Positions 1 to 64,000 of a stretch of 64,000 nt of DNA are shown piece by piece. The notes beneath the pieces are model-generated. The model saw only the letters and a list, made by a program, of their open reading frames with translations, ran no database searches and had not been told where the DNA came from. Location: contig NZ_CAMXCM010000003.1 in assembly GCF_947179015.1 (NCBI RefSeq), positions 186,001 to 250,000 on the forward strand, read 5' to 3'. The first letter of the stretch is position 1, and each line of letters starts with the position of its first letter. Source of the stretch: Commensalibacter communis (GTDB lineage: Bacteria; Pseudomonadota; Alphaproteobacteria; Acetobacterales; Acetobacteraceae). Made by a program: the position numbers and the translations under genes.

Positions 1-125
1 TTGAATTTGTAACCAGAAAAACGGATCCTATGGATCGTCGTTCAGTTTTGATCCAACATACCGATGCAGGTAAAGAGTATTTGACAAACATTAAAAATAT
101 TATCAACAGTGCTGCAAAAAAATAA
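1..125 (+). CDS. MarR-family transcriptional regulator, C-terminal end (partial)
   Basis: Only the last 40 codons lie in the window; the reading frame starts at position 3 and ends with TAA at 123-125. The visible peptide carries the wing of a MarR-type winged helix: an Asp-Pro-x-Asp-Arg-Arg stretch followed by a Thr-Asp-Ala-Gly-Lys helix start, which in this family contacts the DNA minor groove and leads into the dimerisation helix. MarR proteins are dimeric repressors or activators, often of efflux or stress genes; the target cannot be told from this fragment. A strong AT-rich hairpin follows 84 bases downstream. Confidence 0.7.
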   Translation, partial: EFVTRKTDPMDRRSVLIQHTDAGKEYLTNIKNIINSAAKK

Positions 126-208
126 TCTTTAAATAAGAACTTTTTTGATCATTTGATGAGAATATGAGAATTTCTAGAATTTTCGAATAAAGTTTAGGCA
201 ATACTATA

Positions 209-250
209 AAAACAATATTATCTTGGTTAGTATCAAGATAATATTGTTTT
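209..250 (+). terminator. AT-rich hairpin, probable terminator of the MarR gene
   Basis: A perfect 17-bp inverted repeat (AAAACAATATTATCTTG at 209-225, its complement at 234-250) surrounds an 8-base loop. The descending arm ends in four T, giving a short U-tract. It lies between the MarR tail and the next gene, both on the plus strand. The stem is AT-rich, so termination strength is uncertain. Confidence 0.5.
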
Positions 251-340
251 GTAAAATACTTGAATTATTTGTAGGTTTATTGTTAAATAAATTGAGTATA
301 ACAAATAAATTGCTTATCACTTATTTTGAGAGTTTTAATT

Positions 341-916
341 ATGAATAAATTTTCTTTATTACTAGCAGCCACTTTTATTAGTGCACCTTTGGCATTAAGC
401 CATCAATCTTATGCAGCAGAAAATCAGTCTGTTGATCATCCTGCGGCAACCTCTGAAAAACCATCAGGCAGTGTTTATATGACTTTCCACTCTGCTGATG
501 TGGGTGTTGGATACACTTGGGGCAGCGGTGTATTAAAATATCATGGCAAGAGTTATAAATTTAAAATCAAAGGTGGCGATATTGTTGCACTTGGTTTTTC
601 AAAATCTCAAGCAAAAGGCCATGTGTATAATCTGAAACATATTTATGATTTTGCAGGAAACTATGCATCTGCTGGTGGTGAAGCAACTGCTGGTGTTGGC
701 GTTGGTGCTGCGAATATGAAAAATACAAAAAACGTTGTAATTGCATTTGATACAAATACAATGGGCGGACGTGTTGCTGGTGCACCAGGTGGATTTACTA
801 TTTCTTTTGTAGATTCAAAACTACAAAAGAGTGCAAAAGCAAGTAAAAAAGCTGCGAAAGCAGAAACAACTACAGAAGATTTAAATCAACAGCAACTTAA
901 TAAAGCTAGCAAATAA
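341..916 (+). CDS. Small exported protein, conserved hypothetical
   Basis: I prefer the ATG at 341 over an in-frame TTG at 326, because the ATG directly begins a signal peptide: Met-Asn-Lys, a hydrophobic core, then a likely cut after Ser-Tyr-Ala-Ala near residue 25. The mature part has a compact domain with Gly-rich strands: a G-x-G-V-L-x-Y-x-G-K-x-Y-x-F motif, then A-x-G-x-V-Y-N-L, D-F-x-G-x-Y and a Gly/Ala-rich stretch ending in N-V-V-I. This pattern resembles a widespread family of uncharacterised periplasmic proteins of proteobacteria, but I cannot name it. The last 30 residues are rich in Lys, Ala and Gln and look disordered. It is monocistronic. No function is assigned. Confidence 0.75.
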   Translation: MNKFSLLLAATFISAPLALSHQSYAAENQSVDHPAATSEKPSGSVYMTFHSADVGVGYTWGSGVLKYHGKSYKFKIKGGDIVALGFSKSQAKGHVYNLKHIYDFAGNYASAGGEATAGVGVGAANMKNTKNVVIAFDTNTMGGRVAGAPGGFTISFVDSKLQKSAKASKKAAKAETTTEDLNQQQLNKASK

Positions 917-961
917 CTTTATTACAATGTTAATGTGATTAAAAATGGTAGGGTTTTTATC

Positions 962-1999
962 CTACCATTTTTTTATGTTATGTTGTCTTGTTTTATACAA
1001 AATAAATAAAGTCCATATAAGTTGTGGTATAATTAGTAAACTATAAGCACAAATTGTATTTAATGAAGTGGTTAGTGGGATAAATAAAGCCAGCATTCCC
1101 CCCCAAATGCAAAATAACCATTCAATGATGGTTACGATGCTGGCTGGGATTTGGCAACGATGAGCCATTTGGTACAAATGGCTTCGATGAGCTTTTAAAA
1201 GCGGTGCTTTTTCTTTGGTTCTTCGGATCAACGTAAAGGTTACGTCATAGAGTATACCAAATAATAAGAAAAATATTAATATCGTCTCAGAAGGTATTGT
1301 CGTAATACTGATGTGATCTAATTTATTAAAAGGGGCTATGGCAAAGGCGGCTAGCAGCAATCCGCAAGATTGGCTGCCAACATCTCCCATAAAAATCTCT
1401 GCTTTGGGATAGTTGAACGGTAAAAAACCCATTAACCCACAGAAAAGAGCTATGGCGATTAAGGCAAAATCAACTTGTTGGGTTTGATAATAAAAAAATA
1501 AGCAACTAATGGCTGCAACACCAGCAGCGAGACCGTTTAATCCATCCATAAAATTAAATGCATTGATTACATAAACTAATCCTAGAATGATAACGGGAAC
1601 GAAGATGAAATAGCTTTGTTGAAGCAACGAAAGTGATGGAATGAAAAGGGTGATAATTGTTGCGCAAAATATTTGTGCAGCAAGTTTAATGATGGCAGAC
1701 CATTGTTTAACATCGTCAAGCCATGAAATAATCGATAGAAATGCAACGGCTCCTAGTAAAGCAGAGATAGAAATGAGATAAGGTTGGTGTAATAATGGAA
1801 ATATTATTATACTGCCTATCAAAAATGCAGAGATAATACCAACGCCACCCCCTTTAGGGGTAGGAATAGTATGAGAACTGCGTTCTATCGGATTATCCAT
1901 TACGCCGATACGTGCCATTGCCTTTACGATTACAGCAGATAAGAGTGTCGTACCAATAAGCCAAATTAAAAATAATGGATGAAACGAAAAAGAGGTCAT
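962..1999 (-). CDS. Undecaprenyl-phosphate sugar-1-phosphate transferase (WecA/WbpL-like, glycosyltransferase family 4)
   Basis: The protein is 345 residues, almost entirely transmembrane helices, as expected for the MraY/WecA superfamily. Recognisable motifs are the Lys-Gly-Gly-Gly-Val-Gly loop near residue 50, the Asp-Asp pair in Trp-Leu-Asp-Asp-Val, the N-A-F-N-F-M-D-G-x-N-G loop near 145-155 and F-M-G-D-V-G-S near 205, which form the Mg2+ and nucleotide site. It transfers a HexNAc-1-phosphate (or a modified amino sugar) from UDP to undecaprenyl phosphate at the inner membrane, the first step of O-antigen or exopolysaccharide repeat synthesis. It lies divergent from the membrane-bound sugar dehydratase gene, the same pairing as wbpL-wbpM in pseudomonads. 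The exact sugar cannot be read from sequence. Confidence 0.85.
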   Translation of the reverse strand: MTSFSFHPLFLIWLIGTTLLSAVIVKAMARIGVMDNPIERSSHTIPTPKGGGVGIISAFLIGSIIIFPLLHQPYLISISALLGAVAFLSIISWLDDVKQWSAIIKLAAQIFCATIITLFIPSLSLLQQSYFIFVPVIILGLVYVINAFNFMDGLNGLAAGVAAISCLFFYYQTQQVDFALIAIALFCGLMGFLPFNYPKAEIFMGDVGSQSCGLLLAAFAIAPFNKLDHISITTIPSETILIFFLLFGILYDVTFTLIRRTKEKAPLLKAHRSHLYQMAHRCQIPASIVTIIEWLFCIWGGMLALFIPLTTSLNTICAYSLLIIPQLIWTLFILYKTRQHNIKKW

Positions 2000-2059
2000 T
2001 GTTTTTTTTTATAAAGAAATGATAAGAGTTGATATTGTGTTATAGGCTATAAAGATGGA

Positions 2060-4030
2060 ATGAGGACATTGCAACAGTCTAATTTATCCCCAGCAACAAA
2101 GCAAACAAAGAGATATAATCGTATTGTGATTAATATTGTCATGGACGCAATATTAGCAGCAATTGCGGCTCCTTTGGCACGTTGGTTGTCTGATCCCCAA
2201 GGTGGCTTATTACATCCATTATGGTTTTTAGCCAGCGGTGTCTTAACATTATTGGTAAGCGGTCTGCCTTTTCACATCCCTCAGCAATATTGGCGCTTTT
2301 CTGGAATTGCTGATTTATTAAATATTGCGGCGGCTTCGATTGCCAGTTCAGTTTTATTTACATGTCTATTGCTGGTAACAGGATTTTCAACACCATCTGT
2401 TACATTTCCTATTATTTATGCACTGGTTTTATTGGTATTGATGGGTGGTGGACGTGTTGGTTATCGTTTATTTACATCGGAAAATATTAAATTAAATCGC
2501 CAGAAAAAACAAAAAATATTATTATTAGGTACTGATGAAGATATTGATCTGTTTATCCGTGCTACCAAAAGGGATGTTCAAAATTCATTATATGTTGTTG
2601 GTCTGATTTCTTTTCGTCAAAGTCGCAAAGGACATCGGATTCATAATGCACCCATTTTAGGTAATTTTGATGAGTTACCAGACGTTTTATCTAATTTAAA
2701 TCAGCAAAATAAACTCCCTTCTATCTTAGTGATTACAGGGGGTGAGTTAAGAGGGCCTCAGTTACGCAAGCTATTATCCATTGCTGAAAATTGGAAAATC
2801 CAAGTTCAACGGACGCCAAGCCTAACCAACTTATCACCCGCCAGTAATGTTGAATTACAGCCAATTGCGTTGGAAGAATTATTAAACAGGCCTCAGGTTC
2901 CATTAGATCAAGAGGGCATGGAGTTAATGATTCGGGATCGTGTGATCGTTGTTACGGGGGCTGGTGGCAGTATTGGCTCGGAGTTAGTGCGGCAGATTTC
3001 ACGTTTATCCCCAAAGTTACTTATTTTATTAGATCATAGTGAATATGCGTTATGGAAGATTAATGTAGAGCTTGCGGAGTGGAAATTACAAGGTGAACGT
3101 AAACTTGTGCTGGCCAATATTCGTGACAAAGCAAGAATTCAAGCTGTATTTCAATATTACAAGCCAGAGCTGGTTTTTCATGCAGCGGCATTAAAACATG
3201 TTCCAATGATTGAAAATAATCCGATTGAAGGGTTTTTAACCAATATTATTGGAACTCGTATTATTGCAAATGCAGCTGCGGAAGCTAGCGTTAAAGCATT
3301 AATTATGATTTCCACGGACAAAGCTGTTAATCCATCCAGTTTGATGGGAACTTCTAAACGAATTGCAGAGATGTATTGTCAGGCGTTGGATATGACTATT
3401 CATCACGAGCCAGAAAAAATACAAAATATGTTGAATATCCCCACTGGCCATATGATGCGATGCGTAACCGTTCGTTTTGGAAATGTTTTAGGGTCAACAG
3501 GATCTGTTGTACCATTATTTCGTAGACAATTGCGTAGTGGTGGACCCTTGACGGTTACCGATCCAGAAATGAAGCGTTATTTTATGACAGTTCCTGAAGC
3601 TGTAGGATTGGTGTTACAAGCGAGTGTCAGAGCGACTGTGCAAAAAGATGGTGATATAGCGACGGATGAAATGTTACGTAACGGTGGGATTTTTGTGTTG
3701 GATATGGGTGAACCTGTTAAAATCCTTGATTTGGCACGCCAATTAATACGTTTAGCTGGATTGAAACCTGACGAAGACATTCAAATTGAATTTACGGGAT
3801 TAAGGCCTGGTGAAAAATTGTTTGAAGAGCTTTTCCACGGCCGTGAAGCCCCGATGCCTACGGATCATGCTGGACTAATGATGGCAACCCCTAGAACGGT
3901 GAATTTGCAAGAAGTGAATGATCTGATTAATCAAATTGCCGAGGCATGTCAGCGTGAAGATATTGACAAAGCAATTTCAATTGTACAGCAACTTGTGCCA
4001 GAATTTCAGCACAAATTGAACGTAAATTGA
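2060..4030 (+). CDS. Membrane-bound nucleotide-sugar 4,6-dehydratase/epimerase (CapD/WbpM/PglF family)
   Basis: At 656 residues it has the full length of the WbpM/PglF family. An N-terminal part with about four membrane helices (residues 20-130) is followed by a nucleotide-binding-like domain (about 150-260) and then an extended SDR domain with the NAD-binding motif V-T-G-A-G-G-S-I-G near residue 297. The S-T-D-K-A-V-N-P segment near 418 is the active-site signature of this family, which lacks the usual Tyr-x-x-x-Lys. These enzymes convert UDP-GlcNAc to a 4-keto-6-deoxy sugar, the precursor of amino sugars such as bacillosamine, QuiNAc or FucNAc. It is divergent from the polyprenyl-phosphate transferase, which suggests a joint role in surface glycan or glycoprotein synthesis. 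Confidence 0.88.
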   Translation: MRTLQQSNLSPATKQTKRYNRIVINIVMDAILAAIAAPLARWLSDPQGGLLHPLWFLASGVLTLLVSGLPFHIPQQYWRFSGIADLLNIAAASIASSVLFTCLLLVTGFSTPSVTFPIIYALVLLVLMGGGRVGYRLFTSENIKLNRQKKQKILLLGTDEDIDLFIRATKRDVQNSLYVVGLISFRQSRKGHRIHNAPILGNFDELPDVLSNLNQQNKLPSILVITGGELRGPQLRKLLSIAENWKIQVQRTPSLTNLSPASNVELQPIALEELLNRPQVPLDQEGMELMIRDRVIVVTGAGGSIGSELVRQISRLSPKLLILLDHSEYALWKINVELAEWKLQGERKLVLANIRDKARIQAVFQYYKPELVFHAAALKHVPMIENNPIEGFLTNIIGTRIIANAAAEASVKALIMISTDKAVNPSSLMGTSKRIAEMYCQALDMTIHHEPEKIQNMLNIPTGHMMRCVTVRFGNVLGSTGSVVPLFRRQLRSGGPLTVTDPEMKRYFMTVPEAVGLVLQASVRATVQKDGDIATDEMLRNGGIFVLDMGEPVKILDLARQLIRLAGLKPDEDIQIEFTGLRPGEKLFEELFHGREAPMPTDHAGLMMATPRTVNLQEVNDLINQIAEACQREDIDKAISIVQQLVPEFQHKLNVN

Positions 4031-4388
4031 AAGCGAGTATCATTTAACGCAGAAGATATTGGTATGATTTTGTTGTGCCGTTACATACATCAATCAAAAA
4101 TATCAGACAAAAGTTTAAAGAATAGAAGTTAATGGGGTGAGAACCCTCTAAACATGAGACATGTTGAAATAGAAAGTTATATTTGATTTATCTTCATGCC
4201 TCTCATAGGAGTAAATAATGTTGTTTTTACGACAAGGTTAAATCAATATGATCAATTAACTAAGATTGTATTAAAATTAAATATATTTTGTCTGTCTAAT
4301 TAAATGTATACAGCTCTTTGTTAAACTTTAATTATTATGATAGCCTTTAAATGAAAGCTCTATTCCAATATTACCAAAGGAGAGAATA
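4031..4388. other. Intergenic region without recognised gene
   Basis: These 358 bases between the dehydratase and a VOC-family gene are AT-rich, with stops in all frames. I see no tRNA, riboswitch or clear terminator. A good ribosome-binding site (AAAGGAGAG, 4377-4385) at the right end belongs to the next gene. Confidence 0.5.
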
Positions 4389-4769
4389 ATGTTATTTAGT
4401 CATATAGTAGTTGGCAGTAATGATCTAGAAAAATCCAGAAAATTTTATGATGCTCTATTTGAAATTGTAGGTGTTCAGGCCATTGACGGACCTAAAGACA
4501 GCTTGATCTATATCCGAGACAATCAGTTTTTTGGCGTAAAGAAACCAATTGATGGTCAGCCCGCAACTTATGGAAACGGCACGACAATTGGGTTTAATTT
4601 TGACTCTCCAGAGCAAGTAAACGAATGGCATCAAGCAGGAATTAGTCATGGTGGAAAATCTGTAGAAGATCCTCCTGGGGTCAGAGAAGCGGGAAATAAG
4701 AAAATGTATCTAGCTTATTTGCGTGATCCTGACGGTAATAAACTGTGTGGTTTTTATTTAATAAGCTAA
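4389..4769 (+). CDS. VOC (glyoxalase/bleomycin-resistance) superfamily protein
   Basis: A single-domain 126-residue protein with the vicinal-oxygen-chelate fold: an N-terminal strand with a His (F-S-H-I-V-V-G-S-N-D-L), the helix E-K-S-R-K-F-Y-D, and a C-terminal metal-ligand strand R-D-P-D-G-N-K-L-C-G-F. This arrangement is close to uncharacterised dioxygenase-like VOC proteins rather than to GloA, which occurs separately at 38280. The ATG is preceded by AAAGGAGAG at a normal distance. The substrate is unknown; VOC members range from isomerases and dioxygenases to drug-binding proteins. It lies between sugar genes but nothing links it to them. Confidence 0.75.
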   Translation: MLFSHIVVGSNDLEKSRKFYDALFEIVGVQAIDGPKDSLIYIRDNQFFGVKKPIDGQPATYGNGTTIGFNFDSPEQVNEWHQAGISHGGKSVEDPPGVREAGNKKMYLAYLRDPDGNKLCGFYLIS

Positions 4770-4776
4770 TATTAAA

Positions 4777-4800
4777 CAGTCTTCACTTTAGAAGGCTGTA
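4777..4800 (+). terminator. Weak hairpin after the VOC gene
   Basis: ACAGTCTTC pairs with GAAGGCTGT across a six-base loop with one G-T pair. The following sequence is AT-rich but has only a short T-run, so this is a weak or partial terminator at best. Confidence 0.3.
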
Positions 4801-4843
4801 ATAAATTTAATAAAGATCAATTTATTTTAGAAAAAAGAGAACA

Positions 4844-5971
4844 ATGGTGAGTAATACGATCTCCTTTCTTGATTTGAAAAAACAACAGCAACGTTTGGGA
4901 AGTGCGGTTAAAGATCGTGTTGATCGCGTGTTATCTCATTGTCAGTTCATTTTAGGGCCAGAAGTTCAAGAGCTTGAAGAGCGATTGGCATTATATGTTG
5001 GTGCTAAATTTTGTATTGGGGTTTCATCTGGAACTGATGCCATACAGATTGCTTTGATGGCAGAAAATATAGGTGCAGGGGATGCTGTTTTCCTTCCTGC
5101 TTTTACCTATACAGCAACGGCCGAGGTTCCCTTGGTTTTAGGGGCAACGCCAGTATTTGTGGATATTGATCCAGAGACGTTTCAAATTGATCCAATCCAT
5201 TTAAAACGCTGTATTCAAAAAATTCGTGATGAAGGAGAATTAACCCCCAAAGCGATCATTGGCGTTGATTTATTTGGCCAACCTGCGCCTTGGGATGTGC
5301 TACGTCAAATTGCCCAGCAAGAACAATTATTTTTGTTGGATGATTGTGCACAATCTTTTGGAGGGGTGTATCACGGTCATAAATTGGGTAATGAAGCGGA
5401 CACAACGGTCACCTCTTTTTTTCCATCTAAACCCTTTGGAGGGTATGGAGATGGTGGCGCAATATTCACCAATGATCCAGAGAAAGCAGAACTTTACCGT
5501 TCATTAAGAAGTCACGGCGAAGGCAAAACACGCTATCAAGTATTACGTACGGGCATGAATGGTCGTCTCGACACGATCCAAGCAGCTGTATTATTAGCGA
5601 AATTAGATTTTTTTGATGGTGAGATTGCAAGACGAGAAGAAATTGCGCGTTTATATGATGAACATTTAGCTTCGATTGTGCAGGTGCCTGTAAGAGTTCC
5701 TCAAAGTCAAAGTGCATGGGCGATTTATTCTATTTTGTTGCCTGATGAACATGCACGTGTGCAATTACAGAATAAATTAAAAGAACGACATATTCCAACC
5801 GCGATTTATTATCCTTTGCCGTTGCATCAACAGCCAGCTTATTGTCATTCCCATGATGGCAGTGTATTACCTGTTTCAGAAAAAATATCAAAACAGATAT
5901 TGGCATTACCCATTCATCCAGAGCTTACTGATGAAGAGGTTTTACAAATTATTCATGCGATCAAAGAATAA
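4844..5971 (+). CDS. PLP-dependent sugar aminotransferase, DegT/DnrJ/EryC1 family (WbpE-like)
   Basis: The 375-residue protein begins with the I-S-F-L-D-L-K-K-Q-Q start typical of this family and has the S-S-G-T-D-A-I-Q cofactor phosphate loop near residue 60. D-D-C-A-Q-S-F-G near 166 stacks on the PLP ring, and the Schiff-base lysine lies in F-F-P-S-K-P-F-G near 195. The whole chain recalls Pseudomonas WbpE, which aminates UDP-3-keto-GlcNAc uronic acid, although 4-keto sugar aminotransferases (PglE type) look similar. With the dehydratase at 2060 it could make an amino sugar for a surface polymer. The next gene starts 12 bases downstream and is probably cotranscribed. Confidence 0.85.
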   Translation: MVSNTISFLDLKKQQQRLGSAVKDRVDRVLSHCQFILGPEVQELEERLALYVGAKFCIGVSSGTDAIQIALMAENIGAGDAVFLPAFTYTATAEVPLVLGATPVFVDIDPETFQIDPIHLKRCIQKIRDEGELTPKAIIGVDLFGQPAPWDVLRQIAQQEQLFLLDDCAQSFGGVYHGHKLGNEADTTVTSFFPSKPFGGYGDGGAIFTNDPEKAELYRSLRSHGEGKTRYQVLRTGMNGRLDTIQAAVLLAKLDFFDGEIARREEIARLYDEHLASIVQVPVRVPQSQSAWAIYSILLPDEHARVQLQNKLKERHIPTAIYYPLPLHQQPAYCHSHDGSVLPVSEKISKQILALPIHPELTDEEVLQIIHAIKE

Positions 5972-5983
5972 AGGCTTTCTTCA

Positions 5984-6490
5984 ATGCGTAAACAAAATAT
6001 TATATTAACTTCAGTCTTGGCTTTGTGCCTTGTGGTTGTCTTGGGTGTATGGCTTATGGTACGTAAAGAACTCAAGCCAGTTGCGTTTCCACCTGTTGTG
6101 AATGCAGAGCTGATTGTTGGGCCATTGCATAAGAAACGTTTGTTAACTCCAGATGAGTTAAAAGTCGTTAAAGATTGGATTCAAAAAAATGAAAAGGGAT
6201 GGGGACCGTTGCATCGCAATCCACCCTCTACTGGTGATGTTGAAATTCAATTTAATCAAAATATTGATTTAAAAGACTATGCAGACAAACCAAAAGATCA
6301 ACAACCTCGACCTTTTACTTTGGTGTTATGGCTGGGGATCAGCCAAGCAGATTGGAATAATAAGGTTTTTTATGAAGTGTCCAATCAAGATGGCAGCAAA
6401 GTTTTCTTAAAAACTTGCGAAGATGAGGAGTTCGCGCCTCTTAGAAAATTAGTCGATCAATATGATTATCAAAGGACATTGTTCCCTTAA
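5984..6490 (+). CDS. Hypothetical membrane-anchored protein
   Basis: The 168-residue protein has one N-terminal hydrophobic segment (about residues 6-27) flanked by Arg/Lys, which looks like an uncleaved anchor or a signal peptide. A soluble domain follows in the periplasm, with a conserved-looking L-L-T-P-D-E-L-K-x-V-x-D-W-I segment near residue 57. I do not recognise the family. It follows the aminotransferase gene by 12 bases and precedes a strong terminator, so the two form one transcript. A link to sugar metabolism is only positional. Confidence 0.6.
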   Translation: MRKQNIILTSVLALCLVVVLGVWLMVRKELKPVAFPPVVNAELIVGPLHKKRLLTPDELKVVKDWIQKNEKGWGPLHRNPPSTGDVEIQFNQNIDLKDYADKPKDQQPRPFTLVLWLGISQADWNNKVFYEVSNQDGSKVFLKTCEDEEFAPLRKLVDQYDYQRTLFP

Positions 6491-6500
6491 TATAAATAAA

Positions 6501-6526
6501 AAAAAGGGCTTTTATAGCCCTTTTTT
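6501..6526 (+). terminator. Bidirectional Rho-independent terminator
   Basis: AAAAAGGGCT pairs with AGCCCTTTTT across a short loop. A-run and T-run flank the GC-rich core on both sides, so it can end the plus-strand aminotransferase transcript and the minus-strand ABC-F transcript that meet here. Confidence 0.85.
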
Positions 6527-6536
6527 ATGGATATTT

Positions 6537-8432
6537 TTAGATTTCAGCTTCGGCTGCTTCTAATTCAGTGTGAAGTTCCAACCATGTCTCTTCAGCATCA
6601 GCTTGTCTCTTTTGACAATCCGAAAGCTTTATCTGAATAGCTTTCATTTCGTCGGCATTGGCAGAATTGTAAAAATTCACATCCGATAATTTTTCTTCAA
6701 GTTTTTGAATTTCAGTCGCACATTTGCTCATGATTTTTTCAGAATCTTTGATTTTACTGCGTAAAGGTTGAAGTAATTTCCGTTTTTCAGCTCTGTCTTT
6801 ACGTGCTTCTTTTTGAGAACTTGCTCCGGAATTATTATCTGTTTTAGATTGTTGATTGGCTTCTTTACGTTGAATATCTAACCATTGACGATATTCTTGA
6901 ATATCTCCATCAAACGGGGCAACTGTGCCATTATTGACTAACCATAAACTGTCAGCAACTAGCTCAATTAATCTGGCATCATGAGAGATTAAAATCACAG
7001 CACCATTAAAGGCAGATAATGCATGAACAAGGGATTCTTTGGCATCTAAATCCAAATGGTTGGTGGGTTCATCCAATAATAAAATATTTGGGTTATGACG
7101 AGTGGCCAACGCTAAGACTAATCTAGCTTTTTCTCCACCTGATAAAGAGTTGACTTTGGTATCGACACGATCGGCATCCAGTCCGAAACGTGCTAATTGT
7201 CCACGCAGTTCGGTTTGTGTTGCTTTGGGTAATGCGGATTGTATATGTTCCAAAGGGGTATGTTCTGGCACGAGGTCTTCCAGTTGATGTTGTGCAAAAT
7301 AGCCCACGGATAATTTAGAGTTATTTTGAATAGTGCCTTCGAACGGTTTTAACCTTCCAGCAATCAATTTAATAAATGTTGATTTACCATTTCCATTTGC
7401 CCCCAGCAACGCAATACGATCGTCTGGATCAATACGTAAAGAAATGCCTGAAAGAATAGTTCTATCGCCATATCCTGCTTTGACCTGTTGTAATGTAATT
7501 AACGGTGGGGGTAATTCAATGGGTTGGGGAAACTCAAAGTGAATAGGGGTTTCTTCAACAATTGCTTGTAAAGGCGGTAATTTTTCAAGGGCTTTGAGAC
7601 GCGCTTGTGCTTGACGTGCTTTGGTCGCTTTGGCTCTGAAGCGATCTACAAAAGATTGCATATGGGCACGCTTGGCGGCAATCTTCTCAACTTCTCTATT
7701 TTGCTGTAATGCTTTTTCATTTTTAATACGGATGAATTCTTCATATCCACCAACAGTTAATGATAGCTTTCTTTGGTGGAGATGTGCGATGGCATTGACG
7801 GATTGATCTAATAAATTACGATCATGGCTGACGATTAATGCGCTGCCTGAAAAATTCTCAAGCCAAGATTCAAGCCATAGAGTAGCTTCTAAATCCAAAT
7901 GGTTTGTTGGCTCATCTAATAATAAAAGATCTGGGTTTAAAAATAGGGTGCTTGCCAACGCAACTCGCATCCGCCATCCACCCGAAAAGTCAGAGACAGG
8001 GCGTTGTTGGTTTTCTTCGTTAAAGCCTAATCCTGCTAAAATAACGGCGGCACGGGCAGGGGCACTGTCGGCATTAATTGCAATAAGACGTTCATGGACT
8101 TCAGCCAGTCGATAGCCATCTTGGATTGTTTCAGCTTCATGTAACAGAGTCGCACGCTCTTGATCTGCCGCTAGAACCGTATCGATCAAAGAGAGTGGGC
8201 CAGAGGGGGCTTCTTGTTTAACACGAGCCATTCTGATTCGGCTGGGAATTAAGATTTCACCATCATCAATAGGCATATCCCCTGCGATAGCTGCCAGTAA
8301 TGTCGATTTTCCTGTTCCATTACGACCAACCAAGCCCACTTTTTGACCATTTTCAATGGTTAGAGAGGCGTTTTCTAAAAGAGGACGACCGAAAATTCGA
8401 AGTGTTAAATTATTGATAACCAGAGTGCTCAC
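6537..8432 (-). CDS. ABC-F family ATPase, YheS-like
   Basis: Two ABC ATPase domains in one chain without membrane segments identify an ABC-F protein. Both have Walker A (G-R-N-G-T-G-K-S-T and G-A-N-G-N-G-K-S-T), signature (S-G-G-W-R and S-G-G-E-K) and Walker B plus L-D-E-P-T-N-H-L-D. The linker F-V-D-R-F-R-A-K-A-T-K-A and the motif R-P-V-S-D-F-S-G-G-W-R-M-R match E. coli YheS. A long charged C-terminal part, probably coiled coil, binds the ribosome in this family. ABC-F proteins resolve stalled or poorly translating ribosomes. I start at the GTG at 8432, right before the conserved S-T-L-V-I-N-N-L. The open frame continues to 8498 but adds a hydrophobic tail not typical for the family. Confidence 0.88.
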   Translation of the reverse strand: MSTLVINNLTLRIFGRPLLENASLTIENGQKVGLVGRNGTGKSTLLAAIAGDMPIDDGEILIPSRIRMARVKQEAPSGPLSLIDTVLAADQERATLLHEAETIQDGYRLAEVHERLIAINADSAPARAAVILAGLGFNEENQQRPVSDFSGGWRMRVALASTLFLNPDLLLLDEPTNHLDLEATLWLESWLENFSGSALIVSHDRNLLDQSVNAIAHLHQRKLSLTVGGYEEFIRIKNEKALQQNREVEKIAAKRAHMQSFVDRFRAKATKARQAQARLKALEKLPPLQAIVEETPIHFEFPQPIELPPPLITLQQVKAGYGDRTILSGISLRIDPDDRIALLGANGNGKSTFIKLIAGRLKPFEGTIQNNSKLSVGYFAQHQLEDLVPEHTPLEHIQSALPKATQTELRGQLARFGLDADRVDTKVNSLSGGEKARLVLALATRHNPNILLLDEPTNHLDLDAKESLVHALSAFNGAVILISHDARLIELVADSLWLVNNGTVAPFDGDIQEYRQWLDIQRKEANQQSKTDNNSGASSQKEARKDRAEKRKLLQPLRSKIKDSEKIMSKCATEIQKLEEKLSDVNFYNSANADEMKAIQIKLSDCQKRQADAEETWLELHTELEAAEAEI

Positions 8433-8556
8433 AGCGTTGCCCGTGTAAAATAGTAAAAAAATGATCGACAAAATAATAAAATTTCTTTTATTTACCAATA
8501 ACGCGTGTCATTTACAAAGAATGATTTGCTTCATAATGAAATAAGGAAAATATATT

Positions 8557-8979
8557 ATGGCTATTCAAAGAACTTTATCAATTTTAAAACCAGATGCAAC
8601 CCGTCGTAACCTAACAGGTAAAATTAATGCGGTTATCGAAGGCACGGGTCTTAAAATTGTTGCTCAAAAACGCATGCAATTAACCCAAGCGCAAGCAGAA
8701 GCATTTTACGCGGTGCACAAAGAACGTCCATTCTTTGGTGAACTCGTATCTTTCATGATTAGCGGTCCAGTTGTTGTGCAAGTTTTAGAAGGCGAAGACG
8801 CAGTTCAAAAAAACCGTGACATCATGGGTGCAACCAACCCTAAAGACGCAGCACCACACACTGTACGTGCTCAATTTGCTGAATCAATTGAAGCTAACTC
8901 TGTTCACGGTTCTGATTCTGCTGAAAACGCAGCAAATGAAATTAAATTCTTCTTTGCTGAAATCGAAATTAACGCTTAA
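8557..8979 (+). CDS. ndk: Nucleoside diphosphate kinase
   Basis: The 140-residue protein has the standard length and signatures: T-L-S-I-L-K-P-D-A near the N-terminus and N-S-V-H-G-S-D-S with the phosphorylated active-site His at residue 117. It transfers the gamma-phosphate from ATP to other NDPs through a phospho-histidine intermediate and balances nucleotide pools in the cytoplasm. It stands alone, has a good AAGGAAAA ribosome-binding site and is closed by a strong terminator. Its codons use more C-ending choices than neighbours, as expected for a highly expressed gene. Confidence 0.97.
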
Positions 8980-9000
8980 TTTTTATTAAGTATCGATTAT

Positions 9001-9036
9001 AAAAGGGTTAAAAGGAAGCTTTTAGCCCTTTTTTTT
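9001..9036 (+). terminator. Rho-independent terminator of ndk
   Basis: AAAAGGGTTAAAAG pairs with CTTTTAGCCCTTTT across GAAG, with one G-T pair, followed by more T. A long stem plus U-tract 21 bases after the ndk stop. Confidence 0.9.
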
Positions 9037-9037
9037 G

Positions 9038-9522
9038 TTATTTTAATAATTTACAATCATTACAGGCATTTTGTAGTTTATTTAAATAGGCTTGATTCAA
9101 ATACGCTTTTGCTTTTGGATGATCTTGAGAGACGCCTATACCAAGATAGTACATTCTTTCTAAATTAAATTGCGCTTTATCGTTTCCTTGTTTAGCCGCT
9201 TTTTCCACCATTTTTTAGCTTTCTTATAGTCTTGCGGAATGTCGTCGTCTTCTAGATAAGTTATGCCAAGATTATACTGAGCTTTAAGATTTCCATTATT
9301 CGCAGCGTTAGTATACCGTTCTATCTTGGGCTTTGTTTCGAGAAATTATTTCACCCTCATCATATAATGCTTCGAGTATAAATTGAGCCTCAGCATTTCC
9401 TTGATTGGGTTGATGTTGTAAATCAATAATTTTTTGTGCTGAGGTTTCATGAGCTAAGGAGAGTGTTGTTAATGAGCTAAAGCCAAATCCTAATAATAAG
9501 ATATATTTATATATATATTCAT
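9038..9522 (-). pseudogene. Sel1-repeat (SLR/TPR-like) exported protein, frameshifted remnant
   Basis: Translating the minus strand in pieces gives one continuous Sel1-repeat protein spread over three frames. Part one, from about 9520 to 9330, has a signal-peptide-like start (Y-I-L-L-L-G-F-G-F-S-S) and a G-N-A-E-A-Q-F repeat. Part two, about 9350 to 9210, has A-A-N-N-G-N-L-K-A-Q-Y-N-L-G. Part three, about 9212 to the stop at 9038, has A-A-K-Q-G-N-D-K-A-Q-F-N-L and ends in Cys-Asn-Asp-Cys. The only good ATG (9522) is out of frame with part one, separated by an AT-dinucleotide run. At least three shifts make this non-functional unless the sequence has errors. Sel1 proteins act as protein-interaction scaffolds. 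Confidence 0.8.
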
Positions 9523-9565
9523 TTATAATTATTAAATAATACGTTGTAATACTAATCCTTATTTA

Positions 9566-9603
9566 TAATAAAAATAAGCCCAAGAAAACTAATTTCTCGG
9601 GCT
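9566..9603 (-). terminator. Rho-independent terminator of the purM-purN operon
   Basis: Read on the minus strand, AGCCCGAGAAA pairs with TTTCTTGGGCT across TTAGT, then follows TATTTTTATT. It lies just past the purN stop codon. Confidence 0.75.
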
Positions 9604-9609
9604 ATAACT

Positions 9610-10227
9610 TTATCCATTAATTAATGCATCAACATTAATATCAGGTTCTTCTTTTCGCAAAAAGTTTTTTAAAACTTGTGGGTATAGAAGATGTTCTTGC
9701 TTTAATAAGCGCTTTGCAAGACTGTGTTCTGTATCGTTTGGCAGGACAGGGACAACAGCTTGTCCCAGAATAGGACCTTGATCCATGTCTTCTGTTACAA
9801 TATGCACAGTGCATCCATGCACTTTCATGCCAGCCTTGATCGCTTTGGCATGAGTGTCAAGACCGGGAAACAGAGGCAAGATACTGGGATGGATATTTAG
9901 GATTTTACCTTCCCAATTATTAATCAAAAAAGGTGTTAATATACGCATGTATCCAGCCAAGCAAATGGTTGAGATGTTATGGGCTTGTAACGCTGCATCA
10001 ATTTGACGCTCATGGGCCTGGCGATCTTTGCCAAACTGGTGATGGTCAATGACTTGAGTCGGGATACCAGCATCACGAGCCGTATCCAAACCAGCAGCGT
10101 CATGGTTATTACTGATTACAAGTTCTACAGAAGCAGGAAAAGAAGGTTTTGCGCAAGCAGCAATAAGTGCATCCATATTGCTGCCACGACCACTGATAAG
10201 AATGGCTATACGTTCTTTAAAGGACAT
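9610..10227 (-). CDS. purN: Phosphoribosylglycinamide formyltransferase
   Basis: The 205-residue protein shows the GART signatures: the GAR phosphate-binding loop I-S-G-R-G-S-N-M near residue 12, the catalytic Asn and His in L-N-I-H-P-S-I-L-P near 111, and the catalytic Asp in E-D-M-D-Q-G-P-I. It transfers the formyl group of 10-formyltetrahydrofolate to GAR in purine synthesis. It lies 19 bases after purM on the same strand, an order common in proteobacteria, so the two are one operon closed by a hairpin at 9566-9603. Confidence 0.96.
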   Translation of the reverse strand: MSFKERIAILISGRGSNMDALIAACAKPSFPASVELVISNNHDAAGLDTARDAGIPTQVIDHHQFGKDRQAHERQIDAALQAHNISTICLAGYMRILTPFLINNWEGKILNIHPSILPLFPGLDTHAKAIKAGMKVHGCTVHIVTEDMDQGPILGQAVVPVLPNDTEHSLAKRLLKQEHLLYPQVLKNFLRKEEPDINVDALING

Positions 10228-10246
10228 ATGGTTTTCCTATTATAAA

Positions 10247-11359
10247 TTAGTCTGCGTCTGAAATAAAAGTAAAGTCAGGAAGATCACTAAATTCAACAGT
10301 TGGTTCGCTGTCTGAATTGTCACTGGCAGCGATATGACCAATGACATAGGCTTCGGTATCCGTGCTGTTTAGCAATTCATTGGCGGCAGCAACATCAGAA
10401 ACAATCAAAATCATTCCAATACCACAATTGAATACTTTCAACATTTCCTCTGTGGAAACATTGCCTGCTTGTGCTAACCAAGAGAATACAGAAGGCATTG
10501 GCCAGCTTTCGCCATCAATAATCGCAACTGTTCCTTTTGGCATAACCCGTGGCAGGTTCCCGACGATTCCACCGCCCGTAATATGTGCAGCGCCATGCAA
10601 CAGACCTGCATTATGAAGGGCAATAACAGGTTCTACATAAAGTTTGGTTGGGGCTAATAACGCTTCACCTAACAGTTGTTCGGTATCGAAAGGTGCCAGA
10701 TCATCCCATGCTAAATTCTGAGATTTTATAATTGCACGAACCAAAGAGAACCCATTTGAATGAGGGCCATTTGATGTCAGACCGATGATTTTGGCACCAG
10801 GGGCGATATTTTGGGGAAGTAATGCATCCCTTTCTACGGCACCCACTGCAAAGCCAGCTAAGTCATAATGACCATGTTGATACATGCCTGGCATTTCCGC
10901 GGTTTCACCACCGATTAATGCACAACCACATGCTTCACAAGCATTACTGATACCCGTAATAACCCGCTTTGCTTGTTCAAGCTCGAGTTTACCCGTCGCA
11001 AAATAGTCCAAGAAAAATAGAGGTTTGGCACCTTGAACGATTAAATCGTTGACGCACATGCCAACAAGGTCAAAACCAAGATTATCACATAATCCTGTTT
11101 CAATGGCGAGCAGAAGCTTTGTACCTACACCATCGGTTCCAGAAACAAGGATAGGGTCTTTGAACCCAGCTGCTTTGACGTCGAATAAAGCACCGAACCC
11201 TCCTAAATTTCCCATAACACCAGCTTGTTTGGTTTTTGAAACTGCTGGTTTGATTGCTTCGATTAAAGCATCCCCAGCAGCAATATCAACGCCTGATTGT
11301 GCATAGGTTGCACCGTTTTCGGTAGAGGGATGTTTGTTTTCTGAAGAATCTGAAGTCAT
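10247..11359 (-). CDS. purM: Phosphoribosylformylglycinamidine cyclo-ligase (AIR synthetase)
   Basis: At 370 residues it fits PurM. The N-terminal half holds the G-T-D-G-V-G-T-K-L ATP/phosphate motif near residue 75, followed by C-V-N-D-L and G-G-E-T-A-E-M-P-G-M-Y, a conserved loop near 150. The C-terminal half has H-I-T-G-G-G-I-V-G-N-L-P-R. It closes the imidazole ring of AIR with ATP in purine synthesis. It is the first gene of a purM-purN operon, divergent from the hda gene, with about 100 bases between them holding both promoters. Confidence 0.97.
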   Translation of the reverse strand: MTSDSSENKHPSTENGATYAQSGVDIAAGDALIEAIKPAVSKTKQAGVMGNLGGFGALFDVKAAGFKDPILVSGTDGVGTKLLLAIETGLCDNLGFDLVGMCVNDLIVQGAKPLFFLDYFATGKLELEQAKRVITGISNACEACGCALIGGETAEMPGMYQHGHYDLAGFAVGAVERDALLPQNIAPGAKIIGLTSNGPHSNGFSLVRAIIKSQNLAWDDLAPFDTEQLLGEALLAPTKLYVEPVIALHNAGLLHGAAHITGGGIVGNLPRVMPKGTVAIIDGESWPMPSVFSWLAQAGNVSTEEMLKVFNCGIGMILIVSDVAAANELLNSTDTEAYVIGHIAASDNSDSEPTVEFSDLPDFTFISDAD

Positions 11360-11456
11360 TATAAAGCAGCCTTTTATCTTTAATGCTTGATAGGTTGATG
11401 TTGAATTTGATTATGAATGAATTTTACTTCATATTAAACCTATATTTACGGCAGAT

Positions 11457-12272
11457 ATGATTTTTGGCAAAGTAAGAATGCAGAAAAAAAGTCAACCACG
11501 ACATTTGATGGATGCTCCAAGGCAGTTGGCGTTGCCTTTTCCCTATAATCCTCGCTTTATTCATTCCGAATTTATCAGGGCAACATCGAATGCTGGGGCA
11601 AGAGCTTGGCTGGGCATTCAACATAATACCCGTTCGATACCAACCTGGCCTGACCAACGATTGGTATTGTGGGGCGATTCTGGTACAGGGAAAACCCATT
11701 TGTTGCAAATATGGGCGGATAAAGAAGAGGCATTATTCTTACCAGGTTCCATTTTATCCCAAAATTCGTCTGTATATTGGCTGGAAAAGATAAAAGAGCA
11801 GTGGGTTAAGGCACTTGTGATAGACGATGCTGACCTGATTACGAACCCTCAGGCATTATTGCATTTGTTAAACTTGACCAAAGAACTTGGTCTTGCTGTA
11901 GTGTTAAGCGGACGTTCACCGCCGTCACGATGGGATATTCAACTGCCTGATTTAGCCAGCAGATTACGAGCCATTACAACTGTTAAGATCGAACAGCCAG
12001 AAGATGCGTTGCTCCGTATTTTATTGTTGCGTTTGTTGGCAGAACGACAATTAGTTGTTCCTTCGACAATGATTGATTGGTTATTGGTTCGTCTGCCCAG
12101 AACCGCAAGTGCGATTCGCGAAGCGGTGTGTCGTTTGGATGAAGCAACGCTTGCACATGGCGGTGGGGTAACAAGAAATTTGGCAATCCGCGTTTTAGAA
12201 GATTTACTTTCTTTCGATTTTATAGAATCATTAGAAGAGACTGAGGAGCCATTATTCTTTTCTGATTTTTAA
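11457..12272 (+). CDS. hdaA: DnaA-homologous regulator, HdaA/Hda type
   Basis: The 271-residue protein looks like DnaA cut to its AAA+ core: R-Q-L-A-L-P-F-P near the N-terminus (a clamp-binding-like motif in Hda proteins), Walker A G-D-S-G-T-G-K-T-H near 79, Walker B V-I-D-D-A-D near 121, and a C-terminal lid. It lacks the DnaA DNA-binding domain. With the beta clamp it stimulates ATP hydrolysis by DnaA and so limits re-initiation. An in-frame ATG at 11478 is an alternative start. The order hda-ppk-ppx is conserved in alphaproteobacteria and supports the call. ppk starts 17 bases after the stop. Confidence 0.85.
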   Translation: MIFGKVRMQKKSQPRHLMDAPRQLALPFPYNPRFIHSEFIRATSNAGARAWLGIQHNTRSIPTWPDQRLVLWGDSGTGKTHLLQIWADKEEALFLPGSILSQNSSVYWLEKIKEQWVKALVIDDADLITNPQALLHLLNLTKELGLAVVLSGRSPPSRWDIQLPDLASRLRAITTVKIEQPEDALLRILLLRLLAERQLVVPSTMIDWLLVRLPRTASAIREAVCRLDEATLAHGGGVTRNLAIRVLEDLLSFDFIESLEETEEPLFFSDF

Positions 12273-12289
12273 TTCAAAGTTGTAATTCG

Positions 12290-14467
12290 ATGACCCCTAA
12301 ACCAAAAAATACCATAAGTAAACCCGCAACAACGCGTACTCGTAGAGTGTCCGCATTACCAAGAAAAACAGAAACTGCTGTTGTGCCTATTAAAAAAAGC
12401 CCTGAACGATTCATCAATCGTGAATTATCTTGGTTAGATTTTAATCAAAGGGTGGTTGAAGAAGCACAAAATGTTAGAAATCCTTTGTTGGAAAGATTAA
12501 GATACTTATCCATTAGTGCCAGTAATCTTGATGAATTTTACTCTGTTCGTGTTGCAGGCTTAGCAGGGCAAGTTCGAGAAAAATTAATCACATCTTCACC
12601 TGATGGGTTAACGCCTTCTCAACAACTTGCAGCTATCAGAGAGCGTGTCAAAGGATTATTTGAAAATCAGCAACAGACCTATCTTGTTTTAAAACAATTA
12701 TTGGCAGAAACTGGGATTGTTGTTTGTCAGGCTCAAGATTTGACCCATGATGATCTGGCATGGTTAAAGAATTATTTCCTTGAACGTATTTTTCCAGTTT
12801 TGACACCTATTGCATTGGATCCAGCCCATCCCGTGCCTTTTATCCCTAATTTAAATATGGCTATTGCATTACGATTAGTTAGTCAACGTAATGACCGTAA
12901 TCGAAAATATGTATTAATTTTGTTACCATCACAATTATCAAGGTTTTTAGCGTTACCGATTACCCCCAAAAATTCTAAAATACAACGTTTTGTTCTTTTA
13001 GAAGATATCATTGCATTATTTATTTCAACTATCTTCCCTGGTTATAAAATCAGCAATTACGGGCTGTTACGTGTTATTCGCGATACGGATGTTGAGTTTG
13101 AGGAAGAAGCCGAAGATTTAGTTCGCTCTTATGAAACTGCTCTAAAACGTAGGCGCAGAGGCGTTGTCATTCATTTGGATATCGATAATCAATTACCCAC
13201 TAAATTAGCAGATTTGGTTGCCCACGCATTAGAAGTTCCACCAGAGGAAGTAACGATACATCATGGTATATTGGGAATGGTGGATGTTAAGCAATTAATT
13301 GTTGAAAATCGTCCTGATTTATTGTTCCCATATTATAAATCCTTAGTTCCAGCGCGTATCCGCGAGGCTGGAGGGGATTGTTTCACGGCTTTACGTTCCA
13401 AAGATTTGCTGGTTTATCATCCTTTTGAGAGTTTTGATGTTGTTGTGCAATTTTTACGTCAAGCTGCACAAGATCCTCAAGTGTTGGCCGTTAAACAAAC
13501 CTTATATAGGACGTCTAGTAACAGCCCAATTGTAAGAGCCTTGATTGAAGCGGCAGAAAGTGGAAAATCCGTTACTGCAATTGTCGAGTTGCGTGCACGT
13601 TTTGATGAAGAGGCAAATATTCGTTTGTCCCGTGATCTAGAGGCTGCTGGTGTACAAGTGGTTTTTGGATTTGCTGATTGGAAGACACACGCTAAATTAA
13701 GCCTTGTGGTGCGCAGGGAAGGCAATGTTACCCGTACTTATGCGCATTTCGGTACGGGTAATTACCACCCGATTACTGCAAAAATATATACGGATTTATC
13801 TTACTTTACTTGTAATCCTAAACTTACCCGGGACGCAGTAAAATTATTTAATTATGTGACTGGATATGCGCGCCCATCGCAGATGGAGGCTATTGCATTC
13901 TCTCCATTAACTATTCGTAAAACACTAAATGAGCTGATCGATCAAGAAATTGAATTCGTAAAAGCTGGTAAGCCTGGATCTATATGGTTGAAAATTAATT
14001 CGCTGGTTGATCCAAGATTAATTGATCGGCTTTACGAGGCTTCTTGTGCGGGGGTCAAAATTGATATCGTCGTAAGAGGTATTTGTTGTTTAAGACCACA
14101 AGTGGCTGGGTTATCAGAAAATATAACCGTTAAATCAATTGTCGGTCGTTTCTTGGAGCATGCCAGAGTATTTGTTTTTGGCAATGGTCATGAATTACCA
14201 TCGCCCTATGCGAAAGTATATATGTCTTCGGCAGATTGGATGGAACGCAATATGGATCGTCGTATTGAAGAAATGATTCCAATTATTCCCGAAGAAATGC
14301 ACGACAAGGTTCTTAATCAGCTTATGGTTGCTAATTTGAAAGATAATTTGCAATCGTGGCAGTTAAACCATGATAAAAAATGGTGCAGAATAGAGGCAGT
14401 GGACAAACCATTTTCTGCACATGAATATTTTATGGATAATCCATCTTTGACCGCTAAAAAACTTTAA
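12290..14467 (+). CDS. ppk: Polyphosphate kinase
   Basis: The 725-residue protein has the PPK1 layout: the N-domain starting F-I-N-R-E-L-S-W-L-D-F-N near residue 40, a head domain, and two phospholipase-D-like C domains. The phosphorylated His lies in T-Y-A-H-F-G-T-G-N-Y-H near 487, and the second conserved His in F-L-E-H-A-R-V-F-V-F-G near 624. It reversibly polymerises the gamma-phosphate of ATP into polyphosphate at the membrane. The first 40 residues are basic and Thr/Pro-rich, probably disordered. It lies between hda and ppx, so synthesis and breakdown of polyphosphate are encoded together. Confidence 0.97.
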   Translation: MTPKPKNTISKPATTRTRRVSALPRKTETAVVPIKKSPERFINRELSWLDFNQRVVEEAQNVRNPLLERLRYLSISASNLDEFYSVRVAGLAGQVREKLITSSPDGLTPSQQLAAIRERVKGLFENQQQTYLVLKQLLAETGIVVCQAQDLTHDDLAWLKNYFLERIFPVLTPIALDPAHPVPFIPNLNMAIALRLVSQRNDRNRKYVLILLPSQLSRFLALPITPKNSKIQRFVLLEDIIALFISTIFPGYKISNYGLLRVIRDTDVEFEEEAEDLVRSYETALKRRRRGVVIHLDIDNQLPTKLADLVAHALEVPPEEVTIHHGILGMVDVKQLIVENRPDLLFPYYKSLVPARIREAGGDCFTALRSKDLLVYHPFESFDVVVQFLRQAAQDPQVLAVKQTLYRTSSNSPIVRALIEAAESGKSVTAIVELRARFDEEANIRLSRDLEAAGVQVVFGFADWKTHAKLSLVVRREGNVTRTYAHFGTGNYHPITAKIYTDLSYFTCNPKLTRDAVKLFNYVTGYARPSQMEAIAFSPLTIRKTLNELIDQEIEFVKAGKPGSIWLKINSLVDPRLIDRLYEASCAGVKIDIVVRGICCLRPQVAGLSENITVKSIVGRFLEHARVFVFGNGHELPSPYAKVYMSSADWMERNMDRRIEEMIPIIPEEMHDKVLNQLMVANLKDNLQSWQLNHDKKWCRIEAVDKPFSAHEYFMDNPSLTAKKL

Positions 14468-14510
14468 TGCTTATCTAAATAGAAACTTTAATAATATAAG
14501 GATTATATAT

Positions 14511-16022
14511 ATGAGTTCCCACTCCTTGATACGCTCAGCCATTGTTGATTTAGGTTCCAATTCAGTTCGCTTAGTCGTTTTCGAGGGGAGGGAACGTAAC
14601 CCAGTAATAATTTTTAATGAAAAAGCAACATTACGATTAGGAAGCGGTTTAGACACAACTAAAAGGTTAAATCCCAAAGGGGTTGCTTTGGCAGAAGGGG
14701 TGTTTAAACGTTTTTATGCGGTTGCAACGACAATGGGTGCGGATCCTTTTGTTGTCTTGGCCACTGCTGCCGTTAGAGATGCAACGGATGGTCAAGAATT
14801 CATCAATAAATTACAGTCATGGATGCCTAATGTTCCTATTCATATTTTAACAGGTGAACAAGAGGCTGACTATGCTGCTGCTGGTGTATTATGTAGTATT
14901 TCAAATGCTGATGGTGTTGTTGCGGACATTGGCGGTGGGTCAATGGAATTGGTACAGCTTTGTGGGCAGCAACGGTTCAATGCGCAGACTTTGCCATTGG
15001 GTGTTATTCGTCTAATGGATCGTTCTGAGCGAAAAATTTCTAAAGCCAAATCAATTGTTACCAAAGATTTAAAATCAGTTGAATGGATTGAAGAGGTTAA
15101 AAAGAAAAATCTATATTTAGTGGGTGGTGCTTTTCGAGCAATGGCTCAATTATATATGGAATACACCTCTTATCCTTTATCTATCGTTCATTATTATACG
15201 TTACCATATGAAGAAGCCAAACGAATGGTTGAATGGACGATTGAAAAATCAAAGGGCGGAGTTAATAATATTCCTATCTTTATTCATAAACGTCTTAATG
15301 ATCTTCCTTATGCGGCAACTGTATTAGGACAATTATTGGCTAGGATGCGCCCTGAAAAGATTATTTTTTGCGCCGAAGGCGTGCGTGAGGGATGGTACAT
15401 GCGCAATGTTGTGTCAGAAGCTGCATGCAATCAAGACCCTCAAGAAGCAGCAGCATTAGACATTAGTGAACGTTCAGGCAGAGTCAAAGAATTCCCTCTG
15501 GCATTAATGCAATGGACAAGCAATTTGTTTAAAAATGAAACGGTTGAGATGAAACGGTTGCGTTGGAATGCATGTTTAATTTCGGACTCAGGATGTCATG
15601 ATCATCCAGCCTATCGTAAAGAACAATCTTATTTAAGAATTTTATGTATGGCAGGAATGGCTTTTGATCATCCAACGCGTGCTTTTTTAGCATTAACTAC
15701 CGCAATGCGATATGAAGCGGGGATTGATGAAGCGTTTTTATCTTCTGCCAAGAAAATCTTAACACACAAACAATTTGAACAAGCTATTATTCTGGGAATG
15801 GCTTTTCGTGTTGCCTATACATTATCAGGCAATTTACCCAGTTTGTTATTAAGAACGCGTTTAAAAGTTGGCAAAAAGAAACTGACTCTATACTTTTCTC
15901 AACATCTAGATGCCGTGATTAGCGATGCAGTCACCAGACGTTTAAGTCGTTTAGGGCAATTGATGGGACTGGAAACGCAGTTATTATCTGACGAAGAAGA
16001 AATCAAAAATAAACCTTCATAA
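14511..16022 (+). CDS. ppx: Exopolyphosphatase (Ppx/GppA family)
   Basis: The 503-residue protein begins with the sugar-kinase/Hsp70-like phosphate loop A-I-V-D-L-G-S-N-S-V-R-L. The second nucleotide loop, A-D-I-G-G-G-S-M-E-L, is near residue 141. The C-terminal third is a helical HD-like domain, as in full-length Ppx. It removes terminal phosphates from polyphosphate; some relatives also cleave pppGpp. It follows ppk by 43 bases. The ribosome-binding site is weak (AAGGA about 11 bases before ATG). Confidence 0.92.
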   Translation: MSSHSLIRSAIVDLGSNSVRLVVFEGRERNPVIIFNEKATLRLGSGLDTTKRLNPKGVALAEGVFKRFYAVATTMGADPFVVLATAAVRDATDGQEFINKLQSWMPNVPIHILTGEQEADYAAAGVLCSISNADGVVADIGGGSMELVQLCGQQRFNAQTLPLGVIRLMDRSERKISKAKSIVTKDLKSVEWIEEVKKKNLYLVGGAFRAMAQLYMEYTSYPLSIVHYYTLPYEEAKRMVEWTIEKSKGGVNNIPIFIHKRLNDLPYAATVLGQLLARMRPEKIIFCAEGVREGWYMRNVVSEAACNQDPQEAAALDISERSGRVKEFPLALMQWTSNLFKNETVEMKRLRWNACLISDSGCHDHPAYRKEQSYLRILCMAGMAFDHPTRAFLALTTAMRYEAGIDEAFLSSAKKILTHKQFEQAIILGMAFRVAYTLSGNLPSLLLRTRLKVGKKKLTLYFSQHLDAVISDAVTRRLSRLGQLMGLETQLLSDEEEIKNKPS

Positions 16023-16032
16023 TATATATCTG

Positions 16033-16347
16033 TCAATGTGATGATTTACGTAAAGAGTGGCTTGATGTAATCCATTTAATATAAAATTGTGGATAGAACC
16101 CTAAACACAAAGCGACTATCATTGCATTAATGGAGGTTAAATTAATCCAGATCAACCATCCTGGATTATTCCAACAATATAGACATAGCCCTAAGCTTAG
16201 AATATTAAGTGTCGTAAAAGAGGTTTTATAATAAACGCTTTCCATACCAGAGCTGGGGTTAAGTTTATAACGCGTTCTGATCGTGTTGATTGAACATATA
16301 AAGCAAAATATGCTGAGAAAATTGATAAAAATAACCAAGATAAACAT
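16033..16347 (-). CDS. Small membrane protein, DUF3325-like
   Basis: A 104-residue protein with three predicted membrane helices and few charged residues. It overlaps the end of the PepSY gene by one base (TAATG junction), so the two are translationally coupled. Similar small proteins (DUF3325) commonly accompany PepSY-type membrane proteins in TonB/siderophore loci, which is why I suggest that family. Sequence support alone is modest. Its role may be to assist the PepSY protein in iron reduction or siderophore processing at the inner membrane. Confidence 0.6.
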   Translation of the reverse strand: MFILVIFINFLSIFCFICSINTIRTRYKLNPSSGMESVYYKTSFTTLNILSLGLCLYCWNNPGWLIWINLTSINAMIVALCLGFYPQFYIKWITSSHSLRKSSH

Positions 16348-17828
16348 TAATGTATCCCTTTGCTTTTAATGTAAAAGAATAATCGTAAAAAAATAATACC
16401 ACATGTGAAAATTACAGCATCGGTGATGAGATATAAGTAATTGCTGTTATGTATGGCTGCCATAAAATAGGGTGCTGTTTGTATATAATTTAAAAAAGGT
16501 AAAAGAAGGCATAATCCTGAAAAAATAAATGTCAGGTTAAGCCAAGTGTATTTAATTTTCTCCAATATCGATCCCATAATACTAACCCCTAATACCAAGA
16601 AAAAGCTGATAAAGAAGCAGTTAATTTCCCAATTTATTCTTGTTGATAATTCTGCTGGTAATAAACGGTTTGACCATAGGAAAGTAATCATTGCGATTAA
16701 TGTTCCCATAATAATGCCAATAGTAATGCCTTCTGTTATTCTATAAAATAATCGTTGAGGTATAGAATGCATCGATATTAGGCTGTTTCTTTTTCGATTG
16801 GAATAAAATAACAGCCCACAAGCAATCAAGACAGAGCTCCCTATGCCCATAATTGCAAAGATTACACGAAAAAAGTGACCGCCTGAACGAATAGTATGAA
16901 TACCGAGTAATGTTTGATTAACCAAAGTAATAATAGTGGGCTTTTTGGAGAAAGAGCTGATTTGTTGTGTTTTTTTATCAAAAGCAACATAATTCTTAAG
17001 TCGAGCAATTTGTTTTTCATCGCCTTCGATAAATCTTACTTCTTTTTTGGTAAATAAGATCGCGCCAGGCATAGTATTAAAATAAATTTGTGCTTTATTC
17101 AATAAAGTTAAAAGATCTGGCCGTATTGATTGTTGTGAAAATTCTTTATGTTGCTTTGTCTGAACAGCATTGGGTAGAGGCTGAGTGTTGGGTAAGTAGC
17201 GAGGTGCCAAAAACAAAACGCCACTAATGGCAACAACGAATAAAAAAGGTAAAAAGAAAAAACCACTGATTGTATGTAAATCAGATTTAAAACGCACTGT
17301 ATGAGGTTTGGGGTAAACAAAGAAAGCGTTTTTTACTATTTTCGGTAAATAAATAACCACACCAGAGATAATAACAAATATAAAGGCAATCCCCACAATC
17401 AATAAAATGGCACCTCCAATAAAACGACCAATAAATAAATTATTATGGAAACTATCAATAAAATATCCTCCACCGGTTGCTCTGACAGGGATAATATTTC
17501 CGTTTTGAGGATGGATGACATTCCCCTGTAACATATTATCTTGGGCATGTAGAACTCTGATAAATGGATCTCGGGATGAGGGAAGTGCAATTAGATTCTT
17601 ACGAATTTGTTTATGTTGCTTCCAACTGTCATAGGCTTGATCTAATGCTGTGCTGGAAACGGATGCTGTTGGAGCGTACATTCCTAACTCGGGTTGCATC
17701 CATTGTGTAATCTCTTTATCATAAATTGAAATTGTTCCAGATACAAATAATACAAACAAAAACCATCCTCCAATAAGTCCAAACCATTGATGGCAAATTC
17801 TGAAAAAAGAAAATAAGTTTTTGTTCAT
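16347..17828 (-). CDS. PepSY-associated membrane protein, iron-uptake linked (PiuB/FsqB-like)
   Basis: The 493-residue protein has the PepSY-TM layout: an N-terminal helix with a His (F-R-I-C-H-Q-W-F-G-L-I-G-G-W-F-L-F), a periplasmic PepSY region, a helix at about 140-165, a His-containing helix (L-H-T-I-S-G-F-F-F-L-P-F-L-F) near 185-215, and a C-terminal bundle of four or more helices. Paired His residues suggest heme or metal binding. Members lie beside siderophore receptors and are thought to reduce or release ferric iron at the inner membrane. A Fur-like box 22 bases upstream of the start fits iron repression. The siderophore receptor itself is 41 kb away at 58716. Confidence 0.8.
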   Translation of the reverse strand: MNKNLFSFFRICHQWFGLIGGWFLFVLFVSGTISIYDKEITQWMQPELGMYAPTASVSSTALDQAYDSWKQHKQIRKNLIALPSSRDPFIRVLHAQDNMLQGNVIHPQNGNIIPVRATGGGYFIDSFHNNLFIGRFIGGAILLIVGIAFIFVIISGVVIYLPKIVKNAFFVYPKPHTVRFKSDLHTISGFFFLPFLFVVAISGVLFLAPRYLPNTQPLPNAVQTKQHKEFSQQSIRPDLLTLLNKAQIYFNTMPGAILFTKKEVRFIEGDEKQIARLKNYVAFDKKTQQISSFSKKPTIITLVNQTLLGIHTIRSGGHFFRVIFAIMGIGSSVLIACGLLFYSNRKRNSLISMHSIPQRLFYRITEGITIGIIMGTLIAMITFLWSNRLLPAELSTRINWEINCFFISFFLVLGVSIMGSILEKIKYTWLNLTFIFSGLCLLLPFLNYIQTAPYFMAAIHNSNYLYLITDAVIFTCGIIFLRLFFYIKSKGIH

Positions 17829-17850
17829 AGTTGTAATCTTGTTATTAATT

Positions 17851-17869
17851 AATAATGATTATTATTATC
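17851..17869 (-). promoter_or_regulatory. Fur-like box upstream of the PepSY gene
   Basis: AATAATGATTATTATTATC matches the 19-base Fur consensus GATAATGATAATCATTATC at 16 of 19 positions by my count. It starts 22 bases before the PepSY start codon, where a repressor would block the promoter. The site is nearly symmetrical and could also act on the small plus-strand frame at 17955. Confidence 0.6.
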
Positions 17870-17954
17870 AATAAGACAAGAAAATATCTACTATTAAATT
17901 ATCAATTAGCAGAGTATGATTAACAATCACATGTTTTATTTAGAGCGGGAAAAG

Positions 17955-18059
17955 ATGACAGCAGAGGGTATATTGGCTATTTCACCTTTAATTGTATATA
18001 TATTTTTGGTGATTGGGGTTATTGGCCTAATCATTTGGAAATTTTTGTTCAAAAAATAG
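17955..18059 (+). CDS. Possible 34-residue single-span membrane peptide
   Basis: ATG at 17955 opens a 34-codon frame whose product is one long hydrophobic helix (about residues 6-29) with an acidic N-terminus and a Lys-Phe-Leu-Phe-Lys-Lys basic end, typical of small inner-membrane proteins. The purine-rich GAGCGGGAAAAG upstream is a possible ribosome-binding site. It ends two bases before the convergent uracil-DNA glycosylase stop. It sits on the other side of the Fur-like box from the PepSY gene, so it may be iron-regulated. Chance hydrophobic frames occur in AT-rich DNA, so expression is unproven. Confidence 0.4.
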   Translation: MTAEGILAISPLIVYIFLVIGVIGLIIWKFLFKK

Positions 18060-18061
18060 CT

Positions 18062-18709
18062 TTAAGTAAGGTTGACTTTTTCCTTGATGTGCAAAATAAC
18101 ATTTTCGAACATTTCGGTAGTCAATACGCCAGTACTGGTATTATAGCGTGATACATGATAACTATTGATAATCGTAATGTTTTCATTAATCTGAAAAAAT
18201 TGTCCGTGTCTGAATTTGATACTGGTCAAGGGACGTCCAAAACAAGCTAAAATATTTTTGTGTGCGACAACACCCAATGTCAAAATAAATTTTAAATTAG
18301 GCATATACTGTATTTCTTGTAGTAGAAATGAGCGACAATTTTTCTCTTCTTGAGAGGTAGGTTTATTTTCAGGGGGAACGCATCGCACAGCATTAACAAT
18401 ACGACAATTTGACAAGGTTAATCCATCGTTAGGATCAGCATTATAAGTTCCCTTCGCAAAACCGTACTTAACTAAGGTATTATAAAGTAACATACCCGCA
18501 TAATCACCTGTAAAGGGCCGACCTGTAAGATTTGCTCCTTTTACTCCCGGGGCGAGGCCAACAACTAAAAATTCTCCATTTTGATCGCCCCATGGCGGAA
18601 CAGGGGCATTCCATCCTGTGGTGTATAATTGTTTGTTACTTTCCCTATATTCCATTAATCGAGGGCATAAAGAGCAATTATGTTCAGGCTGTATGGGTAA
18701 ATTAATCAT
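18062..18709 (-). CDS. Uracil-DNA glycosylase, family 5 (UdgB-like)
   Basis: The 215-residue protein has motif 1 V-V-G-L-A-P-G-V-K-G-A-N near residue 49, followed by T-G-R-P-F-T-G-D, and motif 2 S-Y-H-V-S-R-Y-N-T-S-T-G near 183. These match family 5 rather than family 4. Cys residues at the N-terminus (C-S-L-C-P-R-L) and in V-R-C-V-P-P-E-N-K-P and N-C-R-S-F fit the four ligands of the iron-sulfur cluster. It removes uracil and some deaminated purines from DNA for base-excision repair. The NYN gene lies 15 bases upstream on the same strand. Confidence 0.88.
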   Translation of the reverse strand: MINLPIQPEHNCSLCPRLMEYRESNKQLYTTGWNAPVPPWGDQNGEFLVVGLAPGVKGANLTGRPFTGDYAGMLLYNTLVKYGFAKGTYNADPNDGLTLSNCRIVNAVRCVPPENKPTSQEEKNCRSFLLQEIQYMPNLKFILTLGVVAHKNILACFGRPLTSIKFRHGQFFQINENITIINSYHVSRYNTSTGVLTTEMFENVILHIKEKVNLT

Positions 18710-18724
18710 TATCGAGATTTGAAT

Positions 18725-19309
18725 TTAATCTGTAAAAGGGATTGTTGGATTTGGAATATCATTTTGTTGATTACTGTCGCCAGTTCGTCGAGTGAATTCT
18801 GGGGCAATATCTACAATATCCAAGAACTGATCTGCCTGTCGACGCAATTCATCACCAACCATAGGAGGGTTGGTTTTGACGGATGAAATAACGGTCACCC
18901 GCACGCCTTGTCTTTGAACGGATTCAACCAAACGACGAAGATCAGCATCCCCACTAAATAAAACGGCATGATCGATGTGGGGGGCAATTTCCATCATATC
19001 AACAGCAAGTTCAATATCCATGCTTCCCTTAATTCTTCTGCGACCATTTTGATCGGTAAATTCACGTGCGCTTTTTGTGACAAGGAAAAAGCCATTATAG
19101 GCCAACCAATCGGTTAGGGGTTTAAGAGGGGAATATTCTTCTGTATCCAGAACCGCAGAGTAATAATAAGCGCGGATCACATTGCAATGATTTCTAAAAA
19201 AAGTTAGTAAATTTCTATAATCAACATCAAATCCTAAGTTCCGAGAGGCAGAATATAAATTCGCTCCATCTATGAATAGACAAACTTTTTCATTTTCTCT
19301 AAAAAACAT
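18725..19309 (-). CDS. NYN domain protein (LabA/DUF88 family, PIN-like nuclease fold)
   Basis: The 194-residue protein opens with V-C-L-F-I-D-G-A-N-L-Y, the first acidic motif of NYN domains. Further acidic residues follow in K-G-S-M-D-I-E-L-A-V-D-M and V-L-F-S-G-D-A-D-L-R-R-L-V, which would bind Mg2+ as in PIN ribonucleases. Alphaproteobacterial members of about this length are common and called LabA-like. The likely role is RNA cleavage or processing, not proven for this subgroup. It is the first gene of a two-gene unit with the glycosylase. Confidence 0.85.
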   Translation of the reverse strand: MFFRENEKVCLFIDGANLYSASRNLGFDVDYRNLLTFFRNHCNVIRAYYYSAVLDTEEYSPLKPLTDWLAYNGFFLVTKSAREFTDQNGRRRIKGSMDIELAVDMMEIAPHIDHAVLFSGDADLRRLVESVQRQGVRVTVISSVKTNPPMVGDELRRQADQFLDIVDIAPEFTRRTGDSNQQNDIPNPTIPFTD

Positions 19310-19443
19310 ATAAATAATCCTAAAATAAAATGATCGACTATAAAAAATTCACTATAATTGATATTAATCAATCCGCAGATAGTGTAGTGGTAATATTCTT
19401 AATGTGTTTCAATTAAGTGACGAATTTGTATAAGAAAAAAATT

Positions 19444-19947
19444 ATGATTATTATAGCAGTTGGAAGTAATCTATCAGGTGTTTGGTCTGATACCCCTTAT
19501 GGTATGTGTCAAGAAGCTGTGCATCGTCTATCCACAGAGTTAAAATGTTCTATAAAACAATCCTCTTGGTACCAAACTAACCCAATTCCACCATCATCTC
19601 AACCCCTTTATGTCAACGGGGTCATTGCATTAACAAAAGAAATTGAACCAATCGAGTTGTTAAAGACATTAAATAAACTAGAGGCAGAGGCAGGAAGAGT
19701 GCGTCAACAAGTCAACGAAGCACGCCCTCTGGATTTAGATATTTTGGATGTAAACGCTCAGATTATTGAGGATTCGACAAGGTTAATTATTCCCCATCCA
19801 CGGTTGCATCTAAGGGGATTTGTTCTATATCCCTTAAGAGATGTATGTCCGCATTGGAAGCACCCTATATCACATAAAAGTGTAGATGAGTTAATAGCGG
19901 GGCTTCCGAAGGATCAAGAAATCGTACCTTATTTAGACGAAAAATAA
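19444..19947 (+). CDS. folK: 2-amino-4-hydroxy-6-hydroxymethyldihydropteridine pyrophosphokinase
   Basis: The protein has the HPPK landmarks: A-V-G-S-N-L near the start, W-Y-Q-T-N-P-I with F/Y-V-N-G, the R-V-R/G-R loop, and A-R-P-L-D-L-D-I-L with the Mg2+-binding Asp pair near residue 95-97, then P-H-P-R-L-H-L-R-G-F-V-L-Y-P-L. It transfers pyrophosphate from ATP to the pterin alcohol in folate synthesis. I start at ATG 19444, which gives the usual short N-terminus (M-I-I-I-A-V-G-S-N); a GTG at 19417 would add nine residues. The rest of the folate genes are not in this window. Confidence 0.93.
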   Translation: MIIIAVGSNLSGVWSDTPYGMCQEAVHRLSTELKCSIKQSSWYQTNPIPPSSQPLYVNGVIALTKEIEPIELLKTLNKLEAEAGRVRQQVNEARPLDLDILDVNAQIIEDSTRLIIPHPRLHLRGFVLYPLRDVCPHWKHPISHKSVDELIAGLPKDQEIVPYLDEK

Positions 19948-20020
19948 GAAGATATTTGATTTTTTAATTGAGATAGAATAAAACCTAAAGATTAATTTCA
20001 AATCTGGAGATATTAGATTT

Positions 20021-20428
20021 ATGGCACGCGTTACTGTTGAAGATTGTATTGAAAAAATCCCTAATCGTTTTGACCTTGTTTTGCATGCAGCACAAAGAGC
20101 ACGTAGCCTTTCAAGAGGAGAGGCTTTAACAGTAGAACGCGACAATGATAAAAATCCCGTCGTTGCTTTACGTGAAATCGCCGAAGAAAAACTCGACTTA
20201 GATGCCATTAAAAGTGATATTATTCGTTCACTTGCTAGAGCACCAGAACCAGAGCCTGTGGACGAAGAAGTTGTTGATTTAATTCCAACTGAAAAAAATA
20301 TCTTTGGTTTGCAAGATGTGACTGCAGAAGAAGAAAAACGCAACATGTCACAAAATTCTTTTGAAAACATTAATGAAATTATGAGCGAACTAGATCGTAG
20401 ACGTTCTTCTGGCTCTGAAAATTTTTAG
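20021..20428 (+). CDS. rpoZ: RNA polymerase omega subunit
   Basis: The 135-residue protein starts [20 protein letters not shown] and continues with A-A-Q-R-A-R and [13 protein letters not shown], the standard omega core that clamps the beta-prime C-terminus. The acidic C-terminal 60 residues are longer than in E. coli, as usual in alphaproteobacteria. The next gene encodes the (p)ppGpp synthetase/hydrolase, the same neighbours as rpoZ-spoT in E. coli; omega is part of one ppGpp site on the polymerase. Confidence 0.95.
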
Positions 20429-20504
20429 TATCATCCTTGTTTTTTTATTGGTTTTTATGCTTAATTATATACTATAAGCATTATTATCAGTATCAAGGTT
20501 AGAA

Positions 20505-22781
20505 GTGGAAAATATATATCTTCCCACAGCATTAAGTGAAAGCGATCATATTGATTGCGAAGGTCTACTTAGACATATTCGTAAATATGATTCTGAATCA
20601 GATCTTTCACTTGTTGAAAAGGCGTTCCAAGTTGCGTTTAAAGCTCACGAAAAACAATTTCGTGACAATGGGGCGCCATATATTATTCATCCCTTGGCTG
20701 TTGCGAATATATTGGCACATCTAAGGGTTGATGTTACCTCTATTATTACAGGGTTACTTCACGATACAATCGAAGATACCGAGGTAACTCGAGAATTTCT
20801 TGAAAAAGAATTTGGCGTTGTTGTTGCGGACCTTGTTGATGGTGTAACAAAGTTAACGCGTCTTGAATTGCAATCAGATCGAACCAAACAAGCTGAAAAT
20901 TTTCGCAAGCTGGTGTTGGCGATGTCCAAAGATATCCGTGTTTTAATTGTGAAACTTGCGGATCGTTTGCACAACATGCGTACGCTACAATATGTGCAAC
21001 GCTTAGACCGTAAGCAACGGATAGCGCGCGAGACAATGGACATATATGCGCCATTGGCAGAGCGTATCGGTATGGATAATGTAAAAACCGAACTTCAGAA
21101 TATTGCCTTTGCTGTTTTAGAACCAGAAGGGGATGCTTCTATTCGAGCACGCCTAAACTATCTACGTGGTCAAGGGGCAGATATTGTTGAAGAGGTTTGT
21201 GCTGAATTAAAAGAGCTTTGTGAAAATTCGGGTTTAAGAAATGTCGATATCACTGGTCGCGAGAAATCTTGTTATTCTATTTGGGAAAAAATGAATAGAA
21301 GGCAAGTCGCTTTCGAACAATTATCCGATATTATGGCATTTCGTATTGTCGTTGGGACTAAAGAAGAATGCTACGCTGCTTTGGGTGTGGTGCATAGCAG
21401 TTATCCCGTTGTGGCGGGACGATTTAAAGATTATATCTCAGCTCCTAAGGCCAATGGGTATCAAAGTATTCATACGGGGGTTACGCTACGTCAACCGAGA
21501 AATCAACGTATTGAGATCCAAATTCGAACGCGTGAAATGCATGATATTGCCGAAAATGGTGTTGCGTCTCATTGGGTATATAAACAACTACCTGTTGTTG
21601 GTAAAGATCAAGAAAAACTTAACTCTAATGTTGCCGAAGTTGCACCCAAGTTTAAAAAGTTACGTTGGGTTCAAGATTTATTGGATATTTTAGAAGATTC
21701 AGCGGCACCAGATGAGTTTCTTGAAAATACCAAGTTAGAGCTTTATCAAGATTCTGTTTTTTGCTTTACGCCAAGAGGGGAATTGATACAGTTACCTCGT
21801 GGTGCCACACCAGTTGATTTTGCCTATGCAGTGCATAGCCAGGTTGGGGATCGTTGTGTTGGTGCTAAGGTTAATGGTCGGTTGGTTCCATTAAGAGAGC
21901 AGCTTCATAATGGTGCTCAAGTTGAAATTATGACTGCCAGAGAGGGAAATCCTTCTCCTTCTTGGGAACGATTTGTCGTAACGGGCAAAGCCAGAGCGCG
22001 CATTCGTCATTTTGTAAGTGGTCAGCAAAAAGCAATTAAGATCGAAGCTGGCCGCGTTGCTTTGGCAAAAGCATTTCGTCAAGAAGGGGTTGATGGATCA
22101 CAAAAAATTCTTGAAAATGTTTTGAAACCTTTGAAACAATCTTCTGTGACGGATTTATATGTCGCGGTTGGCAGTAACGCTTTATTAGCCAAAGACGTCG
22201 TTTATACCGCTTATCCAGAATTGCGGCCTACGAAAAGAGCGCCTCGTTTTGTGCCAGGCTTAAGCGAAAAGAAATCATCATCTTCTTCTGTATCCAGTAT
22301 GGGTGGACAACACCAGAATGTCATTCCTTTGAAAGGGATGGAAAAAGGCATTAGTGTTCATTTTGCGGGATGTTGCCACCCATTGCCTGGGGACGCAGTG
22401 GTGGGGATTGTCTCGACAGGCAAGGGGATTACCGTGCATCGTAAATCCTGTGCGATGTTAAGTAATTATGCTTCTATGCCGGAACGTTTTATGAGTATGG
22501 ATTGGGATTATGATATTCTGAGTCATGTTGATTCAAAGAAAAACTATGTGGGTCGAATTAAAGTTGTAGGCGAAAATAATTCCGAATTGTTGGCAAGTAT
22601 AACAAATCGTACGGCTCAGTATAATGGCAGTATTTTGAATTTGAAGATTTTGAATAGACATATCGATTTCATTGAAATCTTATTAGATCTTGAAGTGAAA
22701 GACGTTGAGCATTTGAATTCTTTGGTCTTGGGATTACAAGTTATCAAAGGTATTATTCACGTAGAGCGATCTGTGAGCTAA
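20505..22781 (+). CDS. spoT: Bifunctional (p)ppGpp synthetase/hydrolase (RelA/SpoT homologue)
   Basis: The 758-residue protein has all domains of a long RSH enzyme: the HD hydrolase with L-L-H-D-T-I-E-D-T near residue 85, the synthetase with P-K-A-N-G-Y-Q-S-I-H-T near 312, a TGS domain near 405-465 (V-F-C-F-T-P-R-G), a conserved Cys-Cys in the G-C-C-H-P-L-P-G zinc-finger-like region near 624, and a C-terminal ACT domain. The intact HD motif indicates it can also hydrolyse (p)ppGpp. It is the only RSH enzyme seen here, as usual in alphaproteobacteria (Rsh). The start is GTG with AGAAG upstream. acpS follows 12 bases later. Confidence 0.95.
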   Translation: MENIYLPTALSESDHIDCEGLLRHIRKYDSESDLSLVEKAFQVAFKAHEKQFRDNGAPYIIHPLAVANILAHLRVDVTSIITGLLHDTIEDTEVTREFLEKEFGVVVADLVDGVTKLTRLELQSDRTKQAENFRKLVLAMSKDIRVLIVKLADRLHNMRTLQYVQRLDRKQRIARETMDIYAPLAERIGMDNVKTELQNIAFAVLEPEGDASIRARLNYLRGQGADIVEEVCAELKELCENSGLRNVDITGREKSCYSIWEKMNRRQVAFEQLSDIMAFRIVVGTKEECYAALGVVHSSYPVVAGRFKDYISAPKANGYQSIHTGVTLRQPRNQRIEIQIRTREMHDIAENGVASHWVYKQLPVVGKDQEKLNSNVAEVAPKFKKLRWVQDLLDILEDSAAPDEFLENTKLELYQDSVFCFTPRGELIQLPRGATPVDFAYAVHSQVGDRCVGAKVNGRLVPLREQLHNGAQVEIMTAREGNPSPSWERFVVTGKARARIRHFVSGQQKAIKIEAGRVALAKAFRQEGVDGSQKILENVLKPLKQSSVTDLYVAVGSNALLAKDVVYTAYPELRPTKRAPRFVPGLSEKKSSSSSVSSMGGQHQNVIPLKGMEKGISVHFAGCCHPLPGDAVVGIVSTGKGITVHRKSCAMLSNYASMPERFMSMDWDYDILSHVDSKKNYVGRIKVVGENNSELLASITNRTAQYNGSILNLKILNRHIDFIEILLDLEVKDVEHLNSLVLGLQVIKGIIHVERSVS

Positions 22782-22793
22782 GGAATATAAAGA

Positions 22794-23204
22794 ATGATTG
22801 TAGGTATAGGCTCTGATTTATGTGACATGCGGCGTATTGAAGCCGTTTTAGAACGCCATGGTGATCGTTTTAAGGGGCGTATATTCACATCAAACGAAAT
22901 TAAAAAGGCAGAGGGGCGGTATGGTCAAACGCGTATAGGAACATATGCTAAACGCTGGGCAGCCAAGGAGGCTTGTGCCAAAGCGTTGGGAACGGGATTT
23001 AACGATCAGGTTTTTTACCATGATATTGAAGTTATTAACTTACCTAGTGGTCAACCCTCTTTAAAATTGACGAACGGCGCATTGGAACGATTGCGAGCAT
23101 TGGGTAAAGATGGATATAAACCCAATCTTTTATTAACGATGACCGATGAACATCCTTATGCATTTGCACAAGTAATGATTGAATTATTGCCTAACAAGGA
23201 ATAG
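22794..23204 (+). CDS. acpS: Holo-[acyl-carrier-protein] synthase
   Basis: The 136-residue protein shows the two AcpS signatures: G-I-G-S-D-L-C-D-M-R-R-I-E near the start and R-W-A-A-K-E-A-C-A-K-A-L-G-T-G near residue 57, which hold the Mg2+ and coenzyme A. It attaches 4'-phosphopantetheine to acyl carrier protein. It lies between the RSH gene and lepB, a common alphaproteobacterial order. Confidence 0.95.
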   Translation: MIVGIGSDLCDMRRIEAVLERHGDRFKGRIFTSNEIKKAEGRYGQTRIGTYAKRWAAKEACAKALGTGFNDQVFYHDIEVINLPSGQPSLKLTNGALERLRALGKDGYKPNLLLTMTDEHPYAFAQVMIELLPNKE

Positions 23205-23227
23205 ATAAGATACTAAGTAAGGCTTGA

Positions 23228-23254
23228 TAGCGTTCATAGCGTTCATAGCGTTCA
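23228..23254. repeat. Three perfect tandem copies of a 9-bp unit
   Basis: TAGCGTTCA is repeated three times without mismatch in the 98-base gap between acpS and lepB. It is probably a slippage product; as it lies in the leader of lepB it may vary between strains. Confidence 0.85.
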
Positions 23255-23302
23255 TATTAATATAAATAATAGGTATCAAAGTAACGTGATTGATAAGAGA
23301 GT

Positions 23303-24157
23303 ATGAATAATAATTTAAATAATGATGCAAATCAAAATCCTGATGGAACAAAGCAAAAGTCGACAGGGTTAAAAGGAATGATGGAGATGGTATCGACAGT
23401 GTTTTGGGCTGTCGTTATTATTGTTGTGGTTCGGTGCTTACTATTTGCTCCTTTTAATATTCCATCAGGGTCTATGATACCGACGTTACTGATTGGGGAT
23501 TATATTTTTGTCAGTAAGTATAGTTATGGTTATTCAAAGCACTCATTTTTCTTTTCACAGCCAGATTTTAAAGGACGTATTTGGTATACCCCTCCTCAAA
23601 GGGGTGATGTTGTTGTATTTAGAAGCACAAAACCACCGTTTGATTATTATGTAAAAAGATTGATTGGTTTGCCTGGTGATACAATTCAAGTTAAAAATGG
23701 TGTTTTATATATTGATGACAAACCCGTTAATCGTCGTTCAGATGGGCCATATACATATCAAGAATCGCCAAACAAACCAGAAATTACTGAAAATCTATAT
23801 ACTGAATATTTGCCGCGTAAAGATGGTTCGATCGTAGAGCATAAGATTTTACAAGCAATGATCAATCCTTGCGGAGAAGATTTGGTATGTAATGGGGATA
23901 TCAATCCAAATTATACTATTCCTTATCATGTGCCTGCAGATCATTTTTTTGCGATGGGCGATAATCGTGATCATAGTGCAGATAGTCGATTTAACGATCC
24001 TAATACCGAAAATTATCTGGGTTTTGTGCCGATCGAAAATCTTATTGGAAAAGTTCAATTTATTTTTTATTCTTATGATAGCAAATATCCTGTTTGGCAA
24101 TTCTGGCATTGGCCCCAAGAAATTCGTTGGAACCGATTATTTAAGACTGTGAAATGA
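23303..24157 (+). CDS. lepB: Signal peptidase I
   Basis: The 284-residue protein has one N-terminal membrane helix (about residues 29-50), then the catalytic Ser box F-N-I-P-S-G-S-M-I-P-T-L near 53-64. The catalytic Lys lies in Y-Y-V-K-R-L-I-G-L-P-G-D near 116-126, and the conserved M-G-D-N-R-D-H-S-A-D-S-R near 218. It cuts signal peptides from exported proteins on the outer face of the inner membrane. Its stop overlaps the rnc start (ATGA), so lepB-rnc-era are coupled as in many proteobacteria. Confidence 0.96.
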   Translation: MNNNLNNDANQNPDGTKQKSTGLKGMMEMVSTVFWAVVIIVVVRCLLFAPFNIPSGSMIPTLLIGDYIFVSKYSYGYSKHSFFFSQPDFKGRIWYTPPQRGDVVVFRSTKPPFDYYVKRLIGLPGDTIQVKNGVLYIDDKPVNRRSDGPYTYQESPNKPEITENLYTEYLPRKDGSIVEHKILQAMINPCGEDLVCNGDINPNYTIPYHVPADHFFAMGDNRDHSADSRFNDPNTENYLGFVPIENLIGKVQFIFYSYDSKYPVWQFWHWPQEIRWNRLFKTVK

Positions 24158-24894
24158 CATTAGATATGCAAAAGGATCTTGCTTTTTCAGAGAAAACTTT
24201 GGAAAGCAAATTAGGTTATTCGTTTCAATCAAAGGCATTATTGCAAAAAGCACTTACCCATCGCTCTGCCATTTACGAGAATCGTTCTTCTCGTAAAAAA
24301 GTTAAACGTGTCAGTTCAAATGAGCGATTAGAATTTATTGGTGATCGCGTGCTGGGATTAGTAATGGCAGAATGGTTATTAAAACGCTATCCTAATGAAC
24401 AAGAAGGGGATTTGGGGCCAAGACATGCGCATTTGGTTTCTAAGACCGTTTTGGCTCAAATTGCAGCGATTTTGAATATCTCAGAGGCTATTCATGTTGC
24501 TTCACACGAAGAGAAAGCTGGTGTTCATCATACAGATAGTGTGTTGGCTGATGCTGTCGAGGCAATCTTGGGTGCAATGTATTTAGATGGTGGGTTAAAA
24601 CCCGTTCAAAATTTGGTTCATAAAGTATGGGCAGAAATTATTGAATCACAGTCTTTGCCGCCAAAAGATTCAAAGACAGCGTTGCAAGAATGGGTATTGG
24701 CCAGAGGATTGCCGCTGCCTGTTTATGAGTTGGTTTCTCAAGAGGGCCCATCTCATACACCAATTTTTGTTATTAAAGTTGTTGTGAAAAACCATGAAGG
24801 TAGGGGCGAAGGGGGTAATAAACGTGCAGCAGAAAGTGCCGCAGCCAAAGATTTGCTTCTTCAATTAGAATTAATTAAAAACAAGAAAAAGTAG
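24154..24894 (+). CDS. rnc: Ribonuclease III
   Basis: The 246-residue protein has the RNase III catalytic core with N-E-R-L-E-F-I-G-D-R-V-L-G-L near residue 52 and the second acidic site D-A-V-E-A-I-L-G-A-M-Y-L-D-G-G near 130. A C-terminal double-stranded-RNA-binding domain follows, with K-R-A-A-E-S-A-A-A-K-D-L-L near 228. It processes rRNA precursors and cuts double-stranded RNA. The start overlaps lepB by four bases; a later in-frame ATG at 24166 is possible. Confidence 0.96.
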   Translation: MTLDMQKDLAFSEKTLESKLGYSFQSKALLQKALTHRSAIYENRSSRKKVKRVSSNERLEFIGDRVLGLVMAEWLLKRYPNEQEGDLGPRHAHLVSKTVLAQIAAILNISEAIHVASHEEKAGVHHTDSVLADAVEAILGAMYLDGGLKPVQNLVHKVWAEIIESQSLPPKDSKTALQEWVLARGLPLPVYELVSQEGPSHTPIFVIKVVVKNHEGRGEGGNKRAAESAAAKDLLLQLELIKNKKK

Positions 24895-24904
24895 GATAAA
24901 GAAT

Positions 24905-25786
24905 ATGCATTGTGGGTTTGTGGCTTTGATTGGGGCACCAAATGCGGGTAAATCAACCTTATTAAATAAAATGGCGGGTGCTAAATTATCGATTGTTAGT
25001 CCAAAAGCACAAACCACGCGTATGCGTATTTTGGGGATTGTGATGCGTCAACAAACTCAAATTTTGTTGATGGATACGCCAGGTATTTTTAAACCGAAAA
25101 GAAAACTTGATGAAGCGATGGTGGCAGCCGCTTGGACAGGTGCTGTGGATGCGGATATTACGTTGCTGTTAATCGATGCTAATCTTGGCCTAACGGATGA
25201 AAATCGAGATATTATTAACCATTTAAAAGAGAATTCCCGTCGTATTTGGTTGGTATTTAACAAAATTGATAAAATAAATCCACAAAAATTGCTGCCATTG
25301 ACTCAAGAAATTACTTCTATTCTATCTATCGAAAAAAGCTTTATGGTTAGCGCCAAAACTGGTAGTGGTGTAGATGATTTATTAGATGCATTGGCAGAAT
25401 CTCTTCCAAAAAGTCCTTGGTTATATCCAGAGGATGATTTAACAAACCTACCTGATCGTTTATTGGCTGCTGAGTTGGTCAGGGAACAAATCTTTATGCA
25501 AACGCATGAAGAGGTTCCTTATTCAGTGACTGCTGAAACGGAAAGTTTCAAAGAAAGACCAGATGGATCTGTTCGCATTGATGTTACAATTTATGTTTTG
25601 CGCGCCAATCACAAAGCAATTATTATCGGTGAAAAGGGACAAAAAATACGGATGATTGGCGAGAGAGCTCGTAAAGAGTTAAATCATTTATTGGATCGAT
25701 CATGTCATTTATTCCTGATTGTTAAAGAGCGTAAAGGCTGGGATGGTGAATCAGCGCGTTTAAAAGCAATTGGTCTTGAGGACTAA
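24905..25786 (+). CDS. era: GTPase Era
   Basis: The 293-residue protein has G1 G-A-P-N-A-G-K-S-T-L near residue 10, the effector region Q-T-T-R, G3 D-T-P-G, G4 N-K-I-D and G5 S-A-K in order, and a C-terminal KH domain with I-I-I-G-E-K-G-Q-K-I near 238. Era binds the 3' end of 16S rRNA and checks small-subunit assembly. It follows rnc by 10 bases. recO, which often comes next, is absent; pyrH follows after about 110 bases. Confidence 0.96.
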   Translation: MHCGFVALIGAPNAGKSTLLNKMAGAKLSIVSPKAQTTRMRILGIVMRQQTQILLMDTPGIFKPKRKLDEAMVAAAWTGAVDADITLLLIDANLGLTDENRDIINHLKENSRRIWLVFNKIDKINPQKLLPLTQEITSILSIEKSFMVSAKTGSGVDDLLDALAESLPKSPWLYPEDDLTNLPDRLLAAELVREQIFMQTHEEVPYSVTAETESFKERPDGSVRIDVTIYVLRANHKAIIIGEKGQKIRMIGERARKELNHLLDRSCHLFLIVKERKGWDGESARLKAIGLED

Positions 25787-25895
25787 TTTGTTTTTAAGGC
25801 AGGAAACATTGATAAAAATGATTTCATCCTTTTAAAAATAGTGATGCTGTTGTAGTATTTCTTACCGTCTATAACTATAAACCAGATGTGAAAAA

Positions 25896-26639
25896 ATGAT
25901 TAATTCTTCGAAAAATGATACCCCTAAACGTGTGTTACTAAAAATCTCTGGCGAAGCTCTGTTAGGGCGAGGGATGTACGGTGTTGATCCAGAAATTGCA
26001 AACGCAATTGCTGAAGATATTGCAAGCGTTGCAAATGCTGGAATAGAGGTATGCTTGGTTATTGGTGGCGGAAATATTTTTCGTGGTATGACTGCTGCTG
26101 CTAAAGGCATGGATAGAGTTCAAGGCGACTACGCAGGTATGTTGGCAACTGTCATCAATGCGGTTGTAATGAATAGTGTTTTGCAACAACATAATATAGA
26201 TAGTTATATCATGTCTGCAATTTCTATGCCGCAGATTGCTGAAACTTATATTCGTGATAAGGCAATGCGTCATATGGATAAAGGACATGTCGTGATCTTT
26301 GCTGCTGGCACGGGAAATCCTTATTTTACTACGGATACGGCTGCTGCACTACGGGCTATTGAAATGGATTGTGACCTTATGTTAAAAGGAACACAAGTCG
26401 ATGGTGTTTATGATTCAGACCCTAAGAAGAATCCAGAAGCTAAACGATATGATATCTTGACCTATACAGAGGCTTTGGCGAAAGGATTAAATGTAATGGA
26501 TGCGACGGCATTAAGTCTGGCTCGTGATAATAAATTGCCAATTATTGTTTTTGATGTGCACGAAAAAGGTAATTTTAGCCGTGTCATCAATAATGAAGGT
26601 ACGTTTACAAAAGTCGTTGTTTCTGAAGCTAATTCTTAG
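25896..26639 (+). CDS. pyrH: UMP kinase
   Basis: The 247-residue protein shows the amino-acid-kinase fold of bacterial UMP kinases: L-L-K-I-S-G-E-A-L near residue 13, I-G-G-G-N-I-F-R-G near 55, and [14 protein letters not shown] near 132. It phosphorylates UMP to UDP and is a hexamer regulated by GTP and UTP. The usual upstream pair rpsB-tsf is not here; frr follows as normal. Confidence 0.96.
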
Positions 26640-26677
26640 TTCATTAAATATAATATTTGTTAAAAAGGATTTCTTTT

Positions 26678-27244
26678 GTGGTTGATGATATTGATAGTTT
26701 AAAAAAAGACATAGAACGTCGTATGAGCAGTGCGATTGACTCTTTTAAACATGATTTGGCTGGCTTACGTTCAGGTCGTGCAACTGCTGCTTTGTTAGAA
26801 CCAATTCGTGTAGAAGCATATGGAAGTGTTACCCCTATTACTCAAGTAGCTTCTATTGCAGCACCAGAACCAAGAATGTTAACCGTTCAAGTTTGGGATA
26901 AAGGCTTGGTCAGTCTGGTTGATAAAGCCATTCGTGAAAGTGGATTGGGATTAAATCCAATGCCAGATGGGCAACTTATTCGTGTACCAATTCCTCAATT
27001 GACCGAAGAGCGCCGTAATGAGATGGTAAAAGCTGCGGGTCGTTATGCAGAAGCCGCAAAAGTTGCTGTGCGTAATGTGCGTCGTGATGGAATGGATAAA
27101 ACCAAAGCTGCTGAAAAAAATGGTGATATTAGTCAGGATGATGTAAAAGTTTGGTCTGATGAAATTCAGAAAATCACCGATCAATATGTCAATAAGATTG
27201 ACGAAGTTCTTGTTGAAAAAGAGCGCGATATTAAGCAAGTTTAG
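26678..27244 (+). CDS. frr: Ribosome recycling factor
   Basis: I start at GTG 26678 because AAAAAGGA lies eight bases upstream and the product then begins directly with the family's D-I-D-S-L-K-K-D-I-E-R-R-M; the open frame extends to a TTG at 26657. The 188-residue chain has the conserved L-R-S-G-R-A helix near residue 34 and the C-terminal R-N-V-R-R-D-G-M-D-K region. With EF-G it splits post-termination ribosomes. uppS starts 24 bases later. Confidence 0.95.
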   Translation: MVDDIDSLKKDIERRMSSAIDSFKHDLAGLRSGRATAALLEPIRVEAYGSVTPITQVASIAAPEPRMLTVQVWDKGLVSLVDKAIRESGLGLNPMPDGQLIRVPIPQLTEERRNEMVKAAGRYAEAAKVAVRNVRRDGMDKTKAAEKNGDISQDDVKVWSDEIQKITDQYVNKIDEVLVEKERDIKQV

Positions 27245-27268
27245 TCTGATAGACTGAAATGATATTTT

Positions 27269-28048
27269 GTGATGGCTTGTTCTCCTTTGGATAAAACTAA
27301 CGAATGTTTAAAATTGTCTGAACCTAAATCTCTGCCTCGGCATGTTGCAATTATTATGGATGGCAATAGTCGATGGGCTGAAGCGAAATCTTTGCCGAGA
27401 GTTGCTGGACATAAAGAAGGAGCGCAAGCTGTTAAACGATGTATCAAAGCGGCAATTCGGAATAATATTCCGTGGTTGACGCTTTATGCTTTTTCTTCTG
27501 AAAATTGGCGTAGAACGCCCGAGGAAGTTGCTGATTTAACGGCTCTGTTAAGATATTATATTAAATTTGAGGCACGTAAATTACACAAAGAAGGCGTTTG
27601 CGTGCGTATTATCGGTGACAGTGCGCGTTTTGATGAGAAATTGCAACGTGAATTTAAAGCAATTGAACAGCTGACTGAAAACAACACGCGCTTGATTTTA
27701 ACGCTTGCTTTGTCATATGGAGGGCGTGGGGAAATTATTCAAGCCGTTCAGCGTGTTGCCAGTGATGTGCAGGCAAATAAGATAAGTTTGGCGCAAGTAA
27801 CTGAAGATGTTTTTGCTCAATACTTATTTGCACCTGATATTCCTGACCCAGATTTAATTGTCAGAACAAGTGGCGAATGTCGGTTATCTAATTTTCTGCT
27901 GTGGCAATCTGCTTATGCAGAATTGGTGTTTGTTCAGACGCTATGGCCAGATTTTAACGAAGAGCATTTCAATCATATCTTGAATATCTATGTTCGTCGA
28001 GATAGGCGCTTTGGTTCTAGACCAGGATTAACCGTTAGTGATAAATAA
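27269..28048 (+). CDS. uppS: Undecaprenyl diphosphate synthase (isoprenyl transferase)
   Basis: The protein has the cis-prenyltransferase signatures: H-V-A-I-I-M-D-G-N-S-R-W-A near residue 26 with the catalytic Asp, A-F-S-S-E-N-W-R near 73, and the C-terminal D-L-I-V-R-T-S-G-E-C-R-L-S-N-F-L-L-W-Q near 195. It extends farnesyl diphosphate to the C55 carrier lipid of peptidoglycan and O-antigen. The start is GTG followed at once by ATG, so either may be used. The gene overlaps cdsA by 11 bases. Confidence 0.96.
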   Translation: MMACSPLDKTNECLKLSEPKSLPRHVAIIMDGNSRWAEAKSLPRVAGHKEGAQAVKRCIKAAIRNNIPWLTLYAFSSENWRRTPEEVADLTALLRYYIKFEARKLHKEGVCVRIIGDSARFDEKLQREFKAIEQLTENNTRLILTLALSYGGRGEIIQAVQRVASDVQANKISLAQVTEDVFAQYLFAPDIPDPDLIVRTSGECRLSNFLLWQSAYAELVFVQTLWPDFNEEHFNHILNIYVRRDRRFGSRPGLTVSDK

Positions 28049-28916
28049 TTCAAAATCTTCTTGGCAAGATTTGCCTTTACGTATCGTTTCTGCTCTGGTT
28101 ATTATTCCAATTGCTTTATTTTGTATTATTTACGGGCAGTGGTTTTTTATTGGTTTGCTGTGCATTATCAGCGTTGCCATGACTGTGGAATGGGCGAATT
28201 TATTTAAAAAGAAACTTTCCAATTATCGTGTTGCGGTATTTCTAATATGGCCTTTGATTGCTTATGCAGCCGTTATAAAAGGAATGTGGTGGCCAGCAAT
28301 TTTAATTGTTGGATGGGCTCCTTTTATTTTTGGTCCGCAATTGTGGCTGGGATCTGTCGTTATTGGTGGTGCAGGCATATCCTTGTTATGGTTACGTTTT
28401 ATGACGGCATCTGAAATGCATCCTGTCATCTTTATTGTGATTGTCGTCATTGCGAGCGATAGCTTTGCGTATATAGCAGGCAAAACTTTTGGCGGTCCAA
28501 AACTAATTCCTTCTGTTTCTCCTGGAAAAACTTGGTCGGGTGCGTTTGGTGGATTAATTGGCGCAGGCTGTGTTGGCAGTATCATTGTGGGTTATCTTTG
28601 TGGTGGGTTATATACAGCCTATATCGGTGGAGCCATTTTTGGGATGGTCACGGGTATTGTTGCACAGATTGGTGATTTGCTTGAAAGTAAATTAAAACGA
28701 GAATTGGGTGTAAAAGATTCTGGTAAAATCATTCCTGGTCATGGTGGCGTATTGGATCGTTTTGATGCATTATTATTTGTTTCAATTTTTGTTGCTCTTA
28801 TTTCTTGTGTTTTGCCAGCTGACAAAAGTTTGGATAAATGGGGGGGCTCATTATTGTCAACAAAAACTGTGGGCGATCAACAGCCTATATTCCTTCCTTT
28901 GACAATCATTAGATAA
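28038..28916 (+). CDS. cdsA: Phosphatidate cytidylyltransferase
   Basis: The 292-residue protein has several membrane helices and the CdsA signature near the C-terminus, with S-V-S-P-G-K-T-W-S-G-A-F-G-G near residue 156 and the Asp-rich D-L-L-E-S-K-L-K-R-E-L-G-V-K-D-S-G-K-I-I-P-G-H-G-G-V-L-D-R-F-D region (split motif near 213-243). It makes CDP-diacylglycerol for phospholipid synthesis at the inner membrane. The GTG start lies inside the end of uppS, indicating coupling. Confidence 0.95.
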   Translation: MINNSKSSWQDLPLRIVSALVIIPIALFCIIYGQWFFIGLLCIISVAMTVEWANLFKKKLSNYRVAVFLIWPLIAYAAVIKGMWWPAILIVGWAPFIFGPQLWLGSVVIGGAGISLLWLRFMTASEMHPVIFIVIVVIASDSFAYIAGKTFGGPKLIPSVSPGKTWSGAFGGLIGAGCVGSIIVGYLCGGLYTAYIGGAIFGMVTGIVAQIGDLLESKLKRELGVKDSGKIIPGHGGVLDRFDALLFVSIFVALISCVLPADKSLDKWGGSLLSTKTVGDQQPIFLPLTIIR

Positions 28917-28951
28917 AATATTAACTCAATTATGTGCAAGGATATTTCAAG

Positions 28952-30112
28952 ATGAAAACGGTTTCTATATTAGGGTGTACTGGCAGCATTGGTTGTTCAA
29001 CGGTTGATTTGCTATTGCAAGATCCAGATTCATTTCAAACAATTGCGCTGGTTGGTGGAAAAAATGTAAAAAAGCTTGCAGCGCAAGCTATTGCTCTTAA
29101 TGCACAATATGCCGTTATTGCTGATGAGCATTATTTACCTGAATTAAAAGAATTATTGTCAGGCCACTCAACAAAAGTAAGTGGCGGAAGGCAGGCGGTT
29201 TTAGAAGCAGCATCAATTCCTGTGGATTGGACAATGGCAGCAATTACAGGTGCTATTGGGCTAGAACCCACAATGGCAGCTGTCAAGAATGGTAAATATG
29301 TTGCCCTAGCAAATAAAGAAGCCTTGGTCTCTGCGGGTGATGTAATGTTGAAAGCAGTTCAAGAGGCAGGGGCTACGTTGTTGCCTGTTGATTCTGAACA
29401 TAATGCAATCTTCCAATCAATGGCTGATAAACAAATCCAGTCAATTGAGAAAATTATCTTGACGGCATCAGGTGGTCCTTTTCGAAATACTTCTTTGGAG
29501 GATATGAAAAAGGTCACGTTGAAACAGGCTTTGAAACATCCAACTTGGACAATGGGGGCTAAGATCACCATTGATTCCGCAAGTATGTTTAATAAGGGCT
29601 TGGAAATTATTGAAGCAGCCCGTTTATTTGATATGGCAGAGCATAAAATTGACGTGTTAATTCATCCGCAGTCTATTATTCACAGTATGGTGCAATACGA
29701 AGATGGCAGTATGATTGCACAATTAGGGGCTCCTGATATGCGTATTCCTATTGCGCATACCTTGGCTTGGCCTTATAGAATGCGTTCAAATGTAGAACGT
29801 CTTAATTTGACCCAAGTTGCAAAATTAGAATTTGAAGCACCTGATGAAGTACGTTTCCCTGCTTTACGCTTATCTCGTGAGGCGTTAAGAGAGGGTAAGT
29901 GTGCGCCGACTATTCTTTCTGCTGCCAATGAAGTCGCAGTTGATGCATTTTTAAAAGAACAAATTGGGTTCCTTGATATTCCCGAATCCGTTGAAGCGGT
30001 AATGCAAAAATTAGGAGCTCCGCAAGCGAATACTATCCAAGAAGTAATTCATTGGGATCAAGAAGCAAGAAAACATGCAGAAGCATGGATTAAAAATCGT
30101 AACCGTATGTAA
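28952..30112 (+). CDS. dxr: 1-deoxy-D-xylulose 5-phosphate reductoisomerase
   Basis: I place the start at ATG 28952, which is preceded by AAGGA and gives the standard V-S-I-L-G-C-T-G-S-I-G NADPH-binding start; an upstream GTG at 28934 would add six residues. The chain has N-K-E-A-L-V near residue 121, D-S-E-H-N-A-I-F metal site near 147 and the flexible loop I-H-P-Q-S-I-I-H-S-M near 248. It makes methylerythritol phosphate, committing carbon to isoprenoids by the MEP pathway, in line with uppS next door. Confidence 0.96.
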   Translation: MKTVSILGCTGSIGCSTVDLLLQDPDSFQTIALVGGKNVKKLAAQAIALNAQYAVIADEHYLPELKELLSGHSTKVSGGRQAVLEAASIPVDWTMAAITGAIGLEPTMAAVKNGKYVALANKEALVSAGDVMLKAVQEAGATLLPVDSEHNAIFQSMADKQIQSIEKIILTASGGPFRNTSLEDMKKVTLKQALKHPTWTMGAKITIDSASMFNKGLEIIEAARLFDMAEHKIDVLIHPQSIIHSMVQYEDGSMIAQLGAPDMRIPIAHTLAWPYRMRSNVERLNLTQVAKLEFEAPDEVRFPALRLSREALREGKCAPTILSAANEVAVDAFLKEQIGFLDIPESVEAVMQKLGAPQANTIQEVIHWDQEARKHAEAWIKNRNRM

Positions 30113-30138
30113 GTAAAGAATTAATTTAAGGTAAATCC

Positions 30139-31263
30139 ATGTCAATGTTAGCTATATATGATTTCTTGCGAATGATTATTTCATTCGTATTTGTTTTGGG
30201 CGTACTCGTTTTTATCCATGAGCTTGGGCATTATCTGGCTGCACGGTGGCGCGGTATACATGTTGATGTGTTCTCTATTGGGTTTGGCAAGCCTTTATAT
30301 CGTTGGCATGATAAGGTCGGCACTGAATGGCGTATTTGTCCAATCCCTTTGGGTGGATATGTCAGACCTCATGGATTTGCAGACCCAGAAGATGTCAGTG
30401 AAGAAGAAAGAGCAGCTTATATTGAAGGTAAGACTTTTCATGGTAAAGATGTGGGAAGTCGAGCAATCGTTATTGCTGCAGGGCCGATTTTTAATTTTTT
30501 ATTGGCGATTATTTTATATTTCGGTTTATTTGTTACGGTTGGTAAGCATAGTTTGGGTGAGCCTGTTGCTCAAGCAATTATTGCAGATAGTGCAGCAGCA
30601 AAAGCAGGAATACAACCCAAAGACGTTATTTTAAAAATCGGGGATATTAATCATCCCGGTGTTGAAAATCTTGTCATGTATGCTCAAGAGCATCCTGATT
30701 TATCAACGACAATCGCTGTTAAAAGAGATGGTAAAGAGGTTACTTTACCCATTACTATTGGTAGCAAAGAGAATGATGGGAAAAAGGTTGGTCAGTTAGG
30801 CGTTCAATTAGCAATTAATGTCATTGCTGGTAAACCAATGTCTGTTGGTGGGGCAGCTGTCGCTGCCGTTCAAGAAACATGGGATGTCAGTAAAAAAACA
30901 CTTGTTGGTCTGGGTCAAATGATAACAGGACAGAGATCAGCAAAAGATTTAGGCGGTCCGATTAAGATTGCACAATTATCAGGTCAAGTGTCCAAAGGGG
31001 GATTTGCTGATCTGGTTAACTTCATGGCGCTTTTATCCATTAGCTTAGGATTGATTAATTTATTTCCGATTCCTGTGCTTGATGGTGGAAGATTGGTTTT
31101 TTATGTATTCGAAGCCATCTTCAGAAGACCTGTGCCAAAACCGATACAAGAGCGCGCTTTTCAAGTAGGTTTTGTATTAATATTACTACTTTTTGCATTT
31201 TCAATGTATAACGATGTGACTCAACTTTCGTGGTTTCGTTGGCTTACAGGTCACAGTAATTAA
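30139..31263 (+). CDS. rseP: Site-2 zinc metalloprotease RseP
   Basis: The 374-residue protein is a membrane protease with the zinc motif H-E-L-G-H near residue 28 in the first helix, a PDZ domain (about 130-215), and the second zinc motif N-L-F-P-I-P-V-L-D-G-G near 303 in a later helix. Alphaproteobacterial RseP usually has one PDZ domain, as here. It cleaves anti-sigma factors and leftover signal peptides in the membrane. It stands between dxr and bamA in the conserved envelope cluster. Confidence 0.95.
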   Translation: MSMLAIYDFLRMIISFVFVLGVLVFIHELGHYLAARWRGIHVDVFSIGFGKPLYRWHDKVGTEWRICPIPLGGYVRPHGFADPEDVSEEERAAYIEGKTFHGKDVGSRAIVIAAGPIFNFLLAIILYFGLFVTVGKHSLGEPVAQAIIADSAAAKAGIQPKDVILKIGDINHPGVENLVMYAQEHPDLSTTIAVKRDGKEVTLPITIGSKENDGKKVGQLGVQLAINVIAGKPMSVGGAAVAAVQETWDVSKKTLVGLGQMITGQRSAKDLGGPIKIAQLSGQVSKGGFADLVNFMALLSISLGLINLFPIPVLDGGRLVFYVFEAIFRRPVPKPIQERAFQVGFVLILLLFAFSMYNDVTQLSWFRWLTGHSN

Positions 31264-31410
31264 ATTCTATGATGTTTATTGCAAGTAACGACTTGTCAAA
31301 AGGTATAAAAAACGGTTACTCACGAAATAAGAATAAAATAAGATGATTTATATTTAGTTATAAAAAATCTTGTGATATGCAATTTGGTGGATTTCCATTA
31401 GTGAAAAAGG

Positions 31411-33879
31411 GTGGCTGATTTGTCAGGTAAACGTTCGGCTCTGTTTGCTTCTGTATGTATGTTTCCGTTTGTATGCAGTGCTTTGCACGCGCAAACGACA
31501 GGTAATGTGTCTCATTCTTCGCATGCTAAGAAAGCTGTAAAAAGCGCTCATCATGCTAAGAAAGGGAATGTTGGTAAACACGTAACTAAACAAGGTGGTA
31601 TCATTCAATCCATTCAAGTGATTGGAAATGATCGTGTTGAAACACCTACAGTGCTGTCTTATATGTTGGCACAGCCTGGAGATCCTTTTAACAAGGATTT
31701 GTTAGATCGTTCTTTAAAAACCCTTTATGCAACTGGGTTGTTTAAGGATATTACTTTCCATCGTTCTGGCAATGATTTGCAAATCAAAGTTGTAGAGAAT
31801 CCAATTGTAAACGTGGTGGCTTTTGAAGGTAATAAAAAATTAAAAGATGCAGACCTTACGAAATATACTTCTTTAAAACCGCGAGCTGTATATTCTCCTG
31901 CGTTAATTTCAGAAGACCGTAAACGCATTTTGGCAATGTATGCTGCCAAAGGGCGTTACTCAGTAACAGTCACGCCTCAGATAATTCACCTGTCAAAAAA
32001 TCGTATCGATGTTATTTATAAAATCAACGAAGGCCCAAAAACAGCTATTGAAAAGCTGACCTTTGTTGGAAATCATGCGTTTAGTGAAGCTCGTTTAGCA
32101 CAAGTGACATCTTCTAAAGAAACTGCTTGGTATCGCTTCTTATCGTCTTCTGATGAATATAACCCAGAACGCGTAAAATATGATGCCGAGTTGATTCGTC
32201 GTTTCTATATCCGCAATGGGTTTGTTGATTTTAAAATGATTAATGCAACAGGCGAATTGTCACCTGATCACAAATCATTTTATATCACATATACCATGAG
32301 CGAAGGCCCACAATATCGTTTAAATAAAGTGGATGTACGTTCTAATTTAGAAGGGGTGAAACCTGAAAAAGTTAGAGAAATGATCGCCATGCGTAAAGGT
32401 CAATTTTATGATGGTAAGGAAATTGAAGACGTAGCTAAGAACATTGAAGAAACATTGCAGTCTCAAGGTCATCCTTTTGCAGTGGTTCGTCCGGAAATTG
32501 CACGTAATCCAGAAAAGAAAAGAGTTGATCTTTTATTTGATGTAATGGAAGGCCCTCGAGTTTACGTCGAACGTATTGACATTAATGGCAATACGGTCAC
32601 CAAAGACAATGTGATTCGTCGTGAATTGCCTGCTGCTGAGAATGATCCGTATACCAATACAACTGAAAAATACATGAAAATGGCAGTTGATGACTTGGGA
32701 TATTTCAAAGAAGTAAAAGTTCAGCAAGTTAAGGGATCTGCAGCTGATAAACGTGTGGTTGCGATCAATGTTCAAGAGAAACCAACGGGTGAATTCTCAC
32801 TAGGTGGTGGTTACTCTACTGATTCAGGTGTTTTGGGAAATATTGGCTTAAGACAAAGGAACTTCCTAGGCACTGGTGTTGATGCTGGAATTTCTGGAAC
32901 GGCTGCATATTATGCAAAGCAAGTTAATTTATCTGTAACCGACCCTTACTTTTTGAATAAAAATATGGTTGCAGGGATTGATCTATTTTATATTCAAAAC
33001 AGTTATCAAACCTATCAAAATTATGGTGAAGATCGTTTTGGGGCTTCATTTCGTTTAGGCTATTCTTTTAATAATGTGTTGTCTCAACAATGGACCTATT
33101 CGATTATTGATCGTCGTGTCCACGATATTTGGGATGATTCATCGTATTATATTTTGGATCAAAAAGGACATTCTTTATTATCTCAATTAAGCACAACCAT
33201 TGCGTATGACACCAGAGACGCCCGTTTCAATCCTCATACTGGAACATTGGTTAAAGTTGGCGGTGATCTTGCGGGGCTTGGTGGTGATGCAAAGTATGTT
33301 CGTGGTAAATTAGATGCATCTCATTATTTCCCGTTGGATGATTTAACAGGTAATCGTGATTGGACATTAAGTTTAACTGCGGGTACTGGTTATATTGCTG
33401 ATTGGGGCAATAAAGACGATACAATGATTATTGATAACTTCTATTTGGGTGGTAATAACCTAAGAGGTTTCTATGATGGTGGTGTTGGTCCACGAAGCCA
33501 CGGGATACCTAAAAGAGGGGATAATAGGGCGCATACCCAAGAAGATTTCTTGGGTGGACGTTTTATGTATACGGCTTCTGCGCAAGTTAATTTTCCGATG
33601 CCTGCAGCAAGGGATCTTGGCTTAAGTGGTCGTTATTTTGTTGATATGGGTGCATTGGGCGGCTTAAGAGTTAAGAATAGATATACGAACTCTGCACATG
33701 ATGGTGACAAATATACCGGTGTTTATGGGGACAGTTTATCACCCCGCGTCAGTACAGGTGCTGGTGTTTCTTGGAAAAGTCCATTTGGGCTGTTGAATGT
33801 TGATTTTGGTTATCCCGTTGTTAAGCAAAAGCATGATCGCACTCAATTAGTACGGTTTGGGTTTGGACAACAATTTTAA
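31411..33879 (+). CDS. bamA: Outer membrane protein assembly factor BamA
   Basis: The 822-residue protein starts at GTG and has a signal peptide (hydrophobic core about residues 9-24, cut near Leu-His-Ala). Five POTRA repeats follow (about 40-400), including I-Q-S-I-Q-V-I-G-N and V-Y-V-E-R-I-D-I-N-G-N-T, and a C-terminal 16-strand barrel with the L6-loop motif V-R-G-F variant L-R-G-F-Y-D-G near 690. The chain ends in Phe (F-G-Q-Q-F), the outer-membrane signal. It folds beta-barrel proteins into the outer membrane. The skp-like gene follows by nine bases. Confidence 0.96.
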   Translation: MADLSGKRSALFASVCMFPFVCSALHAQTTGNVSHSSHAKKAVKSAHHAKKGNVGKHVTKQGGIIQSIQVIGNDRVETPTVLSYMLAQPGDPFNKDLLDRSLKTLYATGLFKDITFHRSGNDLQIKVVENPIVNVVAFEGNKKLKDADLTKYTSLKPRAVYSPALISEDRKRILAMYAAKGRYSVTVTPQIIHLSKNRIDVIYKINEGPKTAIEKLTFVGNHAFSEARLAQVTSSKETAWYRFLSSSDEYNPERVKYDAELIRRFYIRNGFVDFKMINATGELSPDHKSFYITYTMSEGPQYRLNKVDVRSNLEGVKPEKVREMIAMRKGQFYDGKEIEDVAKNIEETLQSQGHPFAVVRPEIARNPEKKRVDLLFDVMEGPRVYVERIDINGNTVTKDNVIRRELPAAENDPYTNTTEKYMKMAVDDLGYFKEVKVQQVKGSAADKRVVAINVQEKPTGEFSLGGGYSTDSGVLGNIGLRQRNFLGTGVDAGISGTAAYYAKQVNLSVTDPYFLNKNMVAGIDLFYIQNSYQTYQNYGEDRFGASFRLGYSFNNVLSQQWTYSIIDRRVHDIWDDSSYYILDQKGHSLLSQLSTTIAYDTRDARFNPHTGTLVKVGGDLAGLGGDAKYVRGKLDASHYFPLDDLTGNRDWTLSLTAGTGYIADWGNKDDTMIIDNFYLGGNNLRGFYDGGVGPRSHGIPKRGDNRAHTQEDFLGGRFMYTASAQVNFPMPAARDLGLSGRYFVDMGALGGLRVKNRYTNSAHDGDKYTGVYGDSLSPRVSTGAGVSWKSPFGLLNVDFGYPVVKQKHDRTQLVRFGFGQQF

Positions 33880-33888
33880 GGATGAATA

Positions 33889-34791
33889 ATGGTTAATAAG
33901 TTTGGATTATATATTGCTGTTGCTGGGGCTTTTCTAGTCCCATCCCTTACCATAGCAGCACATGCAGAAGATGCGAATAATGGTTGGTTTATTCCTAAAA
34001 ATAGTCAACCTAAGCCTGTTTCAACGGCGCCAAAAGCAGCTGTAAAACATACTGCAGCACCAAGAGTTATGGCACCTGCACCTACGCCAGCTGATGAAGG
34101 TGGCGAGGATGGCGACATGCAAAATCAGCCTCAAGCTGTTTTACCATTGCCTCCTGTTCCTAAACCTGCGGCTTTACCAAAATCTAACACGCCACCAACA
34201 GCGGTTATTGGGGTTATTAGTGTTCCAGATGTTATGCGCCAATCGGTTGCTGCTCGTGAAGCAGAGAAAGTTTTGGTTGAACGTCGAGATCAGTTGCAAA
34301 AAGATGTTCAAAAAGAACAAAAAGCTTGGAGAGCAGAACAGCAACAAATCCAAGCTAAAGCAAAAACGATGACGGATGCGCAACTTCAAGAGCGTGGACG
34401 TAAATTGCAAGCCCGCGTCATGAATGCACAAAAAGATTTTCGTAACCGCAGCCGTATCATTCAAGAATCAGCACAAGTTGCATTTGGTCAAGTTGAGCGT
34501 GAATTAATTTTATTAATTCAAAATGTTGCTGAGAGTCACAATATGAATCTGGTATTACATCGTGAACAGGTTGCTTTGAGTGTGAACGAGCTGGATATCA
34601 GTAACGAGGTTGCAAAAGAGTTAAATAAGAATTTATCTTCTGTATTTATTCCTGCAGCTGATGTTGACCCAGAGGAATTAGCTAAAAGTGGTTCTATGCC
34701 GACAACAGCCAATCCTGATGCGTCTCCAAAAGCTGCAGCAAATAGTGTTGTAAAAAAAGCTCCTGAACAACAGGATAATAGTAAGAAATAA
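33889..34791 (+). CDS. OmpH/Skp-family periplasmic chaperone
   Basis: The 300-residue protein is longer than E. coli Skp (about 160). After a signal peptide (cut near residue 25, A-A-H-A) there is a Pro/Ala-rich linker of about 75 residues. Then comes the OmpH domain: I-G-V-I-S-V-P-D-V-M near 108, a long charged coiled coil (about 120-215), and the C-terminal strand N-L-V-L-H near 223. A Pro/Ala/Lys-rich tail follows. Skp holds unfolded outer membrane proteins on the way to BamA, encoded immediately upstream. The low-complexity linkers are usual in acetic acid bacteria, in my experience of the family. Confidence 0.85.
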   Translation: MVNKFGLYIAVAGAFLVPSLTIAAHAEDANNGWFIPKNSQPKPVSTAPKAAVKHTAAPRVMAPAPTPADEGGEDGDMQNQPQAVLPLPPVPKPAALPKSNTPPTAVIGVISVPDVMRQSVAAREAEKVLVERRDQLQKDVQKEQKAWRAEQQQIQAKAKTMTDAQLQERGRKLQARVMNAQKDFRNRSRIIQESAQVAFGQVERELILLIQNVAESHNMNLVLHREQVALSVNELDISNEVAKELNKNLSSVFIPAADVDPEELAKSGSMPTTANPDASPKAAANSVVKKAPEQQDNSKK

Positions 34792-34802
34792 AGGTGTATC
34801 GC

Positions 34803-35870
34803 GTGAGTATAGAGCAAGAAAATCATCATCCTGGGGACAGCCGTTTTTTTTCAAAAACAGGCCCTTATACTATCGACGATCTAGTTAAGGAAACAGGTGC
34901 TCAACTCACACCACCTCGTAAAAATGTTAACCAAGTTAAATTTTCTGGAATTGCACCCTTACAGGTTGCAACTTCAGCAGAAATTAGTTTTTTAGATAAT
35001 AAGCGTTATTTGCCATTATTGGCTGAGACAAAGGCTGGGCTTGTTATTGTAGCCCCCGCTTTTGCTGATAAAGTTCCAGAAACAAGTGCTGCTTTGGTAA
35101 CGTCCAACCCGTATTTGATATGGGCAAAGATTGCGACTTTGTTCTATCCCAAAAATAAAGCCAAGCCAGGAATACATCCTACTGCTTATATTCATCCTGA
35201 TGCTGTCATTGACCCTAGTGCAGAGGTTCAACCCTTTGCAGTCATCATGAATGGTGTGCATATTGGTAAAGAATGCATTATTGGTGCTCACTCTGTAATT
35301 GAACAGGGTGTCCAAATCGGTGAATATTGTCGCATTGGGAATCATGTCTCTTTGAGTCACTCTGTGCTTGGTGATCGCGTAACGTTATATTCAGGTGCTA
35401 GAATTGGTCAGGATGGATTTGGTTTTGCAGTTGGAGATAAAGGGTTTGTTAGCATCCCCCAAATTGGCAAGGTTGTGATTCAGAATGATGTCGAAATTGG
35501 GGCTAACTCGACCATTGATAGAGGTTCTGTTCGAGACACCATCATTGGTGAGGGATCCAGATTAGATAATTTAGTTCAAATTGGACATAATGTGCAAATG
35601 GGGCGTTGCTGTATTGTTGTGTCTCAGGCAGGTATATCTGGTTCAACCCAGCTCGGCGATTTTGTTACCATTGCAGCTCAGGCAGGATTGATTGGTCATA
35701 TTCATATTGGTGACCATGCAAGAGTAGGGGCGCAATGTGGCGTTATGTCTGATGTTGAGGCAAAATCAGATGTGATTGGTAGCCCCGCGATGCCGTTCAA
35801 GGAATTTTTCAAAAATGTTGCTTTTTTAAGGCGCATGGCAAAATCATCAAAAGGTAAAGAAGATAATTAA
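34803..35870 (+). CDS. lpxD: UDP-3-O-(3-hydroxyacyl)glucosamine N-acyltransferase
   Basis: I start at GTG 34803, eight bases after AAAGG; a GTG at 34794 would overlap that ribosome-binding site. The chain has the N-terminal LpxD domain (I-D-D-L-V near residue 24; F-L-D-N-K-R-Y near 60), followed by a hexapeptide left-handed beta-helix (about 110-320). R-I-G-Q-D-G-F-G-F is near 200 and the catalytic His lies in Q-I-G-H-N-V-Q near 257. It adds the second acyl chain to the lipid A precursor. It heads the lpxD-fabZ-lpxA-lpxI group. Confidence 0.94.
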   Translation: MSIEQENHHPGDSRFFSKTGPYTIDDLVKETGAQLTPPRKNVNQVKFSGIAPLQVATSAEISFLDNKRYLPLLAETKAGLVIVAPAFADKVPETSAALVTSNPYLIWAKIATLFYPKNKAKPGIHPTAYIHPDAVIDPSAEVQPFAVIMNGVHIGKECIIGAHSVIEQGVQIGEYCRIGNHVSLSHSVLGDRVTLYSGARIGQDGFGFAVGDKGFVSIPQIGKVVIQNDVEIGANSTIDRGSVRDTIIGEGSRLDNLVQIGHNVQMGRCCIVVSQAGISGSTQLGDFVTIAAQAGLIGHIHIGDHARVGAQCGVMSDVEAKSDVIGSPAMPFKEFFKNVAFLRRMAKSSKGKEDN

Positions 35871-35944
35871 AAGTTAATTGATGATTTTGATAAAATCGGT
35901 ATAACTAAGATAGCTATTAAAAGATTGATATAATTTATAAGTGG

Positions 35945-36451
35945 TTGAATAAAGTGAACATAGACGCAAATAAAACAGGTGTTTCACCAGAAGCACAAGA
36001 TCCTGCTATTGACCTTCCTGTTATTGATATTGAAGGCATTATGAGTGCTATTCCACATCGATATCCATTTCTATTAATTGATCGTATGGTCAATGTCAAA
36101 AAAGGATTATCTGCCACAGGAATTAAAAACGTATCAGTGAATGAGAATTTCTTTCAGGGGCATTTTCCTGGCCGTCCAGTAATGCCTGGTGTTTTAATCA
36201 TCGAGGCGATGGCTCAGACAGCTGCAGTATTGGTTGTAAAAACATTAGGGGCAGAGTTTGAAGGTAAGATTGTCTATTTTATGACAATTGATAATGCTAA
36301 ATTCAGACGTCCCGTTGGACCTGGCGATCAATTACATATTGATGTTGAAAAAGAACGCCAACGTGCGAATGTATGGAAATTCCGCGGTATTGCTAAAGTA
36401 GATGGTGTATCTGTTGCAGAAGCAACGTTTAGTGCAATGATTATGGGTTAA
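35945..36451 (+). CDS. fabZ: 3-hydroxyacyl-[acyl-carrier-protein] dehydratase
   Basis: The 168-residue protein is a hot-dog-fold dehydratase with I-P-H-R-Y-P-F-L-L-I-D-R near residue 36 and the active-site G-H-F-P-G-R-P-V-M-P-G-V near 72 with its catalytic His, followed by the Glu of I-I-E-A-M-A-Q. It dehydrates 3-hydroxyacyl-ACP in fatty acid synthesis and competes with LpxA/LpxD for the same pool. The start is uncertain: TTG 35945 or GTG 35954, both without a strong ribosome-binding site. The 25-residue N-terminal extension is longer than in E. coli. Confidence 0.95.
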   Translation: MNKVNIDANKTGVSPEAQDPAIDLPVIDIEGIMSAIPHRYPFLLIDRMVNVKKGLSATGIKNVSVNENFFQGHFPGRPVMPGVLIIEAMAQTAAVLVVKTLGAEFEGKIVYFMTIDNAKFRRPVGPGDQLHIDVEKERQRANVWKFRGIAKVDGVSVAEATFSAMIMG

Positions 36452-36524
36452 TAGCTAAATAGCATTATTTTATTCTGTGAAATTGTAATAAAGTATTTAT
36501 GACGTTTATATATAATATAAAAAG

Positions 36525-37394
36525 ATGGAGGAAATCCTGGTAGATACAGTAAACGCTACTATGAGTGATAGTGAGATCCATCCATCTGCGGTTATTGCTG
36601 CTGGGGCAAAAATAGGTCGAGGAGTTTATATCGGTCCTTGGTGTTCTGTGGGACCTGATGTTGTGATTGAAGATGGTGTCAAGCTAATTGCAAATGTTAT
36701 TGTAGATGGTCATACGGTTCTTGGAAAAGAATCTATATATTATCCCTTTAGCACGATTGGTCTTGCCCCTCAGGATTTGAAATATAAAGGCGAACCGACA
36801 CGTTGCGTCATTGGTAGTAGAACCATCGTTCGAGAACAAGTTACCATACATCGTGGAACAGAATCAGGTGAAGGGGTGACTATCGTTGGATCTGATTGTT
36901 TGCTGATGGTGAATGCTCATATTGCACATGATTGTCATCTTGGTGATCGCGTTATTATTGTGAATAACGTCGTTTTAGGTGGGCATGTTCAAATCGATGA
37001 TGATGCTCGCGTAATGGGTTCTGCGGCGATTCATCAATTTGTCAGAATTGGTAAAGCAGCGTTAGTTGGCGGTGTCACTGGGGTTGAATCTGACGTTATC
37101 CCTTATGGTAGTGTTCTTGGAAATCGTGCGCGTTTAGTTGGGATGCACTGGATATGGTTGAAACGTAATGGCGTGCTTAACGAAGAGCTTCATATTTTAA
37201 GAAACGTATATCGTCATTTATTTCCTAGGGACGAAGATCAGCATGGTGTTTTCGAAGAACGATTACAAATTGTAAAAGAAAAATTCGGTCATATTGAGAA
37301 AGTCCAACAAATTATTGACTTTATTGAACAACCTAGTCGCCGTGGATTGGTCAAAGTGGGGCGTTCGATTTCTTCTTCGGAAAAAGAAGGATAA
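36525..37394 (+). CDS. lpxA: UDP-N-acetylglucosamine acyltransferase
   Basis: The protein is a hexapeptide-repeat beta-helix with I-H-P-S-A-V-I near the N-terminus, the catalytic His in N-A-H-I-A-H-D-C-H-L-G near residue 131, and the C-terminal helical part. It adds the first 3-hydroxyacyl chain to UDP-GlcNAc in lipid A synthesis. The start is unclear: ATG 36525 comes directly before a perfect GGAGGA at 36527-36532, which would rather serve an in-frame CTG at 36537 or, less likely, the ATG at 36561. The conserved fold begins after the 36561 ATG in any case. Confidence 0.93.
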   Translation: MEEILVDTVNATMSDSEIHPSAVIAAGAKIGRGVYIGPWCSVGPDVVIEDGVKLIANVIVDGHTVLGKESIYYPFSTIGLAPQDLKYKGEPTRCVIGSRTIVREQVTIHRGTESGEGVTIVGSDCLLMVNAHIAHDCHLGDRVIIVNNVVLGGHVQIDDDARVMGSAAIHQFVRIGKAALVGGVTGVESDVIPYGSVLGNRARLVGMHWIWLKRNGVLNEELHILRNVYRHLFPRDEDQHGVFEERLQIVKEKFGHIEKVQQIIDFIEQPSRRGLVKVGRSISSSEKEG

Positions 37395-37406
37395 ATAAGC
37401 ATTTAG

Positions 37407-38267
37407 ATGCAAAATCAATTTACTGAAAAGAAAGCAGCCGTTGGAATCTTAGCTGGTGGGGGACCCTTGCCAGGTAAGGTTGCAGAGGCTGTTTTTGCGA
37501 TGGGACGTCCTGTTTTTATTGTTGGATTTCAAGATTTTGCTGAACCAGAAATCATTGAAAAATGGCCACATGAATATATTCGTTTAGCAGCAGCTGGACG
37601 GATTTTGTCGGCACTACGTGAGCATCATTGTGAAGATATTGTTTTAATTGGCCCTGTTAAGCGACCATCTTGGCGTGATTTACGCCCAGATGCAGAGGGA
37701 GCCAAAATCCTTGCTCGAATAGGGAAAGCTTTATTTGCAGGAGATGATGGTTTATTGGCAGCATTGGTTCGTGTATTCGACGAAGAGGGATTCAAAGTCC
37801 GTGGTGCGCATGAATTTTTAGATCCTGTGATAGAAGGTGTGTATGGAAAAATTAAACCTGATACTCAAGCCTTACAAGATATTGCTAAGGGGATCGAAGT
37901 TAATCAAGCGTTAGGGCGATTGGATATTGGCCAAGGATGCATTGTTCAAAATGGGTTGGTCATTGCTGTAGAAGCAATGGAAGGCACAGATTCTATGGTT
38001 AAAAGAGCTAAGGATTGTCAGCAGCCAGGTCTAGGTGCTATTTTAGTTAAACAAGTAAAACCTGATCAAGAAAGACGGGCGGATATGCCGACAATTGGAC
38101 CACGCACGGTAATCGGAGCGTGTGAATCTGGATTAAGAGGGATCGCTTTTGAAGCTGGTGGCACGCTGATCGTGCAGCAGGATGAAGTAATCCGTCTGGC
38201 TGATGAAAATGGGATATTTCTGTTAAGTTATCATCCAGAGAATTTTAAACAAAAATATTTAAAATGA
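37407..38267 (+). CDS. lpxI: UDP-2,3-diacylglucosamine diphosphatase, LpxI type (DUF1009)
   Basis: The 286-residue protein has the LpxI signatures: G-I-L-A-G-G-G-P-L-P near residue 13, G-P-V-K-R-P near 84, R-A-H-E-F-L-D-P near 127, and the C-terminal D-M-P-T-I-G-P-R-T near 228 with the conserved acidic catalytic region. It hydrolyses UDP-diacylglucosamine to lipid X and replaces LpxH in alphaproteobacteria. The next step's gene, lpxB, which usually follows lpxI, is not here; a glyoxalase gene follows instead. Confidence 0.93.
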   Translation: MQNQFTEKKAAVGILAGGGPLPGKVAEAVFAMGRPVFIVGFQDFAEPEIIEKWPHEYIRLAAAGRILSALREHHCEDIVLIGPVKRPSWRDLRPDAEGAKILARIGKALFAGDDGLLAALVRVFDEEGFKVRGAHEFLDPVIEGVYGKIKPDTQALQDIAKGIEVNQALGRLDIGQGCIVQNGLVIAVEAMEGTDSMVKRAKDCQQPGLGAILVKQVKPDQERRADMPTIGPRTVIGACESGLRGIAFEAGGTLIVQQDEVIRLADENGIFLLSYHPENFKQKYLK

Positions 38268-38279
38268 AAGAGAAACAAA

Positions 38280-38675
38280 ATGGCTACTTATCTTCATACA
38301 ATGATTCGAGTTCATAATTTAGAGAAAAGCTTAGCTTTTTATCAGTCTCTTGGTATGAGAGAAATTCGTCGTAAAGAGGTGACCGAAGGCAAGTATACAC
38401 TTATTTATGTTGGTTTTGATGATAACGCAGCGGGCGAAGCTGAAATCGAATTGACTTATAATTGGGGGCATGATGTGCCTTATGATATGGGCACAGGATT
38501 TGGTCACTTAGCGCTTGGTGTTGATGATATCAATAGTGTGGTAGAAGCCGTTCGTAAATCTGGTGGGAAAGTAACCAGAGAGCCAGGACCTGTAAAATTT
38601 GGTACGACCATCATTGCTTTTGTTGAAGATCCAGATGGTTACAAAATTGAGCTAATCCAAAACGATTCTTATTAA
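38280..38675 (+). CDS. gloA: Lactoylglutathione lyase (glyoxalase I)
   Basis: The 131-residue protein fits GloA throughout: H-T-M-I-R-V-H-N-L-E-K-S-L-A-F-Y near the start with the first metal His, E-I-E-L-T-Y-N-W-G near 60 with the metal Glu, G-F-G-H-L-A-L-G-V-D-D near 80 with the second His, and F-V-E-D-P-D-G-Y-K-I-E-L at the C-terminus. It converts the methylglyoxal-glutathione adduct to lactoylglutathione. It lies 12 bases after lpxI and may share its transcript. Confidence 0.94.
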   Translation: MATYLHTMIRVHNLEKSLAFYQSLGMREIRRKEVTEGKYTLIYVGFDDNAAGEAEIELTYNWGHDVPYDMGTGFGHLALGVDDINSVVEAVRKSGGKVTREPGPVKFGTTIIAFVEDPDGYKIELIQNDSY

Positions 38676-38694
38676 TTGGACTTTATGGATAATC

Positions 38695-39048
38695 ATGAAT
38701 AGGCAAAATTTATTTGCACATGCCAAAGAACATTTTGGAACTATTCCTGATTATCCATGGATCAAATTTCCTGACTATGCTGTATTAAGACATTGTAAAA
38801 ATAGAAAATGGTATGGCTTATTGATGAATGTTTCAGGCATCAAGCTTGGTTTAAAGTCTGAAGATCGGATTGACATTTTAAATGTTAAAGTCGATCCCGA
38901 ATATTCTTATTTTTTACAGCAAAAACCTGATATTTTTCCCGCCTATCATATGAATCGAGAACATTGGGTCAGCGTCTTGCTAAATGGTAACGTTTCAGAT
39001 GATGAAATTTACTTGTTATTGCAACAAAGTTTTGACTTAACGGGTTAA
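38695..39048 (+). CDS. MmcQ/YjbR family protein
   Basis: The 117-residue protein has the YjbR fold signature: Y-P-W-I-K-F-P-D-Y-A-V-L-R-H, then K-W-Y-G-L-L-M-N-V near residue 40, and the C-terminal P-A-Y-H-M-N-R-E-H-W-V-S-V-L-L near 82-97. YjbR proteins have a cyclic double-stranded-DNA-binding-like CyaY fold; their cell role is unclear. It follows gloA by 19 bases, so it likely belongs to the same operon, and it ends two bases before a convergent gene. Confidence 0.8.
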   Translation: MNRQNLFAHAKEHFGTIPDYPWIKFPDYAVLRHCKNRKWYGLLMNVSGIKLGLKSEDRIDILNVKVDPEYSYFLQQKPDIFPAYHMNREHWVSVLLNGNVSDDEIYLLLQQSFDLTG

Positions 39049-39050
39049 GT

Positions 39051-39449
39051 TTATTTTTTCGTTTCTTTCAGATAATCAGCAACTTTTTCAATTGACTGTG
39101 CAATAGATTCTGCAGATTGCAAGGTTTTTTCATCAGCTAATTTATTTAACAAGATACGATCTGCCATTAAAAGTGCAGGAGATAGTAATCCCTTCACATC
39201 GTGTCTGAGAACAGAAAGTTGCTGCTGTTGAGTTACTTCGATTTTGGTTATTTTTTTTTGATAAAAATTCATCGCAAACAATAGGATTAAGGTGCAATAT
39301 AATCCCATAAAAATAAAGATAAACCATGTTGGTAGGGTCGCATCATATAAAGAGAAGGCTAGGACACATAAAATGATCCCTGATGTGATGCTGGCAACAT
39401 AAGGAAAAATAGTTTTCTTCTGTAATGGTGGGGGTTGAGTCGTCGCCAT
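39051..39449 (-). CDS. Small membrane protein with histidine-kinase-like H-box
   Basis: The 132-residue protein has two membrane helices (about residues 15-36 and 41-62), then a soluble tail with L-R-H-D-V-K-G-L-L-S-P-A-L-L (H83), which is the phospho-acceptor helix pattern of histidine kinases (H-box, HisKA). The tail continues as a helix pair (about 104-130) that would complete the dimerisation hairpin. No ATP-binding (HATPase) domain exists, and the frame ends naturally, with its own start and hydrophobic N-terminus, so this does not look truncated by damage. It could be a phosphotransfer or dimerisation partner, or a relic. Similar short proteins in acetic acid bacteria are the likely relatives, but I cannot verify this. 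Confidence 0.6.
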   Translation of the reverse strand: MATTQPPPLQKKTIFPYVASITSGIILCVLAFSLYDATLPTWFIFIFMGLYCTLILLFAMNFYQKKITKIEVTQQQQLSVLRHDVKGLLSPALLMADRILLNKLADEKTLQSAESIAQSIEKVADYLKETKK

Positions 39450-39525
39450 CCTTGAAAATTCCTATGGAAAACAAATTATTTTCTTGTAAATAGCATAAAA
39501 AAGCATTTCTGCCTATGGACTTAGA

Positions 39526-39554
39526 TTGACGATTTTATATATTCAGATTATAAC
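39526..39554 (+). promoter_or_regulatory. Sigma-70-type promoter of the rpmH operon
   Basis: TTGACG and TATAAC are separated by 17 bases, close to the vegetative consensus. It lies about 90 bases upstream of the rpmH start, so the transcript would have a leader of about 80 bases containing an inverted repeat. Confidence 0.65.
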
Positions 39555-39586
39555 CACCTCTTTAGGACTATAATTATTTGTTTAGA

Positions 39587-39623
39587 ACTGAGAATATTGT
39601 TAAAGAGTTAATTTATTCTCAGT
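39587..39623 (+). promoter_or_regulatory. Inverted repeat in the rpmH leader
   Basis: ACTGAGAATA and TATTCTCAGT are perfect complements separated by 17 bases. The repeat lies in the predicted rpmH leader and ends six bases before the Shine-Dalgarno sequence AAGGAGAG (39630-39637). It may fold in the RNA and modulate translation, or be a protein-binding palindrome. Confidence 0.5.
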
Positions 39624-39643
39624 GGCTTTAAAGGAGAGAATTC

Positions 39644-39778
39644 GTGAAGCGTACATATCAACCTTCTAAAATTGTTCGCAAACATCGTCATGGTTTCCGT
39701 GCACGTATGGCCACTGTTGGCGGTCGCAAAGTGATTGCTAATCGCAGATCAAAAGGACGTAAACGTCTATCTGCATAA
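39644..39778 (+). CDS. rpmH: 50S ribosomal protein L34
   Basis: A 44-codon frame starting at GTG codes for a highly basic protein that matches L34 along its whole length: K-R-T-Y-Q-P-S-K near the start, [11 protein letters not shown], then [26 protein letters not shown] precedes the start. It heads rpmH-rnpA-yidD-yidC, with rnpA starting six bases after its stop. Confidence 0.97.
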
Positions 39779-39784
39779 TAGGGT

Positions 39785-40177
39785 TTGGCGTTAAAGCGAG
39801 TAAAGTTGTTGACTGATACAGGTAACAAGCTCCAGCCGGTCTTGCGTTTGAAAAAGCGGGTACAATTTTTGAATGTAGCTGCAAACGGTCAGAAAGTCCC
39901 TACATCGAGTGTTATTTTGCAATTATTACATCGTAATGATAGCGAAGCAGGTAGAGTAGGGTTTACCGTTACTAAAAAAGTTGGCAATGCTGTCATTCGT
40001 AATCGTGTTAAAAGAAGATTACGGGGGGTGATGCAAGAACTAGCTCAAAAAAATGCTTTTCAAGGGATTGATATGGTGATGATTGGGCGAAAAAACACCT
40101 ATCAAAAACCGTATGAGGCAATTGTTAAGGATTTTTCTTGGGCTTTACGCAAAGCTGGGGTCGCATTAAATAAGTAA
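39785..40177 (+). CDS. rnpA: Ribonuclease P protein component
   Basis: The 130-residue protein contains the RNase P protein box: G-R-V-G-F-T-V-T-K-K-V-G-N-A-V-I-R-N-R (split near residues 58-77) and V-K-R-R-L-R near 78, with I-D-M-V-M-I-G-R near 96. It helps the RNase P RNA mature tRNA 5' ends. TTG is the probable start. It abuts yidD, which starts directly after its stop codon. Confidence 0.95.
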   Translation: MALKRVKLLTDTGNKLQPVLRLKKRVQFLNVAANGQKVPTSSVILQLLHRNDSEAGRVGFTVTKKVGNAVIRNRVKRRLRGVMQELAQKNAFQGIDMVMIGRKNTYQKPYEAIVKDFSWALRKAGVALNK

Positions 40178-40396
40178 ATGAAACGAATATTCATTGGTTT
40201 GATTTATATTTATCAGCTCACGTTACGCCCATTACTTGGGCATCATTGCCGTTTTAACCCATCTTGTAGTCATTATACCCAAAAAGCTATTCAAACCCAT
40301 GGTGTATTCAAAGGAATCATGTTGGGTGGATGGCGTATTTTGCGGTGTAATCCTTGGAACTTGGGTGGAGAAGATCCTGTTCCTCCTAAAAAATAG
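40178..40396 (+). CDS. yidD: Membrane protein insertion efficiency factor YidD
   Basis: The 72-residue protein has the whole YidD signature: an amphipathic N-terminal helix, L-R-P-L-L-G-H-H-C-R-F-N-P-S-C-S-H-Y, G-V-F-K-G, W-R-I-L-R-C-N-P-W and G-G-E-D-P-V-P. Three conserved Cys are present. It sits at the membrane and helps YidC, encoded next. Its start follows the rnpA stop without a gap. Confidence 0.95.
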   Translation: MKRIFIGLIYIYQLTLRPLLGHHCRFNPSCSHYTQKAIQTHGVFKGIMLGGWRILRCNPWNLGGEDPVPPKK

Positions 40397-40439
40397 AGCG
40401 ATATTTTTTTAAATTCAATGAATGATTGGCTGGCTTTGA

Positions 40440-42209
40440 ATGGATAACAAGCGCTTTTTTCTGGCGACTTTGCTTTCTGTTGTTCTTCTTTTTGCATTCG
40501 AGTATTTTACCCCTAAAAAAGAAGAAACACACAATACAACACAACAAGTTAAACAAGAGCAAACGAAGCTTACAACACAAAAAGGTGAATCGTCATCAAC
40601 TCAAGTTGTTGCAGAAGCTGGACCAGATATCAGAATCCCTATTAACGCAAATCAGGTTAAAGGCTCTTTGAACCTCAAAGGGGCTTTGTTAGATGATTTG
40701 GTTTTAAAAAATTATCGTGAAACAATTCAAAAAGATTCGCCTTTGGTACGCGTTCTTTCAGCTCCAAAAACCAAAGATGCAAATTATGTGCAGACGGGTT
40801 GGGTGAATGCTGAACATGATACCACTAAATTGCCAGATATTAATTCAGTTTGGAAAACAGATCAAAAAGAATTAACCCCTGAGCACCCTATCACCATGAC
40901 ATGGGATAATGGGCAAGGGGTAAAGTTTGAGAAAACAATATCGATTGATAAAAATTACATGTTCAAATTTGAACAAAAAGTAATTAACGCATCGGATAAA
41001 CCTGTCTCTGTATTTTTTTACGGTCGTGTCAGCCGTGGATATACTCCAAAAGAGTTAAGCGGGTATTTGGTGCATGATGGTCCTATTGGTATTGTTGATA
41101 AACGTCTTGAACAATATTCTTATGAAACCATCCGTAAAGATTCAAAAGCCCCTTCTGATATTTCATGGAGCAAAAATACAACCGGTGGATGGGCTGGGAT
41201 TACAGATAAATATTGGCTGACAGCAATTGTTCCACAACAAGATAAAAATGTTAGTGTTGTATACGGTTTTACACCAGATGCCGATCAAACTGCAAATATT
41301 AATACTGATGGTGTTGAAAAGGGAACTTATCAAGTTGGATTCACATCACGTCAACCAATGGTTGCAGCCCCTGGCGAAACGGTTTCAACTTTTGGACATG
41401 TGTTCTCTGGCGCCAAAGTTGTCGAACTTTTAAATCAATATGAAAAAGAATATCATATTCCTGATTTCTGGAAAGCGGTTGATTTTGGTTGGTTTGCGTT
41501 TTTGACGTATCCTATTTTCATTGTCCTAGATTGGTTGAACAATTTTTGGGGTAATTTTGGGTTGGCATTGTTGACCTTTACCTTGATTGTTAAGGGTGTA
41601 TTTTATCCTTTGGCTTCAAAGCAATTTCATTCAATGGGCAAAATGAAGGCATTACAGCCTAAAATGAAAGAAATTCGCGAAAAGTATAAAGACGACCAAC
41701 AATTGATGAATCAACAGATGATGGGTCTTTATAAAGAACAAGGGGTTAATCCTGCGAGTGGATGTTTACCAATCTTAATTCAAATTCCAATTTTCTGGTG
41801 TTTGTATAAAGATTTGTATGTCACGATTGAAATGCGTCATGCGCCTTTCTTTGGCTGGATACGTGATTTGTCTGCACCTGATCCAACCAATATATTTAAC
41901 CTATTTGGATTATTGCCTTTTGATCCTGCTGCGATCTCTCCGTTCTTACATGTTGGTATTTGGCCGTTAATTTTTGGATTAACGATGTTCTTGCAACAAA
42001 AGTTAAATCCTGCAGTATTAGATCCTATTCAAAAACGAATGTTTCAATTCATGCCAATTATTTTCACTGTGGTTTTGGCTACACAACCAGCAGGTTTGGT
42101 AATTTACTATAGTTGGAACAACACATTAACAGCATTACAGCAATTGGTTATTCAAAAACGTATGGATGCCAAAGCGAAAAAAGCGAAAACCAAAGCAGCT
42201 AAAGGATAG
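40440..42209 (+). CDS. yidC: Membrane protein insertase YidC
   Basis: The 589-residue protein begins with the N-terminal anchor D-N-K-R-F-F-L-A-T-L-L-S-V-V-L-L. A linker rich in Gln and Thr and a large periplasmic domain (about 65-350) follow, then the conserved five-helix core from about 360 to 580 with the K-x-x-x-M-x-x-L-Q-P-K cytosolic hairpin near 402. It inserts and folds inner membrane proteins alone or with SecYEG. The basic C-terminal tail binds ribosomes. engB starts three bases after the stop. Confidence 0.96.
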   Translation: MDNKRFFLATLLSVVLLFAFEYFTPKKEETHNTTQQVKQEQTKLTTQKGESSSTQVVAEAGPDIRIPINANQVKGSLNLKGALLDDLVLKNYRETIQKDSPLVRVLSAPKTKDANYVQTGWVNAEHDTTKLPDINSVWKTDQKELTPEHPITMTWDNGQGVKFEKTISIDKNYMFKFEQKVINASDKPVSVFFYGRVSRGYTPKELSGYLVHDGPIGIVDKRLEQYSYETIRKDSKAPSDISWSKNTTGGWAGITDKYWLTAIVPQQDKNVSVVYGFTPDADQTANINTDGVEKGTYQVGFTSRQPMVAAPGETVSTFGHVFSGAKVVELLNQYEKEYHIPDFWKAVDFGWFAFLTYPIFIVLDWLNNFWGNFGLALLTFTLIVKGVFYPLASKQFHSMGKMKALQPKMKEIREKYKDDQQLMNQQMMGLYKEQGVNPASGCLPILIQIPIFWCLYKDLYVTIEMRHAPFFGWIRDLSAPDPTNIFNLFGLLPFDPAAISPFLHVGIWPLIFGLTMFLQQKLNPAVLDPIQKRMFQFMPIIFTVVLATQPAGLVIYYSWNNTLTALQQLVIQKRMDAKAKKAKTKAAKG

Positions 42210-42212
42210 ACC

Positions 42213-42875
42213 GTGGGTGAATTATTACCACCATCTGTTGACGATGCAGAGTATCAAAGACTAGTTGAAGCGGGGCGAGTATTATTCGCTCAAGAGACAA
42301 AATTCTTCTTTGGTGCTCAGCGTTTAAATCAATTAGAGCCAGCAACCTTACCAGAGGTTGCGTTTGCTGGGCGTTCCAACGTTGGGAAGTCTAGTCTAAT
42401 TAATGCCCTTACTGGTCGGAAAATGTTGGCAAGGGCATCTTCTGAACCAGGTCGCACGAAACAACTTAATTTCTTCAATATCGGCGAAAAGTTAGTTTTT
42501 GTTGATATGCCAGGCTATGGGTATGCCAAAGCATCTAAGGATGTTAAAAGTGACTGGCAAAAAATGATGTTTGCATTTTTACGTGGCAGGCCAACTTTGT
42601 TACGTGTCATGCTATTATTGGATGCACGTATAGAGTTGAAACAAAGCGATCATAATATTATGGATTTGCTGGATCGTGCTGCGGTGACGTTTCAAATTGT
42701 CTTGACAAAGGCGGATCAATTATCTGCTGCACAATTAGATAAAAAACAAAAAGAAATTTCAGAAGTCATGAAAACGCATACTGCTGCTTATCCTTTCATT
42801 CGAGTAACCAGTAGTCAGAAAAATATTGGTATTGAAGAATTAAGAGCAGATCTAGTAAGGTTAATACAAGATTAA
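42213..42875 (+). CDS. engB: Ribosome-biogenesis GTP-binding protein EngB (YihA/YsxC)
   Basis: The 220-residue GTPase has G1 G-R-S-N-V-G-K-S-S-L near residue 53, the switch region P-G-R-T-K-Q-L-N-F-F, G3 D-M-P-G-Y-G-Y-A and G4 T-K-A-D near 168. These match EngB, needed for large-subunit assembly. It starts at GTG next to yidC, the usual alphaproteobacterial order, and argB follows. Confidence 0.95.
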   Translation: MGELLPPSVDDAEYQRLVEAGRVLFAQETKFFFGAQRLNQLEPATLPEVAFAGRSNVGKSSLINALTGRKMLARASSEPGRTKQLNFFNIGEKLVFVDMPGYGYAKASKDVKSDWQKMMFAFLRGRPTLLRVMLLLDARIELKQSDHNIMDLLDRAAVTFQIVLTKADQLSAAQLDKKQKEISEVMKTHTAAYPFIRVTSSQKNIGIEELRADLVRLIQD

Positions 42876-42909
42876 TTTAATCTTACGCGATAATTAGGAT
42901 TTTAAGATT

Positions 42910-43839
42910 ATGACCAAACAAAAATCATTGGATTCTGTAAAAAAGGCTGCCAAAGAGGCTCATGAACAAGCCAGTGTGCTTGCCCGTGCATTGCCTTATT
43001 TGCGACGCTATACAGGTGATACGATTGTTGTAAAATATGGTGGTCATGCGATGGTCGATAACGGACTATCAAACGCATTTGGGAATGATATTGCTTTGTT
43101 AAAGCAAGTCGGAATTAATCCAATTGTCGTGCATGGTGGTGGACCACAAATCAATGCGATGCTAGAGCGCATGGATGTGGAAACGACTTTTGTTGATGGA
43201 TTGCGTGTTACGAATGCTGCAATTATCGATGTGATTGAAATGGTTCTGGCTGGAACTGTGAATAAACAAGTCGCAACATTGATTAACCAAGCAGGGGCTT
43301 TGGCTGTCGGAATTTCTGGTAAAGATGGTGGACTAATCGAAGCTCAAAAATTGATGAAACATGTATGGGATGATTCGATCAAAAGAGAGCGTACAATTGA
43401 TCTAGGATTGGTTGGACAACCCGTGCGTATTGATCCACGAGTTTTATACGCATTGTCAGGTTCAGGTCTTATCCCCGTTGTTGCGCCGATTGGTATGGAT
43501 AAACAAGGACAGACCTATAATATCAATGCGGATATTGCTGCCGGTGCGATTGCTGGTGCCGTCCGTGCTTCCCGATTATTTATGTTGACTGATGTTCCTG
43601 GCGTTTTGGATAAGGACGGAAATTTAATTTCTGAACTGACCGAAGAAGAAGCCAAAGAAGCAATTGCCAACGGTGTCATTACCGGTGGGATGATTCCAAA
43701 GATTGAAACATGTCTTGAAGCGGTTAAAGCGGGGGCGCAAGCAGCGGTGATTATGGATGGTCGGGTTCCCCACGCATGTTTATTAGAGCTGTTTACCGAA
43801 GGCGGATCTGGTACGATTATTCGTCCTAATCATTCTTAA
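42910..43839 (+). CDS. argB: Acetylglutamate kinase
   Basis: The 309-residue protein has V-V-K-Y-G-G-H-A-M near residue 39, V-V-H-G-G-G-P-Q-I-N near 73, the acetylglutamate site N-A-D-I-A-A-G near 205, and a C-terminal G-G-M-I-P-K. It phosphorylates N-acetylglutamate, the second step of arginine synthesis. An N-terminal helix precedes the core, as in arginine-inhibited hexameric enzymes. The start has a moderate upstream purine stretch. Confidence 0.95.
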   Translation: MTKQKSLDSVKKAAKEAHEQASVLARALPYLRRYTGDTIVVKYGGHAMVDNGLSNAFGNDIALLKQVGINPIVVHGGGPQINAMLERMDVETTFVDGLRVTNAAIIDVIEMVLAGTVNKQVATLINQAGALAVGISGKDGGLIEAQKLMKHVWDDSIKRERTIDLGLVGQPVRIDPRVLYALSGSGLIPVVAPIGMDKQGQTYNINADIAAGAIAGAVRASRLFMLTDVPGVLDKDGNLISELTEEEAKEAIANGVITGGMIPKIETCLEAVKAGAQAAVIMDGRVPHACLLELFTEGGSGTIIRPNHS

Positions 43840-43884
43840 CAATTATTCAAATATTTTATTTTAACATTATAGGGAAAGAAAAGA

Positions 43885-44733
43885 ATGGCAGATCATTCAT
43901 TGTTACAAGTTGAAATTGAAAAATTATGGGAAGATCGCACCAATATTTCCCCTGCAACATCTGGTTCAGCACGTGATGCTGTTGAAAAAGCATTATCCAT
44001 GTTAGATTCTGGTGAGTTACGGGTGGCAACTCCTGGTAACTCAGGTTGGACAATCAATGAATGGTTGAAAAAAGCTGTTTTATTGTCTTTCCGTTTATAT
44101 GATAATGTTGGCATGAAAAATGATGCTGGTGTTCCAGCTTATGACAAAGTTCCGTTGAAATTTGCAAATTGGAGCGATGCTGAATTCAAACAAGCAGGCT
44201 TTCGTGCGGTTCCTGGTTCTATCGTTCGTCGTTCTGCTTTTATTGCGCCTAATGTTATTTTAATGCCAAGTTTTGTTAATGTTGGTGCTTATGTTGATAG
44301 TGGCACAATGGTCGATACTTGGGTAACCATTGGCAGCTGTGCTCAAATTGGTAAAAACTGTCATATCAGTGGTGGCGTTGGAATTGGTGGCGTATTGGAA
44401 CCTTTACAAGCAGCCCCTGTTATTATTGAAGATGATTGCTTTATCGGTGCACGTTGTGAAGTTGCTGAAGGCGTTGTCGTTGAAAAAGGCAGTGTGTTGT
44501 CTATGGGTGTTTTCTTGGGAGCGTCAACCAAGATTATTGATCGTACGACTGGCGAAGTTTTCATGGGACGTGTTCCTGCTTACTCTGTTGTCGTTCCTGG
44601 CACATTGCCTCCGAAACAAGCAACAAGCGAAACAGGAAACCCATTGCCAGGATTGGCTTGTGCGGTCATTATTAAACGTGTTGATGAGCGTACTCGTTCA
44701 AAAACATCCATTAATGATTTGCTAAGAAGCTAA
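43885..44733 (+). CDS. dapD: 2,3,4,5-tetrahydropyridine-2,6-dicarboxylate N-succinyltransferase
   Basis: The 282-residue protein has a DapD N-terminal helical domain, then a hexapeptide beta-helix with [12 protein letters not shown] near residue 130, G-I-G-G-V-L-E-P near 166 and [11 protein letters not shown] near 185. It succinylates the tetrahydrodipicolinate intermediate in lysine and diaminopimelate synthesis. dapE follows 34 bases later, so both succinylase-pathway enzymes are together. Confidence 0.96.
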
Positions 44734-44767
44734 TTTCTTTAAAAGAATATTTAGGGGTAATTATATT

Positions 44768-45916
44768 ATGAGCGATCCAGTTTCGTTATTACAAGAACTG
44801 ATCCGTTGTCCATCGGTTACCCCAGAAGATGCAGGTGCCCAAGACGTTTTAAAGGCACGGTTAAATAAACTAGGATTTGAAATCTTTGATCTTCCTTATG
44901 GGGAAGGTCAAGATCGAGTTCTTAATTTTTTTGCACGTTATGGTAACGGCCATCCTCATTTTTGCTTTGCAGGACACACAGACGTTGTTCCTGAGGGTAA
45001 AAGTCATTGGGACAATGATCCTTTTTCAGCTGAAATCATTGACGATGTTATCTATGGTCGTGGTGCATGTGATATGAAAGGTGGCATCGCTGCTTTCGTA
45101 TCCGCTGTGGAAGATTTCTTATCTCAGAAAAGTAAATTTGCTGGTTCTTTAAGTTTTCTGATTACAGGGGATGAAGAAGGACCAGGTATCAACGGTACAT
45201 TCAAAGTGCTGGAATGGATGCAAGCACATAACCATATTCCTGATTTTTGTCTAGTGGGTGAACCAACTTCTGCACAAGTTCTTGGTGATGTCATTAAAAT
45301 TGGCCGTCGAGGCAGTTTGAATGCTGTGATTGAAGTTGAAGGAACGCAAGGACATGTTGCCTATCCTCATTTAGCAGATAATCCTATTCATAAATTAATG
45401 ACCATTTTGACCTCATTGACACAACCTATTTTAGATAATGGGAATGAGTGGTTTCAGCCTTCTTCTGTGCAAGTCACCTCTATTGATGTTGGAAATACTG
45501 TTACGAATCTAATTCCAGCCACAGCCACAGCACATATCAATATACGTTTTAATAATTTACATACTGGCACTGCATTAAAAGGCTGGATAGCGACACAGTG
45601 TCATCGCGTTACCATACATTGTAAAATAAACGTTGCTATTTCTGGAGAGGCTTTTTTAACTGAACCTGCGAATGAAGTCAGAGCGCTTTGTGAGGCTATT
45701 CATACAGTGAATGAAGTCAAACCACGTTTGGATACTGGTGGGGGCACTTCCGATGCACGATTTATTTCGCAATATTGTGCGGTTGCAGAATTCGGTCTTG
45801 TCGGGCAAACCATGCATAAAGTAAATGAATCTGTATCTGTCCATGATTTACATCAGTTAAGTAAGATTTACTTGAACGTCATAAAAAATCTATTTGAGCA
45901 ATCATCTCATTCATAA
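44768..45916 (+). CDS. dapE: Succinyl-diaminopimelate desuccinylase
   Basis: The 382-residue M20 peptidase-type protein has F-A-G-H-T-D-V-V-P near residue 67 with the first zinc His, G-R-G-A-C-D-M-K-G-G near 97 with the bridging Asp, and T-G-D-E-E-G-P near 133 with the catalytic Glu pair. The last zinc His is in V-G-Q-T-M-H-K-V-N-E near 351. It releases diaminopimelate for peptidoglycan and lysine. A membrane-protein gene follows 18 bases later. Confidence 0.95.
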   Translation: MSDPVSLLQELIRCPSVTPEDAGAQDVLKARLNKLGFEIFDLPYGEGQDRVLNFFARYGNGHPHFCFAGHTDVVPEGKSHWDNDPFSAEIIDDVIYGRGACDMKGGIAAFVSAVEDFLSQKSKFAGSLSFLITGDEEGPGINGTFKVLEWMQAHNHIPDFCLVGEPTSAQVLGDVIKIGRRGSLNAVIEVEGTQGHVAYPHLADNPIHKLMTILTSLTQPILDNGNEWFQPSSVQVTSIDVGNTVTNLIPATATAHINIRFNNLHTGTALKGWIATQCHRVTIHCKINVAISGEAFLTEPANEVRALCEAIHTVNEVKPRLDTGGGTSDARFISQYCAVAEFGLVGQTMHKVNESVSVHDLHQLSKIYLNVIKNLFEQSSHS

Positions 45917-45934
45917 AAGATCAAGAGGGCAAAA

Positions 45935-46558
45935 GTGAAAAGCACTATTCGTGGAATGTTTATGTTAGGCAGAGGAAAACGTGAAGGTATTCACGAATTT
46001 TCGAATAGCTCTGATTCTGTTTTAAGTGCTTTGGCGCCTTGGATTGCATTGGCTCTGGCGGTAAATTTGTTACCGATATTGATGATGCGATTCAAAGATA
46101 TGCATGCGGTTTCCATCAGCATTTCTATGTTTTTGGTTAAAATTTGCTGTTTGCTCGTTACTGTTGGGATTATTCATTTTTTCGCAAGCCTATGGAATAA
46201 CGAAGCAAATTGGAAGCAAACGACTGTAGCAATTTTATGGTGCTTTTGGGTTCCGATTTTGGACTTTTTCTTATTTTGCATTATTGCTGGGTTATTCTTT
46301 GCTGGATTGCCTAATGTTTTTATGGCTCTGTTTGGATTTGCTAGCGTTTTGTATATGGCTTATAGCATTTGGCTAAGCTGGTTTGTTATTAAAGTAGGCT
46401 TACAAACGACAACATCTAGATCAGTTGTGATTATCGTCAGTTTAATACTAGCAAGCATGGTCATTTATAGTATCTTTGTTGCATGTAATTATTCTTATAT
46501 GGTGCAAGCAGCTCATGAATTACAACAACAAATTGAACAGGCTAAGCTTGCCCAGTAA
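45935..46558 (+). CDS. Integral membrane protein of unknown function (Yip1-like)
   Basis: The 207-residue protein starts at GTG and has five predicted membrane helices (about residues 30-55, 65-90, 100-130, 137-152, 160-185). A short cytosolic N-terminus (M-F-M-L-G-R-G-K-R-E-G-I-H-E-F-S-N-S-S) comes first, with a Gln-rich C-terminus. The layout recalls Yip1-type proteins, but I do not see a decisive signature. A decayed copy of the same gene follows at 46648, proving a local duplication. It may be cotranscribed with dapE. Confidence 0.65.
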   Translation: MKSTIRGMFMLGRGKREGIHEFSNSSDSVLSALAPWIALALAVNLLPILMMRFKDMHAVSISISMFLVKICCLLVTVGIIHFFASLWNNEANWKQTTVAILWCFWVPILDFFLFCIIAGLFFAGLPNVFMALFGFASVLYMAYSIWLSWFVIKVGLQTTTSRSVVIIVSLILASMVIYSIFVACNYSYMVQAAHELQQQIEQAKLAQ

Positions 46559-46647
46559 CTAAATTATATCATCGATTATTTTGAATGTTTCCAACCGCAA
46601 TTGAACTTGATTATATAAATAATACGTCTCTGAATTGAAAAGTTATT

Positions 46648-47248
46648 GTGAATTATTTAAATAAATTCAACAATAATTTATTAAAAAGTGGTAATAGTAT
46701 TATTTCTAGGATGGTTCAGATTATGTGGATAAACATGAAAAATACTTTTCGCTGGATACTTATGCTTGCATTAGGAAAATCTGAAGCGATTAATAAATTT
46801 CCTAACAGTTCAAATGCAGTTTTAAGAGCTATGCTTTGGCGGGTTGCTGGTATTTTTATTGTCTCTATTGGTTACATCTTTTATATTTTCTTTATTTAAT
46901 AATACAATTACTATTAGATTTTTTATTGCAGTTTTTTGTATAAATTTTGTTGTTTATTATTAATAGCTGTTTTTATTCATCTATGTGCAATATTATTAAA
47001 TAAAGAAGGTAATTGGAAAAAAAACGGTAACAGTTTTTTATTGGTGCGATTGGATTCTAAGTGTAGGGTATGTTGCGATTTTTATGATCGCTGGTTTACT
47101 TTTTGAGGAAAGATCTAATATTTCAGAGTCTTGGTCGGGCGTAGGTCAAATTTTACGCGAAATATATAGCCTTTGGTTAAATCGGGTTATTATTAAACAC
47201 GGTTTAAAGACAACTGTACCAAAAGCTATAGTCTTTTTTATATATTAA
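46648..47248 (+). pseudogene. Decayed tandem copy of the upstream membrane-protein gene
   Basis: The first 83 codons are open and repeat the upstream gene's start: L-A-L-G-K-S-E-A-I-N-K-F-P-N-S-S-N-A-V-L against L-G-R-G-K-R-E-G-I-H-E-F-S-N-S-S-D-S-V-L. After a stop at 46897-46899 the homology resumes in other frames: L-L-N-K-E-G-N-W-K-K, then V-F-Y-W-C-D-W-I-L and M-I-A-G-L-L-F, then S-L-W-L-N-R-V-I-I-K-H-G-L-K-T-T-V, ending at TAA 47246. The counterparts are N-N-E-A-N-W-K-Q, L-W-C-F-W and I-A-G-L-F-F, S-I-W-L-S-W-F-V-I-K-V-G-L-Q-T-T. At least two lesions disable it; a short peptide from the first part could still be made. Confidence 0.85.
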
Positions 47249-47379
47249 CATGTATTTTATATTATATATATTCTGACTATAATCATGATTTTATAGAACA
47301 CATAAAGAGATTATAAGACAAAAATTGAATATAATATTATGGTAAATTAAGATGCCCTTGTTAATGGTTTCTACTTGGT

Positions 47380-48162
47380 TTATTCAATAAACGGATCAAT
47401 TGGATAGATCACTTGAGTCAAAAACAATCCAGTAGCAGGAGCTGTTATGCCAGCAGCTCTGCGGTCTTTTGCTTGCAGGATGGAATAGGCTTGTTCTTCT
47501 GGCCAATATCCTTCGCCAATCATTTTAAGCGTTCCAACCATATTTCTTACTTGATGATGCAAGAAAGAACGTGCTTCGGGTTCGAAATAAATCAAATCAT
47601 CTTTTTGATAAATCTCAAAGCGATCAAGTTTGCGGATGGGGGAATTTGCTTGGCAAGCGGTTGCTCGGTAAGACGTAAAATCATGAAGTCCCAATAATTG
47701 TTGAGCTGCTCTGTACATTTTACCGACATCTAATACTTTACGGACATGCCAAACATAGTTTGTGTTTAACGCCGGTCTGCTGTGACGATTAAGAATAATA
47801 TAGCGATATTTACGTTGTATTGCGGTAAAACGTGCATTCCATTCTAAATCGACTTGGGCAGCTTGTAAAATGGCAATAGCGTGGGGCTTCATATAATGGT
47901 TTAACCCATCACATATTTTTTTTGCATTGAATGGCAGATGTGCTGGAAAGTCTAAATGGGCAACTTGTCCCAAAGCATGAACACCAGAATCCGTGCGACC
48001 AGCAGTAATGCTGCTGACTTTGTATTGATTATTACACAGTTTTTCTGCGGCTTCTTCAAGAACTTGTTGAACGGATAAGCCACTCTTTTGACGTTGCCAA
48101 CCAACGAGTTCTGTGCCGTCATATTCGACTTTGACGGCCCATCTTTGGATATCCACTGTCAT
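47380..48162 (-). CDS. truA: tRNA pseudouridine(38-40) synthase
   Basis: The 260-residue protein has V-E-Y-D-G-T-x-L-V-G-W-Q-R-Q near the start and the catalytic Asp in G-R-T-D-S-G-V-H-A-L-G-Q-V near residue 56. F-L-H-H-Q-V-R-N-M-V-G is near 200. It isomerises U38-40 in tRNA anticodon arms. It overlaps fmt by one base (TAATG), so fmt-truA are translationally coupled behind def. Confidence 0.96.
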   Translation of the reverse strand: MTVDIQRWAVKVEYDGTELVGWQRQKSGLSVQQVLEEAAEKLCNNQYKVSSITAGRTDSGVHALGQVAHLDFPAHLPFNAKKICDGLNHYMKPHAIAILQAAQVDLEWNARFTAIQRKYRYIILNRHSRPALNTNYVWHVRKVLDVGKMYRAAQQLLGLHDFTSYRATACQANSPIRKLDRFEIYQKDDLIYFEPEARSFLHHQVRNMVGTLKMIGEGYWPEEQAYSILQAKDRRAAGITAPATGLFLTQVIYPIDPFIE

Positions 48163-49100
48163 TATTTCCCTAAAACTGTGCCAGAGTTAATCGTATAGCC
48201 TCTCAGGAAATCTTGCACAGACATGGCTTTTTTGCCAGCAAGTTGAACTTCTAACAGCTCTATCGTGTGTTGATCGCCACAAGTTACTATAAGACGATTT
48301 GAGGTTTGATTGACTGTTCCTGCCGTGGCTGAGCCTTTATCTTGGCTGAGTATCGCTTTGGTAATTTTAAGCAAATTGCCATCTAAGTTTGTATAAGTGC
48401 CTGGCCAAGGCGTTAAGGCACGTATTTGTTGGTCAATTTCTTTGGCGCTTAAAGACCAGTCAATTTTTCCATCTTCTTTAGTTAATTGACGCGCATAGAT
48501 TACGCCATCTTCCGATTGTGGTGTTGGTGTTAATGAAGGATCATCAATGAGATTACTCAACGTTTGCACAATCAGTTTTCCGCCTAACGCAGAAAGATCA
48601 TCATGTAATGACTGTGCAGTGGTTTGAAGTGTAATAGGAAGAACACCTTCAAGATATACATCCCCAGTATCTAGCCCAATATCCATTTTCATGATGCTGA
48701 CCCCTGATTGCTGATCCCCAGCCCAGATTGCACTTTGGATAGGGGAAGCACCACGCCAACGAGGTAAGAGACTGGCATGAATATTTAAACAACCAAGTCT
48801 GGGCGCATTCAACATTTCAGCAGGCAGGATCAGACCATAAGCAGCCACCACAGCCACATCAAGATTTAACGCGTTAAATCGTTCGAATTCTTCAGGTTGT
48901 TTTTTTAATTTCAAAGGCGCATAGACTGGGATGTTCAAAGTCACTGCTGCTTGTTGCACGGCACAGGGGCGAATTTTTCGACCTCTGCCCGCTGGTCGAG
49001 CAGGTTGACAATAAACAGCAACAATTTCATGGCCTGCGTGATGTAAGGCATGCAGGGCAGGAACCGCAAAATCAGGCGTTCCCATAAAGGCTATACGCAT
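48162..49100 (-). CDS. fmt: Methionyl-tRNA formyltransferase
   Basis: The 312-residue protein has F-M-G-T-P-D-F-A-V-P near the start, A-A-Y-G-L-I-L-P near 86, and the catalytic N-I-H-A-S-L-L-P-R-W-R-G-A-S-P-I near 107, with M-D-I-G-L-D-T-G-D and a C-terminal OB-like domain. It formylates initiator Met-tRNA. def lies 29 bases upstream on the same strand, so formylation and deformylation are encoded together. Confidence 0.97.
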   Translation of the reverse strand: MRIAFMGTPDFAVPALHALHHAGHEIVAVYCQPARPAGRGRKIRPCAVQQAAVTLNIPVYAPLKLKKQPEEFERFNALNLDVAVVAAYGLILPAEMLNAPRLGCLNIHASLLPRWRGASPIQSAIWAGDQQSGVSIMKMDIGLDTGDVYLEGVLPITLQTTAQSLHDDLSALGGKLIVQTLSNLIDDPSLTPTPQSEDGVIYARQLTKEDGKIDWSLSAKEIDQQIRALTPWPGTYTNLDGNLLKITKAILSQDKGSATAGTVNQTSNRLIVTCGDQHTIELLEVQLAGKKAMSVQDFLRGYTINSGTVLGK

Positions 49101-49129
49101 TTTATATTCCTAAAGACAGATAGTCGAAA

Positions 49130-49666
49130 TTAACGATGTTTTCTTTGTTCTTTTACCACTTTACGCATAATCATATTGCGCTTCAAAGAAGAGATGTGGT
49201 CGATAAATAACACACCGTCCAAATGATCTGTTTCATGTTGAATACATCTGGCCAGTAACTCTTCAGCCTCGATTTCTTGCTGTTTTCCATCCAAATCCAT
49301 ATAGCGAAGTTTGATTTTTTCTGGGCGAATGACTTCTGAATATTGTTCTGGAACTGACAGACAGCCTTCTTTTGCTTCAGAGCATTCTTCTGACTCTTCG
49401 ATAATTTCAGGATTCAGAATAACATATTGTTCTTTTTCATCTTCTTGTTTGGCAAGATCCATAATAAAGAAGCGTAAGCCAATGCCGACTTGGGGTGCAG
49501 CAAGCCCAATTCCATTTGCATCATACATGGTATCAAACATGATCGGTATAATTTTTCTGACCTCTTCAAGGTCTTTTTGTTCTACCAATCTTGCTTTTTT
49601 ACGTAAAAAAGGGTCGGTTGCTACTAAAATAGGTAGAATTTCAGGTGTATTTGGTTCGGTATTCAT
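49130..49666 (-). CDS. def: Peptide deformylase
   Basis: The 178-residue protein has the three PDF motifs: G-I-G-L-A-A-P-Q near residue 53, E-G-C-L-S-V-P near 99 with the metal Cys, and Q-H-E-T-D-H-L-D-G near 142 with both metal His and the catalytic Glu. It removes formyl from nascent proteins. It is the first gene of a def-fmt-truA operon and is divergent from the heat-shock gene hsp20. Confidence 0.97.
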   Translation of the reverse strand: MNTEPNTPEILPILVATDPFLRKKARLVEQKDLEEVRKIIPIMFDTMYDANGIGLAAPQVGIGLRFFIMDLAKQEDEKEQYVILNPEIIEESEECSEAKEGCLSVPEQYSEVIRPEKIKLRYMDLDGKQQEIEAEELLARCIQHETDHLDGVLFIDHISSLKRNMIMRKVVKEQRKHR

Positions 49667-49775
49667 GTTTGATTTTATGCCGTTATAATTGATGTTTGTT
49701 AAGTTTTTATATAGAATATAGCGCTGATATTACAATATTTTGTCGTGATGATAAATCATAATTTTACAGGATATA

Positions 49776-49804
49776 CTTGCATATTTCAGTATTTTTCTCA
49801 TATT
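49776..49804 (+). promoter_or_regulatory. Possible heat-shock (RpoH) promoter of hsp20
   Basis: CTTGCA and CATATT are separated by 17 bases, near the alphaproteobacterial sigma-32 pattern (CTTG, then CATATA-like). A transcript starting here would carry a leader of about 65 bases that contains the ROSE-like hairpin. Confidence 0.45.
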
Positions 49805-49815
49805 ATAGATAATAG

Positions 49816-49875
49816 TAAGTGCCATTGTGGGCTTATTTCGTTATGTCTCGCTCATAAAAAAGGAGGAGGCTTTTC
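49816..49875 (+). ncRNA. ROSE-type RNA thermometer in the hsp20 leader
   Basis: GTCTCGCTC (49845-49853) can pair with GAGGAGGC (49863-49870), which contains the Shine-Dalgarno sequence, leaving one G (49850) bulged. TCGCT inside the first arm is the U-Y-G-C-U anti-SD motif that defines ROSE elements, where the bulged G makes the stem melt at heat-shock temperature. A second hairpin (TAAGTGCC with GGGCTTA, 49816-49835, one bulged G) lies just upstream, as in known ROSE leaders with several stem-loops. The ATG follows at 49876. Confidence 0.75.
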
Positions 49876-50409
49876 ATGTCAGGAAGGCTTTTTACGTCGC
49901 CTATGTTCCTGGGCTTTGACCATTTGGAACAAATTTTGGAACGTGCGGCTAAATCCACATCAGATGGATATCCGCCGTATAATATTGAACAACTTGATTC
50001 TTCAAGTCTGCGTATCACGTTGGCGGTTGCTGGTTTTATGATGGAAGATTTGCAAATCACCCAAGAAGATAACCAGCTCGTCATACGAGGAAGGCAATGT
50101 GAAGATACGACACAAGAACGCGTATTTTTATATCGAGGGATCGCAGCACGACAATTTCAACGCGCCTTTGTGCTAGCAGAGGGGATAGAAGTAGAAAGTG
50201 CTTGGCTTGATAATGGATTATTGCATATTGATATTCGTCGTCCGCAACCAGAAATGAAAGTTCGACGGATTGAAATCATACAAAATTCAGCTGCTCGTAA
50301 AAAGACAGCGCCTAAAGTTCCTGCGTATAAAGGAAATTTCACCGACGGGAGTCGTTCAGAGCGTTCTGGTTTGGAAAGAAATATCCAGACAATTGAAAAA
50401 GATAGATAA
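49876..50409 (+). CDS. hsp20: Small heat-shock protein (Hsp20/IbpA family)
   Basis: The 177-residue protein starts with F-T-S-P-M-F-L-G-F-D-H-L-E, the start typical of proteobacterial IbpA-like proteins. The alpha-crystallin domain spans about 35-130: P-P-Y-N-I-E, L-R-I-T-L-A-V-A-G-F near 53, then the closing strand G-L-L-H-I-D-I near 115-121 and an I-x-I-like tail. It binds unfolding proteins and hands them to DnaK/ClpB. Expression is likely heat-controlled twice, by the upstream promoter and by the ROSE hairpin over its ribosome-binding site. The Lys/Arg-rich C-terminus is longer than in E. coli. Confidence 0.93.
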   Translation: MSGRLFTSPMFLGFDHLEQILERAAKSTSDGYPPYNIEQLDSSSLRITLAVAGFMMEDLQITQEDNQLVIRGRQCEDTTQERVFLYRGIAARQFQRAFVLAEGIEVESAWLDNGLLHIDIRRPQPEMKVRRIEIIQNSAARKKTAPKVPAYKGNFTDGSRSERSGLERNIQTIEKDR

Positions 50410-50478
50410 AATTATTCTACTGGATTAGACTATAGGTTGAGAATAGTTTCAATATCATTGATGAAAAGGATCATGAAC

Positions 50479-50745
50479 ATGAGTGATCAAACGGCAAATG
50501 ATAAAACCAAGTTGATTGCAACCAAAGAAGATGACAATAACGTAGATATTCGTGATTTGACCGAGGGGCAGCTTAAAGCATTAGGAGTCAGCCAAATGGC
50601 CTATGTAAAAATAGTCATCATTAATGGTGAAGAGGTTTTTGCAATCCATGCAGCTGATGGCACACCCATGGCGGTTGCAGACAATGCCAAGACAGCATTT
50701 GCAGCCATTGTCCAGCACGAAATGATGCCAAGTTTCGTAAATTAA
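50479..50745 (+). CDS. DUF1150 family protein
   Basis: I start at ATG 50479, eight bases after AAAAGGA; upstream in-frame codons reach 50437. The 88-residue product has the DUF1150 core: D-L-T-E-G-Q-L-K-A-L-G-V-S-Q-M-A-Y-V-K near residues 26-43, then the A-I-H-A-A-D-G-T-P-M-A-V-A-D-N strand-helix. DUF1150 genes lie next to hsp20 in alphaproteobacteria, and the same pairing here supports the call. Function is unknown; a role in the heat-shock response is guilt by neighbourhood. Confidence 0.88.
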   Translation: MSDQTANDKTKLIATKEDDNNVDIRDLTEGQLKALGVSQMAYVKIVIINGEEVFAIHAADGTPMAVADNAKTAFAAIVQHEMMPSFVN

Positions 50746-50766
50746 ATTAAAACAATCAAATCATTT

Positions 50767-50796
50767 AAAAAAGGAGGATTTCATGTCCTCCTTTTT
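50767..50796 (+). terminator. Bidirectional Rho-independent terminator
   Basis: AAAAAGGAGGA pairs perfectly with TCCTCCTTTTT across TTTCATG. It ends hsp20-DUF1150 on the plus strand and the hpf gene on the minus strand. Confidence 0.9.
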
Positions 50797-50803
50797 CTTT
50801 AAG

Positions 50804-51400
50804 TTACTGGTTTATTCCAGAATCAAGCCAAATAACTTGTCCATCAATATGACGATAGACAACGTTGATACGATTATTTTCAGAGTTCTTAAACATCAAT
50901 ACTGGGCGTTCTGATAGATCAAGATGCATGATTGCTTCATAAACAGTAAGATTATCAATTTCAGTGGCTTTTTCAGTGATAATACGTTCTTTGATTGCTT
51001 GTTCAAGCTGTTCTTGATGGGTGCTTTCTTGTTCTTCTACGTCCTGATCCGGACGAATAATATATTGACGACCTTCTACAAATTGATTGTAAGCAGCTTT
51101 TTCACCACGACGACTCAATAAACGACTTTTATATCGACGTAATCGTTTGGTAATATGTTGAATAGCACTTTCAAAGGCTGCTTGAACTTCTGTGGCTGTA
51201 CCTTCACTGCGAATAGATAAATCTCGGGAAGCATGCACATGAATTTGACAGGTATAAGAAGAAGGTAATTTGTTAAACGTTACAGAAACGTCGATGATGT
51301 TATCAAAATATTTTTGGGTTGTTTTTTCTATGGTATCTTCAATTTTTTCACGGAACCATTCAGGGATTTCTATTTTTTTTCCAAAAATTGATATCTTCAT
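50804..51400 (-). CDS. hpf: Ribosome hibernation promoting factor, long form
   Basis: The 198-residue protein has an N-terminal S30AE domain (M-K-I-S-I-F-G-K-K-I-E-I then a helix-strand fold, about residues 1-105) and a C-terminal dimerisation domain starting near 145, with L-T-V-Y-E-A-I-M-H-L-D-L and P-V-L-M-F-K-N-S and the final G-Q-V-I-W-L-D. The long form makes 100S ribosome dimers in resting cells. In many alphaproteobacteria this gene follows rpoN after lptB; here it stands alone behind DUF817. Confidence 0.93.
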   Translation of the reverse strand: MKISIFGKKIEIPEWFREKIEDTIEKTTQKYFDNIIDVSVTFNKLPSSYTCQIHVHASRDLSIRSEGTATEVQAAFESAIQHITKRLRRYKSRLLSRRGEKAAYNQFVEGRQYIIRPDQDVEEQESTHQEQLEQAIKERIITEKATEIDNLTVYEAIMHLDLSERPVLMFKNSENNRINVVYRHIDGQVIWLDSGINQ

Positions 51401-51574
51401 TCATACTCTCCATTTTTTCTTATTTATACGGATGTATCTTATGGAACTAGGTTAATGGTCTCTTTGTTTTTACGCAATATTGAATTTAAATTGGTTTGAA
51501 TATATTTTAAAATCAACGATTTATATTGGATTTTACTTTTAAAAAATGATATAGTCCGTTTTGATTTTTAAAGG

Positions 51575-52423
51575 CTACTGCGGCACGTAAACGGTCTTTT
51601 TGATATGTTTTAAAAAGACGGTAATTGTAAATGTCATGATGACCAGTAATGCCCAAGAACTCCATTTCCCCGTATGTACCATCGACCATGACGTGATTTG
51701 GTTGGGATACTTCCAAATTCCAAAGAAAGTACTGATATTCTCTGCCAACCAGATGAAAAAGCCAATTAATATAAAGGCTAATAACAGAGGCATTTTCCGT
51801 TCCCGATCATAAGGGGTAAAGATTACGGTGGTTCTTGCGTATAAACCAAGGACTGTTGCTGCAATATACCAACGATAGTCTCCTAAGAAATGATGCGTGA
51901 AAAAGTTGATATAGATTAGCAAAGAAATAATAACAGCAAATATGTATGGAGGATGATGATAGATTTTTACGTCAAGTAACCGCCACGCTTGGATAATATA
52001 ACTGCCAATCGCTGCATACATAAATCCAGAGAATAAAGGGACATTGAGAAATTTTGTATATGCAAAATCAGGATAACTCCACGAATGAATATTCGCAGAT
52101 GTTTTAAAGACTTCTAAGGCAAAACCGACAATATGAAACAACATTACTGCTTTGAGCTCATCCCAAGTTTCCAGTTTTGTAAAAACCATCCATAATTGAA
52201 TGGTGATCGCAATAATCAGCAACGCATCATAACGTGGAATGATCCAAATACCACTTTTGGGGACAATGAAGATTGAAAGAAAAAACAGTCCTACAAATAA
52301 GCAAGAACGTGCTTCTTTAATCCCAAAGAAAAGGAATTCTACACAAAATCGTTTCCATCCCCGTAAGTCGGGGATGGAGGGTGGTGTTATAAGGAATTGA
52401 TCGAGCTTTTGTTGAAAATTCAT
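51575..52423 (-). CDS. DUF817 family integral membrane protein
   Basis: The 282-residue protein has eight or more predicted membrane helices and DUF817 landmarks in order: F-L-F-F-G-I-K-E-A-R-S-C-L-F near residue 30, L-E-T-W-D-E near 85, W-S-Y-P-x-F near 115, F-S-G-F-M-Y-A-A-I-G-S-Y near 129, and W-L-A-E-N-I-S-T-F-F-G near 230. Substrate and function are unknown for the family; it may be a transporter or membrane enzyme. It is monocistronic, with 112 and 496 bases of flanking spacing on its hpf and lptB sides. Confidence 0.82.
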   Translation of the reverse strand: MNFQQKLDQFLITPPSIPDLRGWKRFCVEFLFFGIKEARSCLFVGLFFLSIFIVPKSGIWIIPRYDALLIIAITIQLWMVFTKLETWDELKAVMLFHIVGFALEVFKTSANIHSWSYPDFAYTKFLNVPLFSGFMYAAIGSYIIQAWRLLDVKIYHHPPYIFAVIISLLIYINFFTHHFLGDYRWYIAATVLGLYARTTVIFTPYDRERKMPLLLAFILIGFFIWLAENISTFFGIWKYPNQITSWSMVHTGKWSSWALLVIMTFTITVFLKHIKKTVYVPQ

Positions 52424-52879
52424 AAGGAACTAGAAACTTACTTTGTCAATATGTCATGATGAGAAAGAGATATAGCAGATCTTTTTCTAAGGTAAAGTAA
52501 AGACAAAAGATAACTATGTTCAAAGCAATATTAAATATCTGATATCCGTATTATTTCGACACTCATGGCAGACATTATAACCTTACAGAGAGCTACTGAG
52601 GTTTAGAATGTAGCGCTTAAGATTTTTAGGGCTAGGGCAATAAGGATATAAATAATTGATATTTATTATTGTTATATCTTGTTGTTCAACTATACCTACA
52701 TAACCATAATGGTTTTTGTACATCCATGTTTCGATGAATCAGTTGCTAACACAAAACATTTGTCGAGCAACAGATGTCTTTTAGTATTTTCGATTAGAAG
52801 ACGATAATAAATAAAAGTTGTAGAATAAAACAAAGTTACACAGTAAGAAATGAATGAAGCGATTGATGATTTATAAGAT
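52424..52879. other. Intergenic region without recognised gene
   Basis: About 456 bases between DUF817 and the lptB terminator-like hairpin. Stops in all frames, no tRNA, no clear riboswitch. A minus-strand peptide at about 52680-52800 has a faint transposase-like look (see rejected list). This is where rpoN lies in many relatives; I found no trace of it. Confidence 0.5.
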
Positions 52880-52912
52880 AACTAACCTTATTAAAAATAG
52901 ATAAAGTTAGTT
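52880..52912 (-). terminator. Hairpin just downstream of lptB
   Basis: AACTAACCTTAT pairs with ATAAAGTTAGTT, one G-T-type mismatch in twelve pairs, loop of nine. It lies eight bases past the lptB stop. The T-tract in the lptB direction is poor, so it may be a weak terminator or an RNA 3'-end stabiliser. Confidence 0.5.
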
Positions 52913-52919
52913 ATTGTTG

Positions 52920-53693
52920 CTACATCGAGAATTTTTCACCTAGGTAAACACGGCGTACGTCTTCATGGGCAACTACTTCAGAAGGAATCCCTTCCATTAG
53001 CAGTTGTCCACTATTCATAATATAGGCACGGTCAATAATCTCTAACGTTTCTCTAACGTTATGGTCTGTAATCAGCACACCAATACCACGATCTTTCAGA
53101 TGTGAAACCAAGTCACGAATTTCCCCTACCGCAATTGGATCAATCCCAGCCAACGGCTCATCCAGCAAAATATAGTTCGGATCACTGGCCAATGCTCTGG
53201 CAATTTCCAAACGACGACGCTCGCCACCAGACAAAGATAGAGAAGGGGAACGACGTAAATGACTGATACCAAATTCAGCTAGTAATCCGTCAAGGGTTTC
53301 TTGTCTTTTTAAATAGTCGGGCTCAACGACTTCTAAAACAGCCATAATATTTTGTTCAACATTCAACCCACGGAAAATGCTGGCTTCTTGAGGAAGATAT
53401 CCTATACCCAGACGAGCCCGACGATACATTGGTAATTTAGTAATATCCGCACCATCAAGTTTGATAGAGCCTGTATCAGGCTGAACAAGACCAACAATCA
53501 TATAAAAGCTGGTTGTTTTACCCGCACCATTTGGTCCAAGTAAACCAACAGCTTCGCCACGATGAACGCGCAAGGACACATCTTGAACGACAGAACGCTT
53601 TTTATAGGTTTTACCAATTTTAGTGGCAACTAATCCTTCATTATTTTCTGATGGATGAACAGGACTGATTGGTTGGCTAGCAACATTATTCAT
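52920..53693 (-). CDS. lptB: LPS export ABC transporter ATP-binding protein
   Basis: I start at the ATG at 53693, giving 257 residues, the usual LptB length; the frame opens at 53762 inside the end of lptA. The ATPase has Walker A G-P-N-G-A-G-K-T-T near residue 57, the signature L-S-L-S-G-G-E-R-R-R-L-E, and Walker B L-L-D-E-P-L-A-G-I-D-P followed by the switch His in T-D-H-N-V-R-E-T. It drives LptFG, encoded elsewhere, to pull lipopolysaccharide from the inner membrane. It closes the kdsD-lptC-lptA-lptB run. Confidence 0.94.
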   Translation of the reverse strand: MNNVASQPISPVHPSENNEGLVATKIGKTYKKRSVVQDVSLRVHRGEAVGLLGPNGAGKTTSFYMIVGLVQPDTGSIKLDGADITKLPMYRRARLGIGYLPQEASIFRGLNVEQNIMAVLEVVEPDYLKRQETLDGLLAEFGISHLRRSPSLSLSGGERRRLEIARALASDPNYILLDEPLAGIDPIAVGEIRDLVSHLKDRGIGVLITDHNVRETLEIIDRAYIMNSGQLLMEGIPSEVVAHEDVRRVYLGEKFSM

Positions 53694-53736
53694 AATGGGT
53701 AAGTACCTTGTATAAAAGCAGTAACGTAAATCTTGA

Positions 53737-54699
53737 TTATTTGGGCTGATTATTGGATTCATTAGGAACCACTAATCCTTGAACACGACGTCCGGGGGAT
53801 TCTGTCATATGAGCAATTCCTGTTTTCATATTGATAATTGCGCCATTACCGTTTAGCTGATTCGCACCTCTGGTAATGTGGACATTGCCAACGACACGTG
53901 CAATGCCTGTATCTGGTACATAGACACCACGATCGCCACGAACCGTTTCAGTTTGCGTTCTGACGACAACATTGCCAAAAGCATTGACCTTTTCAAGTTT
54001 ACTAGATCGGGTCATGTCATCATTATTATTAGCGGGTGTGTTTGCGGGTGTGCTTTTTGCCTTTGGATCTTTTTCATCAGTGGGTTTGCTGTATCCTACC
54101 AATACGTCAGCAGTGATACGACGACCATCTTTCAGATTTGTTACCGATGCGTCACCACGTCCAACAGACATACGAGTTTGAGAGTGATATTCCATAGCAT
54201 CTTTGGCAGTCATTAAATTCTGAGGTGTTGTCAGTTTGAGATTTTTACCTGTTAATACCAATGTTGCTTGGTCGATATCATAAACGGCTTTGTCCCCCCA
54301 TGCCTGATCTGTATTTGTATAAATATGTACATGGCCATACGCATTTAAACGATAAATTTCATTCGAACCAGAATCATTTTTAGTAATATCTCCACCATTT
54401 TTTTGTCCAGCATTCTCTTCGGGTTTGGGCTGTGTATTATCATCTGATCCTGCTTTTTTGCGATATAAAGCGACCAAACGATCGGCTGTAACGGTGACAT
54501 TTCCCCTGACGGCTTTGGCTTGGTCATAGGCGGTGACAGATTTATTATTTTGATCCCAATCAAATCCACCCAGAGCAGTCACTGTAATTTGCCCCCCATG
54601 GGATAAATCAATATTTTGAGCCAATACAGGGGAGAGATTAAATAATCCCACACCCATCAAAGATGTAAAAGTCAAAAATAAAGAGCGTTTCATATTCAT
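53737..54699 (-). CDS. lptA: LPS transport periplasmic bridge protein LptA
   Basis: The 320-residue protein has a signal peptide (M-K-R-S-L-F-L-T-F and a hydrophobic core, cut near A-Q at about 28). Then come OstA-like beta-jellyroll strands: V-R-G-N-V-T-V-T-A-D near 63, the Q-A-T-L-V-L-T-G-K-N near 150 and V-V-R-T-Q-T-E-T-V-R-G-D-R near 247. Disordered insertions rich in Lys, Asn and Gly separate the strands, making it longer than E. coli LptA (185). It forms the bridge carrying LPS to the outer membrane. lptC lies five bases upstream. Confidence 0.9.
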   Translation of the reverse strand: MNMKRSLFLTFTSLMGVGLFNLSPVLAQNIDLSHGGQITVTALGGFDWDQNNKSVTAYDQAKAVRGNVTVTADRLVALYRKKAGSDDNTQPKPEENAGQKNGGDITKNDSGSNEIYRLNAYGHVHIYTNTDQAWGDKAVYDIDQATLVLTGKNLKLTTPQNLMTAKDAMEYHSQTRMSVGRGDASVTNLKDGRRITADVLVGYSKPTDEKDPKAKSTPANTPANNNDDMTRSSKLEKVNAFGNVVVRTQTETVRGDRGVYVPDTGIARVVGNVHITRGANQLNGNGAIINMKTGIAHMTESPGRRVQGLVVPNESNNQPK

Positions 54700-54704
54700 G
54701 GGGA

Positions 54705-55463
54705 TTATTCCGACGTTTTAGAAGGTTGCGAAGGAGGAGAGGAATTCTTGTCATCATTTAAAATAAGGCGTCCAGGCCCTTTAAATTGAGCAATGTTAGT
54801 ATGCATATCTAAAAAATATGCCTGTGCATCTAATTGACCGAAAGGTCCTTCCGCATGTATCCAGTCATTTGCGGTAATTACAGATTGTTTTAAAGCGACA
54901 TCAGCAATATCGCTATACATAAATAAACCATCGTCACGATATAGCACAACATTCTTATATAAATTTAAATCTTGCTCATGTTGCATATAAATACCATTAT
55001 TGGCTGTAACCATAATCCAATCATTATTTTGTAATAAAATATCTGCCTTTGGATAAGCAAGACGAATCATATTACTGTTATTTGAATTTTGAATTACTTT
55101 ACTAGAGGTAATAGTATAGGGTCTATCAGAGGAATCGACACCATGAAAAGTAGCGCCAACCATCGTTCCACTTTCGACTTTGATTCGTGATAATTCGTTG
55201 ACAACGGCCTTATTGGTGTTGATGAAACGATCGATTTCTGGCCATGCGGCAATAGATCCCAGCAATAATAAAGCAAGAGCAGGCAATACCCATTTAGTCC
55301 ATTTGATAAGTTTCTTACGTCGTAGAATGTCTTTTTCATTTGGCACTTGTCGTCTGGTAACGACAGTATTCGCACGCTGTTTTAAATATTTTTGCTTTTC
55401 TTGAAAGTCGGTTCTTTCAATTTGTGCGGATGAATTTGGTTGATCTTGTTTCTTTTCGGTCAT
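54705..55463 (-). CDS. lptC: LPS export protein LptC
   Basis: The 252-residue protein has one membrane helix (about residues 50-68), preceded by a charged cytosolic part, and a periplasmic OstA/LptC-like domain with repeating strands (R-I-K-V-E-S-G-T-M-V-G-A-T-F near 93, then D-I-L-L-Q-N-N-D and Y-R-D-D-G-L-F-M-Y). It takes LPS from LptBFG and passes it to LptA, encoded next. It overlaps kdsD by four bases, so the cluster is translationally coupled. Confidence 0.85.
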   Translation of the reverse strand: MTEKKQDQPNSSAQIERTDFQEKQKYLKQRANTVVTRRQVPNEKDILRRKKLIKWTKWVLPALALLLLGSIAAWPEIDRFINTNKAVVNELSRIKVESGTMVGATFHGVDSSDRPYTITSSKVIQNSNNSNMIRLAYPKADILLQNNDWIMVTANNGIYMQHEQDLNLYKNVVLYRDDGLFMYSDIADVALKQSVITANDWIHAEGPFGQLDAQAYFLDMHTNIAQFKGPGRLILNDDKNSSPPSQPSKTSE

Positions 55464-56452
55464 GCTATTCCTGCACGTAAAAGATCGTGAATGTGTAAGA
55501 CACCAATGGGTTGATGCTGTTGGTTGGTAACAAATAAGCAGGTTATTGGATGTTGATTATTATTCATTAATCTCAAAGCTTCTGCGGCCAATATATCTTC
55601 TTGAACAGTCATAGGATTAGTATTCATAACATCTTTAGCGGTCAATTTACGGATATCTTTATCTAATGTTCTTCGTAAATCGCCGTCTGTAATTAAGCCA
55701 ACTAGTAATCCTTCGGTAGTGACAATACCAATACACCCTAATGCTTTTCTTGTCATTTCCATAATAGCTTCAAGAATGGGCATATCAGGTGATCCCAAAG
55801 GAATTTCTTGGTTTGTGTGCATAAGATCACGCACAGCCTTTAATTTACTGCCTAAACGTCCACCTGGATGATATATCCCAAAATCGGACGCAGAAAAATC
55901 ACGTTTTTTTAATAGCGTAATTGCCAACGCATCTCCAAGTGCCAATTGCATGATTGTACTCGTCGTTGGTGCCAATCCATATGGACATGCTTCTTTAGAT
56001 TTTGGCAAAGTCATCGAAATATTCGCTGCTCGAGCAAGGGTTGATTGGGCATTAGTGGAAATTGCAATCAAAAAAATCCCAAATCTTTTAGTATGTGAAA
56101 TTATACTGGCCAGTTCTGCAGTTTCACCAGAAGCAGAAATGGCAAGGACAACGTCACCAGGTTGAATCATTCCTAAATCACCATGGGCAGCCTCAGCAGG
56201 ATGAACAAAAAAAGAAGCCGTTCCCGTAGACGCAAGGGTAGCTTGTACTTTTTTGGCAATATGTCCTGATTTTCCAATCCCAGTTAGGACAACGCGTCCT
56301 TGTAATGTAGAAATTTTTTCGATAGTTTGATTAAATGCTGCTGATAAATTATTATCATTCTGCAATGAAGTTATAAGCTCTTGAATTCCTTGTTTTTCAA
56401 CAAGCAAAGTTTCGCAAGCAATATGAATATCATTATCAGTGATAGAAGTCAT
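55460..56452 (-). CDS. kdsD: Arabinose-5-phosphate isomerase (KdsD/KpsF)
   Basis: The 330-residue protein has an SIS domain with G-I-G-K-S-G-H-I-A-K-K near residue 59 and H-P-A-E-A-A-H-G-D-L-G near 85, whose His residues lie in the active site, and two C-terminal CBS repeats (about 210-330). It converts ribulose-5-phosphate to arabinose-5-phosphate, the precursor of Kdo in lipopolysaccharide. Clustering with lptCAB is usual and fits its job. Confidence 0.95.
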   Translation of the reverse strand: MTSITDNDIHIACETLLVEKQGIQELITSLQNDNNLSAAFNQTIEKISTLQGRVVLTGIGKSGHIAKKVQATLASTGTASFFVHPAEAAHGDLGMIQPGDVVLAISASGETAELASIISHTKRFGIFLIAISTNAQSTLARAANISMTLPKSKEACPYGLAPTTSTIMQLALGDALAITLLKKRDFSASDFGIYHPGGRLGSKLKAVRDLMHTNQEIPLGSPDMPILEAIMEMTRKALGCIGIVTTEGLLVGLITDGDLRRTLDKDIRKLTAKDVMNTNPMTVQEDILAAEALRLMNNNQHPITCLFVTNQQHQPIGVLHIHDLLRAGIA

Positions 56453-56536
56453 TTATTTTTGCACTTAAAAAATAATGGGTCGAACATGAAGGTTATTATA
56501 TAAAACGATTATGAATTGCGATCAAATATAACTTTA

Positions 56537-57202
56537 CTAATAACTGCGATGTTGGAAAATGTCAGGCTCTTCATACCCCAAAATATCTAAGTCAGCACGG
56601 GTTGATAAGAAAGAAAAACAAGATTGCGCAAGTTCTAGACGATTTTCACGGATCAAAAGCTCTTTTAAAGCAGTCCATAATTGATGTAAATATAAGACAT
56701 CAGATGCAGCATAAACAAGTTGTTCAGTGGTAAGGGTTAATGCCCCCCAATCAGAGCTTTGTTGTTGTTTGCAAAGTTCGATTTTTAAAATATCTCTACA
56801 TAACGCAGCTAAACCATGTTTATCAGTAAATGTTCTTACCAATTTTGCAGCGATTTTTGTGCAAATGACAGATTGTAGTTTAATATTCAACGAATGTTGT
56901 AAAATACCTACATCGAATCTGGCAAAATGCATTATTTTTGTAACCGCCGAAGAACCTAAAAGTTTTTTAAGGTTTGGGCAGGCTGAAAATCCTTTTCCGC
57001 CAAGATGTTCTGGGATGAATTGTACCAGATGAACTTGACCATCTCCGCTGGAGATTTGCACTAAGCATAAACGATCACGATAATGTTTCAAACCCATAGC
57101 TTCTGTATCAATAGCCACGATTGATCCCAAATCCAGATCATTTGGTAAATCATGTTGATAAAGATGAATATAGTCAGGGATTGATGTTTCGTTTATAGCC
57201 AT
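56537..57202 (-). CDS. rnd: Ribonuclease D-like 3'-5' exonuclease
   Basis: I start at ATG 57202, nine bases after GGA; a TTG at 57214 would add four residues. The 221-residue protein has the DEDDy exonuclease motifs: I-D-T-E-A-M-G-L near residue 29, a middle F-A-R-F-D-V-G-I-L with the second Asp, and Y-A-A-S-D-V-L-Y-L with the Tyr and last Asp near 163-171. It lacks the HRDC domains of E. coli RNase D, as usual for short alphaproteobacterial forms. It trims tRNA 3' ends and other RNAs. Confidence 0.9.
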   Translation of the reverse strand: MAINETSIPDYIHLYQHDLPNDLDLGSIVAIDTEAMGLKHYRDRLCLVQISSGDGQVHLVQFIPEHLGGKGFSACPNLKKLLGSSAVTKIMHFARFDVGILQHSLNIKLQSVICTKIAAKLVRTFTDKHGLAALCRDILKIELCKQQQSSDWGALTLTTEQLVYAASDVLYLHQLWTALKELLIRENRLELAQSCFSFLSTRADLDILGYEEPDIFQHRSY

Positions 57203-57270
57203 AAAAAATTCCAATGAAATGATTAAACTTATTTATTATATAATACGTGTTGAATAAAATATAAACGTTT

Positions 57271-57702
57271 TTATTTGTCTATATCTTGACTTGAAACTTG
57301 CCCTAATTGACAGAGTAATTGCCAATGCTCAGGTGTGATGGACATGACTGATAAACGAGATTGTTTAATCAGGCTAATTTCTTGTAATTCTGGGATTGTT
57401 TTAATTTGTTTTAATGTGACGGGAACTGGAACAGTGCATACTGTTTGGACATCGACGCAGCACCATTTATGATCTGGGTCGGTGGGGTCTGGATAAAATT
57501 CTTTAACGATACGGACAATTCCTACAATCTCTTTGCCCACATTGGAATGGTAAAAAAAGGCTAAATCACCTGCTTTCATAGATTGAAGATTTTTTTTGGC
57601 TTGATGATTTCGAATGCCTGTCCAGGGTTCTATGTTATTTTTCAATTGTTCTTGCCACGAATATGCATCAGGTTCTGATTTAACTAACCAGTAATTCATC
57701 AT
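57271..57702 (-). CDS. EVE domain protein (thymocyte nuclear protein 1-like)
   Basis: The 143-residue protein is a lone EVE domain: N-Y-W-L-V-K-S-E-P-D-A-Y-S-W at the start, W-T-G-I-R-N-H-Q-A-K-K near 28, G-D-L-A-F-F-Y-H-S-N near 46, and the C-terminal R-L-S-V-M-S-I-T-P-E-H-W near 118. EVE domains bind modified bases in nucleic acids, in a PUA-like fold, and are common in alphaproteobacteria as single-domain proteins. The physiological ligand is unknown. It lies 56 bases upstream of the RNase D gene on the same strand. Confidence 0.9.
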   Translation of the reverse strand: MMNYWLVKSEPDAYSWQEQLKNNIEPWTGIRNHQAKKNLQSMKAGDLAFFYHSNVGKEIVGIVRIVKEFYPDPTDPDHKWCCVDVQTVCTVPVPVTLKQIKTIPELQEISLIKQSRLSVMSITPEHWQLLCQLGQVSSQDIDK

Positions 57703-57810
57703 TTTTTCCTTATTTTCGAAATTTTCTAATGTATATATTTTATGTAAAAGGATATTACATCGTTTCGTCAGAATATATATGTTTTATAAAAGAATAAGGA
57801 GAATTTAAGA

Positions 57811-58392
57811 TTATTTTATAGCTAAATCTTTGAAATTACATACATACCAAATCGAGACTGCTTCAACACGTTTTGCTAGGCGAGGACAAAAGAAAAAATA
57901 TGTAGAATATATCCCGCAGCATCTGGTTATTCAATTTTGAACTACCACAAACCAGCATTTGCAAAGCAGAACGGGATGTAGAGATGTTTTAAGCGACAAA
58001 AACACCAACACGATCGCAAGTTAACTCTCTACCGCGAGAATAAGCTTTGCCTGGGAAATGAATGAGATGTCCAGGAAGTTGTAAAAAATGTTTCAAACCA
58101 TTCGAATGATCCGTTACATGATAACCAAGCTCATGATCGATCACAAACCAAATCTATTCATCATCATTAGTTTCAATGATTGCTGATATAATGCTATTAG
58201 AGTTGTAAATAAGAGCTTGTGGAGCTTTTTTAAACTAACCAATTTAGTAATATCTTGCACCATTTGATGAAATTGAGGAAGTTGATAGGGACCAATAAGC
58301 ACAATAAACAAAATGGTCAAAAGATTTGTGAGATATTTCCTTGAAGAATATCTATCACGAAAGATGGTACAAACAACCCTCATAAAATACAA
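57811..58392 (-). pseudogene. M48-family zinc metallopeptidase, degraded
   Basis: Read on the minus strand in pieces, this is an M48 protease. The first frame (58392 to about 58220) has I-G-P-Y-Q-L-P-Q-F-H-Q-M-V. After a shift, the next frame has A-P-Q-A-L-I-Y-N-S-N, then N-D-D-E, a TAG stop, and W-F-V-I-D-H-E-L-G-Y-H. Further on come H-F-L-Q-L-P-G-H-L-I-H-F-P-G-K-A-Y-S-R-G-R-E-L-T-C-D-R-V-G (split over 58095-58000), a TAA stop, and S-A-L-Q-M-L-V-C-G. A last shift yields L-A-K-R-V-E-A-V down to the stop at 57811. The zinc motif has Tyr where the fifth-position His of H-E-x-x-H should be. Two internal stops and two frameshifts make it dead. Confidence 0.82.
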
Positions 58393-58650
58393 TTAAAAAC
58401 AAATAAAATATTGTCATATTTCTTTACTTTACGGTGTCTTATATCTGCTATTTTAAACTACACAGTAACCTCTTAATGCTTGAATATTTTTGATATTTTA
58501 TTTTGAAATATATTTACTTAGGGTTACGTAAAAATAGTTATTTATTTTATAATTCATCAAAATAGTTACGAAGATGAAAATTTTGTGTGATAAAAAAATC
58601 ACTTTTTTCATATTATGTATATGTGATGGTTGTGTTTCCAGGATGTTATT
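58393..58650. other. Upstream region of the receptor gene, no gene seen
   Basis: AT-rich DNA with stops in all frames. It separates the protease remnant from the Fur-like boxes of the receptor gene and probably holds its promoter; I cannot fix -35 and -10 boxes with confidence. Confidence 0.4.
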
Positions 58651-58669
58651 GATAATAATTCTTAATAAC
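58651..58669 (+). promoter_or_regulatory. Fur-like box, distal, siderophore receptor
   Basis: GATAATAATTCTTAATAAC matches the 19-base Fur consensus at 13 of 19 positions by my count. It is the weaker half of a tandem pair with the box at 58674. Confidence 0.45.
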
Positions 58670-58673
58670 ATAA

Positions 58674-58692
58674 GGTAATAATAATCATTCTT
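58674..58692 (+). promoter_or_regulatory. Fur-like box, proximal, siderophore receptor
   Basis: GGTAATAATAATCATTCTT matches the Fur consensus at 15 of 19 positions by my count and ends 23 bases before the ATG of the TonB-dependent receptor. Two adjacent boxes are common at strongly iron-repressed receptor genes. Confidence 0.6.
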
Positions 58693-58715
58693 AATATTAT
58701 GAAGAGTAGCAGCGT

Positions 58716-61007
58716 ATGGAAAAAGTTGGTATAAAAAGGATTGTTCAGCCCATTTCTTTGGCAACGGTAATGGTCGGATTGATGAATAGCCCTGCCTTTG
58801 CGCAGGAAACAGATATCAATCTAAAAGAGGGAAAAGAGGTCGAAAAACAAGAGAGTGTTGCTGAAAAATCTGGTAATTCTACAACAAATGAACACATTCT
58901 TGTCCGTGGAAAAAAAACATCAAATATTTTAACTCATGAAACTGGGGTTGATTTGATGCCACAAGATGTGATGCATACTCCACAAAATATTAACGTTGTG
59001 CCACAAAAGATTTTGCAAGAGCAAAATGTCAAATCACTCGAAGAAGCATTAAAGAATGTTCCCGGTGTTACCTCATCCGTTGGTGAGGGACGAGGAGGAA
59101 TGTCAGGAAACCAGTTTCTCATCAGAGGGTTCCCAGCACAAAATGACATCTACGAGGACGGGTTAAGAGATTTTGGTGTTTATACCAGAGATAGTTTTAA
59201 CTATGAGAGCGTAGTTGTTATTAAAGGCCCTTCTTCTTCTGTCTTTGGGAACGGCACCACTGGTGGGGCGATTAACGTTGTTACTAAAAAACCTATTCTA
59301 AAAGATCGTTATGATGTTAATTTTACAGGAGGAAATGGTGATTATTACCGTGGTACGGTTGATATCAATAAAAAAATCACAGATTCAATAGCCGCCCGTA
59401 TTATTGGTGTAGGGAATAGTAATAATGCAGTAGGTAGGGATTACATCTATTCTCATCATTGGGGATTAGCACCTTCGATTGCTTTTGGTCTTGGTAAAAA
59501 ACTTAGTTACGTTGTTCAATATGTATACCAACAAGATGATCGTATTCCAGATTACGGCGTTCCCGTTGTAACCAAGCCAGGCACCAGTATTGCAAGACCT
59601 ATTACTGAATATGGTATCAGAAGGGGTAATTGGTACGGAAATAAGATGGACAGTGATCAAACACAAGACCATCAATTAACGGGACGCTTAAAATATGATG
59701 TAACCCCAGATATTGTAATTCATAATGATACACGTTATGGAAATTATCGTCGTGAATTCTCTGTGACACGCCCACAATGTCAGGCTGCAAATTGTGTGAG
59801 ACCATATTTCTCCGGTCGTCCGCAAGATGCGATTATTTCAACAGCAGGTCCATCCCCTTATCGTCAGCGCACATGGTCGTTTCAAAATGTATTATCCACA
59901 GTTGCGAATTTCCATACATGGGGCATAAAGCATCAGCTTATTGCTGGGGTTGATTTTTCTTATGCCAGTGAAAATAGGGCATATGGACAATTTTCATCCC
60001 CATTACCGAATAATAGCTTGGTTAATCCAACGCCGAATATTAATTATCCAATTTCAATTTTACCAGGAGATCCAAAGGCAACTTCTGGCGATCCAGTGTT
60101 AAGAAAAGGACATACACGTGATGTTGGTGTCTTTATTTACGATCAGTTTTGGATGACAGAGCAATGGTCAATTAAAGGCGGTGTGCGTTATGATAACTGG
60201 AATGCCAAATATGGTACAGAAGGGGGCGCCGGCATGTGGGGTGCCAATAATATGGAAACGACAAATAATATCGTAAATCCAACGGTCAGTCTGATGTTTA
60301 ATCCAACAGAAAATCAAATGTATTATTTTACATGGGCGATGTCTACGACGCCTTTGGGGATGTATTTGACAAATTCATATGCGCCTATGCGTGATAATCA
60401 AGGGGGAATGAAACCTGAACGTAGTCGTTTATACGAGTTGGGGGGTAAATGGAGCCTACTTAATCAGCGTGTTGGCATAACCGCAGCTTTATTCCGATTG
60501 GATAAAAGTAATCAAATTGTCAGTGATCCAATTTCTGGTGATGTTACCAGCTCAGGAGATACGGTTCGAAATGAAGGAATCGAGTTGGGGATCTCTGGTA
60601 ATGTATTGAAAAACTGGGATGTTTACGGTGGATTTGCTGCTTATCATAGTGATGTAAAATCTTCTCAAACTGCGGGTGCTAAAGGTAATCGTGTTCAGTA
60701 TGTCCCAACACAACAAGGGAATTTGTGGACGACATATAAGATTATGCCAGACACACCTTATAATTTGACTGTTGGCGGTGGGGTGACTTGGCGAGGCAAT
60801 GTTTGGTTAAACAATACGAATAACGCAAAAGCCCCTGCGAATGTCAGTATTGATGCGATGCTTTCCCATCAATTTGACGAACATTGGAAAGTTGCATTTA
60901 ATATTTACAATATTACTAATCGCTTGAATTACGATTCTTTGTTTGGGAATCGCGTTACGCCGTCTACAGGCAGAGCATTTTTATTTAGTTTAAATATGTT
61001 GCAATAA
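58716..61007 (+). CDS. TonB-dependent siderophore receptor
   Basis: The 763-residue protein has a signal peptide (basic start, hydrophobic core about residues 12-24, cut near A-F-A|Q at 29). The plug domain (about 70-190) contains P-Q-N-I-N-V-V-P, the E-E-A-L-K-N-V-P-G-V segment and R-G-F-P-A-Q-N-D. The C-terminal 22-strand barrel ends near F-L-F-S-L-N-M-L-Q. It resembles FhuE/FpvA-type ferric-siderophore receptors; the ligand is not identifiable. A PiuC-type dioxygenase follows 42 bases later, and two Fur-like boxes precede the gene, so iron repression is likely. No siderophore synthesis genes are in the window, so it probably takes up foreign siderophores. Confidence 0.92.
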   Translation: MEKVGIKRIVQPISLATVMVGLMNSPAFAQETDINLKEGKEVEKQESVAEKSGNSTTNEHILVRGKKTSNILTHETGVDLMPQDVMHTPQNINVVPQKILQEQNVKSLEEALKNVPGVTSSVGEGRGGMSGNQFLIRGFPAQNDIYEDGLRDFGVYTRDSFNYESVVVIKGPSSSVFGNGTTGGAINVVTKKPILKDRYDVNFTGGNGDYYRGTVDINKKITDSIAARIIGVGNSNNAVGRDYIYSHHWGLAPSIAFGLGKKLSYVVQYVYQQDDRIPDYGVPVVTKPGTSIARPITEYGIRRGNWYGNKMDSDQTQDHQLTGRLKYDVTPDIVIHNDTRYGNYRREFSVTRPQCQAANCVRPYFSGRPQDAIISTAGPSPYRQRTWSFQNVLSTVANFHTWGIKHQLIAGVDFSYASENRAYGQFSSPLPNNSLVNPTPNINYPISILPGDPKATSGDPVLRKGHTRDVGVFIYDQFWMTEQWSIKGGVRYDNWNAKYGTEGGAGMWGANNMETTNNIVNPTVSLMFNPTENQMYYFTWAMSTTPLGMYLTNSYAPMRDNQGGMKPERSRLYELGGKWSLLNQRVGITAALFRLDKSNQIVSDPISGDVTSSGDTVRNEGIELGISGNVLKNWDVYGGFAAYHSDVKSSQTAGAKGNRVQYVPTQQGNLWTTYKIMPDTPYNLTVGGGVTWRGNVWLNNTNNAKAPANVSIDAMLSHQFDEHWKVAFNIYNITNRLNYDSLFGNRVTPSTGRAFLFSLNMLQ

Positions 61008-61049
61008 TTTAGCGATATATAATGCAATCAGGGGGAGCAAGATTGAAAC

Positions 61050-61733
61050 ATGATTATTCATATTCCAGAGGTTTTAAACTCAGAAGAATTATCCTATGTG
61101 CGTTCTGTATTTGCCAAAGCGACTTTTGTTGATGGAAAAGTCACCGCAGGCGAACAATCAATGCAGGTAAAGAAAAATGTGCAAATTGATCAGTCTTCTC
61201 CTGAAAGTAAAGAATTAGGAGAAATAGTTCTGAAAGCATTAGGGCGCAACCCGATTTTTAACTCAGCGGTGATGCCGTATCGTGTGGTGCCTCCTTTGTT
61301 TAATCGATATGATACGGGGATGGAGTTCCCCGATCATGTTGATAATGCGTTGCGTCCTATTCCAGGAACAAATATGCGTATTCGAACGGACGTGTCATCA
61401 ACGTTATTTTTAAACGATCCCGAAGAATATGAGGGTGGAGAGTTAATCATTCACGATCACAGCGGGGCTCAGGCAATTAAACTGCCTGCAGGGGATATGA
61501 TTGTTTATCCCACGTATAATCTTCATTCTGTCAGTAAGATTACCAAAGGCAGTCGTTGGGCATCTTTTTTTTGGACGCAATCTATGATTAAAGAGGCGGA
61601 CAAACGAAAAGTGTTGTTTGATCTGGATATGACAATCATTAAGTTACGTACCAGGATGAATGATAATGACCCACAGATCCTAGAATTAACGAATGTGTAT
61701 CATAATCTCATGCGTTTATGGTGTGAATTATAA
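61050..61733 (+). CDS. piuC: Fe(II)/2-oxoglutarate-dependent dioxygenase, PiuC type (PKHD)
   Basis: The 227-residue protein has the H-x-D...H iron triad at His96, Asp98 and His159 (D-H-V-D and N-L-H-S), plus the 2-oxoglutarate Arg in S-R-W-A-S-F-F-W near residue 169. It matches PiuC/YbiX-type hydroxylases, which accompany TonB-dependent siderophore receptors. Its substrate is unknown; modification of the captured siderophore is a reasonable guess. It is the second gene of a Fur-controlled unit and is followed by a strong terminator. Confidence 0.88.
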   Translation: MIIHIPEVLNSEELSYVRSVFAKATFVDGKVTAGEQSMQVKKNVQIDQSSPESKELGEIVLKALGRNPIFNSAVMPYRVVPPLFNRYDTGMEFPDHVDNALRPIPGTNMRIRTDVSSTLFLNDPEEYEGGELIIHDHSGAQAIKLPAGDMIVYPTYNLHSVSKITKGSRWASFFWTQSMIKEADKRKVLFDLDMTIIKLRTRMNDNDPQILELTNVYHNLMRLWCEL

Positions 61734-61752
61734 TCAACGTAATTTTGCTTTT

Positions 61753-61787
61753 AATCCCACAATCAGCTTGTGGGATTGATTTTTTTT
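61753..61787 (+). terminator. Rho-independent terminator of the receptor-dioxygenase operon
   Basis: AATCCCACAA pairs perfectly with TTGTGGGATT across TCAGC, then a run of eight T follows. A standard strong terminator. Confidence 0.92.
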
Positions 61788-61796
61788 GATTGGTTT

Positions 61797-62501
61797 TTAG
61801 TTTTCTACTTGTTTAATGATTTGATCCATATCTTTAATTTTTAAGTCTTGTTTCAAATAGGATTCTTTATCAGAAAGTTTGATATCTAAGGACTGTTTAA
61901 CTTCATAAGACAAAGTACCTTGAGAGATTGAAAAATCCATCATATGCCCGCCCAAAGTCTTTTCTGTGTTAATAAAATGCAAATGAAACCCTGCAACAGA
62001 AATATTTTGAAAAAATTCAGGCGTCCAAAAGCCGATCAAAGAACCTTCTTTATTTTCGAAATGATCGACCACTTGATCTTGCGAAACTTCAAGAGCTGTT
62101 TTGTAGGCTTTGTTGTGGTTTTTTGGTCTTCTGATTTGCATTTTATCAAAAATACCTTCAATTTTAACCGCAACGAAGACATTGTCCAAAAGGGTATATT
62201 TGGCAAGCTCGTTATAAAGATTACTTTTGTTAATATCCGTAAAATTGACGATTTTATCGGGATTAAAGGTCGTAATCTGAGCAAAAGGCATATGCTCTTG
62301 GTCTGACATATCTCTTAATGGTGTATCGCTTTTTGCTTCATAAAAGTGACAGCAATCGATAATGACTTCACCCGCTAACCCGTCAGAGCAGCCCAAGCCA
62401 AAATCACCATGTTTTTTAATTTCAGAGATAGGAAATAACCCTTCAAATACACCCGCCATTAAAGAGTTAATACCAGAAAATTGATGAATATGTTTTTTCA
62501 T
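61797..62501 (-). CDS. budA: Alpha-acetolactate decarboxylase
   Basis: The 234-residue protein matches AlsD/BudA: F-S-G-I-N-S-L-M-A-G-V near the start, the F-G-L-G-C-S-D-G-L-A-G-E-V loop near 34, M-P-F-A-Q-I-T-T-F near 71, and A-G-F-H-L-H-F near 170 with the zinc ligands His173, His175 and the third His186 in L-G-G-H. It decarboxylates acetolactate to acetoin, a neutral overflow product. The SDR gene lies 24 bases upstream on the same strand, and a LysR gene is divergent, the layout of acetoin operons such as alsR-alsSD. Acetolactate synthase is not here. Confidence 0.93.
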   Translation of the reverse strand: MKKHIHQFSGINSLMAGVFEGLFPISEIKKHGDFGLGCSDGLAGEVIIDCCHFYEAKSDTPLRDMSDQEHMPFAQITTFNPDKIVNFTDINKSNLYNELAKYTLLDNVFVAVKIEGIFDKMQIRRPKNHNKAYKTALEVSQDQVVDHFENKEGSLIGFWTPEFFQNISVAGFHLHFINTEKTLGGHMMDFSISQGTLSYEVKQSLDIKLSDKESYLKQDLKIKDMDQIIKQVEN

Positions 62502-62525
62502 TTGAATATACCTTTTTCTTATTTA

Positions 62526-63284
62526 TTAATAACGAACCAAACCACCATCAATATTGAAGGTCACACCATTCACATAATTCGCCAAATCAGAAGCTAAAAA
62601 TAAAATTCCATTGGCGATGTCTTGTGGAAAAGCATGCTGTCTAAGCGGAATAGATTCTATAGCTTTTTTGTAAATTTCTTGATCCATATTTTCGCTAATA
62701 ATTGAAGTGCCAGTCATGCCAGGGCAAATCGTATTGGTTGTTATATTATATGGACCAGCTTCTCTGGCGATGCCTTTGCTGAAAGACATGATAGCGCCTT
62801 TGGTAGCTCCATAACAAGTATTGCCCAGAAAACCACCGCCAACTTCTCCAGCGACTGAAGAAATATTAATAATTCTGCCCCATTTATTTTTCATCATGTG
62901 AGGAAGGGTTTTTTTTGTTAACATAAAGACACTTTTTACATTAATATCAAATAGTTTTTCCCATTCACTGACAGAAACATCAATAATATCACCAGTACAA
63001 ATAATTCCAGCGTTATTAACCAGAATATCTAAAGACTTATCTTGTTTAATAATATTATCAATAAGGCTCGTTGTGTCTGTATCAGAAGAAACATCACAAT
63101 AGATAAATCTTGCATTATAATTTTCTTGTTGAAGTTTTTTTACGGCTTCTTCACCAGCAGCTTTATTTATATCACTGATAATGACCTGAGCACCTGCTTG
63201 GCATAATGTTTTAGCAGTTTCGAAACCTATACCTTGGGCCGCACCGGTAACCAAAGCAACTTTGTTATTAAGATCAATTTTCAT
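62526..63284 (-). CDS. Short-chain dehydrogenase/reductase, possible acetoin/diacetyl reductase
   Basis: I start at ATG 63284, eight bases after AAGGA; the open frame continues to 63320. The 252-residue protein is a classical SDR: T-G-A-A-Q-G-I-G near residue 12, N-N-A-G-I near 90, catalytic Ser in N-I-S-S-V-A-G near 140 and Tyr/Lys in C-Y-G-A-T-K-G-A near 158. It uses NAD(H) or NADP(H). Sitting upstream of budA it may reduce acetoin or diacetyl, but similar SDRs reduce 3-oxoacyl-ACP and sugars, so the substrate is inference. Confidence 0.8.
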   Translation of the reverse strand: MKIDLNNKVALVTGAAQGIGFETAKTLCQAGAQVIISDINKAAGEEAVKKLQQENYNARFIYCDVSSDTDTTSLIDNIIKQDKSLDILVNNAGIICTGDIIDVSVSEWEKLFDINVKSVFMLTKKTLPHMMKNKWGRIINISSVAGEVGGGFLGNTCYGATKGAIMSFSKGIAREAGPYNITTNTICPGMTGTSIISENMDQEIYKKAIESIPLRQHAFPQDIANGILFLASDLANYVNGVTFNIDGGLVRY

Positions 63285-63384
63285 GTTCATATCCTTATAG
63301 TGAGTTGATATGTTCATCATATCGTTGATAGAATTGTCCTCAATCTATAAAAACTAAACCTTGGTGAAGCAGAACTTAAACAGG

Positions 63385-64000
63385 ATGATGATGGTTAATA
63401 TTCCCTTGAATTTATTTAATGTGTTTTTAGCATCTGCTGAGCAACAATCCTTTAAAGCTGCTGGTGAAAAGCTTTGCTTAACAACCAGTGCGGTCAGTCA
63501 ATCCATTAAAAAACTAGAGGATCTTTTGGGTGTATTATTATTTCATCGCAAAACAAACGCGGTGGAGCTAACACCTTCAGGCGTTGAGTTGCTAGAATAT
63601 GTTAAGGCTGGAATCAATGAGATCGAAAAGGGCATTCAGCACATTACCAAACAGAATGATACGATTTCTATTTTTTGCCCTCCTGGTATAGCGTCAGAGC
63701 TGTTATCGCCATTTATGTTCAAAATTATTGCAGAGGGCTTTCAAAATATACGCATTGAATCTAACGAACAATTTTCCTATAACACTTACAGTCAATATGA
63801 CCTTGCCATCATCCTAGATGAAACCGAAAAACAAGCTAAAAATACGCTTTATCTGGGACCTGATTATTACTTTCCCTTTTGTCATAAAACGATATATGAC
63901 CAAATTAATTCTATTGATGATTTGTATAAGATGTTCCTTTTTCATCATGATTTCAGCAGGATTAGTTGGAAGGAATGGTTCGCGTATAATGATATTACCT
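63385..64000 (+). CDS. LysR-family transcriptional regulator (partial)
   Basis: The frame starts at one of three in-frame ATG codons (63385, 63388, 63391) after ACAGG and runs out of the window. The N-terminal helix-turn-helix is clear: L-N-L-F-N-V-F-L-A-S-A-E-Q-Q-S-F-K-A-A-G, then L-T-T-S-A-V-S-Q-S-I-K-K-L-E-D-L-L-G, F-H-R and E-L-T-P-S-G-V. The start of the effector domain follows. It is divergent from the SDR-budA genes, so it probably controls them, perhaps like AlsR in response to acetate or pH. The target is inferred from position only. Confidence 0.9.
   Translation, partial: MMMVNIPLNLFNVFLASAEQQSFKAAGEKLCLTTSAVSQSIKKLEDLLGVLLFHRKTNAVELTPSGVELLEYVKAGINEIEKGIQHITKQNDTISIFCPPGIASELLSPFMFKIIAEGFQNIRIESNEQFSYNTYSQYDLAIILDETEKQAKNTLYLGPDYYFPFCHKTIYDQINSIDDLYKMFLFHHDFSRISWKEWFAYNDIT

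Follow-up and report, generated by a model that had tools for sequence, protein, structure and literature searches.

The hsp20 gene of Commensalibacter communis, which encodes an IbpA-type small heat-shock protein, very probably carries a short two-hairpin ROSE-like RNA thermometer in its mRNA leader. The element is a family-wide addition to the ROSE-like thermometers in the Acetobacteraceae, ordinary in kind and missed by the Rfam models. It lies in a 64,000-nucleotide stretch (hereafter the window; G000:C3:186001-250000 of the Commensalibacter genome), where it had been proposed by a first-pass annotation. The clpB leader and a bulged-G hairpin shared among chaperone leaders are described here as new leads, with functions predicted from sequence comparison.

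The hsp20 gene and its leader

The hsp20 gene (49876..50409, + strand, ATG at 49876) encodes a 177-aa product that matches the HSP20 Pfam family (9.9e-17) and the NCBIfam IbpA model (3.6e-36, yet under the equivalog cut-off). The product shares 50% identity with Escherichia coli IbpA over 131 columns, and the nearest named Hsp20 among the matches listed is that of C. intestini A911 (95% identity). A DUF1150 gene (50479..50745, + strand; Pfam PF06620, 1.1e-11) lies directly downstream and is possibly co-transcribed with hsp20. Between the DUF1150 gene and a converging HPF/S30AE-like gene, a terminator-like inverted repeat (AAAAAAGGAGGA..TCCTCCTTTTT) is found at 50767-50796.

A sigma32 (RpoH)-type promoter, CTTG - 17 nt - CTCATAT, was located by pattern match at 49776..49803 (+ strand), with the sigma32 consensus as given in the passages of PMC3669281 consulted. 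The pattern CTTG-N16-18-CYCATAT has a single match in the 64-kb window on both strands. A promoter-like site is present in 42 of 84 distinct hsp20 leaders under a stricter pattern and in 72 of 84 under a looser one, the latter as a raw count. Transcription of hsp20 would then start at about 49810, which would give a leader of about 66 nt.

The leader contains two hairpins on the + strand. Hairpin I (49816..49835; TAAGT[G]CCA-TTG-TGGGCTTA, with bulged G49821) was defined by folding and by covariation in alignment A1, described below. Hairpin II (49845..49870; GTCTC[G]CTC-ATAAAAAAG-GAGGAGGC), the putative ROSE-like thermosensor, was defined by folding, by the alignment and by a covariance model match at 49798-49878. 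Read directly, hairpin II consists of GTCTC[G]CTC at 49845-49853, a loop at 49854-49862 and GAGGAGGC at 49863-49870, and its pairs are G-C, U.G, C-G, U-A, C-G, the bulged G49850, C-G, U-A and C-G. The Shine-Dalgarno (SD) sequence GGAGGAGG (49862..49869, + strand) has seven of its eight bases paired within hairpin II. Its AGGA (49864-49867) lies opposite UCGCU (49848-49852), in which the G (49850..49850, + strand) is unpaired, the facing that is characteristic of ROSE-like elements. Each of the two hairpins thus has one unpaired G, on the 5' arm.

The ROSE-like class is defined by a terminal hairpin in which the SD sequence is imperfectly paired to U(U/C)GCU (PMC3669281 and PMC12857270, both drawn on in part), and ROSE-like motifs are known before other genes too (PMC11342760). 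The hsp20 leader also has the further ROSE-like features of an additional stable 5' hairpin and a small heat-shock gene downstream, and by motif and layout it is classed as a short two-hairpin ROSE-like element. The motif, the bulged G and the facing of the SD sequence claimed in the first-pass annotation were confirmed by this direct reading, and they are conserved in the family and, beyond it, at part of the matched loci. Of the "extra upstream hairpins" in the same annotation, one is present and conserved (hairpin I), not several. The facing strand, GUCUCGCUC, does not carry the four U opposite the SD sequence that distinguish fourU thermometers.

Complete hairpin II appears in the minimum-free-energy fold of three of the four stretches folded; the fourth (49800-49890) extends into codon 5, and there another helix takes the place of the two outer pairs of hairpin II. 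When the first codons are folded in, an alternative helix of 49864-49875 with 49882-49893 (codons 3-6) is predicted in C. communis, which would occlude the SD sequence instead.

Conservation and relation to known ROSE elements

Hsp20 matches were found in 293 of 299 family genomes. The leader set comprises 110 Hsp20 loci, the window's own included, made up of the best 30 of the 293 matching family genomes and 80 other loci. These are the closest Hsp20 relatives rather than a random draw, several come from the same strain, and 84 are distinct at 75 nt (distinct totals of 84, 85 and 86 vary with the leader length used). TCGCT occurs within 60 nt of the start in all 110 leaders, against 0.067 expected per 60 nt, and all four ROSE-type positions are paired in 85 of 85 distinct leaders.

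Alignment A1 was built from 43 of 50 non-redundant leaders, with seven from Commensalibacter held out. RNAalifold on A1 returned exactly hairpins I and II. Standard pairs fill 94.9% of the cells, compared with 82.9% in shuffles and 45-57% when the structure is slid along the alignment. Compensatory (both-sided) changes number 94 cells versus 33.0 in shuffles, and none of 500 shuffles scored as high. Nearly all of this covariation is held by hairpin I, in which five outer pairs have 11-18 both-sided changes each. Hairpin II is paired in 99.4% of cells with a single both-sided change, because the SD sequence is nearly invariant, and its support therefore consists of conservation and one-sided, pair-keeping changes. 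At each of the two bulged positions, all 43 rows have G.

A covariance model, R1, was built from the 43 A1 rows and thus contains no Commensalibacter sequence; its calibration was shortened and its E-values are rough. In the 64-kb window R1 recovered the held-out hsp20 site (49798-49878) with 48 bits and E=6.5e-15. The sole other window match, at 46810-46871 (7.5 bits, E=0.74), was taken as chance. With default filters R1 matched seven of nine Commensalibacter genomes, the two misses (C. melissae-like, with a longer loop) being matched only with filters off, and with filters off it matched 10 of 10 Commensalibacter loci, some of them from the same strain. Two weaker matches in the genus scored 12.1 and 11.6 bits. 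A further match (G040:C1:1420020-1420085, 18.3 bits) lies antisense inside a 488-aa reading frame resembling a peptidase and was rejected as chance.

When R1 was run on 289 genomes of the class, 37 were matched at E<=0.01 with strict filters. Among 28 loci inspected in other families, 15 directly precede an Hsp20 gene, whose products are 57-65% identical to the window protein in 11 cases and 38-49% in four. Three others (L129, L136 and L139) precede a clpB-like gene; that of L129 was confirmed by a TIGR03346 match (G316:C58:7941-10490), and those of L136 and L139 were called from N-terminal sequence alone, by eye. L129 and L136 have a second bulged-G hairpin about 24 nt before the ATG. At the remaining 10 loci, which are probably chance matches, neither an Hsp20 gene nor clpB follows.

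The Rfam ROSE models gave a different result. Neither RF00435 nor RF01832 matched the hsp20 element at the gathering score (at least 45 and 65 bits, respectively) or at E<=10, and E. coli ibpA, the positive control, scored 100.4 bits with RF01832. No ROSE was found at hsp20 or at the clpB, groES and dnaK leaders of the same genome when the window, a set of 20 loci and additional loci were scanned with Rfam. The first-pass annotation had named the lack of a ROSE covariance hit as an outcome that would count against it. That outcome was obtained, and we do not take it as a refutation because the Rfam models are longer (RF00435) or enteric (RF01832) and the model built from relatives matches strongly.

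In layout, the hsp20 element is closest, as judged from sequence, to E. coli ibpA and the two-hairpin elements of Pseudomonas. ROSE_2 (RF01832, the E. coli ibpA leader) likewise has two main hairpins, a bulged G in the 5' arm of hairpin I, UCUCGCU facing AGGAG and an IbpA gene downstream, but its loops and outer stems differ, as does the SD sequence from that of C. communis. The short ROSE-like elements of Pseudomonas ibpA, as described in passages of PMC3669281, share a leader of about 60 nt, a sigma32 promoter, a stable hairpin I and a short SD hairpin with U(U/C)GCU and an unpaired AUG; they belong to another bacterial class, and the likeness is drawn from layout, not from the sequence of hairpin I. 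According to the same passages, these two-hairpin elements work and the SD hairpin melts with temperature. RF00435, which models the thermometer found with small heat-shock genes in rhizobia, shares a hairpin I with a bulged G (model consensus CCGGCC-G-CC...GGGGCCGG) and UUGCU opposite AGGA, but has an additional middle hairpin and a long SD stem that includes the start codon. Both Rfam ROSE models also place one bulged G in the 5' arm of hairpin I, as in the hsp20 leader.

RF00435 elements do occur in the Acetobacteraceae, in 13 of 120 genomes over the cut-off and 18 of 120 at E<=1 (strict filters), and none was matched in the C. communis genome at E<=1 with strict filters. In 10 of 12 such loci inspected (L111-L122; UUGCU), the gene that follows is another Hsp20 paralog, with 38-45% identity to the window protein; the script used detected no Hsp20 at the remaining two. 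Two genomes (G042 and G085) contain both an hsp20 ortholog and an RF00435 locus, on different contigs, so that two kinds of ROSE coexist there. On the hsp20 element in the Acetobacteraceae, a search mainly of open-access literature found PMC5756330 alone among the papers listed, which in the part consulted gives an Rfam-predicted ROSE of 84 nt before the Hsp20 gene GOX_RS07835 of Gluconobacter oxydans 621H. This gene is probably the RF00435-bearing paralog, since its element is 84 nt long and was found by RF00435. At the hsp20 ortholog locus of G. oxydans NBRC 14819 (L045), RF00435 gave no match. A survey of alpha- and gamma-proteobacterial ROSE elements was reportedly made in 2005, and an earlier prediction of the hsp20 element may exist.

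Proposed temperature response and alternative readings

As a thermometer, the leader would work as follows. Transcription from the sigma32 promoter would yield an hsp20 mRNA with a leader of the length given above. At growth temperature hairpin II, a structure favored by the comparison of relatives, would keep the SD sequence paired to UCGCU with one G unpaired. By analogy with ROSE-like elements tested elsewhere, heat would open the weakened helix around the bulged G, allowing ribosomes to bind and Hsp20 to be made. Hairpin I would be a stable 5' element that aids folding or message stability, and it may also be the site at which Hsp20 binds to repress its own message. The unpaired share of the SD sequence predicted by ViennaRNA is 0.21 at 20°C, 0.19 at 37°C and 0.28 at 55°C, and that of the E. 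coli ibpA control is flat too (0.13 at 25°C and 0.10 at 45°C). Melting in the energy model is thus a powerless test, because a known thermometer does not open in it either.

Three other readings were weighed against the thermometer. That the motif arose by chance in an A+T-rich leader is hardly credible. Its folding energy is indeed unremarkable relative to shuffles (z of -0.6, -0.9, -1.1 and +0.1 for the four stretches), but this reading is already contradicted by family-wide conservation with covariation and by the match of R1 to a held-out site. Chance is far exceeded through conservation, not through folding energy, as the comparison of related sequences indicates, and the first-pass judgement that chance was unlikely is borne out by TCGCT in 110 of 110 leaders and by the E-value of R1. 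Very improbable, too, is a static hairpin that hides the SD sequence, lowering basal translation only and leaving regulation to sigma32. In favor of this reading, hairpin II has a fair stability of -8.7 kcal/mol at 37°C (-7.5 when trimmed, versus -4.6 for the E. coli ibpA hairpin trimmed in a similar way), and the gene has a sigma32-type promoter, but the thermosensing hairpins of Pseudomonas reach -4.1 to -7.6 kcal/mol in the passages of PMC3669281 consulted, near hairpin II, and an invariant bulged G (43 of 43 rows) would be unexpected for mere hiding.

Somewhat less improbable, though still unlikely, is a leader that responds mainly to protein: Hsp20 would bind its own leader and keep translation blocked until drawn off by misfolded clients, with the hairpins as the putative binding site and direct melting as a secondary effect. 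E. coli IbpA represses its own translation via the 5' UTR, with R93 essential and a contact by Y34 proposed (PMC10474464, in part), and the corresponding residues of the window protein are R92 and Y32; the conservation of these two residues makes Hsp20 feedback possible. The invariant bulged G of hairpin I fits such binding, and the function of the 5' hairpin is called "not fully understood" in a passage of PMC3669281. According to the portion of PMC10474464 consulted, however, self-repression has been demonstrated only in gamma-proteobacterial IbpAs and is a suggestion for those of alpha-proteobacteria, and the facing of UCGCU and AGGA is the signature of a thermometer. The ROSE-like thermometer accordingly remains the preferred reading of the hsp20 leader.

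Other chaperone leaders and significance

The clpB leaders of the Acetobacteraceae display the same tandem design as hsp20, with CCGUY[G]CCU...AGGGGCGG as the upstream hairpin and GUC[G]CCU...AGGGAC as the SD-proximal one, just before the ATG. The C. communis clpB leader (G000:C12 ~21499-21580; L161 1417-1439 and 1456-1479) contains two bulged-G hairpins, the second of which (TTGTC[G]CCT..AAGGGACAA) hides the SD sequence. For the family set, 62 loci were taken (at least 94 family genomes match), and the 10 lacking a recognised start were dropped to leave 52. The SD-proximal hairpin was found in 46 of these 52 leaders (100 shuffles: mean 3.3, maximum 9) and the upstream hairpin likewise in 46 (100 shuffles: mean 7.1, maximum 14). 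All four ROSE-type pairs opposite the SD sequence are present in 44 of 52 clpB leaders; among SD-bearing starts of control genes the figure is 13 of 125. In alignment A2 (48 of the 52 leaders, near-duplicates removed), 84.9% of cells pair compared with 78.2% in shuffles, and both-sided changes amount to 49 cells versus 16.2, mostly in the upstream hairpin.

The clpB design is much weaker outside the Acetobacteraceae. A covariance model of the clpB leader, R2, was trained with five Commensalibacter rows, including the C. communis genome, so its matches in that genus are not independent. Within the class R2 matched five of 240 genomes, three of which are Commensalibacter; one match outside that genus (G342:C10:477-537) lies directly before clpB (G342:C10:550-3105). 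In the class clpB set (25 leaders kept, six of 31 dropped) the SD-proximal bulged-G hairpin was found in six of 25 leaders, at chance relative to shuffles (mean 1.7, maximum 6). No clpB thermometer was recognised in the literature searched, namely listings, abstracts and passages of PMC13104619, PMC3989490, PMC10474464 and PMC3669281. If clpB is translated under thermometer control, one and the same RNA device would act as the switch for both the disaggregase and the small heat-shock protein.

A hairpin whose 5' arm bears a single bulged G was counted in 83 of 84 hsp20 leaders, 47 of 52 family clpB, 21 of 25 other-family clpB, 21 of 30 dnaK and 19 of 30 groES leaders. The background figures were 95 of 399 for random stretches and 72 of 384 for the starts of other genes; the chaperone sets are phylogenetically non-independent and the control starts were found mechanically. 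The groES and dnaK sets are the best 30 loci of 38 and 36 matching genomes, respectively. Other bulge types are near background in hsp20 and dnaK leaders. G bulges in the 3' arm are raised in clpB (26 of 52 in the family and 12 of 25 outside) and groES (16 of 30) versus 96 of 399 random stretches, as are other bulges in groES (5'-arm C, 16 of 30; 3'-arm A, 19 of 30), a mixed signal that we presume may come from the CIRCE repeat. A bias towards the 5' arm would point to a signal in RNA and not in DNA, and because of these 3'-arm G bulges it is clean only for hsp20 and dnaK.

Of the 30 dnaK leaders (L290-L319), 28 contain the motif Y-G-C-Y...GGG-Y, from which a bulged-G hairpin can form. In the C. 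communis dnaK leader (L315: 1450-1466 and 1472-1490, start 1495), UUGCU lies opposite AGGA at the SD sequence, and full facing of this kind is not conserved across the dnaK leaders of the family. At least three of the four ROSE-type pairs are found in 19 of 29 SD-bearing dnaK leaders versus 23 of 125 controls. All four occur in only four of 29, a share similar to the 13 of 125 of the controls, and for now dnaK is rejected as a carrier of a full ROSE-like SD element. For groES, SD facing was found in one of 20 leaders, no better than the control. The C. communis groES leader (L261 1444-1472, start 1495) reads ATAATGCT[G]CTT..AAGGGCATTAT, and 12 of 30 groES leaders (L260-L289) contain GGAGCGATCC, a small hairpin over the SD sequence itself.

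It is conceivable, if on balance doubtful, that the main chaperone mRNAs of the Acetobacteraceae, and partly of the Alphaproteobacteria, share a promoter-proximal hairpin with a bulged G in the 5' arm, a second copy of which in clpB would hide the SD sequence as a ROSE-like thermometer. Such a shared mark may couple translation or stability to heat and perhaps to free Hsp20, through mRNA binding of the IbpA type. In E. coli, other heat-shock mRNAs are also targets of IbpA. The idea is made slightly less likely by the raised 3'-arm G bulges in clpB and groES and by how little R2 finds outside the family.

The first-pass suggestion that the hsp20 sensor responds to temperature change in an insect host is unsupported. 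The element is also present in Acetobacter, Gluconobacter, Gluconacetobacter, Novacetimonas and MAGs named for palsa or pasture, and several of the genera that carry it are of vinegar and plant habitats, so general control by heat shock is the more economical explanation. In a bacterial family of vinegar makers and insect-gut inhabitants, the core hsp20 gene appears to have a ROSE-like leader that escapes Rfam, which means that surveys based on Rfam undercount such sensors. The purpose of the conserved first ROSE hairpin also becomes testable: its bulged G is as invariant as that of the thermosensor, and the leaders of clpB and dnaK and, less cleanly, of groES are enriched in hairpins like it.
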